NCBI RefSeq assembly: GCF_020532825.1
Contig: NZ_MQTS01000241.1
Span: 1 to 35,436 of the forward strand
Source of the DNA: Arthrobacter sp. SO3
Lineage (GTDB): Bacteria > Actinomycetota > Actinomycetes > Actinomycetales > Micrococcaceae
Reading direction: 5' to 3'
DNA: 35,436 nt
Of the stretch, positions 1-35,436 are shown piece after piece. Each line of letters starts with the position of its first letter. Position 1 is the first letter of the stretch. The notes beneath the pieces are model-generated. The model did not search any database, was not told the DNA's origin, and saw only the letters and a list, made by a program, of their open reading frames with translations. Made by a program: the position numbers and the translations under genes.

Positions 1-117
1 GCCCGGTGGACATGCCCTCCCCTGAGGTGCACCACCCACCGCGCCCAGTGGACATGCCCTCCCCTGGCCTGCACCACCCACCGCGCCCAGTGGACATGCC
101 CTCCCCTGGCCTGCACC
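1..117. repeat. 42-bp tandem repeat, about 2.8 copies
   Basis: Two full units (1-42 and 43-84) and a partial third (85-117) follow each other with no spacer. They differ at only a few bases (for example ctgaggt against ctggcct in the middle). Each unit carries one GGACATGCCC 10-mer, at 8-17, 50-59 and 92-101, exactly 42 bp apart. The array may continue beyond the left edge of the window. It is directly followed by further, non-tandem copies of the same 10-mer, so it seems to be a locally amplified part of the palindrome cluster next to the DUF559 gene. It is not a CRISPR because there are no unique spacers. Confidence 0.85.
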
Positions 118-270
118 GATGGACATAGAGCGACTATGTCCATCGGCGGCCAGATGCGCGGGGCATGTCCCTGAAGTCCAGGAGGCGGACGGTGGGCATG
201 TCCAGCGGAGGCTGTGAACGTCGGACATTCCCCGCGGCCGACAGGCCGTCTCGGGAGGGTATGCCCAGTG
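116..270. repeat. Cluster of GGRCATGYCC-type palindromes downstream of the DUF559 gene
   Basis: After the tandem array comes a perfect inverted repeat with 12-bp arms, CCGATGGACATA (116-127) and TATGTCCATCGG (135-146), around a 7-nt loop. Then come GGGCATGTCC at 161-170 and 194-203, GGACATTCCC at 223-232 and GGGTATGCCC at 257-266, the last only 4 bp from the DUF559 stop codon (271-273). GGGCATGTCC is the reverse complement of GGACATGCCC, so copies in 1-101 and copies in 161-203 face opposite ways around the hairpin. A matching cluster lies on the other side of the gene. Confidence 0.8.
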
Positions 271-1080
271 CTAGGCGGCAACAGAGAGCTCGTCCAGGGC
301 CTCGCGGACCATGGCGATGAACTCCTCGGGCCGGTTCAGGAGCATGGAATAGCTGACGACAAGGGTCGGGATGCCCCGCCGGGTTGTCACGTTCCACCGC
401 CGCCGGTCCTCCTCAAAGCTCGCCCGGTCCATATGGAAGCCTGCACCGTCCGTCTCAATGCCGAGCCTGCCGTCAACCATGAGGTCAATGTGGCCCATTC
501 CGGGGATGTTGACTTGGGACTCCACCTGGAAACCGGCCCTCCGCAGCCAGTACCGGGCCATGCACTCGATGATGGACTGCGATTGCGGCACGATCCTGGC
601 CGCCGTCCGGCGCGCCCTCATATCATTGCGGCCGGACAGCCGCTGCCGCAGGGCCGAGAGTGACAGGCTCTTGAGGACGACGGCGGATTCAGCAATCACC
701 AGGCCGTCGAGTTCCGGCAGGCATCGCAGACTTTGTACAACGGTGTCCAGCAGGGTGGGCGGTGCCGCGGACCGGTGGCACATGAAGCCTGGATAGCTGC
801 GGCTGTGCGGGACGGCAATGTGGGGCTGCCCGGGCGGTTCCAGTACCCAGAGGCCTTGGAACTGCGCCGCCGTGGCACATGCTGGCTCCGCGGGCAGCGA
901 CCGGATGGCAATGAGCCGAGCATCGGCGCCGGGGACAGCGTAGACGCCGCGGGCCACCCGGGAAACCGCCCCCGAGGCCAGGGCGGACTTGAGTTGAAAG
1001 TCCGAGACGCCCGCGGCAGCGAGGTGTTTGGCGCGAGCGACGCCGTCGTAGTTGGAAAGCACTTCGGGGAGATTGACCAT
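271..1080 (-). CDS. AbiEi-like N-terminal domain plus DUF559 nuclease-fold protein
   Basis: The 269-residue protein starts at MVNLPEVLSN (ATG, 1078-1080). The frame stays open for 57 more codons upstream, but that stretch is low-complexity and lies in the repeat cluster, so I do not use it. Residues 1-60 (GVARAKHLAAAGVSDFQL, then RVARGVYAVPG) resemble the winged-helix domain of AbiEi-type proteins, found in many actinobacterial genes. Residues 165-265 match DUF559, a Vsr-like PD-(D/E)XK fold: E172, D199 in GHIDL, E209-x-D211-G, H216 and D225 are in the expected order, so the putative active site appears intact. No partner AbiEii toxin is adjacent. Family members are often annotated as endonuclease-domain or antitoxin-like proteins and their function is mostly unknown. 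Clusters of near-palindromic 10-mers flank the gene on both sides, which suggests a DNA-binding relationship, but this is inference. Confidence 0.8.
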   Translation of the reverse strand: MVNLPEVLSNYDGVARAKHLAAAGVSDFQLKSALASGAVSRVARGVYAVPGADARLIAIRSLPAEPACATAAQFQGLWVLEPPGQPHIAVPHSRSYPGFMCHRSAAPPTLLDTVVQSLRCLPELDGLVIAESAVVLKSLSLSALRQRLSGRNDMRARRTAARIVPQSQSIIECMARYWLRRAGFQVESQVNIPGMGHIDLMVDGRLGIETDGAGFHMDRASFEEDRRRWNVTTRRGIPTLVVSYSMLLNRPEEFIAMVREALDELSVAA

Positions 1081-1141
1081 GCGGACATCGTGGCGCCGGA
1101 GGCTCAGTCTGGAACAGGGCCCCGCCCCGCTATGTGCAAAA

Positions 1142-1403
1142 GGACATGCCAGGCGGAACGGCGGCTGGGAGGACACGGTCCGCGTCCGGGATTTCTCTGG
1201 CCCGCTGTGGGCAAAGCGCCTGTGCCCGGGCGGAGTGCGAAAGATGGACATGTCCGCGGCTGCGGGCGGAACGGGAAGGGGCTTGTCCCCCGCAGGGTGC
1301 AGCGGATGGACATAGTGCCGTTATGCCCACCCGCGGCCTCCAAGAATGGGCATGTCCCCCGGGATGGGGTGGGAGTGCCCGCGGGGTGTCAGCGGGCATA
1401 CCT
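1142..1403. repeat. Second GGRCATGYCC palindrome cluster, upstream of the DUF559 gene
   Basis: The gap between the DUF559 start and the next gene holds GGACATGCC (1142-1150), the perfect palindrome GGACATGTCC (1246-1255), a degenerate GGGCTTGTCC (1279-1288), an inverted repeat TGGACATA (1307-1314) / TATGCCCA (1322-1329) with a 7-nt loop, GGGCATGTCC (1348-1357) and GGGCATACC (1394-1402). The hairpin has the same loop length and nearly the same arms as the one at 116-146 on the other side of the gene. I see no convincing gene in 1081-1411. Confidence 0.8.
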
Positions 1404-1411
1404 GCCGGGGG

Positions 1412-1789
1412 TCAGGTGCGGGCCGGGCGGTAGCGCCGGCACCAGGCCAGCACGCCGACGGTGACTACCGCGATGCCGTAGATCCAGAGGTTTCCGGCCA
1501 GGTCGCCGATGATGAGCCGCTTGCCGTTCCCCAGGGTGGACCACCAGCCCGCCAGCGCATAGCAGAGGGCTCCGCAGACCGCCGTCGGAAGCACCGACCG
1601 GAACGCGGCGCCGAGCCACAGCTCCACGGAGCCCAACAGCACCAGCGCGGCGGCGGCGCCCCAGGGCACCTCGGCGCCTGCGACCAGGATGTCCTGGCCG
1701 TGCAGCATGGTGCCCGCGAGGGCAGCAAAAAGAGCTGCCGGCACGGCGGCGGCAAGACCGCCTGCCATGCCGGCAGCTCTCTTATTCAC
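1412..1789 (-). CDS. Small four-helix membrane protein downstream of typA
   Basis: The predicted product is 125 residues with about four hydrophobic segments (roughly 10-30, 40-62, 65-85 and 95-118) and a basic C-terminal tail (CRRYRPART). It has no signal peptide cleavage site or catalytic motif that I recognise. The start is taken as GTG at 1789 because AAGGG lies 5 nt upstream; an ATG at 1768 is the alternative. A longer frame reaching 1918 would overlap the end of typA by almost 100 bp and lacks such support. The gene begins 32 bp after the typA stop on the same strand, so the two are probably cotranscribed. Small integral membrane proteins of this kind (DUF6113-like) occur near typA in other actinobacteria as I recall, but I cannot confirm the family. 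Function unknown. Confidence 0.7.
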   Translation of the reverse strand: MNKRAAGMAGGLAAAVPAALFAALAGTMLHGQDILVAGAEVPWGAAAALVLLGSVELWLGAAFRSVLPTAVCGALCYALAGWWSTLGNGKRLIIGDLAGNLWIYGIAVVTVGVLAWCRRYRPART

Positions 1790-1821
1790 AAAATCCCTTG
1801 TTCCAGCGCAGAACGCGGAAA

Positions 1822-3750
<1,929 letters not shown>

Positions 3751-4019
3751 GCGTTATTGCTCGATTCAGTGGTGAAGTCAGCTGTTGTATCGCGACATTT
3801 CCAACCGGAACGCACGACGGTTACGCCCCTTTGGCACAGGGCACCTTCATCCAGTCTAAACGCAAGGGCATTTATTGGCCTAAAATCCCTCAATCCCGGC
3901 ATACCTGCCCGGGCAGTCAGCGCGGGAGATCGGGCCGCGGGCGTGAGTAAAGTCACTGGATTTTCCGGCCTTCATGCCCCATCATTGCTGGGACAGCAGC
4001 AGCCAACCCGGAGACATCC

Positions 4020-4916
4020 ATGCGAAACGCCCCGGCTCTGTCCCGCTTGGCCGCCCCGATGATCGCCATAGGCATCCTGGTTGGCGGCTGCGGGCAGGCG
4101 CCCTCCACCCCCGCCGCCGACGCCGGGGAATCCCCCCTGTACGGTCTCTACGGCCAGGGCGTTCCCGCGCCGGCCGGGGCTCCCGGCGAGCCTCTGGCCG
4201 CAGGTTCCAACGGCACCAGGAAACTGGCCCCGGGGACCGCACCGGCAGGCATGCCCGCGGGCACCGTCTACCGGAATCCTGCCAATGGCCGCAACGAGGT
4301 GGTCGTGGCGGATATCGCGGGGACGGCTGTGCTGATCGGCGATTCCCAGTCCGAACCCGCTGGTTCCTGGCCCCGCACGGCACTGGCCAGCCTGGGCTAC
4401 TCGGTTCTCTTCTGCGGCCGGGGCGGCACCGGCTTCGTCGCGTCCAACGGCACCACCGGCAATTACCCCGACGCCCTGCTGCGCGGCGACTGGCTGCTCC
4501 CCTACGGTTCGCCGCCCCTGGTTGTGATCGAGGGCGGCGGCAACGACGCCTCCCGCGGCGCAACCGACCAGCAGATCTCGGAGAACGCCGAGCGGCTGAT
4601 CGTCAGCGTCCGGCAGCGCTACCCCGCGGCGCGGCTGGTCGTGGTCGGGACCCTCGCCCGCGGCGCCGGCAATGGCGGCGGGCGCCGTTCCGAGGTCGAC
4701 GCGCTGCTGGGCACGGTGGCGGTCAGGAATTCCGTTTCCTTTGTCAGCGTCGGCGACTGGCTGACGCGCTATGACCTGTCCAAATCCATGGCCGACGGCG
4801 TCCACATGAGTCCCGGGGGCCACGCCGCCCTGGCCGGCCTATTGGCCCGGAAGCTGGACGAACTCGGCCTCCGGACCCCGGGGCCCGTGCCGGCGGAGTC
4901 CGCGGCAACTCCCTGA
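4020..4916 (+). CDS. SGNH/GDSL-type hydrolase lipoprotein
   Basis: The 298-residue protein has a lipoprotein signal peptide: positively charged N-terminus, hydrophobic stretch and lipobox VGGC with C24 as the lipidation site. A flexible Pro/Gly/Ala-rich linker runs from about 25 to 90. The remainder is an SGNH-hydrolase domain: block I GDSQS (107-111, nucleophile S109), block II glycine in GRGGTG (133-138), block III GGGND (172-176, with N175) and block V DGVH (259-262, catalytic D259 and H262). All four catalytic-block residues are present, so it should be an active esterase or acyl/acetyl hydrolase anchored outside the membrane; the substrate cannot be told. The start at 4020 is supported by GGAG about 7 nt upstream. 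It stands alone, divergent from typA and convergent with opp1. Confidence 0.88.
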   Translation: MRNAPALSRLAAPMIAIGILVGGCGQAPSTPAADAGESPLYGLYGQGVPAPAGAPGEPLAAGSNGTRKLAPGTAPAGMPAGTVYRNPANGRNEVVVADIAGTAVLIGDSQSEPAGSWPRTALASLGYSVLFCGRGGTGFVASNGTTGNYPDALLRGDWLLPYGSPPLVVIEGGGNDASRGATDQQISENAERLIVSVRQRYPAARLVVVGTLARGAGNGGGRRSEVDALLGTVAVRNSVSFVSVGDWLTRYDLSKSMADGVHMSPGGHAALAGLLARKLDELGLRTPGPVPAESAATP

Positions 4917-4956
4917 GCGCCGCCCGCGTTCCATAGCCGCCCGCGTTCCTTAAATA

Positions 4957-5001
4957 GCCGGAGCCGGGGCCCGCCTCGAGAGGGCGGACACCGGCTCCGG
5001 C
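4957..5001. terminator. Bidirectional terminator between SGNH lipoprotein and opp1
   Basis: GCCGGAGCCGG (4957-4967) pairs perfectly with CCGGCTCCGGC (4991-5001), and CCGCC (4971-4975) with GGCGG (4983-4987) extends the structure inside. It lies 40 bp after the SGNH stop and about 25 bp after the opp1 ATPase stop of the converging gene. A short T-rich run (gtctttc) follows on the + strand. A 14-bp direct repeat (gccgcccgcgttcc at 4919-4932 and 4936-4949) precedes it. Confidence 0.8.
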
Positions 5002-5025
5002 GTCTTTCAGTTCAGGTCACACGGC

Positions 5026-6767
<1,742 letters not shown>

Positions 6768-6771
<4 letters not shown>

Positions 6772-7760
6772 CGCTTGCGCGCTTTGGGATCGAGGGCATC
6801 ACGCAGGGCGTCGCCCAGCATGATGAAGCTCAGGACGGTGATGGACAGCGCGATAGCCGGGTAGAGCAGCGGCATCGGGTTGGACCGAAGCGAGGCCTGC
6901 GCTGCCTGGATATCGTTGCCCCACGACATCACGCTGGGCGGCAGCCCGATGCCGAGGAAGGACAGCGTGGATTCGGCCACAATGAACGTGCCCAGCGAAA
7001 TCGTGGCGACGACGATGATCGGAGCCAGCGAGTTCGGCATGACGTGGCGCATGAGGGCGCCGAACTTGGAGACACCCAGGGACCGCGCGGCGGTGACGAA
7101 GTCTGCATTGCGGACCTCGATCACAGCACCGCGGGTAATGCGGGCGATCTGCGGCCAGCCGAAGGTCACCAGGATCACTACCAGGGTCCAGACCGTCCGG
7201 TTGGCGCGGAACATCGGCAGCTGCATGAGCACAATGGCGCCAAGAATCAGCGGCAGGGCAAAGAAGATGTCGTTAATGCGGGCCAGAACGGCGTCCACCC
7301 AGCCGCCGTAATAGCCGGCCACGGCACCCATGACGCCGCCGATGAGGAGTACGCCAAGGGTCGTGAACAGGCCCACCGTCACCGAGGAACGTGTCCCGAA
7401 GATAACGCGCGCATAGACGTCGCAGCCCTGCTGGGTGAAGCCCAGCGGATGGCCGTCGGCGGGTCCCGCGTCCGAGTTCGCCAGCTGGCAAGCCTCGGAA
7501 GTGGGATCGATCCCGGAGAACAGCCCCGGGAACAGCGACACTGCCGCCACGGCGAGGATCAGGACAGCAGAAATCAGGAACAGCGGTTGCTTGCGCAGAT
7601 TCCTCCACGCCTCGCCCCAAAGGCTCAGGGGCGCCTTGTCCTCCTTGACGCGGTCGGTCGCCTGGAGGGGCGTCTCGGCGAGGTCTGCAACAAAGTGCTC
7701 ATTGTGGCGCTCCGCAAGAGCGGCGGCGCCGTGCTTTGAAGTGTTCTCATCAGGAGTCAT
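6768..7760 (-). CDS. Peptide ABC importer opp1, permease OppC/DppC type
   Basis: The protein is 330 residues from the ATG at 7760. That start has GAGGA about 7-8 nt upstream and overlaps the end of the OppB-type gene by 11 bp. A cytoplasmic N-terminal tail of about 60 residues leads into the OppC_N helix (LFLISAVLILAVAAVSLFPG), a periplasmic-side loop and five further membrane segments of the BPD_transp_1 domain. The EAA loop that contacts the ATPase is visible (VIEVRNADFVTAARSLGVSK...PNSLAPI). The protein ends DALRDALDPKARKR, as usual for this family. It forms the peptide channel together with the OppB subunit. Overlap with both neighbours indicates tight translational coupling. Confidence 0.94.
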
Positions 7761-8679
7761 AGCGGATCCTCGGGTCGAGCCAGGCGTACAGCAGGTCAAC
7801 GAGCAGGTTGGAAAGGCAGTAGATCAGCACCAGGACGGTGACGATCGAGACCACCGTCGGACCTTCCCCTGACAGGACGGCCCGGTAGAGCCGGTTGCCG
7901 ACACCAGGAATGTTGAAGATGCCTTCGGTGACGATCGCGCCGCCCATCAGGGCGCCCAGGTCCGCGCCGAGGAAGGTGATGACGGGGATCAGGGAGTTGC
8001 GCAGAATGTGCACGCGGACGACCTTGAAACGGGAGAGGCCCTTGGCCGAGGCGGTGCGCACATAGTCGGCGCTCATGTTCTCAAGCACGCTGGTCCGGGT
8101 CAGCCGGAGGACATAGGCAAAGGAGCCCAGGCCCAGGACGATTGCCGGCAGGATGAGGTCCTGGACGGTCGCGGCCGAGCTGACGGTGGGTTTGGCCCAG
8201 CCCAGCTGGACGCCGATGAAGTACTGCAGCAGGAAGCCGAGCACGAAGATCGGGATGCCGATGACGATCAGCGATGCCACGAGGACCGTCGCGTCGAACA
8301 GCTTGCCCTTGCGCAGACCGGCGATGAGGCCGAAGAGGATGCCGAAGAAGGCTTCAAAGATCAGGGCCATGATCGCGAGCCGGGCCGTGACGGGGAAGAC
8401 CTCGCCGAGCACTGCGGCGATCGGGCGGCCCGAGAAGTCCTGGCCGAGGTCAAAGGTGAAGATGCTCTTCAGGTAGAGCAGGTACTGGACCCAGAACGGC
8501 TGGTCCAGGTGGTACTGGGCCCGGAGCTGGGACGCCACGGCCTCATTGACCGGCTTGTCGCCGAAGAGAGCCACGATGGGGTCGCCGGGGAGGCTGAAGA
8601 CCAGGAAGTAGACGAGCAGGGTTGCGCCCAGGAATACGGGAATCAGCTGGAGGAATCGCTTGAGGATGTAGGTCGTCAT
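7750..8679 (-). CDS. Peptide ABC importer opp1, permease OppB/DppB type
   Basis: The protein is 309 residues from ATG 8679 (MTTYILKRFLQLIPVFLG), the normal length and normal N-terminus of OppB/DppB proteins. The frame is open for 34 codons more upstream, but those residues do not look like family sequence. The typical FSLPGDP motif follows the first helix, about six membrane segments are visible, and the EAA loop (TRTSVLENMSADYVRTASAKGLS) is intact. The end LLYAWLDPRIRYDS is also typical. A 217-bp gap with a hairpin separates it from the binding-protein gene, so its expression is likely lower than that of the binding protein. Confidence 0.94.
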   Translation of the reverse strand: MTTYILKRFLQLIPVFLGATLLVYFLVFSLPGDPIVALFGDKPVNEAVASQLRAQYHLDQPFWVQYLLYLKSIFTFDLGQDFSGRPIAAVLGEVFPVTARLAIMALIFEAFFGILFGLIAGLRKGKLFDATVLVASLIVIGIPIFVLGFLLQYFIGVQLGWAKPTVSSAATVQDLILPAIVLGLGSFAYVLRLTRTSVLENMSADYVRTASAKGLSRFKVVRVHILRNSLIPVITFLGADLGALMGGAIVTEGIFNIPGVGNRLYRAVLSGEGPTVVSIVTVLVLIYCLSNLLVDLLYAWLDPRIRYDS

Positions 8680-8847
8680 GGGCGGACGACACCCCCGGAA
8701 GCGGCCATCCTGTCCAGGGATGCGGTGGAGTTGTTCATCAAAGAACCTTTTCACTATGGATGCAGGCCGGCGCCGGTTCACTCACGGCGGGCGGCCGACG
8801 AAAAGTTCGCCCGAAGAGCCGGGCCATAACAAATTGCTGGACAACAC

Positions 8848-8890
8848 AACGACGGCGGAGGCCCCAGTCTGGGCAGCCCCCGCCGTCGTT
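8848..8890 (-). terminator. Intra-operon hairpin between opp1 binding protein and OppB
   Basis: AACGACGGCGG (8848-8858) pairs perfectly with CCGCCGTCGTT (8880-8890), with a further small stem (GCCCA/TGGGC) inside the loop. It begins 7 nt after the binding-protein stop codon (8897) on the transcribed strand. No long T-run follows (tgtgttgtcc), so partial termination or 3'-end protection of the binding-protein mRNA is more likely than a complete stop. Confidence 0.75.
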
Positions 8891-8896
8891 ATGTGG

Positions 8897-10537
8897 TTAC
8901 TTGCCGGTGATGTTGTAGTACAGCGGCACGCCGTCCCAGCCGTAGTCAACGTTGGTGACCTTGTCGCTCCAGCCGCCCTGGGCGACCTGGTACCACAGGG
9001 GGATGGCCGGCAGGTCCTGGAGAAGAATCTCCTGGGCCTTGTTCATGGCCTTGTTGCCATCAGCCACGGTCGAGGCGTTCAGACCGTCGGAGACGGCCTT
9101 GTCGAACTCCGGGTTCGCGTACTTGGCGTCGTTGGAGCCGGCACCGGTCTTGTAGATCGGGCCGAGGAAGTTGTACAGCGACGGGTAGTCTGCCTGCCAG
9201 CCGGCGCGGATGGAGCCGGTCAGCGTCTTGGCGGTGGCGTCGTTGCGGGCTTCCTTGAAGGTTGCGTAGGGCTTGCCTTCAACCTTGATGCCGAGGGTGT
9301 TCTTGAGCTGGTTGACGACAGCTTCGACCCATGCCTTGTGTCCGCCCTTGTCGGCGTTGTAGGCAATGGTGAACGTCTCGTTGGAGTCCCACTTCTGGAT
9401 GGCGTCGGCCTTAGCCCAGGCCTCCTTTGCCTTGGTGGCGTCGAACTTCAGGTTCTCGGATCCGGGGATCGAGTCGCTGTAGCCGTCAAGCACGGGGGCC
9501 GTGAAATCCTTGGCCGGCTGGCGGGCGCCGCTGAAGATGACCTTGGTGATCTCGTCGCGGTTGATGGCCATGGAGAGGGCCTGGCGGCGCAGCTTGCCGG
9601 CCTCACCGGACCATTCCGGCAGGTATTCCGGGATGGCGATGGTCTGGTTGCCGGCATACGGCTTGTTGATGGTGCGGTCGCCGAGGTCGGACTTGAAGTT
9701 CTTCAGCGCGCTTGTGGGGATCGTCTGGAGCACGTCCAGGTTGTTGGACAGCAGATCCTGGTACGCGGCGTCGTCGTTCTGGAAGATCTTGAAGGTCACG
9801 CCGGCGTTCTTGGCCTTGCGGGCGCCGTTGTACTCCGGGTTCGGAACGAGCTGGATCTGCACGTTGTGCTGCCAGCCGCCGTCGGCCATCTTGTACGGTC
9901 CGTTGCCAACCGGCTTCTCGCCGAAGCCCTTGGGGTCCGCGAGTGCACCGGAGGGAACCGGGACAAAGGCGGTGTAGCCGAGGCGCAGCGGCCAGTCGGA
10001 CTCGGGCTGCTTCAGTTCGACGGTGAACGTCTGGTCGTCAACGACCTTGAGGCCGGACATGGTGTCGACGGTGGAGCCTTCTGCGCTGGCTTCGTCGTAG
10101 CCCTTGATGCTTTCGAAGAAGCTGCCGCTGAGCTGGGCATTCTTCGCCGCTGCACCGAAGTTCCAGGAGTCGACGAACGTCTTGGCCGTGATGACCTCGC
10201 CGTTGGTGAACTTCTGGTCCTTCTTGATTTTGATCGTGAAGTTCTGGCCGTCCTTGCCTTCAATGGACTCGGCGAGTTCATTGACGGGCTTGCCGTTCGG
10301 GTCGTAGCTGACGAGGCCCGAGAACATCATCTGCATGATTTTGCCGCCACCAACTTCGTTGGTGTCTGCCGGCATCAGCGGACGCTGGGGTTCAGAGCCG
10401 TCGACCAGGATGACTTTGCTGGTGTCGCCACCGGTGGTGCCGCTACCGGCGGCAGTGCCACCGGCGCCGCATCCGGACAGGGCGAGAGCGGCGATAGCCG
10501 CCAGGCCCAGTGCTTTGGAAGTGCGCGAAAAACGCAT
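8897..10537 (-). CDS. Peptide ABC importer opp1, extracytoplasmic binding lipoprotein (SBP family 5)
   Basis: The 546-residue protein has a lipoprotein signal peptide with lipobox LSGC (C23) and a Gly/Thr/Ser-rich spacer, then an SBP_bac_5 (OppA/DppA) fold. Typical features include LVDGSEPQRPLMPADTNE near the start, the FTIKIKKDQKFTNGEVITAKTFVDSWNF region, and INRDEITKVIFSGARQPA in the middle. It captures peptides outside the membrane and delivers them to the OppBC channel. The start ATG 10537 has a strong AGGAGG 4 nt upstream. The first residues (MRFSRTSKALG) and the upstream bases are nearly identical to those of the opp2 binding protein (MRFGRISKAVG), so the two genes share an ancestor or have exchanged leaders. 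Peptide specificity cannot be read from the sequence. Confidence 0.95.
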   Translation of the reverse strand: MRFSRTSKALGLAAIAALALSGCGAGGTAAGSGTTGGDTSKVILVDGSEPQRPLMPADTNEVGGGKIMQMMFSGLVSYDPNGKPVNELAESIEGKDGQNFTIKIKKDQKFTNGEVITAKTFVDSWNFGAAAKNAQLSGSFFESIKGYDEASAEGSTVDTMSGLKVVDDQTFTVELKQPESDWPLRLGYTAFVPVPSGALADPKGFGEKPVGNGPYKMADGGWQHNVQIQLVPNPEYNGARKAKNAGVTFKIFQNDDAAYQDLLSNNLDVLQTIPTSALKNFKSDLGDRTINKPYAGNQTIAIPEYLPEWSGEAGKLRRQALSMAINRDEITKVIFSGARQPAKDFTAPVLDGYSDSIPGSENLKFDATKAKEAWAKADAIQKWDSNETFTIAYNADKGGHKAWVEAVVNQLKNTLGIKVEGKPYATFKEARNDATAKTLTGSIRAGWQADYPSLYNFLGPIYKTGAGSNDAKYANPEFDKAVSDGLNASTVADGNKAMNKAQEILLQDLPAIPLWYQVAQGGWSDKVTNVDYGWDGVPLYYNITGK

Positions 10538-10598
10538 TCCGCCTCCTATGAGTTGTGGGAGTTCGTGAGGGAAAAACTTATGCTTCCCCGCAGGCAGG

Positions 10599-10648
10599 CA
10601 CAGAGATATCCCCTGTGACGTGGCCTACATATACGAGTAGCCTAACCC
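10599..10648 (-). promoter_or_regulatory. Candidate promoter and leader hairpin of opp1
   Basis: On the transcribed strand GGGTTAGGCTAC (10648-10637) contains a -10-like TAGGCT about 101 nt before the binding-protein start. The opp2 gene has GGGGTTTACGCTAC at about the same distance (103 nt). No clear -35 is visible. A short hairpin CACAG (10599-10603) / CTGTG (10613-10617) would sit near the 5' end of the mRNA. The equal spacing in two paralogous operons is the main support. Confidence 0.4.
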
Positions 10649-10788
10649 GAGGATGTCCAAATGCTGGAACTCTGTTGCCAAACCGTGACCCGACAAAAGC
10701 GTGACCGATGGAGTCAAGTGCGATGTATTTCACGTCACACGATACCGGCTGGTAATATTCGCCGCCGTGGCAACCTGGTTAGGGGCGA

Positions 10789-12618
10789 TTAACTCGTTCC
10801 GGCCTCCAGCAATTGGGCGCGCAACTCGCGGCGCTCCCGCTGTTTTTCCGGATCGGGGAGCGGCACAGCGGCCAGGAGGCGCTGGGTATAGGGTTCCTGC
10901 GGGTTGCGCAGGATCTGGTCCCGGGTGCCCTGCTCGACGATGCGGCCGCGCTGCATCACGCAGATCCGGTCCGCCAGCACGTCCACGACGGCGAGGTCGT
11001 GGGTGACAAACAGGCAGGCAAACCCGAGTTCCTTCTGCAGGTTCTGGAAAAGGTCAAGCACCTTGGCCTGCACGGACACATCCAGGGCCGAGGTGGGCTC
11101 GTCGGCTACCATCAGTTTCGGCTTCAGCGAGAGCGCCCGCGCGATGCCGACGCGCTGCTTCTGCCCGCCGGAGAGCTCGTGCGGGTAGCGGTTGCGGTAG
11201 TTCCGCGGAAGCTCCACCTGGTCCAGCAGTTCCTCGATCCGCTTCTGCAGCTCGACGCCTTTCGCCACCCCGGCGAGGAACATCGGCTCCCCGATGCTCT
11301 CGCCGATCGGAAGCCTCGGGTTCAGCGACGACGAGGGGTCCTGGAACACCATGCCCACGTGCCGGCGCATCTCGTGAAGCTGCCGGCCGTTCCGCTTGGC
11401 GGCCGAAATGTCCTGGCCGACGACCTTCATGGTGCCGGCCGCGACCGGCAGCAGACCGACGGCGGCACGGCCGATCGTGGTCTTGCCCGAACCTGACTCC
11501 CCCACCAGCCCGACGACCTGTCCCGGATAGATGACCAGGTTGGCGCCCTCCACGGCGCGGAACGCGGGAACGCGGCCCTGTTTGGGGTACTCGATCGCCA
11601 CGTCCGTCAGTTCCAGCACGGGCTCGCCCTGCGGCTTCGCGGCCGCGGCGGCGGCCAGGGCCGCGGCGTTCTCACGTTCGCGCCGGAGGAGCTGGTCCTC
11701 CGGGATCGAGGAGAGCTCGGCCTTGGTGGCGGCGGCGAGGGCGGCGGTCACGTCCACTTCCCCGGCGGAGTCCGCGCCGCCCTGGCCAAGGTGCGGAACG
11801 GCAGCTAGCAGGGCCTTGGTGTACTCATGCTGCGGGTTGTGGAAGATCTCGGCCGCCGTGCCGGTTTCCACGATCACACCACGGCGCATCACGGCAATCC
11901 GGTCGGCCAGGTCAGCCACAACACCCATGTCGTGGGTGATCAGGACGATGGCGCTGTCCAGCTTATTCCGCAGGTTGCGCATGAGGTCCAGGATTTCCGC
12001 CTGGACCGTCACATCCAGGGCGGTGGTGGGTTCGTCGGCGATCAGCAGCTTGGGGTCGCAGGACAGGGACTGGGCGATCATGGCGCGCTGCCGCTGGCCG
12101 CCGGAGAGCTGGTGGGGGTAGGACCGGAAGGCCTTCTCCGGATCCGGCAGCTCCACGAGCTCGAGCATCCGCAGGGCACGCAGCCGGGCCTCGTCCGGAG
12201 AAACCTCGCTGTGCAGCCGGACGGTCTCCACGATCTGGGCGCCCACGGTGTAGACCGGGTTCAGGGCCGTCATGGGCTCCTGGAAGATCACGGCCACTTC
12301 CTTGCCACGGACCGCGCGGATGTTGGCCTCGTTCGTTCCGAGCAGCTCCTGTCCGGCGAGTTTGACACTTCCCGTCACGCGGCTGTTACTGGGCAGCAGC
12401 CCGAGCAGCGCCATCGAGCTGGCACTTTTGCCCGAGCCGGACTCCCCCACGATCGCAAGCACTTCACCGGCGCGCACCTCGTAGTTCAGGCCGATCGCTG
12501 CGGGGACCCATTTCTTGTCCACCCCGAAGTCAACGCTGAGGTTGCGGACTTCGAGTACGGGTTCCCCCCGCTCAGGCGCCGGGGTAACGGCCGGGTCGAG
12601 GGCGATGAAGTCAGTCAT
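10789..12618 (-). CDS. Peptide ABC importer opp2, fused OppD-OppF ATPase
   Basis: This is a 609-residue tandem ABC protein like that of opp1. Domain 1: Walker A GESGSGKS (58-65), signature LSGGQRQ (171-177), Walker B LLIADEP (191-197). A linker of about 50 residues contains an alanine-rich run (317-328). Domain 2: Walker A GESGSGKT (373-380), signature LSGGQKQ (482-488), Walker B LMVADEP (502-508). The ATG at 12618 (MTDFIALDP) is chosen because AAGGAAG lies about 12 nt upstream; an earlier in-frame ATG at 12654 adds an unlikely MHPRPGRKEDPI. It is the ATPase for the opp2 permeases, but it is cut off from them by a gene on the other strand (12698-13327). It therefore needs read-through of that gene or its own promoter within 12619-12697. 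Confidence 0.95.
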   Translation of the reverse strand: MTDFIALDPAVTPAPERGEPVLEVRNLSVDFGVDKKWVPAAIGLNYEVRAGEVLAIVGESGSGKSASSMALLGLLPSNSRVTGSVKLAGQELLGTNEANIRAVRGKEVAVIFQEPMTALNPVYTVGAQIVETVRLHSEVSPDEARLRALRMLELVELPDPEKAFRSYPHQLSGGQRQRAMIAQSLSCDPKLLIADEPTTALDVTVQAEILDLMRNLRNKLDSAIVLITHDMGVVADLADRIAVMRRGVIVETGTAAEIFHNPQHEYTKALLAAVPHLGQGGADSAGEVDVTAALAAATKAELSSIPEDQLLRRERENAAALAAAAAAKPQGEPVLELTDVAIEYPKQGRVPAFRAVEGANLVIYPGQVVGLVGESGSGKTTIGRAAVGLLPVAAGTMKVVGQDISAAKRNGRQLHEMRRHVGMVFQDPSSSLNPRLPIGESIGEPMFLAGVAKGVELQKRIEELLDQVELPRNYRNRYPHELSGGQKQRVGIARALSLKPKLMVADEPTSALDVSVQAKVLDLFQNLQKELGFACLFVTHDLAVVDVLADRICVMQRGRIVEQGTRDQILRNPQEPYTQRLLAAVPLPDPEKQRERRELRAQLLEAGTS

Positions 12619-12697
12619 GATGGGGTCTTCCTTCCGTCCGGGCCGCGGGTGCACCGGGGATTAGTGCTGTGGCTCGGAATACTGAATTATTGGGGGC

Positions 12698-13327
12698 ATG
12701 AGCTCCGCGCCGCACGCCGGTAAAGTTGAAATCTTCCAGGCCCGAACGAACAAATGGTTCGCGTGGCTGTCCTGGGCGGTGGCCGGTGTCGGCATCGTGG
12801 CCATGGCGGTCTCCGCCGGCCCCGGCGCCCTGGCCGGCATCGCTCCGCTGGTGCTGATCGCGTTCCTCGGCTGGCAGCTGTTCTGGCTCCCCGCCGTCGT
12901 GGTGTCTGACGCCGGGATCAGCCTGGAGAACCCGTTCCGCTCCATCACGGTTCCATGGGCGGCTTTGGTGCATGTCGATACGCGTTTCGCCCTGACCCTG
13001 GTCACGGCGGGGAAGAGCTACACGTCGTGGGCCGCCCCGGCGCCCGGGATCTGGGGCGGCCGCAACGCCCGCCCGGAGGACCTCCAGGGGCTTCCGGCCA
13101 CAACCTACGGCCCGGCCCGGTCCGTGCGGCCCGGGGATCTCAGGTCCACGGACTCCGGCCAGGCGGCCCGGCTGGTGCGGGAGCGCTGGGATGAGCTGGC
13201 CGAAAGCGGCCAGCTGGCGGCCGGCGACGCCGCCGTCACCCCGGCGGCGGTCACTTACCGCTGGAGGGCAATGATCGTCGACGTGCTGCTGCTGGCGGCC
13301 AGCTACTGGGCCGTCGCCGGCCAGTAG
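12698..13327 (+). CDS. PH-domain (bPH_6-like) membrane protein
   Basis: The 209-residue protein begins with a short tail and a membrane hairpin (about 21-40 and 44-68). A small PH-like beta domain follows (VVVSDAGISLENPFRSITVPWAALVHVDTRFALTL, written here only as landmarks: AGISLENPF at about 72-80 and VPWAALVHVD at about 85-94). A WxxxWG-type loop and a C-terminal hydrophobic segment (192-207) complete it. This layout matches the bacterial PH domain family found in many actinobacterial membrane proteins (bPH_6); the cellular role is not established. The start has only GGGGG next to it and no spaced ribosome-binding site. The gene lies between OppC and OppDF of opp2 on the opposite strand, 39 bp from the OppC stop and 79 bp from the OppDF start. 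Confidence 0.8.
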   Translation: MSSAPHAGKVEIFQARTNKWFAWLSWAVAGVGIVAMAVSAGPGALAGIAPLVLIAFLGWQLFWLPAVVVSDAGISLENPFRSITVPWAALVHVDTRFALTLVTAGKSYTSWAAPAPGIWGGRNARPEDLQGLPATTYGPARSVRPGDLRSTDSGQAARLVRERWDELAESGQLAAGDAAVTPAAVTYRWRAMIVDVLLLAASYWAVAGQ

Positions 13328-13366
13328 CCGGACGCCCGGCCGCCCGGCTCGAAACCGGACCGTCAT

Positions 13367-14464
13367 CTACTTGCCCTTGAGTTCGTCGAACGCCGTGACC
13401 GGAGCCGGATCCACTTCGATTTCCGCGGCCTTCTTGGCGTTGAACTTCTTCTGGCGCGGGTCGAACGCGTCCCGCAGGCCATCGCCGATGAAGTTGATGC
13501 TCAGGCAGATCAGCACGATGAACAGACCCGGGAACCAGAAGAGCCACGGCCGGGTCGCAAACGCCGCCTGGTTCTGCGAGATGAGCAGCCCCAGCGAGGT
13601 GTCCGGCGCCTTGACGCCGACGCCGAGGTAACTCAGGGCCGTCTCGGTCAGGATGGCGGCCGACATGGTCAGGGTGACGTTGACAATGAGCACGCCGACG
13701 GCATTGGGCAGGATGTGCTTGAAGATGATGCGTGCGTTGCTGGCCCCGGAAATCCTTGCCGCGTCGACGAACTCACGTTCACGCAGCGACAGGAATTCAC
13801 CGCGCATCAGGCGTGCCAGCCCCACCCAGCTGATCAGGCCCAGGAAGATCCCGATGGCGAGGACGCCGTTGTTGCTGGCGAAGGAGGCGAACCAGCTGCC
13901 CGAGTCCCGCCGTCCGGCCAGCTGTGCCATCACCGCCGCCAGCAGCAGGGCGGGGATGATGATGATGACGTCGGTGAGGCGCATCAGGACGGCCTCGGTC
14001 CAGCCGCGGAAGTAGCCGGACAGGGCGCCGACGATGACCCCGATCAGGCCCGCGATGAGGCCGATCACGATCATGATGGTGATCGACTGCTGGGCCCCGC
14101 GCATGGTCATGGCGAAGAGGTCGCGGCCGATCCGGTCCTGGCCGAACGGGTGTTCCCCCCAGGCCGGCGGGAAGATCGAGGCGGTCGGGGCGCCGTCGTG
14201 GATCAGCGGGGAGACGTCCTCATGGCTGTACTTCCACCAGCCGGGGATGCCCGCATAGCCAACGGAGGTGAAGGCCATGATGAAGATGATGGCGAAAACC
14301 ACGAGTCCGATGATCGCGCCGGAGTGGCCGAGGAACCGCTTGCGCACGATCTGGCCCTGGCTGAGGCCTTTGGCCTCAAGAATGGGTTCGATGCCCACCA
14401 CGTCCGGGACGTCCACCCCCGCGCTTTCGGCCATGATTTCGTCCTGCTGGCTTGGCTGGCTCAT
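13367..14464 (-). CDS. Peptide ABC importer opp2, permease OppC/DppC type
   Basis: The protein has 365 residues. Its start overlaps the OppB stop as ATGA (14461-14464), which indicates translational coupling. A long cytoplasmic N-terminus (about 50 residues) leads into the first helix (IIGLVVFAIIFIMAF). The extracytoplasmic loop has the family landmark HPFGQDRIGRDLF. The BPD_transp_1 helices and the EAA loop (REREFVDAARISGASNARII...PNAVGV) follow. The C-terminus after DGLRDAFDPRQKK is extended by about 25 charged residues (AAEIEVDPAPVTAFDELKGK), longer than usual. It pairs with the long OppB to make the opp2 channel. Confidence 0.94.
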   Translation of the reverse strand: MSQPSQQDEIMAESAGVDVPDVVGIEPILEAKGLSQGQIVRKRFLGHSGAIIGLVVFAIIFIMAFTSVGYAGIPGWWKYSHEDVSPLIHDGAPTASIFPPAWGEHPFGQDRIGRDLFAMTMRGAQQSITIMIVIGLIAGLIGVIVGALSGYFRGWTEAVLMRLTDVIIIIPALLLAAVMAQLAGRRDSGSWFASFASNNGVLAIGIFLGLISWVGLARLMRGEFLSLREREFVDAARISGASNARIIFKHILPNAVGVLIVNVTLTMSAAILTETALSYLGVGVKAPDTSLGLLISQNQAAFATRPWLFWFPGLFIVLICLSINFIGDGLRDAFDPRQKKFNAKKAAEIEVDPAPVTAFDELKGK

Positions 14465-16002
14465 GCTTTTACCCTTACCCGTGGATCAAGTGCGGAGTAC
14501 GCGAGGTCCGCAATGAGGTTGAAGACCATGGCCGTAATGGCCACGCAGATGAAGACTCCCATGACGGGGTTCGGGTCGATGTGCTGGATGCCGTCCAGGA
14601 ACAGGAAGCCCATCCCCCGGACGGAGAAGACCGACTCGGTGATGACGGCGCCGCCGATCAGGCCGCCGATGTCGAACGCCACAATGGTGGCGATGGGGAT
14701 CAGCGCATTCCGGAAAGCATGGCGCATAACGACGGTGCGCTCCGAGAGGCCCTTGGCCCGGGCGGTCCGGATGTAGTCCATGTTCATGATTTCCAGCATC
14801 GATGCGCGGGTGAAGCGCGTGTAGCCGGCGAGTGAAATGAGGATCAGTGCCAGGGTCGGGAGAATCAGGTGCGTAAAGGAGTCCAGGCTCAGGATCCAGA
14901 AATCACCCTCGATGTTCGGGGTGCTGGCCCCGATGGTGGCGATGGGGCGTCCGCGGACCCGGCTGTTGTTGAAGTAGCTGGGCCACGCCTGCATGTAGCG
15001 GTCCAGCATGATGAGGAATCCCACCAGGAAGGAGGTCAGGGCCGCCGCACGCATGGACTGGCCGCGGTCGTAGCCGCCCATCAGGAATCCGATGGCCAGG
15101 CCGACCAGCACGGCCGCCACGGCGAGCAGCACCATCATCAGGAACGTGGCCTCGTCGAGCAGCGGCTGGATCAGGAAGTAGACCACCAGTCCGACGCCGA
15201 CGGCGATCAGCGCGGACTGCAGCGCCTTGCGGTTTTTCAGGCCGGCCGAGAGCAGCGTGACGGCGAACGCGATGCCGACGCCCGCGATGGCAATGACGAC
15301 GGGGCCGAGTCCGGGGTTCTTGAACCATTCAGTGGCGGAGAAGTAGATCAGCACGGCGCTCACGAACAGGAACGCCACGCCGCCGGTGAGCAGCCTGCGT
15401 TTCATGGCGCCGCCGGCGGCCACCGCCGTGATGACGCCGGCCACGGCTCCGATTCCCAGCGCGGTGGCCATCGGCACATCGGGGTTCCTGAGGAAGTCAT
15501 TGAAGCCGATCGCGCCGAATTCCTTGAGCAGGACGGCGACCCAGAAGATCGGCAGGGAGAAGAACAGGAACGCCATGAACGTCACGCCGTAGTCCAGCGT
15601 GCTGTACTGGCGCAGGGCGGTGACGATGCCCAGCGTGATGCCGATCAGGATGGCCAGGATGGTGGCGCCGGTGACCAGTGTCAGGGTCTGGATCAGCGCG
15701 TGCCCCAGGGCGTCGGTGATGGGCTGGCCGGCGATGTTCTTGCCGAGATCGCAGGAGTTGGCGAAGGGGATGAGGCATTGCGCCGCACCGCCGAGCCATT
15801 TGAAATACCGCAGCGGGGCGGGAGTGTCCAGCTGCAGGAGTTCGGTCCGCGCGTCGATCAGCTGCTGTTTGTTGGGCGCACTGCTGGCGCGGTATTCCTC
15901 GAGCGGATCCCCCGAGGCCGCTGTCAGGAGATACACCAGGAAGGAAGCGCCGAGAAGGATGAGGGCGGCCGTAATCAGCCGCCGGACTATGTAGGTCACC
16001 AT
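14461..16002 (-). CDS. Peptide ABC importer opp2, unusually long OppB-type permease
   Basis: The N-terminal 175 residues (MVTYIVRRLITAALILLGAS...) and the C-terminal 175 (from about 340, with EAA loop TRASMLEIMNMDYIRTARAK and the end SALDPRVRVKA) are normal OppB/DppB sequence. The whole is 513 residues against the usual 305-340. The excess is a block at about 178-338 with roughly six hydrophobic segments (178-196, 205-221, 232-252, 263-280, 286-309, 318-334). It lies between the SLPIFW helix and the LILPTLALILISLAGY helix. The frame is uninterrupted and codon use looks the same throughout, so this is a genuine domain insertion rather than a frameshift or fusion artefact. C76 and C84 in the first external loop could form a disulfide. 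Start ATG at 16002. Confidence 0.93.
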   Translation of the reverse strand: MVTYIVRRLITAALILLGASFLVYLLTAASGDPLEEYRASSAPNKQQLIDARTELLQLDTPAPLRYFKWLGGAAQCLIPFANSCDLGKNIAGQPITDALGHALIQTLTLVTGATILAILIGITLGIVTALRQYSTLDYGVTFMAFLFFSLPIFWVAVLLKEFGAIGFNDFLRNPDVPMATALGIGAVAGVITAVAAGGAMKRRLLTGGVAFLFVSAVLIYFSATEWFKNPGLGPVVIAIAGVGIAFAVTLLSAGLKNRKALQSALIAVGVGLVVYFLIQPLLDEATFLMMVLLAVAAVLVGLAIGFLMGGYDRGQSMRAAALTSFLVGFLIMLDRYMQAWPSYFNNSRVRGRPIATIGASTPNIEGDFWILSLDSFTHLILPTLALILISLAGYTRFTRASMLEIMNMDYIRTARAKGLSERTVVMRHAFRNALIPIATIVAFDIGGLIGGAVITESVFSVRGMGFLFLDGIQHIDPNPVMGVFICVAITAMVFNLIADLAYSALDPRVRVKA

Positions 16003-16110
16003 TGGAATCGAACCTCGGTATTCGGGCCCAGGGATTGCCCGGACCGGTCGCAGACTCTGGCCTCTCCCGCAGATAGTGCGGCGCGGGCCAAGGCATCGGG
16101 GGTGTCGCCA

Positions 16111-16153
16111 GAAAGGCGTCGGGACCGTTCGTGCCTTGGTCCCGACGCCTTTC
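16111..16153 (-). terminator. Intra-operon hairpin between opp2 binding protein and OppB
   Basis: GAAAGGCGTCGGGACC (16111-16126) and GGTCCCGACGCCTTTC (16138-16153) form a perfect 16-bp stem with an 11-nt loop. It starts 27 nt after the binding-protein stop (16180) and lies about 110 nt before the OppB start. No strong T-run follows on the transcribed strand. Its position is the same as that of the hairpin in opp1, which supports a role in differential expression or mRNA 3'-end protection. Confidence 0.8.
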
Positions 16154-16179
16154 CGGCAAATGCTACGTGCGGTCGTCGG

Positions 16180-17961
16180 CTACTTCTGAGCCCACTCCCA
16201 GAAGTTCCACCAGACACCGGTCTGGTTCGGCATGTACTTCACGCCGGTGATGCGGTCGCTGTACGCGTCCACGCCGACTGCCTGGAAGAGCGGGAGGCCG
16301 TAGGCGGAGTCCCAGATCTTCTTGTCGACCTGGGTGATGAGTTCATTCTGCTTGGTCTTGTCCGTGGTGACAATCAGTTCGTCCATCAGCTTGTCGGCGT
16401 CGGGATCGCTGAACATGTTGAAGTTGGAGTCGTTGCCCGATTTGAAGATCTGCGGGACGCCGGAGACACCGACGCCCGAGTTGATCCAGCCGAAGATGGT
16501 GGCATCGTAGGAGCCGTCGCCGAGGGCCTTGCCCCAGTCGGACTTTCCGAGGCCGCCGTCGACGATCTTGAAGCCGGCCTTGGTGGCGGATTCGCGGATC
16601 AGCGAGTAGGCGTCAACACGGTTGGGGTTGTCCTTGTTGTACATGATGCGGACTTCGGGGGTGGCACCGTTGAGGAGCTTCTTGGCGCCTTCGATGTCAA
16701 CGTCCTGGTAGGCCGAGGATCCGTTGTTCTTGACCGAATCGGCGTATGAGGCCTGGTCCGGCACGAACAGCTGGGAGTCCAGCGGCGCAGCCTTGGGGTC
16801 GAGCTTCTTGACGATCTTATCGACGATGTCCTTGCGCGGAACGGACTTCATGAACGCCTCGCGGACGTTCTTCTCGGCGAAGGGTCCGCTGTAGTTCAGG
16901 TCGATGTGGTCGTAGGAGAGCTGGTTGCCCACCTCGACCGTGACGCCCTGGCTTTCCAGGGTCTTGAGCTGCTCCACCGTGTCCGCGGACGCCTGCGGGG
17001 CGATGATGTCTGCCTCGCCGTTCTTGAGCGCCTGGACCTGGGCAGCGGAATCGCCGATGTAGCGGACGGTGATTTCGTCAAGCTTTGCTTCCGGCCCCCA
17101 GGCGTAGTCCTTGTTCTTGACCATGGTCAGGGACTGGTCCTGGTTGACACCCTTGACGATGTAGGGGCCGTTGGAGAGGTACAGGCTCGGATCCGCCGGC
17201 AGGGTCTTGGTGTCGAAGCCGGTGTTCCACAGCTCGGACATGGCCTGGAGCTGCGCGTTGGCCGGCTTGGGAGCCGCTTTGTCGCCGCGCGGCATGCCCT
17301 TGAGGAGGTCAACGAACGCCTTGGCGTCCGTCAGTCCGGCCTTCTTGGCGAGAACGTGGGCCGGGATGTCGATGCCGGGTCCGCCGAGCGCGATTTCCCA
17401 GTCGGCAAAAGGCTTGGAGTACTTGATCGTCATGGACTTGCCGTCGTCGCTGAGCTCCGGGAAATCCGTCAAGGCGAGACCGGTGGGGTCCCCGGCGTAC
17501 GAGAAGTAGGACGTTCCGGTCTTCGCCTCAGTGTCGGCGTCGTTGTAGTACCCGGAGAAGGCGGCCCACTGCAGCAGGAGGTCGGCAGTGGTGACCGGCG
17601 TGCCGTCTGACCACTTCACACCGTCATTGATGGTGTACTTGACGGTCAGCGGATCGTCCGAGGACTTCTCCATCTTGCCGAACTTCTCGTTGCGAACGAC
17701 GTTGAGCTTGTTGTCGATGTAGAAGAAGCCAGAGTGCGTGGCGTAGCTGATCTTCGAGTTGATGTCCGTGTTGCCGTCGGCCGTGTTGGGGTTGAACGTG
17801 TTGAAGGCGTTCACCTCGACCACGGTTGCCGATCCGCCTGTCTTGCCAGCTGCCGCAGCAGTCGTCGGGGTTGTCCCGCCGCTGTTGCCGGCGCAAGCGC
17901 TGAGGGCGAGAGCAGCTGCTGCTGCCACGCCCACTGCTTTGGAAATACGACCGAATCGCAT
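16180..17961 (-). CDS. Peptide ABC importer opp2, extracytoplasmic binding lipoprotein (SBP family 5)
   Basis: The 593-residue protein begins with a lipoprotein signal peptide whose lipobox is LSAC (C23), followed by a Gly/Thr/Ala-rich spacer and the SBP_bac_5 fold. Landmarks include YTINDGVKWSDGTPVTTADL (typical OppA/DppA strand and helix), FNTFNPNT near the start, FMKSVPRKDIVDKIV in the middle and YGLPLFQAVG near the end. The start ATG 17961 has AAGGAGG 4 nt upstream; the frame is open 21 codons further but that part has no family character. The length is at the upper end for the family. It should bind oligopeptides for the opp2 channel. The leader and the ribosome-binding region closely match opp1. 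Confidence 0.94.
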   Translation of the reverse strand: MRFGRISKAVGVAAAAALALSACAGNSGGTTPTTAAAAGKTGGSATVVEVNAFNTFNPNTADGNTDINSKISYATHSGFFYIDNKLNVVRNEKFGKMEKSSDDPLTVKYTINDGVKWSDGTPVTTADLLLQWAAFSGYYNDADTEAKTGTSYFSYAGDPTGLALTDFPELSDDGKSMTIKYSKPFADWEIALGGPGIDIPAHVLAKKAGLTDAKAFVDLLKGMPRGDKAAPKPANAQLQAMSELWNTGFDTKTLPADPSLYLSNGPYIVKGVNQDQSLTMVKNKDYAWGPEAKLDEITVRYIGDSAAQVQALKNGEADIIAPQASADTVEQLKTLESQGVTVEVGNQLSYDHIDLNYSGPFAEKNVREAFMKSVPRKDIVDKIVKKLDPKAAPLDSQLFVPDQASYADSVKNNGSSAYQDVDIEGAKKLLNGATPEVRIMYNKDNPNRVDAYSLIRESATKAGFKIVDGGLGKSDWGKALGDGSYDATIFGWINSGVGVSGVPQIFKSGNDSNFNMFSDPDADKLMDELIVTTDKTKQNELITQVDKKIWDSAYGLPLFQAVGVDAYSDRITGVKYMPNQTGVWWNFWEWAQK

Positions 17962-18014
17962 TCCGCCTCCTTGTTTCTGTGGTGTGGTTGAGACCGAGGC
18001 CGTAGGCACCGGGC

Positions 18015-18076
18015 AGACGTCCACACTCCCCCAGCGGCAGTGTGGCCCGTCTCACATGGGATGTAGCGTAAACCCC
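18015..18076 (-). promoter_or_regulatory. Candidate promoter and 5'-leader hairpin of opp2
   Basis: On the transcribed strand GGGGTTTACGCTAC (18076-18063) holds a -10-like TACGCT about 103 nt before the binding-protein start, matching the layout of opp1. Just downstream, AGACG (18015-18019) with CGTCT (18048-18052) and CCACACT (18021-18027) with AGTGTGG (18039-18045) form a bulged 12-bp stem that would sit at the very 5' end of the mRNA. Such 5' stems often stabilise transcripts; that role is inferred. No clear -35 is seen. Confidence 0.4.
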
Positions 18077-18215
18077 AAAATCATCGATCGGCCCGGAAAG
18101 TTGACCAGCTGTAAAGTTCGTTACCGAGCTGCAACATTCGACGGATTTTCATCGGCTAAATTCCGCGATGAGTATTGACGTGCCGGTCGCTCCGCGCTAA
18201 TGTCCCGGGGCACAG

Positions 18216-18247
18216 GAAAAGCCCCGATTCTGGAATCGGGGCTTTTC
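18216..18247 (-). terminator. Hairpin terminator of the ychF-end remnant
   Basis: GAAAAGCCCCGATTC (18216-18230) and GAATCGGGGCTTTTC (18233-18247) form a perfect 15-bp inverted repeat, with A-rich and T-rich feet as in intrinsic terminators. It lies about 40 nt after the stop codon of the ychF-like remnant (18286), much as the intact ychF is followed by its own hairpin. Confidence 0.75.
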
Positions 18248-18285
18248 GAGTTAATCTTTAATTACTTGATGAAATCATCATGCCG

Positions 18286-18312
18286 TCACACGTTGAAGCG
18301 GAACTCCACCAC
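18286..18312 (-). pseudogene. Remnant of a second ychF 3' end
   Basis: Reading leftwards, the last eight codons before the TGA at 18286-18288 encode VVEFRFNV, exactly the C-terminus of the intact YchF (19581-20666). The DNA differs at several synonymous positions (for example GTG instead of GTT for the last valine, TGA instead of TAG), so this is a diverged copy, not a recent duplication. Upstream of it the YchF similarity stops at once. A terminator-like hairpin follows, as after the real gene. This looks like the original or a foreign ychF end left behind when the SDR segment was inserted. Confidence 0.65.
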
Positions 18313-18344
18313 GTTCCGTAGCCGTTGTTTCGACCATGGGTTAG

Positions 18345-18530
18345 AACCTGGTGTTCTGGACGAAATCCGGGACGGTGCACCGGCGCTCCGAGGCGGTGTC
18401 CACGGTCGACCTGAACTCTGCTGACAACACGATCTACTCCAGCACTGTGGCTGATGCCCACGCGGCATGCAATGAATGTCTGACGCTTCAGGTCGGTTCC
18501 GAGCTGGTGGCTTCGATGCCCCGGCCGTAA
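18345..18530 (+). pseudogene. Possible remnant of a small Cys/His-domain protein
   Basis: A + strand frame without an ATG runs from just after a stop at 18342 to a TAA at 18528-18530. It reads FWTKSGTVHRRSEAVSTVDL, then NTIYSSTVADAHAACNECL. The order (TKSGxVxH, a Thr-Val/Ile-xx-Ala segment and a final C-x-x-C) recalls the small domain with TKSGxxYHxxxC...EAxxxGxxPCxxC seen at the C-terminus of various bacterial proteins. The expected first cysteine is missing and no start region exists, so it would be a fragment. The resemblance is from memory and weak. Otherwise 18313-18594 holds nothing I recognise. Confidence 0.3.
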
Positions 18531-18594
18531 GCAATGAAGCCACTTCGGAATCCATGAGACGCCTAGCGCTCAGTTGCATCATCTCCAGCCGAGC

Positions 18595-19248
18595 CTAGAA
18601 GGCGGTGCTGGGCAGATCCTTCTCGCCATCGACGATCGCGGTGATGATCCGCGCTGCAACCAAGTCTGGATCCAGCGCTGCTCCGAATCGCGGCGCTGAC
18701 CCGGCGATCGGATGCTCGGACAGCGCGGTGCCAGTGTGGCCTGGGCGGGCGTCCACGATTCGTATGCCCGCGCGACGATACTCGCGCGCCGCTGCGACAA
18801 CGAAGGCCGCGAGCCCAGCCTTCGACGCCGAGTATGCCGCCAGACCGGCGACGGGTGCCTCGGCGACAACGCCGCTCAGTGTGACCACGAAGGGCTCCCG
18901 GCCCTCACGTGCCGAGGCCGCGAGGTAGGGCTGGCTCTGGGTAATGAGCTGTATCGGACTGGTCGTGTTCACAGCGAAGAGTTCGTCCACCGTGGCGGGT
19001 TCAAGGTCTGATGCGGCGCCGAAGGCGACGACCCCGGACGCAACCACTAGCCCGTCGAGACGTCCGTACTGCGCATTCGTGTCATCCAGCACCTCCTGGA
19101 TTACGGAGGGTGCGCGCAAATCGTGCCCAGCAGACTTTGACGACCGGGCGACGATGGCGCCGTTACGCTCCAGCTGAGCGGCGATGCGCGAACCGAGTCC
19201 GCCGGTGGCGCCGACTACCAGAACAACCGCACCCTGAAGAGTCGTCAT
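18595..19248 (-). CDS. Short-chain dehydrogenase/reductase (SDR)
   Basis: The 217-residue protein is a classical-type SDR, a little shorter than the usual 240-260. The cofactor-binding glycine motif is GATGGLG (13-19). The NNAG-equivalent is VASG (69-72), followed by N94, S125, Y139 and K143, so the catalytic Asn-Ser-Tyr-Lys set is complete. The last part (substrate loop) is short: RPGHTGTALSEHPIAGSAPRF. It should reduce or oxidise an alcohol/carbonyl substrate with NAD(P)(H); the substrate is unknown. ATG at 19248 follows a -10-like TAGAAT by exactly 6 nt with no ribosome-binding site, suggesting a leaderless mRNA. It is the only whole gene between the ychF-end remnant and intact ychF, so it may have arrived by transfer. 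Confidence 0.9.
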   Translation of the reverse strand: MTTLQGAVVLVVGATGGLGSRIAAQLERNGAIVARSSKSAGHDLRAPSVIQEVLDDTNAQYGRLDGLVVASGVVAFGAASDLEPATVDELFAVNTTSPIQLITQSQPYLAASAREGREPFVVTLSGVVAEAPVAGLAAYSASKAGLAAFVVAAAREYRRAGIRIVDARPGHTGTALSEHPIAGSAPRFGAALDPDLVAARIITAIVDGEKDLPSTAF

Positions 19249-19260
19249 GGGTAGATTCTA

Positions 19261-19529
19261 GGTCACGTGCTGCAGGTAGCCCAGCGCGGGTCGGTTTCCT
19301 GAGGCTGGACGGCTGCGGTACGCCCCATGCAACGAAGCAGGCTTCACGCGCACATCCGGAATGAAGCGCCCAAGTTTCGTGACACAGCCTTTTGAGTTGG
19401 AAGGATGCATACCATGCCACGCCTCCGCGCCCCCTTGGGAACTGCCATTGGCGGGCATCCGAGACACCGCACACCCGGCTATTACACAATCTTCACCCAG
19501 AACCCACGGATGCTCCCATCGCACCAACA
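19261..19529. other. Gap between SDR gene and ychF terminator, no gene recognised
   Basis: I find no convincing coding frame, RNA gene or repeat here. Short open frames on both strands lack codon bias and family similarity. Base composition is somewhat lower in GC than the flanking genes in parts (around 19340-19500), which would fit foreign or decaying DNA in the SDR segment. Confidence 0.5.
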
Positions 19530-19567
19530 GAGACGGCCCCATCTGCGGAAGCAGATGGGGCCGTCTC
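19530..19567 (-). terminator. Terminator hairpin of ychF
   Basis: A 17-bp perfect stem (19530-19546 with 19551-19567, outer bases GAGACGGCCCC / GGGGCCGTCTC) closes on a 4-nt loop. It begins 14 nt after the ychF stop codon (19581). No T-run follows on the transcribed strand, as is common in high-GC actinobacteria. Confidence 0.8.
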
Positions 19568-19580
19568 AAAATTCTGTGGG

Positions 19581-20666
19581 CTAAACGTTAAACCGGAACT
19601 CCACGACGTCGCCGTCGGCCATGACGTATTCCTTGCCTTCGATGCGGACCTTGCCGCGGGACTTCGCCTCGGCCATGGACCCGGCTTCGATGAGGTCGTC
19701 GAAGGAGACGACCTCGGCCTTGATGAAACCGCGCTGGAAATCCGAGTGGATCACGCCGGCGGCCTGCGGGGCCGTGTCGCCCTGGTGGATGGTCCAGGCC
19801 CGGGTTTCCTTGGGTCCTGCCGTCAGGTAGGTCTGCAGCCCAAGGGTGTGGAAACCGACGCGGGCCAGCTGGTCGAGTCCGGATTCGTCCTGCCCGTTCA
19901 TTTCGAGCATTTCGCGGGCCTCTTCCTCGTCCAGCTCAACGAGGTCTGATTCGAGCTTGGCGTCGAGGAAGATGGCGTCCGCGGGGGCAACCAGGGTCCG
20001 GAGTTCTTCCTGCTTCTCCGGGCTGCCCAGGATGCCCTCGTCCGCGTTGAAGACGTAGATGAAGGGTTTGGCGGTCAGGAGGCTGAGCTCCCTGAGGTGC
20101 TCCATCTCCAGTTTGTCGCTCTTGACCGAGGCGAAGATGGTGTCGCCGCGTTCCAGCACCGTTTGGGCCGCCTTGATGGCGGCCAGTTCGCCGGCTTCCC
20201 GCTTCTTGATCTTGACTTCTTTTTCGATCCGGGGAATGGCGTTTTCGATGGTCTGGAGGTCAGCCAGGATCAGCTCGGTGTTGATGGTCTCCATGTCCGA
20301 CCGGGGGTCCACCTTGCCGTCGACGTGGATGACGTCGGGGTCGTCAAACACCCGGACCACCTGGACGATGGCCTCGGCCTCACGGATGTTGGCGAGGAAC
20401 TTGTTTCCCAGGCCTTCGCCCTCCGACGCGCCTTTGACGATCCCGGCGATATCCACGAAGGACACCGGCGCGGGCAGGAGGCGCTGGGATCCGAAGACGG
20501 CGGCCAGCTTGGCAAGCCGCGGGTCCGGAAGGCTGACGACACCGACGTTCGGCTCGATCGTGGCGAACGGGTAGTTCGCTGCGAGCACCTGGTTGCGGGT
20601 CAGTGCGTTGAAAAGAGTTGATTTGCCGACGTTGGGCAGTCCGACGATGCCAATAGTAAGAGCCAC
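19581..20666 (-). CDS. ychF: Redox-regulated ATPase/GTPase YchF (OLA1 family)
   Basis: The 361-residue protein is a full-length YchF, a P-loop NTPase of the Obg group that prefers ATP, binds ribosomes and is linked to stress responses. The G1 motif GLPNVGKST (9-17) and the switch/G3 region [17 protein letters not shown] are intact. In place of the GTPase NKxD motif it has NADE (in [10 protein letters not shown]), the change that accounts for ATP preference. A coiled-coil arm (about 130-200) and a C-terminal TGS domain ending [10 protein letters not shown] follow. The start is GTG at 20666 (GTG GCT CTT), matching the usual [10 protein letters not shown]-terminus. A -10-like TAGAAT lies 8 nt upstream, so the mRNA may be almost leaderless. 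Its last codons recur in diverged form at 18286-18312. Confidence 0.97.
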
Positions 20667-20783
20667 GAGTACTAATTCTACCTGCTGTGGCCGGGGTCCT
20701 CCACGACGGCCTGTCCGGCGTCTGGTTCACCGCCTGCAGGGCGTCGGCCGGAAACTGTCACAGGGGCGTGCCAAAGTGAAGGC

Positions 20784-22082
20784 ATGGACGCTTTTGCACT
20801 GATTCTTTCCCTTCTGATGCTTCTCGTCGGCGCGGTCGCCGGCGCCGCCGTGGTCTACCTGCTGGTCCGCCGCCGCACCCAGGCGGTGGAGCAGGACTTC
20901 GACGCCGTGTCGGGCCGGCTCTCGGAGGTCAGCGCGCAGTTCGCCGCGGCCGACGCCGAGAGGCGGCTGCTGGCTGCCCAGAACCGGGAACTCGGCGAGT
21001 CCCGGAATCAGGACGGCAGCGTGCTGCGCGCCCTGGCGCCGGTGGCCGAGAAGCTCACCGCGGTCCAGCAGCAGGTGTCGCTGCTGGAGCGCGACCGCCT
21101 GGAGCAGTATGGCCAGCTGGCCCAGCAGCTGCAGGAAGCCCGACTGTCCGACGAACAGCTGCTGCGGTCAACGCATGCGCTGGAGTCCGCGCTGCGGTCC
21201 AACAGCGCCCGCGGCCAGTGGGGCGAGGTGCAGTTGCGCCGCGTGGTCGAGGCGGCCGGGATGCTGCGCCACGTCGATTTCCACGAGCAGGTGCACAGCG
21301 GGCAGACCCAGGGCGCCGCGGCGGACACCAGTGTCCGGCCCGACCTCGTCGTGCAGCTTCCGGGCCAGAAGCAGCTCGTCGTCGACGCCAAGGTGCCGCT
21401 CTCCTCGTACCTGGCGGCGCAGGAGCTGGGCGCGTCCGCCAGCGGGCAGCTGCACGCGCAGTCGCTGGGCGGGCAGCAGGCCCACCTGCTGGCCCATGCC
21501 AAGGCCCTGAAGGCTCACGTGGACGCGCTGAGCAACAAGAAGTACTGGGATATTCCGGGCAACTCCCCGGAACTTGTGGTCTGCTTCCTGCCGGCCGAGT
21601 CGATTCTGGCCGCCGCGCTGTCCGCGGACCCGGCGCTGCTGGACTACGCCCTGTCCAAGAACGTGGTGCTGGCCAGTCCGTCGACCCTGCTGGCGGTCCT
21701 GAAGTCCGTCGCCTTCACCTGGCGCCAGGACGTGCTGACGGACAGCGCGCGGGAGCTTTTCGAGCTCGCCCACCAGCTCTATGAGCGGATGGGAACCCTC
21801 GGCGAGAACGTCACCAAGCTTGGCGCCTCGCTCAAAACGTCCGTTGACCGCTACAACTCAATGGTGGGAACGCTGGAGGCCCGGGTGCTGCCGACCGCAC
21901 GGAAGCTCAATGCCCTGGATGCGGCAGGGCTGACCACGCCCGCAGCTGTGGAGGTGACACCGCGTTCCGTGGCTGCCCCGGAACTCCAGCCCGGGAACGG
22001 TCCGGCGATCGGGTCCGGCAGCAGGCTGGCGGACGGGCCCGCGGCCGACGCCGCCGACGCGGACCGCGAGTCCGCGGCCTAG
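20784..22082 (+). CDS. rmuC: DNA recombination protein RmuC
   Basis: The 432-residue protein has an N-terminal membrane anchor (about 5-27, [20 protein letters not shown]), a coiled-coil region rich in Gln, Glu and Leu (about 30-130) and the RmuC domain (about 135-370). The domain includes the conserved [18 protein letters not shown], the nuclease-like strand [14 protein letters not shown] and the FLPAES stretch. RmuC proteins limit DNA inversions at short inverted repeats in E. coli and carry a PD-(D/E)XK-like core; the biochemical activity is unproven. The last 60 residues are a disordered Pro/Ala/Gly tail. Start ATG 20784 has AAGG almost adjacent, which is a weak ribosome-binding site. The TAG stop shares the palindrome CTAG with the stop of the convergent ispH. 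Confidence 0.93.
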
Positions 22083-23170
22083 GAGGTCTGGGCGGGGCGT
22101 GAGCCGCGGCCGCCGAGGGCGCGGGTCACGTCGCCGGCCTGCTTCAGCGTGGCGCGGAGTTCCTTCGGCAGCGAGAAGAGCAGGTCCTCCTCCGCCGTGA
22201 CGACTTCCTCGACCGAGCCGTAGCCGTAGTCGGCGAGCAGGCGCAGGACGTCCTTGACCAGGACCTCCGGGACGGAGGCGCCCGAGGTCACGCCAACGGT
22301 GGCCACGCCCTCAAACCAGGATTCGTCCACCTCATTGGCGAAGTCCACACGGTAGGAGGCCTTCGCGCCGTACTCCAGGGCCACCTCCACGAGCCGGACC
22401 GAGTTCGACGAGTTGGCAGATCCGACCACAATCACCAGGTCGGCCTGCGGCGAGATCTTCTTGATGGCGACCTGCCGGTTGGTGGTCGCGTAGCAGATGT
22501 CGTCGCTGGGCGGGTCCTGCAGGGTCGGGAACCGTTCCTTAAGGAGCCGCACCGTTTCCATGGTTTCGTCGACGCTGAGGGTGGTCTGGGAAAGCCAGAT
22601 GACCTTCTCCGGGTCCCGGACCGTGACCTTGTCGACCTCATGCGGGCCGTTGATGATCTGGATGTGTTCGGGGGCTTCGCCGGCGGTTCCTTCGACTTCC
22701 TCGTGGCCGTCGTGGCCGATCAGCAGGATGTCGAAGTCGTCCTTCGCGAAGCGCACCGCCTCTTTATGCACCTTGGTCACGAGGGGGCAGGTGGCGTCGA
22801 TGGTCCGCAGCCCCCGGTCCTCGGCAGACTGCACCACGGCGGGGGAGACACCGTGGGCGGAGAAAATCACCAGGGCGCCCTCGGGGACCTCATCGGTCTC
22901 GTCAACGAAGATCGCGCCCTTTTCCTCGAGCGAACTCACGACATGCACGTTGTGGACGATCTGTTTGCGAACGTAGACCGGCGGGCCGTAGTGCTCCAGG
23001 GCTTTTTCCACCGCGATGACCGCACGGTCAACGCCGGCGCAGTAGCCGCGCGGGGCGGCGAGCAGGACCTTTTTCGGGCCGGAGACGGCGGCTGCCGCCA
23101 GCACGTCCTCCGGCGTACGCCGCCGGCGCGGAACGGTTGGCATCGGAATGGATACAGCGGTGGAGGTCAT
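22079..23170 (-). CDS. ispH: 4-hydroxy-3-methylbut-2-enyl diphosphate reductase IspH
   Basis: The 363-residue enzyme catalyses the last step of the MEP pathway, reducing HMBPP to IPP and DMAPP with a [4Fe-4S] cluster. The three cluster cysteines are C44 ([10 protein letters not shown]), C128 (DATCPLV) and C226 ([11 protein letters not shown]). Substrate-binding histidines occur in VHNVHV, SAHGVSP and [11 protein letters not shown], and the GSANSSNS motif is present. An N-terminal extension of about 30 residues precedes the fold, common in actinobacteria. ATG 23170 has no spaced ribosome-binding site; TAGCAT lies exactly 6 nt upstream, suggesting a leaderless mRNA. Its presence shows that isoprenoids are made by the MEP route. 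Confidence 0.97.
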
Positions 23171-23226
23171 CCCCCAATGCTACCGGTGTTGGGCCGGGCG
23201 CCGTTGTGGCCCGGCCGGCCGGGCGG

Positions 23227-24069
23227 TCAGGCGCGGCGGCGCCCGACGGCGAAGCGCAGGACGAGTCCGGCGGCAAGCAGGACGCCGCCGGCCACGGCGG
23301 CCACGGTTGTCCACTGGGCGAAACTCGAGCTGGCGGCCGAGACGAACTCGCTCTTGAAGATCTCCGCGACTTCGTTCCCGCTGCTGGTTCGCGCCACCGC
23401 ACCCCCGACGGCGCCGGCGGCCAGTGTCCAGGCACCGGCCAGCACAAGGGCTCCGATTCCGATACCGGCCAGGACAGTCCAGCGCCGCCGGGCGGCGACG
23501 AAGGCGAGGGCGAAGGCGATGAGCGCGCCCACGGCCGCGGCGTAGCCCATCGGTGCGTAGGCAGATATCCGCTCAAGGATCTGCCGGTGCTCGGGCTGAC
23601 CGATCGTGATCAGCAGCTGCTCGGGGGCCTCCAGCGGCAGGGTGGTCGCGTCCGCCACCTGCTTCGCCACCAGGCCGACGAGGGGCGCAAGGTCCAGGGT
23701 CAGCGAGGTGGCAGCGCCGGCCCCGGCCGGCAGTGTCGTGGGGTCGGCGAAATTCAGCCGGTGGCTCCTGCGCAGGGTTTCGGTCCAGGCATCCGGGTAG
23801 CCGGGCATGCTCGTCAGGGACTGGGCCGCGCTCTCCAGGATTGGCGTGACCAGGCCACTGAGCGCTTCGGGGATCCGCTCCGCGCCGAGACTGCCAACGG
23901 CGGCCGAGGCCAGCCGCTGCTGAAACACCGGGTCTTTGCCCAGCGGGGCGGTGAACGCCACGAAGCCGTCCTCCTGGACGATGTTCCGGTCCACCCACAT
24001 GGCCGGAACGGCAACCGCCGCCAGGACAAGCCCAATGAGTACTGCTACGGCCGAGACAAAAGTGCGCAC
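23227..24069 (-). CDS. Membrane protein of unknown function between ispH and xseA
   Basis: The predicted 280-residue protein has an N-terminal membrane helix (about 3-23), an extracytoplasmic domain of about 145 residues (28-172), then three more hydrophobic segments (173-192, 198-224, 254-275) and a basic tail (GRRRA). The external part contains AFTAPLGKDPVFQQRL and PEQLLITIGQPEHRQILERI, resembling actinobacterial membrane proteins of unknown function that contain an FxAxTxPL-type start. The GTG at 24069 is chosen because GAGGA lies 6 nt upstream. An ATG at 24102 would add MALPTNQRGIL and has only a poor upstream signal. It stands divergent from xseA and 56 bp beyond the start of ispH on the same strand. 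Confidence 0.75.
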   Translation of the reverse strand: MRTFVSAVAVLIGLVLAAVAVPAMWVDRNIVQEDGFVAFTAPLGKDPVFQQRLASAAVGSLGAERIPEALSGLVTPILESAAQSLTSMPGYPDAWTETLRRSHRLNFADPTTLPAGAGAATSLTLDLAPLVGLVAKQVADATTLPLEAPEQLLITIGQPEHRQILERISAYAPMGYAAAVGALIAFALAFVAARRRWTVLAGIGIGALVLAGAWTLAAGAVGGAVARTSSGNEVAEIFKSEFVSAASSSFAQWTTVAAVAGGVLLAAGLVLRFAVGRRRA

Positions 24070-24302
24070 AAGAATTCCTCGTTGGTTGGTGGGTAGTGCC
24101 ATCCTACGGGGGCGGCGTGCGGAACGATAAAGTCGGTCCCCGGTGATAGAGCTATGGATAGAGTTGAAACCGACAAGTTCGAGTTGTCTGCCGGTGGCCC
24201 TTCCTGACGCGCAATCGCCGGGGGTTTGCCTGCGGACAGCACCGCCCCGGCAAAGGACACCCACCCGTATGTACAAGGCCATCTCCGCCCAGGGGTACCG
24301 GC

Positions 24303-25589
24303 ATGTCTGAAGACGTCGCGGCAGCCACGACCGTTCCGGGCACGGCTGCGGAAACCAGCCCGGAAAACCCCTGGCCGCTGCAGCTGCTGTCCCAGAAACT
24401 CAAGATGCACATCGACCGTGCCCCGTCCGCGTGGGTCGAGGGACAGGTCATCGAGCTGAACCGGCGCGGGACCAACGCCTACCTGACGCTGCGGGACATC
24501 GACGCTGAGATTTCCCTCCCCGCCTCCGTCTGGACCAAGGTGCTGGACCGGCAGGACATCCCGCTCGAACGCGGCTCCCGGGTCGTGGCCCTGCTCAAGG
24601 CGGAGTTCTGGCTCAAGACGGGCCGGCTGAGCATGTCCGTGAAGGACATCCGGCCGGTGGGGCTAGGGGATCTGCTCGCCAGGATCGAGCGGCTGCGCCA
24701 CGCCCTGGCCGCTGAAGGGCTGTTCTCCGACACCCGCAAGAAGCCCCTGCCCCTGCTCCCCCACCGGATCGGCCTGATCACCGGCCGCGACTCTGACGCC
24801 AAGAAGGACGTGCTGCGCAACGCCGCCCTGCGCTGGCCCGCCGTCGAATTCGAAGTCCGTGAGGTGGCCGTCCAGGGCAACACCGCCGTCGCGCAGATCA
24901 TCGCGGCGCTGCGCGAACTGGATGCGCACCCCGAGGTGGACGTGATCGTCATCGCCCGCGGCGGCGGAGCCCTCGAGGATCTGCTGCCCTTCAGCAATGA
25001 GGAACTCATCCGGGCGGTGTCCGGCGCGTCCACCCCGGTGGTGAGTGCGATCGGCCACGAGGCGGACCGGCCGATCCTGGACGATGTCGCGGACCTGCGC
25101 GCCTCCACGCCCACCGACGCTGCCAAGCGGATCGTCCCGGACGTTGTGGAGGAGCTCGCCCGCGTGCGTCAGGCCCGGGACCAGCTCCGGCGCGGTGCCA
25201 CCCGGCTGGTGGAACGTGAAACGGACCGGCTGGCCTCGCTTCGCTCCCGCCCGGTACTGGCCTCCCCCGAGGTTATGGTCAGCATCCGGCACGACGATAT
25301 TGAACGGCTCAAGGGCCGCTCCCAGTCGGCCGTCACCACCGCCGTCGTCCGGGCCGCGGACCAGCTGGTGCACCTCAAGGCCCAGGTCCGCGCCCTCTCG
25401 CCGCAGAAGACCCTCGACCGGGGGTACGCCGTGGTGCAGCTCGCCGACGGCGGCCAGGAACCCGGCACCCGCCGGGACGTGGTCCGGCACCCTGACCAGG
25501 CACCGTCGGGGACTCCGCTGACGGTGCGCGTGGCTGGGGGCCGGTTCACCGCGGAGTCGACCGGCGGCCAGGAACCCGCCGAAGACTGA
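24303..25589 (+). CDS. xseA: Exodeoxyribonuclease VII large subunit XseA
   Basis: The 428-residue protein is the catalytic subunit of exonuclease VII, which degrades single-stranded DNA from both ends. An N-terminal OB-fold (about 22-125, with [20 protein letters not shown]) binds DNA. The catalytic region follows: [17 protein letters not shown] (about 158-174), [16 protein letters not shown] (about 214-229) and [20 protein letters not shown] (about 245-264). The helical region that contacts XseB ends with [16 protein letters not shown] short disordered extension at each end is typical for actinobacteria. Start ATG 24303. The small-subunit gene follows 56 bp later on the same strand. Confidence 0.97.
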
Positions 25590-25645
25590 TAGACCAATCC
25601 ACCCGATCGACCCGTCCTGCGGGACACAGCAAGGAGCAGCACGCC

Positions 25646-25876
25646 ATGGCAGCAGAAACGCAGCCCAACGCCGACATCGAGGGTCTGAGCTACGAGGAGG
25701 CCCGCGAGCAGCTCGTCGGCGTCGTCAGCCGGCTCGAAGCCGGCGGGGCAAGCCTCGAGGAGTCCCTCTCGCTCTGGGAACGCGGCGAGGCTCTGGCCAA
25801 GCGCTGCGAACAGTGGCTGGAGGGCGCCCGCAAACGGCTGGCCGCGGCCCGCGACCAGCCCGCACAGGACAGCTAG
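25646..25876 (+). CDS. xseB: Exodeoxyribonuclease VII small subunit XseB
   Basis: The 76-residue protein is a typical XseB: two helices with the family landmarks [18 protein letters not shown] and [20 protein letters not shown]. Several copies of it bind the C-terminal helical region of XseA and are needed for exonuclease VII activity. AAGGAG lies about 9 nt before the ATG at 25646, a strong site consistent with stoichiometric excess over XseA. A perfect 14-bp palindrome (25884-25897, CCGGCGG/CCGCCGG) follows between its stop and that of the convergent PPK2 gene and may help end both transcripts. Confidence 0.96.
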
Positions 25877-25897
25877 CCGCAGCCCGGCGGCCGCCGG

Positions 25898-26752
25898 TCA
25901 GGAGCGCTCGACCAGTTCCCGTTCCAACGCGACGTCAAGGTCCGGAACCGGCCACCGCAGCTTGAGACCTTCCAGCGCGTCGAGCAGCAGCTGCTGGACG
26001 GCGATCCGGGCGTACCACTTCTTGTTGGCCGGGACGACGTGCCACGGGGCGAGCTCGGTCCCTGTCTTCTCGAATGCCTTCTGGTAGGCGTCCATGTAGT
26101 CGCTCCAGAACGCGCGTTCCTTCAGGTCGTTGCTGCTGTATTTCCAGAGCTTCGCAGGCTCATCCAGCCGCGCGAGCAGCCGCTGCTTCTGCTCGTCCCG
26201 GCTGATATGGAGCATAACCTTGACGATCTTGGTGCCGGCGGACGTCTGCCTGGCCTCGAATTCGTTGATCGCGTTGTACCGGCGCTCGAGTTCCTTCGGA
26301 TCGGCCCAGCGGTGGACGCGGTGGATCAGGACGTCCTCATAATGGGACCGGTCAAAGACGCTCACCATCCCGGCAGCCGGCACTTCCTTCTCGATCCGCC
26401 ACAGGAAGTCGTAGGACTGCTCTTCCGGGGTGGGCGCCTTGAAAGATTTCATCTGGACGCCGTGCGGGTTCATGGCGCCCATGACGTGCGTGACGATCCC
26501 GCCTTTGCCGGCGGTGTCCATGGCCTGGAGGATCAGCAGGATGCGCTTGGTGCCGCCGAAGCGAGATTCGGCGAAAAGCTGCTCCTGGAGCAGGGCGAGG
26601 TTGTCATCCAGGTCGGCGAGCAGCACCTCGCCGTCGTTCTTGTCCCCCGGGTAGCCCGGGGTGGAGTCCGGGTCAGTGTTCTTCAGGCTGAAGCCTTTGC
26701 CCACTTTCAGGGTGTCAGAAGGGTGGTCCTTGAATCTCACGACGTCCGCCAT
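25898..26752 (-). CDS. Polyphosphate kinase 2, class III-like
   Basis: The 284-residue protein belongs to the PPK2 family (PF03976), which uses polyphosphate to phosphorylate nucleotides. The Walker A region is LQAMDTAGKGG (about 76-86), the Walker B/lid region FDRSHYEDVL (about 137-146), and the landmark DEQKQRLLARLDEPAKLWKY follows. This last stretch and the ending PANKKWYARI...LEGLKLRWP closely recall the class III enzyme of Meiothermus ruber, so it may convert both AMP and ADP (class from memory, not tested). The length is normal. A GTG (26755) directly precedes the ATG used here; GAGG upstream fits the ATG. It is 77 bp downstream of alaA on the same strand and could be cotranscribed. Confidence 0.92.
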   Translation of the reverse strand: MADVVRFKDHPSDTLKVGKGFSLKNTDPDSTPGYPGDKNDGEVLLADLDDNLALLQEQLFAESRFGGTKRILLILQAMDTAGKGGIVTHVMGAMNPHGVQMKSFKAPTPEEQSYDFLWRIEKEVPAAGMVSVFDRSHYEDVLIHRVHRWADPKELERRYNAINEFEARQTSAGTKIVKVMLHISRDEQKQRLLARLDEPAKLWKYSSNDLKERAFWSDYMDAYQKAFEKTGTELAPWHVVPANKKWYARIAVQQLLLDALEGLKLRWPVPDLDVALERELVERS

Positions 26753-26829
26753 CACAAGCCTCTTTCCGGTTCGGGCAGCCTCCGTTCGGACCGCCGGACA
26801 ACCGCCCGCGCCGCGCTGCTCAGCCTAGG

Positions 26830-28050
26830 CTAGTTCCCCTTGTACCGGCTCAGGAAGTCCGCCATGCGGTTGATGGCCTCTTCAAGGTCCTTCACGAGCG
26901 GCAAGGTGACCATCCGGAAGTGGTCCGGGCGGACCCAGTTGAAGGCCCGGCCATGGGAGACGAGGATCTTCTGCTGGCGCAGTAGGTCCAGGACGAACTT
27001 CTCGTCGTCGCGGATGCGGTAAACCTCGGGATCGAGCTTCGGGAACAGGTACATGGCGCCGCGGGCCTGTTGCGTGCTGACCCCGGGAATGGCGTTGAGC
27101 ATGTCGTAGGCCTTGTTGCGCTGCTCCAGCAGGCGCCCGCCCGGCAGGATCAGGTCGTTGATGCTCTGGTACCCGCCCAGCGCCGTCTGGATCGCGTGCT
27201 GGGCCGGGACGTTCGCGCACAGGCGCATGTTCGCGAGCAGGTTGATGCCCTCGAGGTAGTCCGCGGCGTCCTTCTTCGGCCCGGAAATGGCCATCCAGCC
27301 GGCGCGGTAGCCGCAGACGCGGTAGGCCTTGGACAGACCGCTGAACGTCAGGCACAGGACGTCGTCGCCGGTGAGGCTGGCCATGTTCACGTGGACGGCG
27401 TCCTCGTACAGGATCTTTTCGTAGATCTCGTCGGCGAACAGGACCAGGCCGTGCTTTTCGGCCAGCGCGACGATCTTCTTGAGGGTGTCCTCGGGATAGA
27501 CGGCACCGGTGGGGTTGTTGGGGTTGATCACCACGATCCCCTTGGTCCGCGGGGTGATCTTGGCTTCCAGGTCCGCCAGGTCCGGCTGCCAGCCGGAGTC
27601 CTCGTCGCAGAGGTAGTGCACGGGCCGGCCGCTGGCCAGGGCAACGGAGGCGGTCCAGAGCGGGTAGTCCGGGGTGGGGATCAGGACCTCGTCGCCGTCG
27701 TCGAGCAGCGCCATCAGGGACATCGTGATGAGTTCGCTGACGCCGTTGCCCAGATAGATGTCATCGACGTGGATGTTCTGGATACCGCGGGTCTGGTAGT
27801 ACTGCGAGACGGCGGTGCGGGCGGAAAAGATGCCGCGGGAATCGCTGTAGCCCTGGGCATGCGGCAGGTGGCGGATCATGTCCACCAGGATCGCGTCCGG
27901 CGCTTCGAATCCGAACGGGGCCGGGTTTCCGATGTTCAGTTTGAGGATGCGGTGACCCTCTGCCTCCATCTGCTGGGCGGCCTGAAGGATCGGTCCACGG
28001 ATGTCGTAAAGGACATTATGAAGCTTGGTGGACTGCTTGAATTCTGCCAT
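26830..28050 (-). CDS. alaA: Alanine aminotransferase AlaA (PLP-dependent)
   Basis: The 406-residue protein is nearly collinear with E. coli AlaA (glutamate-pyruvate aminotransferase), from SSKLxNVxYDIRGP through LKLNIGNPAPFGFEAPD to the end. The PLP-lysine is K241 in SGLSKAYR. NPNNPTGA (176-183) and DEIY (207-210) are the other cofactor-binding motifs, and the ANVPAQHAIQTALGGYQSI stretch is identical in character. It makes alanine from pyruvate with glutamate as donor. The ATG at 28050 has no clear ribosome-binding site; the -10-like CATATT is exactly 6 nt upstream. The palindrome GCCATATGGC (28062-28071) overlaps this region and could be an operator, although no regulator can be named. Confidence 0.95.
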   Translation of the reverse strand: MAEFKQSTKLHNVLYDIRGPILQAAQQMEAEGHRILKLNIGNPAPFGFEAPDAILVDMIRHLPHAQGYSDSRGIFSARTAVSQYYQTRGIQNIHVDDIYLGNGVSELITMSLMALLDDGDEVLIPTPDYPLWTASVALASGRPVHYLCDEDSGWQPDLADLEAKITPRTKGIVVINPNNPTGAVYPEDTLKKIVALAEKHGLVLFADEIYEKILYEDAVHVNMASLTGDDVLCLTFSGLSKAYRVCGYRAGWMAISGPKKDAADYLEGINLLANMRLCANVPAQHAIQTALGGYQSINDLILPGGRLLEQRNKAYDMLNAIPGVSTQQARGAMYLFPKLDPEVYRIRDDEKFVLDLLRQQKILVSHGRAFNWVRPDHFRMVTLPLVKDLEEAINRMADFLSRYKGN

Positions 28051-28130
28051 TCATCAAATATGCCATATGGCGGATGTACTTCCGGCGAGATCTGTCTCAC
28101 AGGGGTGTCCCGCCGTCACAGGCACAAAAC

Positions 28131-28191
28131 GGCGACGGCGGCAGCCGGCTCCCCCCCGTCAACCGGGAGAGGACCGGCAGCCGCCGTCGTC
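28131..28191 (-). terminator. Terminator of the osmoprotectant importer operon
   Basis: GACGGCGGC (28134-28142) pairs with GCCGCCGTC (28180-28188), flanked by three more outer pairs, and CCGG (28145-28148) with CCGG (28174-28177) continues inside after a 2-nt mismatch. On the transcribed strand it starts 26 nt after the stop of the binding-protein gene and is followed by GTTTTGTG, a short T-run. This is the end of the four-gene operon. Confidence 0.85.
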
Positions 28192-28216
28192 CGTCAAAGA
28201 GGTCCGGGAGCGCCTG

Positions 28217-29179
28217 TTACTTGACCAGTCCCTTGTCCTTGAGCCATGCGGCCGCAGCGTCCTTGGGATTCTGCTTCTGGCTGCCGCTGACTGCGCGGTT
28301 GAGGTTGATCAGATCCTCGGTGGTGAGGACCTTGGACACGGCGTTCAGGGTTTCCTTCGCCTTGTCGGTCATCTTGGCCTTGCTGTACAGCGGCAGGACC
28401 TGCTGGGCGATGAAGTTGTTCTTCGGGTCATCCAGCACCACAAGGTCGTTGTCCGCGATGGACGGCGTGGTGGTGTAGATGTCGGCCACCTGGACCTGGT
28501 CAGAGAGCAGGGCCTTGAGCGTGACCGCCCCGCCGCCGTCGCTGAACGGCTCCAGCTTCTTGGGCACGCAGTTGTAGTTCTTTGCCAGGCCGGGGAGCCC
28601 GTAGGCGCGTTCCGCGAAGGTCGCCGGGGCGCCCACCACGATTTCGCTGCAGACCTTGGCGAGGTCCTCGATCGACTTCAACTGGTACTTCTCCGCGGTG
28701 GCTTTCGTGACCACCATCGCGTCCTTGTCCTCGGCCTTGGAGGGCTCCAGGACGGCAAGTCCCTCGGGGAGTTTGCCCGGCAGGGCCTTGTAGATGTCCT
28801 CGGCCGAGACCTCCGTGGCGTCCTTGCTGACGTGCAGCAGCAGGTTGCCGCTGTAGTCCGGGATGACGTCCACCGATCCGTCCTGGACGGCCTTGAAGTA
28901 GACCTCGCGGGAACCGATGTTCGGCTTGGTGCTCGCCGTGACGCCTGCTCCGTTCAGTGCCCCGGCGTAGACCTCCGCGATGATCTGGCTCTCGGGGAAA
29001 TCGGCGGAACCGATCACGAGGGCCGAGCCCGAACCGGACGCGGCCCCGCCCGTGGCGGGGGCTGAGGACAGCGGATTGGAAGAGCCTGCGCAGGCTGACA
29101 GTGCCATGGCCAGGCCGACGCCGGCGGCCAGGCCGCCGAATGCGCGCCTGCCGAGTGCTCGTTGGCGGATTTCCTTCAT
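28217..29179 (-). CDS. Osmoprotectant ABC importer, binding lipoprotein (OpuC/ProX type)
   Basis: The 320-residue protein has a signal peptide with lipobox LSAC (C30), preceded by RR in GRRAFGG, which could serve the Tat route. The OpuAC-type substrate-binding fold follows: LVIGSADFPESQIIAEVYAG (about 54-73), PNIGSREVYFKAVQDG, and the VDVIPDYSGNLL stretch. It should bind quaternary amines such as glycine betaine, choline or carnitine outside the cell; which one is not clear. GGAGGT lies 6 nt before ATG 29179, and the start overlaps the upstream permease stop as ATGA. It is the last gene of the operon. Confidence 0.93.
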   Translation of the reverse strand: MKEIRQRALGRRAFGGLAAGVGLAMALSACAGSSNPLSSAPATGGAASGSGSALVIGSADFPESQIIAEVYAGALNGAGVTASTKPNIGSREVYFKAVQDGSVDVIPDYSGNLLLHVSKDATEVSAEDIYKALPGKLPEGLAVLEPSKAEDKDAMVVTKATAEKYQLKSIEDLAKVCSEIVVGAPATFAERAYGLPGLAKNYNCVPKKLEPFSDGGGAVTLKALLSDQVQVADIYTTTPSIADNDLVVLDDPKNNFIAQQVLPLYSKAKMTDKAKETLNAVSKVLTTEDLINLNRAVSGSQKQNPKDAAAAWLKDKGLVK

Positions 29180-29922
29180 GACGTACCTCCTTGAACAACA
29201 GTCCCCGCGGTTACAGGGTCTGTGAGATCAACCGCAGCCTGATGGCTCCGGTTTGGCTGGGAAGAGGCTCCCTGGGACAGGAACAGCCTCTGGATGAGGG
29301 CAAGGACGAGGTCGACGGCGATGGCCAGTCCGGCGATGAGCAGGGACCCGCCCAGCATCTGGGGGAAGTCGGAGAGCACGAGCCCGTCGAACAGGTACCG
29401 TCCCAGGCCGCCGAGGTTGATGTAGGCCACCACCGAGACCGTGGCGATGGCCTGCAGCACCCCGGTCCGGAACCCGCCGAACATCACGGGCAGCGCGTTC
29501 GGGAATTCGGCGCGGAAGAGCACCTGAAGCTCCGTCATGCCCATGGCCCGTGCGGCGTCGACGACGTTCCGGTCCACGCTGGCGATGCCGGCGTAGGTGC
29601 CGGCTAGCAGCGGCGGGACGGTCAGGATCACGAGGGCCCAGATCGGCGGCATCAGCCCGATGCCGGCGAGCAGGACAAAGAGTGTGAGCAGGCCGAGGGT
29701 CGGCAGCGCACGGAGGGCGCCGGCGACGGCCACGGCGGCAACCCGCCCGCGGCCGGTATGCCCCACGTACAGGCCGATGGGGACGGCGATGGCGGTGGCG
29801 ATCAGCATGACCAGGCCCGTGTAGAGCAGGTGCTCGGCCAGCCGGGCCGGGATTCCGGCGCTGCCGGCCCAGTTCTCCGGATCGCCGAGCCAGGCGAAGG
29901 TGTCCGTGACGACGTTGCTCAT
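29176..29922 (-). CDS. Osmoprotectant ABC importer, permease 2
   Basis: The 248-residue protein has five to six membrane helices and a BPD_transp_1 domain. The EAA loop reads VDRNVVDAARAMGMTELQVL (about 114-133), followed by RAEFPNALPVMFGGFRTG, typical of OpuCB/OpuCD/YehW permeases. It probably forms a heterodimeric channel with the other permease of the operon. Its ATG (29922) overlaps the stop of permease 1 as ATGA, and its own stop overlaps the binding-protein start. The C-terminus has a Gln/Ser/Ala-rich tail of about 30 residues (GASSQPNRSHQAAVDL), longer than in most relatives. Confidence 0.93.
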   Translation of the reverse strand: MSNVVTDTFAWLGDPENWAGSAGIPARLAEHLLYTGLVMLIATAIAVPIGLYVGHTGRGRVAAVAVAGALRALPTLGLLTLFVLLAGIGLMPPIWALVILTVPPLLAGTYAGIASVDRNVVDAARAMGMTELQVLFRAEFPNALPVMFGGFRTGVLQAIATVSVVAYINLGGLGRYLFDGLVLSDFPQMLGGSLLIAGLAIAVDLVLALIQRLFLSQGASSQPNRSHQAAVDLTDPVTAGTVVQGGTS

Positions 29923-30653
29923 GAAGCACCGCCGGCAGTCTGCGCATCGGAAAGCCGCAGCGCCGCGGCAGCGGGGCCCGTCTTGTCCTGGCCGGCGTCG
30001 GCGTCCGCGCCGCTGTTGGCCGCGGCGCGGGTCCAGGGCGTCAGCAGCCGCTCGAGTACAACGAGGACGGCGTCCATCAGCAGGGCCAGGATGAGGATGG
30101 CGATGATGCCCACCACCACTTCGGTGACGAAATCGCGCTGCAGGCCGGAGGTGAACAGCATCCCGAGGTTGCCGATGCCAAGCAGGGCCGCGACGCTGAC
30201 CAGCGAGATGTTGCTGACTGAGACGACGCGCAGTCCGGCGAAAAGCACCGGGAGGGACAGCGGCAGATCGATCTGCAGGAAGCGGGCAAACGGTTTGAAC
30301 CCCATGGCGGCGGCGGCCTGGCGGAGGTCTTCGTCCACCGAGTCAAAGGCGTCCAGGGTGGCGCGCACCAGGAGGGCGACGGCGTAGATCGTCAGCGCCA
30401 CTACGACGTTGACGGGATCCAGGATCCGGGTGCCCAGGATGGTGGGCAGGATGATGAAGAGGGCCAGGGAAGGGATCGTGTAGAGCAGCGAGGATCCGGT
30501 CAGGACCACGGACCGGAGCCCGCGGTTCTGCCGGGCCAGCTGGGCCAGCGGGACCGCGATCAGCACCCCGAAGATCATCGGCAGGATGGCGAGGACGAGG
30601 TGCTGGCCGGCGAGGCTCAAGACCTGCGCGCTGTTGGCCAGGAACCACTCCAT
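29919..30653 (-). CDS. Osmoprotectant ABC importer, permease 1
   Basis: The 244-residue protein has the same architecture as permease 2: membrane helices from residue 14 on, EAA loop VDEDLRQAAAAMGFKPFARF (about 126-145) and FAGLRVVSVSNISLVSVAALLG after it. It ends in a 40-residue hydrophilic tail rich in Ala, Asp and Gly. The N-terminal region LPMIFGVLIAVPLAQLARQN is typical of OpuCB/YehY-like proteins. The start ATG (30653) shares one base with the stop of the ATPase gene (TGATG), so translation is coupled. Confidence 0.93.
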   Translation of the reverse strand: MEWFLANSAQVLSLAGQHLVLAILPMIFGVLIAVPLAQLARQNRGLRSVVLTGSSLLYTIPSLALFIILPTILGTRILDPVNVVVALTIYAVALLVRATLDAFDSVDEDLRQAAAAMGFKPFARFLQIDLPLSLPVLFAGLRVVSVSNISLVSVAALLGIGNLGMLFTSGLQRDFVTEVVVGIIAILILALLMDAVLVVLERLLTPWTRAAANSGADADAGQDKTGPAAAALRLSDAQTAGGAS

Positions 30654-31747
30654 CAGAGCGCGCCCTGGCGGACGTGCCGGTCCGCTTCGATCACGGCGAG
30701 GACCTCTTCGGCTGCGATCACGCCGGCGACCCGGCCGTCGGCGTCCACGGCGACGCCGAGACCCGAGGGCGAGGACAGGGCCGCATCGAGGGCGCGGCGG
30801 AGCGTGTCGCCCTTCCGGAACAGGGATCCGCCGGGAACCGTCGCCGGGCCCCTGCCCGGGCCCGACCAGCCGAGCGGGCGCAGGTCATCATCGACCACCA
30901 GTTGCCACTCGCCCGAGGCGCTGCCGTCCAGCGTGAGTTCCGCCCTGGTGATCGTTGTGGCCGGGTGCACGGTGACGCCGTCGGACGGGCTGAAGCCCAG
31001 GTGCCGGAAGCCGCGGTCCCGGCCCACGAAGGACGCCACGAAGTCACTGGCCGGGGCGCGCAGTATTTCCTCCGGGGTGGCGTACTGCGCCAGTTTGCCG
31101 CCGAGGCCGAACACCGCCACCTTGTCCCCGAGGACGGTGGCCTCGTCAATGTCGTGGGTGACGAAGACGATGGTCTTGGCCAGGTCGCGCTGGAGCCGGA
31201 GGAGTTCCTGCTGGAGTTCGTCGCGGACCACCGGGTCCACGGCGCTGAAGGGCTCATCCATGAGCAGCACGGGAGGGTCGGCGGCGAGCGCCCGCGCCAC
31301 CCCCACGCGCTGCTGCTGCCCGCCGGACAGCTGCGATGGGTACCGTTTGCCCAGCGCCGGGGCCAGCCCGACGACGTCGAGCAGCTCCTGCGCGCGCTTC
31401 CGCGCTTCGGCCTTGGACACACCGTTGAGCCGCGGCACGGTGGCAATGTTGTCCAGCACGGAACGGTGCGGCATCAGCCCGGAGGACTGCATCACGTAAC
31501 CCATGGAACGGCGCAGCTTCGCGGCCGGCACGGAGGTGACATCCTCACCGCCCACCGTGATGGTCCCGGAGGTCGGCTCGACCATGCGGTTGATCATCCG
31601 CAGCGAGGTGGTCTTGCCGCAGCCGGAGGGACCGACGAAAACCGTGATGGCGCCTTTGTCGATGGACATGGTCAGGTCATCCACAGCGGCCTGCCCGCTC
31701 TGGTACTGCTTAGTGACGCTCTGGAACTCGATCATGGCTTCAGCCAT
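30653..31747 (-). CDS. Osmoprotectant ABC importer, ATPase (OpuCA/ProV type)
   Basis: The 364-residue protein has an ABC domain (about 5-240): Walker A GPSGCGKT (39-46), Q-loop VMQSSGLMPHRSV, signature LSGGQQQRV (about 140-148), Walker B VLLMDEPFSAVD and the switch histidine in VTHDIDEA. The C-terminal 110 residues hold a degenerate CBS-like region (GDTLRRALDAALSSPSGLGV, then VDADGRVAGVIAAEEVLAVI). In OpuA-type importers tandem CBS domains sense ionic strength. Only one recognisable CBS half is present here, so regulation may differ. It is the first gene of a four-gene operon reading leftwards from a well-formed promoter at 31799-31828. ATG 31747 is used; ATG 31735 is an alternative. Confidence 0.94.
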   Translation of the reverse strand: MAEAMIEFQSVTKQYQSGQAAVDDLTMSIDKGAITVFVGPSGCGKTTSLRMINRMVEPTSGTITVGGEDVTSVPAAKLRRSMGYVMQSSGLMPHRSVLDNIATVPRLNGVSKAEARKRAQELLDVVGLAPALGKRYPSQLSGGQQQRVGVARALAADPPVLLMDEPFSAVDPVVRDELQQELLRLQRDLAKTIVFVTHDIDEATVLGDKVAVFGLGGKLAQYATPEEILRAPASDFVASFVGRDRGFRHLGFSPSDGVTVHPATTITRAELTLDGSASGEWQLVVDDDLRPLGWSGPGRGPATVPGGSLFRKGDTLRRALDAALSSPSGLGVAVDADGRVAGVIAAEEVLAVIEADRHVRQGAL

Positions 31748-31798
31748 TTCCGGGCTTACCTAACTGTTGGCGGCAACATCGGACGGTCCAGCCAACTG

Positions 31799-31828
31799 AT
31801 CATAGACACGCTGATTTTTGGCTGTAAA
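31799..31828 (-). promoter_or_regulatory. Promoter of the osmoprotectant importer operon
   Basis: On the minus strand a -35 TTTACA (31828-31823) and a -10 TATGAT (31804-31799) are separated by 18 bp, five of six matches each to the primary sigma consensus. A transcript would start near 31792, about 45 nt before the ATPase start codon. This is the best canonical promoter in the window. Confidence 0.75.
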
Positions 31829-31995
31829 GAAGGTAGGACCCAGCCTAGCCAGCGCGACTGACAAAGTCAGGGATATCGCCAAGGGCACTGTGGCTGACGT
31901 AGCAATTCGTAGGCCCGGCGGCTTTGGATGGGTGCCGGACCGGAAAAGTTTTTCCGCCGCGGCCCCTCCCGCTTCCCTGCGGCGGTGCCAGCCAG

Positions 31996-32060
31996 GCAAC
32001 GCGGGGTCACTTCGCGCCCATCCGGGGGCCTCTGATGGGCGCGAAGTGACCCCGCGTTGC
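31996..32060. repeat. Perfect 26-bp inverted repeat (REP-like palindrome)
   Basis: The arms 31996-32021 and 32035-32060 are exact reverse complements (outer bases GCAACGCGGGGTCACTTCGC, inner GCCCAT/ATGGGC) around a 13-nt loop. An A-T pair and a G-T wobble could extend it outward. It starts 20 bp after the rsgA stop. No T-run follows in either direction, and the stem is far longer than the other terminators in the window, so it looks more like a dispersed palindromic element than a simple terminator, although it may also stop rsgA transcription. The rest of the gap 31748-32079 holds only the promoter to its left. Confidence 0.85.
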
Positions 32061-32079
32061 TTCTGGGGGCTTGGACCGG

Positions 32080-33282
32080 TCAGCGTGTCCGCCGGGCGCC
32101 CCCGGAGTGCCCGCCCCGGCCGTTGCGGGCACCCTTTGAACCGTTCCTTTCATCTTTCTCGTGGCGGTCCTTCTCTGCCGAGCGCTGGCTCTTGCCGGCA
32201 GCTGATATCGTCTGTTGCCATTGCCTTGCGTAGGCGCGGCTGGCGGCAGCATCGTGCCGCCGGGCCACGGCTGCGAGTTCGCGCTGGAGTTTCAGGTAGC
32301 TCGACCAGCGCCGGCCATCGAGGGATCCGTCCGCGAGCGCGGACTGCACGGCACAGCCGGGCTCCCGGCCGTGGGCGCAGTCGGAGAACCGGCACTGTCC
32401 GAAGAGCTCCTCAAGATCGCCGAACATCTCCGCCATTCCGCCCTCGGCGTCAAACAGCCCGAAGCCGCGCACCCCGGGCGTATCCATCAGAACGGCGCCG
32501 CCGGGCAGCGGCACGAGTTCGCGGGAGGTGGTGGTGTGCTTGCCTTTGCCGTCACCGGCGCGGACTGCCCCGGTGCCCTGGACTTCGGCGCCGACGAGGG
32601 CGTTGATGAGGGTGGATTTGCCGGCCCCTGACGGGCCCAGCAGCACGAGGGTTCCGCCAGGCGGCAGGTGGCCCAGTAGTTCGTCGAGGCCGTCGCCGTG
32701 TTCCGCGGAGGTGGTGACCACCGCGACGCCGGCAGCCTGGTGGATCACCGAGCCGACGACGTCGTCCGCCAGGTCGGCAAGGTCCGCCTTGGTGATGATG
32801 ACGAGCGGGGTGGCTCCCGAATCCCAGGCCGCGACGAGGGTGCGTTCGAGCCGGTTGTGGGTGAGCGGCCGGTCCACGGGTACCACGACGCCGACGATGT
32901 CCATGTTGGCGCCGAGGACCTGCGACTCCGATGAGGCTTCAAAGGCGCGTTTGCGGCTCAGTTCCGAGTGCCGCGGGAGAATCCCGGTGAGGGCGGGCTC
33001 CCCCGCGGTGCTGGATCCCAGCCAGACCCAGTCCCCTGTGGCGGGCAGCTCCCCGGTGGCGGGGTAGGGCAGATGGAGGGTCGTGTCGTGCGTGGCGACA
33101 AGAACCAGGTTGCGGTCCACGCGGATGACCCGGCCCGCGCCGGTGCCGCCCGGCGCAGGGTGGGCCGCGAAGCGCTCGGCCACGGCGGCGGTGAAGCCGT
33201 AGTCCGCCGGACCCGCGGGAATGTTGGTGGTGATGGTGTGTGTGGCGCCGGACGCGCCCGGACGTGCAAAAGAAGCAGTCAC
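32080..33282 (-). CDS. rsgA: Ribosome small subunit-dependent GTPase RsgA
   Basis: The 400-residue protein is an RsgA (YjeQ), a circularly permuted GTPase acting late in 30S ribosome maturation. An N-terminal OB-like domain (about 45-105) precedes the G motifs in permuted order: G4 TKAD (164-167), G1 GPSGAGKST (216-224), and G3 DTPG (267-270). The zinc site is C297, C302, H304 and C310 (GQCRFSDCAHGREPGC). The C-terminal 45 residues are very basic and Gly/Ser-rich (from about SQRSAEKDRHEKDERNGSKG), probably for RNA binding. The start is GTG at 33282 with AAAGGG about 7 nt upstream. Other actinobacteria usually carry one such gene, often near aroA, which is not in this window. Confidence 0.95.
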   Translation of the reverse strand: MTASFARPGASGATHTITTNIPAGPADYGFTAAVAERFAAHPAPGGTGAGRVIRVDRNLVLVATHDTTLHLPYPATGELPATGDWVWLGSSTAGEPALTGILPRHSELSRKRAFEASSESQVLGANMDIVGVVVPVDRPLTHNRLERTLVAAWDSGATPLVIITKADLADLADDVVGSVIHQAAGVAVVTTSAEHGDGLDELLGHLPPGGTLVLLGPSGAGKSTLINALVGAEVQGTGAVRAGDGKGKHTTTSRELVPLPGGAVLMDTPGVRGFGLFDAEGGMAEMFGDLEELFGQCRFSDCAHGREPGCAVQSALADGSLDGRRWSSYLKLQRELAAVARRHDAAASRAYARQWQQTISAAGKSQRSAEKDRHEKDERNGSKGARNGRGGHSGGARRTR

Positions 33283-33568
33283 TGGAAACCCTTTGATGGG
33301 GCCCCGGAGGGTGTTCCGCGCTGCAGGTGGAAGCCGGCAGCTAAAAGGCTAGTGGGTGCGGTTGGCCGGGGCAGGAATAAGGACTTGGCTGATAATGGCG
33401 CGCTGTGCGCACAGGAATTCCGCAGTCATCGTCTCCACCTCCCCGTTCTCGTCTGACCTGCCGGTTGCTGTACCCGCTGATGCCGGGGTGCCGGTTCTGC
33501 CGGGACGTCCCGGCGGCTTCTCTAGAATAAACCGGACCCGACGGCCCTGGCTAGGAATTCGTCCGCAA
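33283..33568. other. Gap upstream of rsgA, no gene; 16-bp palindrome
   Basis: No convincing gene is present. It should contain the rsgA promoter, but I see no clear -35/-10 pair. A perfect 16-bp palindrome, GCCGGGACGTCCCGGC, lies at 33499-33514. It could be an operator or part of a terminator for the Nudix gene to its right, whose transcription runs into this gap. Confidence 0.5.
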
Positions 33569-33628
33569 AGTTTGCTGTCGGGAAGAGTTTGCTGTCCGAA
33601 GAGTTTGCCGTCAGGAGAGTTTGCCGTC
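33569..33628. repeat. Four 16-17-bp tandem repeats at the end of the Nudix gene
   Basis: AGTTTGCYGTC occurs at 33569-33579, 33586-33596, 33602-33612 and 33618-33628, with periods 17, 16 and 16. The copy at 33618-33628 lies inside the Nudix gene and encodes part of its last residues (DGKLS); the stop codon (33611-33613) falls in the next copy. The remaining copies are non-coding. Variation in copy number by slippage would change the sequence after the stop and possibly the C-terminus. Confidence 0.8.
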
Positions 33629-34063
33629 CAGCGGCCGCTCGCGGTAAAGCCGGAGTGCCGCGTCGACGAGCGAGACTTTGTTCAGCCCTGCGACGTCCCC
33701 GAGCGGGATCCAGGCCGCGTGCGTGGTGCTGCCGTTCACCTCGTGCCGCAGCTCACCGCCGGTGATCCTCGCTTCGTAGATGAGCCGGAGGGATTGAAAA
33801 TCGCGTTCACCGCCGTCGATCCGGATCTCCGCAGGCCAGTGCCCGACGTCGATCCCGAGCATGGCGCCGACCTCCGCGTGGTAGCCGGTTTCCTCATGGA
33901 TCTCCCGGCGGCAGCCGTCGACGGGGTGCTCACCCAGGTCCAGGCCGCCGCCCGGCAGGGTCCAGCCTTCCTTGCCGCCCTGCTTCCAGTACGCCAGCAA
34001 GATGGCGCCATCGCGGATGATGACCGCGTAGGCAGCGGGACGGGTGTCGAAGTTCAGGCTCAT
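33611..34063 (-). CDS. Nudix hydrolase
   Basis: The 150-residue protein carries a complete Nudix box (GX5EX7REUXEEXGU) at 39-61: GGLDLGEHPVDGC followed by RREIHEETGY. E57 and E58 are the metal-binding glutamates. The rest fits a small single-domain Nudix enzyme with WKQGGKEGWTLPGGG before the box. Such enzymes hydrolyse nucleoside diphosphates linked to another moiety; the substrate cannot be predicted. The ATG at 34063 has GGAGGG directly next to it, too close for a normal ribosome-binding site. The -10-like TAGGCT is exactly 6 nt upstream, suggesting a leaderless mRNA. The 3' end lies in a tandem repeat. Confidence 0.93.
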   Translation of the reverse strand: MSLNFDTRPAAYAVIIRDGAILLAYWKQGGKEGWTLPGGGLDLGEHPVDGCRREIHEETGYHAEVGAMLGIDVGHWPAEIRIDGGERDFQSLRLIYEARITGGELRHEVNGSTTHAAWIPLGDVAGLNKVSLVDAALRLYRERPLDGKLS

Positions 34064-34109
34064 CCCTCCAGCCTAGTGGCCGGACAGCGTGGTGGCCCGG
34101 CCGGGCCGG

Positions 34110-34146
34110 TTCAGCCCTGTTCAGCCCTGTTCAGCCCTGTTCAGCC
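34110..34146. repeat. 10-bp tandem repeat across the kinase stop codon
   Basis: The unit TCAGCCCTGT is repeated three times without change (34111-34140), with partial units on each side. Read on the minus strand each unit carries a TGA, and the in-frame one at 34131-34133 is the stop codon of the kinase gene. Because every unit holds a TGA, loss or gain of a downstream unit would not lengthen the protein. Confidence 0.9.
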
Positions 34147-35069
34147 ACGAGCTGGAGCACACCAAACACGGGGTCCTGCTCCAGGACGCGGACATCGGTG
34201 ACCCCTCCGGCGGCCAGGGTGGACCGGAAGGATCCCTGCAGGCGGGGGACGTTCATGCCCAGCCCGCCGCCCAGGATCACCGGGCCGTCGATGCCGAGCT
34301 GGCGGACAGTCTGCAGCGCCAGGGCTGCCAGATCCTGTCCGGCTTGGTCCACGAGTTCCTGGCTGGCGGCGTGACCGGCTGCGGCAGCCTCGACCACGAG
34401 CCGGGCCCGCTCGGCCCAGTACCGGCGTCCGGTGTCCACCGAATGGAAGAGCGCGATCAGCTTGTTGGGGTCGTCCACACCGCACGAGGCCAGCAGTGCC
34501 GTGGTCAGTTCGTCCGGTGCCAAGCCCTGGTTCATCCGGCGGAGGCTGTGGCGGACCGCCTCGCGGCCCAGCCAGTACCCGCTGCCCTCATCGCCCAGCA
34601 GGTAACCCCAGCCGCCCGCGCGCGCTTCGCCGCCCCTGCTGTTCCTGCCCCAGGCTGCCGAGCCCGTGCCGCCGATAACGGCAACGCCGGTGCTCGCTCC
34701 GCCGGCCGCCAGCAGCAGCCTCGAATCGTGGACCACAGTGATCCGGGCGCCCGGCACATGCGGGGCGATCAGCGCGGCGAGCGCCGCGGCGTCGGCGTCG
34801 GTATCGATGCCGCCGGCTCCCGCGTAGACCTGGGCCACGGTTCCGCCGCCGATCAGGGCAAAGAGTTCCGCGAGATGCCGGGCCGCTTCCTCGCGGCTGA
34901 CGTTCTGCACGTTCGAGCTGCCGACCGACTGGTCGGCCGTGGCCCGGCCGTCCTCGAAGCGGACTCCGCGGGTTTTGGTCCCCCCGATGTCGAGACCGAT
35001 CACAGCACCGGCTGCAGTGGTGGGAGGAAGGTCGGAGGCCGCCGCCGGCGGGATGTCAGAATGGGTCAC
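34131..35069 (-). CDS. BadF/BadG/BcrA/BcrD ATPase family kinase (N-acetylglucosamine kinase-like)
   Basis: The 312-residue protein has the ASKHA fold: phosphate-1 motif GLDIGGTKTRGV (25-36), a second glycine-rich motif VAVIGGTGSAAWGR (about 128-141), GGWGYLLGDEGSGYWLGREA (about 152-171, the diagnostic stretch of the NAGK/BadF group) and the adenosine motif VILGGGLGMN (about 266-275). Proteins with this set are usually N-acetylglucosamine or glucosamine kinases in actinobacteria, phosphorylating the sugar for wall recycling or catabolism; the sugar is inferred only. GTG at 35069 is the start, with -10-like TAGGCT exactly 6 nt upstream. It is divergent from the nitronate monooxygenase-like gene, 36 bp away. 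Confidence 0.88.
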   Translation of the reverse strand: MTHSDIPPAAASDLPPTTAAGAVIGLDIGGTKTRGVRFEDGRATADQSVGSSNVQNVSREEAARHLAELFALIGGGTVAQVYAGAGGIDTDADAAALAALIAPHVPGARITVVHDSRLLLAAGGASTGVAVIGGTGSAAWGRNSRGGEARAGGWGYLLGDEGSGYWLGREAVRHSLRRMNQGLAPDELTTALLASCGVDDPNKLIALFHSVDTGRRYWAERARLVVEAAAAGHAASQELVDQAGQDLAALALQTVRQLGIDGPVILGGGLGMNVPRLQGSFRSTLAAGGVTDVRVLEQDPVFGVLQLVAEQG

Positions 35070-35105
35070 CAGACCAGCCTACTGAATCGTCTCCAGGAGT
35101 GACCC

Positions 35106-35436
35106 ATGCCGCATACCCTCTTCGGCACGCGCATCATCGCGGCCCCCATGGCCGGCGGGACGTCGACGCCCGGCTTCGTGAAGGCCGTGCATGACGCCGG
35201 AGGCCTGGGCTTCCTCGCCGCAGGATACAAAAGCGTCGAGGCCATGCAGACAGAGATCGGCGGCGCCCGGGCCCTGGGGGTGCGGTTCGGTGTGAATGTG
35301 TTCGTCCCCGATCCCGCCCGGTTGCCGCCGTCGGAGGCCGTGCAGGCGCAGCTTGAGGACTACCGCGGCCAGCTGCGGGCGGATGCCCGGCGGTACGGCG
35401 TGGAGATCCCGCCGCTACGGCTCGACGACGACGACC
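35106..35436 (+). CDS. Nitronate monooxygenase-like FMN protein (partial, runs off the window)
   Basis: The first 110 codons are present. They read LFGTRIIAAPMAGGTSTPGF, then KAVHDAGGLGFLAAGYKSVE and GVRFGVNVFVPDP, which match the N-terminal beta/alpha barrel of the nitronate monooxygenase / 2-nitropropane dioxygenase family (PF03060): the APMAGG FMN-binding stretch, the GGLGFLAAG glycine motif and the GVNVFVP strand. The enzyme oxidises alkyl nitronates such as propionate 3-nitronate. The catalytic histidine lies further on, outside the window. AGGAG (35095-35099) precedes ATG 35106 by 6 nt. Its upstream gap is only 36 bp to the divergent kinase gene, so the two promoters must overlap. Confidence 0.9.
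   Translation, partial: MPHTLFGTRIIAAPMAGGTSTPGFVKAVHDAGGLGFLAAGYKSVEAMQTEIGGARALGVRFGVNVFVPDPARLPPSEAVQAQLEDYRGQLRADARRYGVEIPPLRLDDDD

Follow-up and report, generated by a model that had tools for sequence, protein, structure and literature searches.

Arthrobacter sp. SO3 carries a gene for an AbiEi-like protein with a C-terminal EDxHD (Vsr-type) nuclease domain, and this gene lies between two arrays of the palindrome GGRCATGYCC that is also dispersed through the rest of the genome. Gene and palindromes very probably form one partnership, and the data are best read as a repeat system of the REP kind whose dedicated nuclease has no relation to RAYT. For the whole mechanism, with cutting and copying of the palindromes by the dedicated nuclease, we estimate a probability of roughly 0.55.

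The window analyzed here is the stretch of 35,436 nucleotides that corresponds to positions 1 to 35,436 of contig NZ_MQTS01000241.1 (assembly GCF_020532825.1; genome of 4.75 Mb). Exact GGRCATGYCC occurs seven times in it, at positions 8, 50, 92, 161 and 194 on the stop side of the gene and at 1246 and 1348 on the start side, and every copy falls inside 1-266 or 1142-1402. The relevant features are as follows.

271..1080, minus strand: AbiEi-EDxHD nuclease gene, 269 aa, P0002 (Pfam, AlphaFold model, dN/dS)
589..1080, minus strand: residues 1-164, AbiEi antitoxin fold of a winged helix plus a second domain (Foldseek, VIA-align)
280..576, minus strand: residues 169-267, EDxHD/Vsr-type nuclease domain with E172, D199, H216 and D225 (VIA-align, conservation)
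1..266: stop-side palindrome array; exact sites at 8, 50, 92, 161 and 194, sites with one mismatch at 223 and 257
120..142: central hairpin TGGACATA..TATGTCCA of the stop-side unit, whose outer sites at 92 and 161 are 69 bp apart
1142..1402: start-side palindrome array; exact sites at 1246 and 1348, sites with one mismatch at 1142 and 1279, degenerate half-site at about 1394
1308..1328: central hairpin GGACATA..TATGCCC of the start-side unit
1822..3750, minus strand: typA/bipA, the conserved neighbor that marks the fixed locus and lies outside the system (Pfam)

When one mismatch is allowed, the window contains 18 matches (7 in 1-266, 4 in 1142-1402 and 7 elsewhere) against 9.25 expected (standard deviation, 3.17), a count that none of 100 shuffles reached. 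The first-pass annotation had counted about nine copies in 1-266 and about seven in 1142-1402; the clustering holds, whereas the counts were generous and are reached only if one adds the paired half-sites of the central hairpins at 121-141 and 1308-1328. Its remark that no copies lie elsewhere in the window applies to exact GGRCATGYCC and fails at one mismatch. The open frame of the gene runs on to 1251, beyond the ATG at 1080; this ATG is the likely start, because its methionine is invariant in five aligned close sequences and lies close to where most distant homologues start to match. As had been proposed, the arrays lie close to the gene: about 60 bp separate the likely start from the first upstream site (1142), and a gap of 4 bp lies between the last stop-side site (257-266) and the stop codon (271-273). 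A known RNA family was rejected, since Rfam gave no match at gathering score in window positions 1-1500.

The protein reads as a functional sequence-specific nuclease, as judged from its matched folds, the conservation of its active-site residues and its dN/dS. Pfam matched AbiEi_4 (PF13338) at 29.7 bits (cut-off, 25) and, below its cut-off, the Vsr-type MTES_1575 REase family (PF18741). For the earlier DUF559 label, the Pfam search gave no PF04480 match; the label draws on the related PF18741, below its cut-off, and on the nuclease fold. An AlphaFold2 model built from 27 sequences has a mean pLDDT of 91.1 and a pTM of 0.86. For residues 1-164 of this model, the top Foldseek match is Streptococcus agalactiae AbiEi (6y8q_A; E = 3.9e-5); VIA-align gives a Z of 7.4 and an rmsd of 4.5 over 160 residues, although a Z of this size is weak evidence by itself. 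The C-terminal part, residues 169-267, matches the homing endonuclease I-Bth0305I (3r3p; Z of 12.4, rmsd of 2.4 over 96 residues) and Vsr (1cw0; Z of 10.5). The Vsr-like fold with E172, D199 and E209 described in the first pass is thus borne out, and the residues are conserved among homologues (E172 in 27/27, D199 in 26/27, E209 in 27/27, H216 in 25/27 and D225 in 27/27). With a dN/dS of 0.09 to 0.19 against five orthologues, indicating purifying selection, the active site is intact and under constraint. NCBIfam returned no family for four proteins, and BFVD returned 13 matches at E <= 0.001, mostly nucleases or proteins without a name. Two paralogues in the same genome (35% and 33% identity) have no exact site within 1.5 kb; the former has an inverted TCCGCGGAATCC pair, one copy per side.

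The gene lies downstream of typA in 21/21 loci with close orthologues and in 13/13 examined loci of a clade of homologues with 47-55% identity. Among 32 named close loci (Arthrobacter and Pseudarthrobacter, 59-93% identity, out of 52 matches, 333 kb in total), GGRCATGYCC occurs within 1 kb of the gene in all 32 and on both sides in 29, and these 333 kb contain no GGRCATGYCC beyond 1 kb of the gene. At three loci (L208, L209 and L210) the sites are on the stop side only, and five further sites at four loci lie within the matched frame upstream of the likely start. The 21 close loci checked for typA, whose genomes overlap the named set, all have sites, 19 of them on both sides. The layout of a single gene between palindrome arrays, likened to RAYT/REP in the first pass, is supported. 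Besides typA, genes for an SH3 protein, a ferredoxin, an aminotransferase and citrate synthase were identified at one named close locus. A toxin-antitoxin operon was rejected: the 10 neighbor ORFs scanned at three loci include no AbiEii nucleotidyltransferase toxin or other toxin, and two of these ORFs match no family.

Across the genome, 207 exact GGRCATGYCC sites were counted, compared to 18 for the reversed-pattern control. An operator confined to a single gene was rejected on this ground. Palindrome clusters away from the gene, which the first pass had taken as a refuting finding if equally frequent there, are common, as REPs are; both refuting conditions of the first pass would have to be reworded. 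When the 1-270 cluster was searched against the same genome, at least 23 matches were found among the best 40 of 59 candidates, including the query itself and several that overlap. The unit runs GGACATGCCC, then TGGACATA-N6-7-TATGTCCA, then GGGCATGTCC, with outer sites commonly 69 bp apart and half-site starts that are separated by 29 bp on either side of the unit center. Counting distinct neighboring site pairs less than 150 bp apart, with duplicates removed, the commonest distance in this genome is 69 bp (18/40), followed by 32 bp (6/40); at orthologue loci, 69 bp accounts for 45/210, 29 bp for 34/210 and 32 bp for 23/210. The sites of the units are near-invariant and the spacers vary. A long fold-back hairpin was rejected, since pairing between mirror positions of the spacers is, at most of these positions, seen in no more than half of the units. 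The copy L006, located where a contig ends, is almost perfectly palindromic and may be an artefact of assembly. In orthologous arrays, the site columns have identities of 0.93 and 0.97 against 0.71 and 0.76 for the spacers (alignments of 9 and 7 sequences). Because the spacers have diverged, most dispersed copies are suggested to be old. Among 14 multi-site clusters in this genome, found at 13 loci that were selected for similarity to the array in the window, 13 are intergenic according to a simple codon-usage gene call.

Occurrence of the gene and of the element was compared within the genus, as the first pass had proposed. In a family sample of 295 genomes, 24 belong to this genus and 7 of these have a close orthologue (67-100% identity, including that of the window); six of the seven contain 118-242 sites and the seventh (G106) 67, compared to 43-79 in the other 17. 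A larger set of 206 congeneric genomes was then scored by the count of central hairpins and divided into 50 genomes with a close gene (E <= 1e-98), 26 with a 47-55% homologue and 130 without a match at E <= 1e-60. The median count is 14 hairpins in the close-gene group, where 45/50 have at least four; the medians are 0 in the 47-55% group (0/26 with at least four) and 1 in the group without a match (7/130), so that at least four hairpins occur in only 7/156 genomes without the close gene. The Mann-Whitney p value of this difference is 1.5e-26 with relatedness ignored. Part of the background of one or two hairpins is a recurring 22-base match of another kind (e.g. in G297 to G299). In each of the 50 genomes there is one gene match at E <= 1e-60 among up to 10 candidates scored per genome. 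On a DNA tree of typA for 105 selected genomes (42/50 close, 15/26 at 47-55% and 48/130 without a match), the gene label needs nine changes. Independent pairs that differ in the gene agree in 2-3 of 5 cases and those that differ in the element in 3-4 of 8, with none opposed and the rest equal; both tests are underpowered and not significant. In the phylogeny-corrected test the direction thus agrees and significance is not reached. The exceptions run both ways. Five genomes have the close gene and fewer than four hairpins (G208 and G424 with 3, G363 and G333 with 2, G106 with 1), and seven have at least four hairpins and no close match (G436 with 16, G431 with 8, G444 with 7, G430 with 6, G304 with 5, G366 and G385 with 4). 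The gene remnant retained in G436, 71% identical across residues 53-115, would fit a recent loss of the gene, and G430 and G431 are 68% and 83% complete. The 4-7 hairpins of G444, G304, G366 and G385 are explained by neither a remnant nor completeness.

A change in unit number was found at one orthologous place. Over the syntenic stretch compared (60 kb, or 40 kb in G443), the only multi-site cluster besides those at the gene lies 42-48 kb along, in all six genomes of one subclade whose stretch reached it; it holds one unit in two genomes, two in one and four in three. By eye, units of one genome resemble each other more than they resemble units of other genomes. The same place was located by its flanks in a further ten genomes, of which five have the close gene, and contains no site in any of the ten. 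Alignment of both flanks extends to about 100-150 bp from the cluster place in G388 and G393; in seven genomes the near part of the left flank fails to align, and 2.2 kb separate the flanks in G457. Neither a target-site duplication nor an exact junction is readable at this place in the compared genomes, because the intergenic flanks are too diverged. The comparison demonstrates that units were gained or lost and were locally amplified, and leaves aside which enzyme is responsible.

Homologues of other lineages are flanked by other palindromes. The first pass had named orthologues at the same locus without palindromes as a finding that would speak against the link; GGRCATGYCC is indeed absent beside typA in all 13 fetched loci of the 47-55% clade, yet the ten of these 13 that were inspected carry a TGCGCA-based palindrome on both gene flanks, made up of CTGCGCAGTGA and then a hairpin resembling TGCGCAGGGAC..GTCCCTGCGCA that is degenerate at some loci. 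With up to two mismatches, this hairpin has one or more forward matches in 24/26 genomes of the clade and two or more in 21, while the reversed control reaches four in one genome (G412) and some genomes without the gene have 4-6. Since the clade has few hairpin copies and some gene-less genomes have as many, dispersal is not a constant consequence of the gene. In the genus labeled g31, where the gene lies beside PaaZ-like and TetR genes at the two loci scanned, three genomes have TCGATCCCA/TGGGAACGA arrays beside the gene and two others have TGGGAATGTCTAGACATTCCCA or TGGGAATGTTCGAACATTCCCA. The first of these, written as the pattern CGWTCCCA-N18-20-GGGAWCGA, has 19, 17 and 11 forward copies, on several contigs, in the three genomes whose gene it flanks; the remaining 18 g31 genomes searched have 0-1 copies, and three genomes of the query genus have none. 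The TGGGAATGTCTAGACATTCCCA element has four copies in its genome, two beside the gene and two elsewhere. In addition, we ran a blind test on homologues outside the GGACAT clade, in which repeats common to both flanks were compared with 60 shuffles. Among these divergent homologues, 33/47 beat all 60 shuffles (13/19 of the named, 8/12 in the 47-55% clade and 12/16 others), compared to 7/98 control window pairs, and the remaining 14/47 have no common flank repeat above the shuffles; the set includes one genome twice (L047 and L217) and several homologues per genome, and relatedness is uncorrected.

Comparative sequence data show the partnership itself, the anatomy and dispersal of the element, the change in unit copy number at an orthologous site and an intact active site subject to purifying selection; binding of the palindromes by the protein, their cutting, and cutting as the cause of the dispersal are what we infer from them. 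In the proposed mechanism, the protein would be a domesticated, vertically inherited, site-specific endonuclease. Its AbiEi-type region would recognize short inverted repeats and its EDxHD (Vsr/I-Bth0305I-type) domain would cut. The repeats that flank the gene on both sides and are dispersed intergenically as phased outer-central-outer units would be its cognate repeats, with at least two protein copies sitting on one unit at fixed spacing and cutting within the unit or close by. With another copy as the repair template, units would be multiplied and moved, a homing-like break-and-copy process in trans; unequal repair would enlarge tandem arrays, and the gene would stay at its own locus. Each protein lineage would have its own palindrome, as in RAYT/REP systems. 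This reading also draws on the binding of AbiEi-family proteins to inverted repeats and on the long target of I-Bth0305I described below. Against it weigh the nonsignificant phylogeny-corrected test, the exceptional genomes, the few dispersed hairpins of the 47-55% clade, the diverged spacers, the unreadable junctions and the 14/47 divergent homologues with no common flank repeat.

The main rival is a role in binding only. Here the protein would act as a regulator or architectural protein across the chromosome, its AbiEi part bound to the dispersed palindromes, and would autorepress through the flanking arrays; the sites would be selected for function, and the nuclease would act otherwise or rarely. 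The far better conservation of sites than of spacers at orthologous positions and the recurrence of preferred spacings are as expected for a multi-protein complex, and AbiEi-family proteins autorepress through multiple inverted repeats, according to the available part of PMC7319586. However, of the nine multi-site clusters with both neighbors called, three lie between convergent, five between co-directional and one between divergent genes, which leaves few where operators usually sit. The arrays also follow the stop codon, the catalytic residues are kept in 25-27 of 27 homologues, and unit copy number changes at an orthologous place. We regard this explanation as unlikely, while a good deal stronger than those that follow.

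Self-tagging or restriction-like defense, in which DNA entering the cell would be the target of the nuclease and the dispersed palindromes would label or shield self or serve as decoys, is improbable. The AbiEi profiles of PADLOC do match the N-terminal part of the protein, and the first description of a Vsr-type REase from the same Pfam family concerned a conflict-related fusion protein with HEPN, as far as the accessible text of PMC3710099 goes; however, the 10 neighbor ORFs at three loci include no toxin, methylase or defense family. Slightly less probable still is a transposon, with the gene and its flanking palindromes, as ends, having moved recently and the dispersed copies being non-autonomous relatives. 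Flanking on both sides resembles transposon ends, and the nuclease domain has TnsA as one of its weaker fold matches (Z of 7.0), but the gene keeps its place beside typA in every close and 47-55% clade locus examined (beside PaaZ-like/TetR at the two g31 loci), and no gene copy at a new site was seen in the loci examined. The least probable explanation, an ordinary repeat spread by other machinery that adjoins the gene in one clade by chance, draws on the clustering of gene and element labels on the tree and the nonsignificant independent-pair test, and it sits poorly with the different repeats that flank homologues in several other genera, a second matched dispersal among them, and with the trio G275, G473 and G344, nested in the gene-bearing clade, which has no gene beside typA and 0-1 hairpins.

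If the break-and-copy mechanism holds, this would be a domesticated homing endonuclease that copies its binding site rather than its gene, and the gene-and-palindrome arrangement would have arisen twice, the requirement being sequence-specific binding plus strand cutting. REP sequences are widespread in bacteria, and the dedicated enzyme family named for them in the portions of PMC3733652 and PMC3116915 at hand is RAYT. We tentatively propose, at somewhat less than even odds, that AbiEi-EDxHD proteins are a second, non-homologous class of REP-dispersing enzyme, with lineage-specific palindromes across the Micrococcaceae multiplied by cut-and-repair of the homing-endonuclease type. Such a system would suggest a function for the actinobacterial fusions of AbiEi with Vsr-type nucleases, and its lineages offer natural matched pairs of protein and palindrome for recognition tests. 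No description of this gene-palindrome system was found in the literature searched, which was largely open access and exclusive of preprints. Computed REPs are tabulated for many bacteria, Arthrobacter livingstonensis included, in PMC12306157, the available part of which mentions no RAYT, DUF559, endonuclease or transposase.

Several known systems share parts of this arrangement. CGTC REPs are described as being without a dedicated transposase in the available part of PMC3733652, whereas here a dedicated candidate enzyme adjoins the repeats. The protein is similar to AbiEi antitoxins of type IV toxin-antitoxin systems (S. agalactiae AbiEi, Rv2827c) in its N-terminal winged helix plus second domain and in the inverted repeats that adjoin its own gene; AbiEi-family proteins bind several inverted repeats at their own promoter, in S. 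agalactiae with DNA bending (accessible text of PMC7319586). It differs from them in its additional C-terminal nuclease, in the lack of AbiEii among the 10 scanned neighbor ORFs and in having repeats on both sides of the gene and genome-wide. With the EDxHD homing endonuclease I-Bth0305I, which dimerizes on a target of nearly 60 bp (PMC3943268, in part), it shares the fold of the catalytic domain and the E-D-x-H-D residues; unlike I-Bth0305I, its gene is free-standing at a fixed chromosomal locus, was not seen moving itself and is associated with dispersed palindromes. In REP/REPIN systems with RAYT (TnpA-REP), or 'REPtrons', each enzyme has its own repeat, and RAYT genes occur in single copy next to their REPs, with trees that largely follow those of the species, according to the parts of PMC3116915 and PMC3733652 available (the first source for the latter points). 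RAYT-driven REPs were rejected here, as Y1_Tnp (PF01797) was found in none of the 30 close-gene genomes searched out of 50, in a search whose control matched 5/14 known genomes. The enzyme is AbiEi-like with an EDxHD/Vsr-type domain, unlike the Y1 HUH transposase RAYT; consensus sequences built from 15 and from 54 units of the GGRCATGYCC lineage lack the GTAG tag; and the unit consists of several short inverted sites at preferred spacings, unlike the one long hairpin of a REP. As in REP/RAYT, a single-copy, largely vertical nuclease gene stands next to its associated palindrome, the palindromes are extragenic and dispersed, the units occur as inverted pairs and clusters, and the repeat is lineage specific. 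The system thus looks like an independent counterpart of the REP/RAYT repeat systems, built on an unrelated enzyme.

Partial or decayed matches to the gene (271-1080, minus strand) remain downstream of typA in six genomes (loci L154, L253, L254, L259, L260 and L130 in genomes G436, G340, G389, G379, G367 and G434, respectively), which suggests that it has been lost repeatedly. In the window, the following feature lies at the same end of typA and is probably its terminator.

1728-1783, just 3' of typA: inverted repeat whose two arms, each 20 nt long and 16 nt apart, show 90% complementarity

Some genomes carry more than one homologue, including Arthrobacter subterraneus NP_1H with two (L212 and L214) and Arthrobacter sp. 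H5 with three (L213, L222 and L224), and the results of the flank-repeat test differ among the homologues of these two strains. Outside the family, the Demequina lignilytica homologue (L231) has repeats common to both flanks in this test, but two of its five control windows score equally high by an earlier measure. In the protein encoded at 271-1080, two cysteines that do not belong to the nuclease domain, C68 and C120, are found without exception in the 27 homologues compared and possibly form a structural or redox pair.

Several copies of the element are located at contig ends in the SO3 genome, namely at position 1 of the window and at ends of four other contigs (C51, C89, C133 and C177). 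Its repeats have therefore probably broken the assembly, and the stop-side array (1-266) may have been shortened by the contig end. The same genome encodes a paralogue with 35% identity (L002, contig C176, 3016-6795), with one copy of TCCGCGGAATCC on each side in inverted orientation. This locus is perhaps a further pairing of protein and palindrome.
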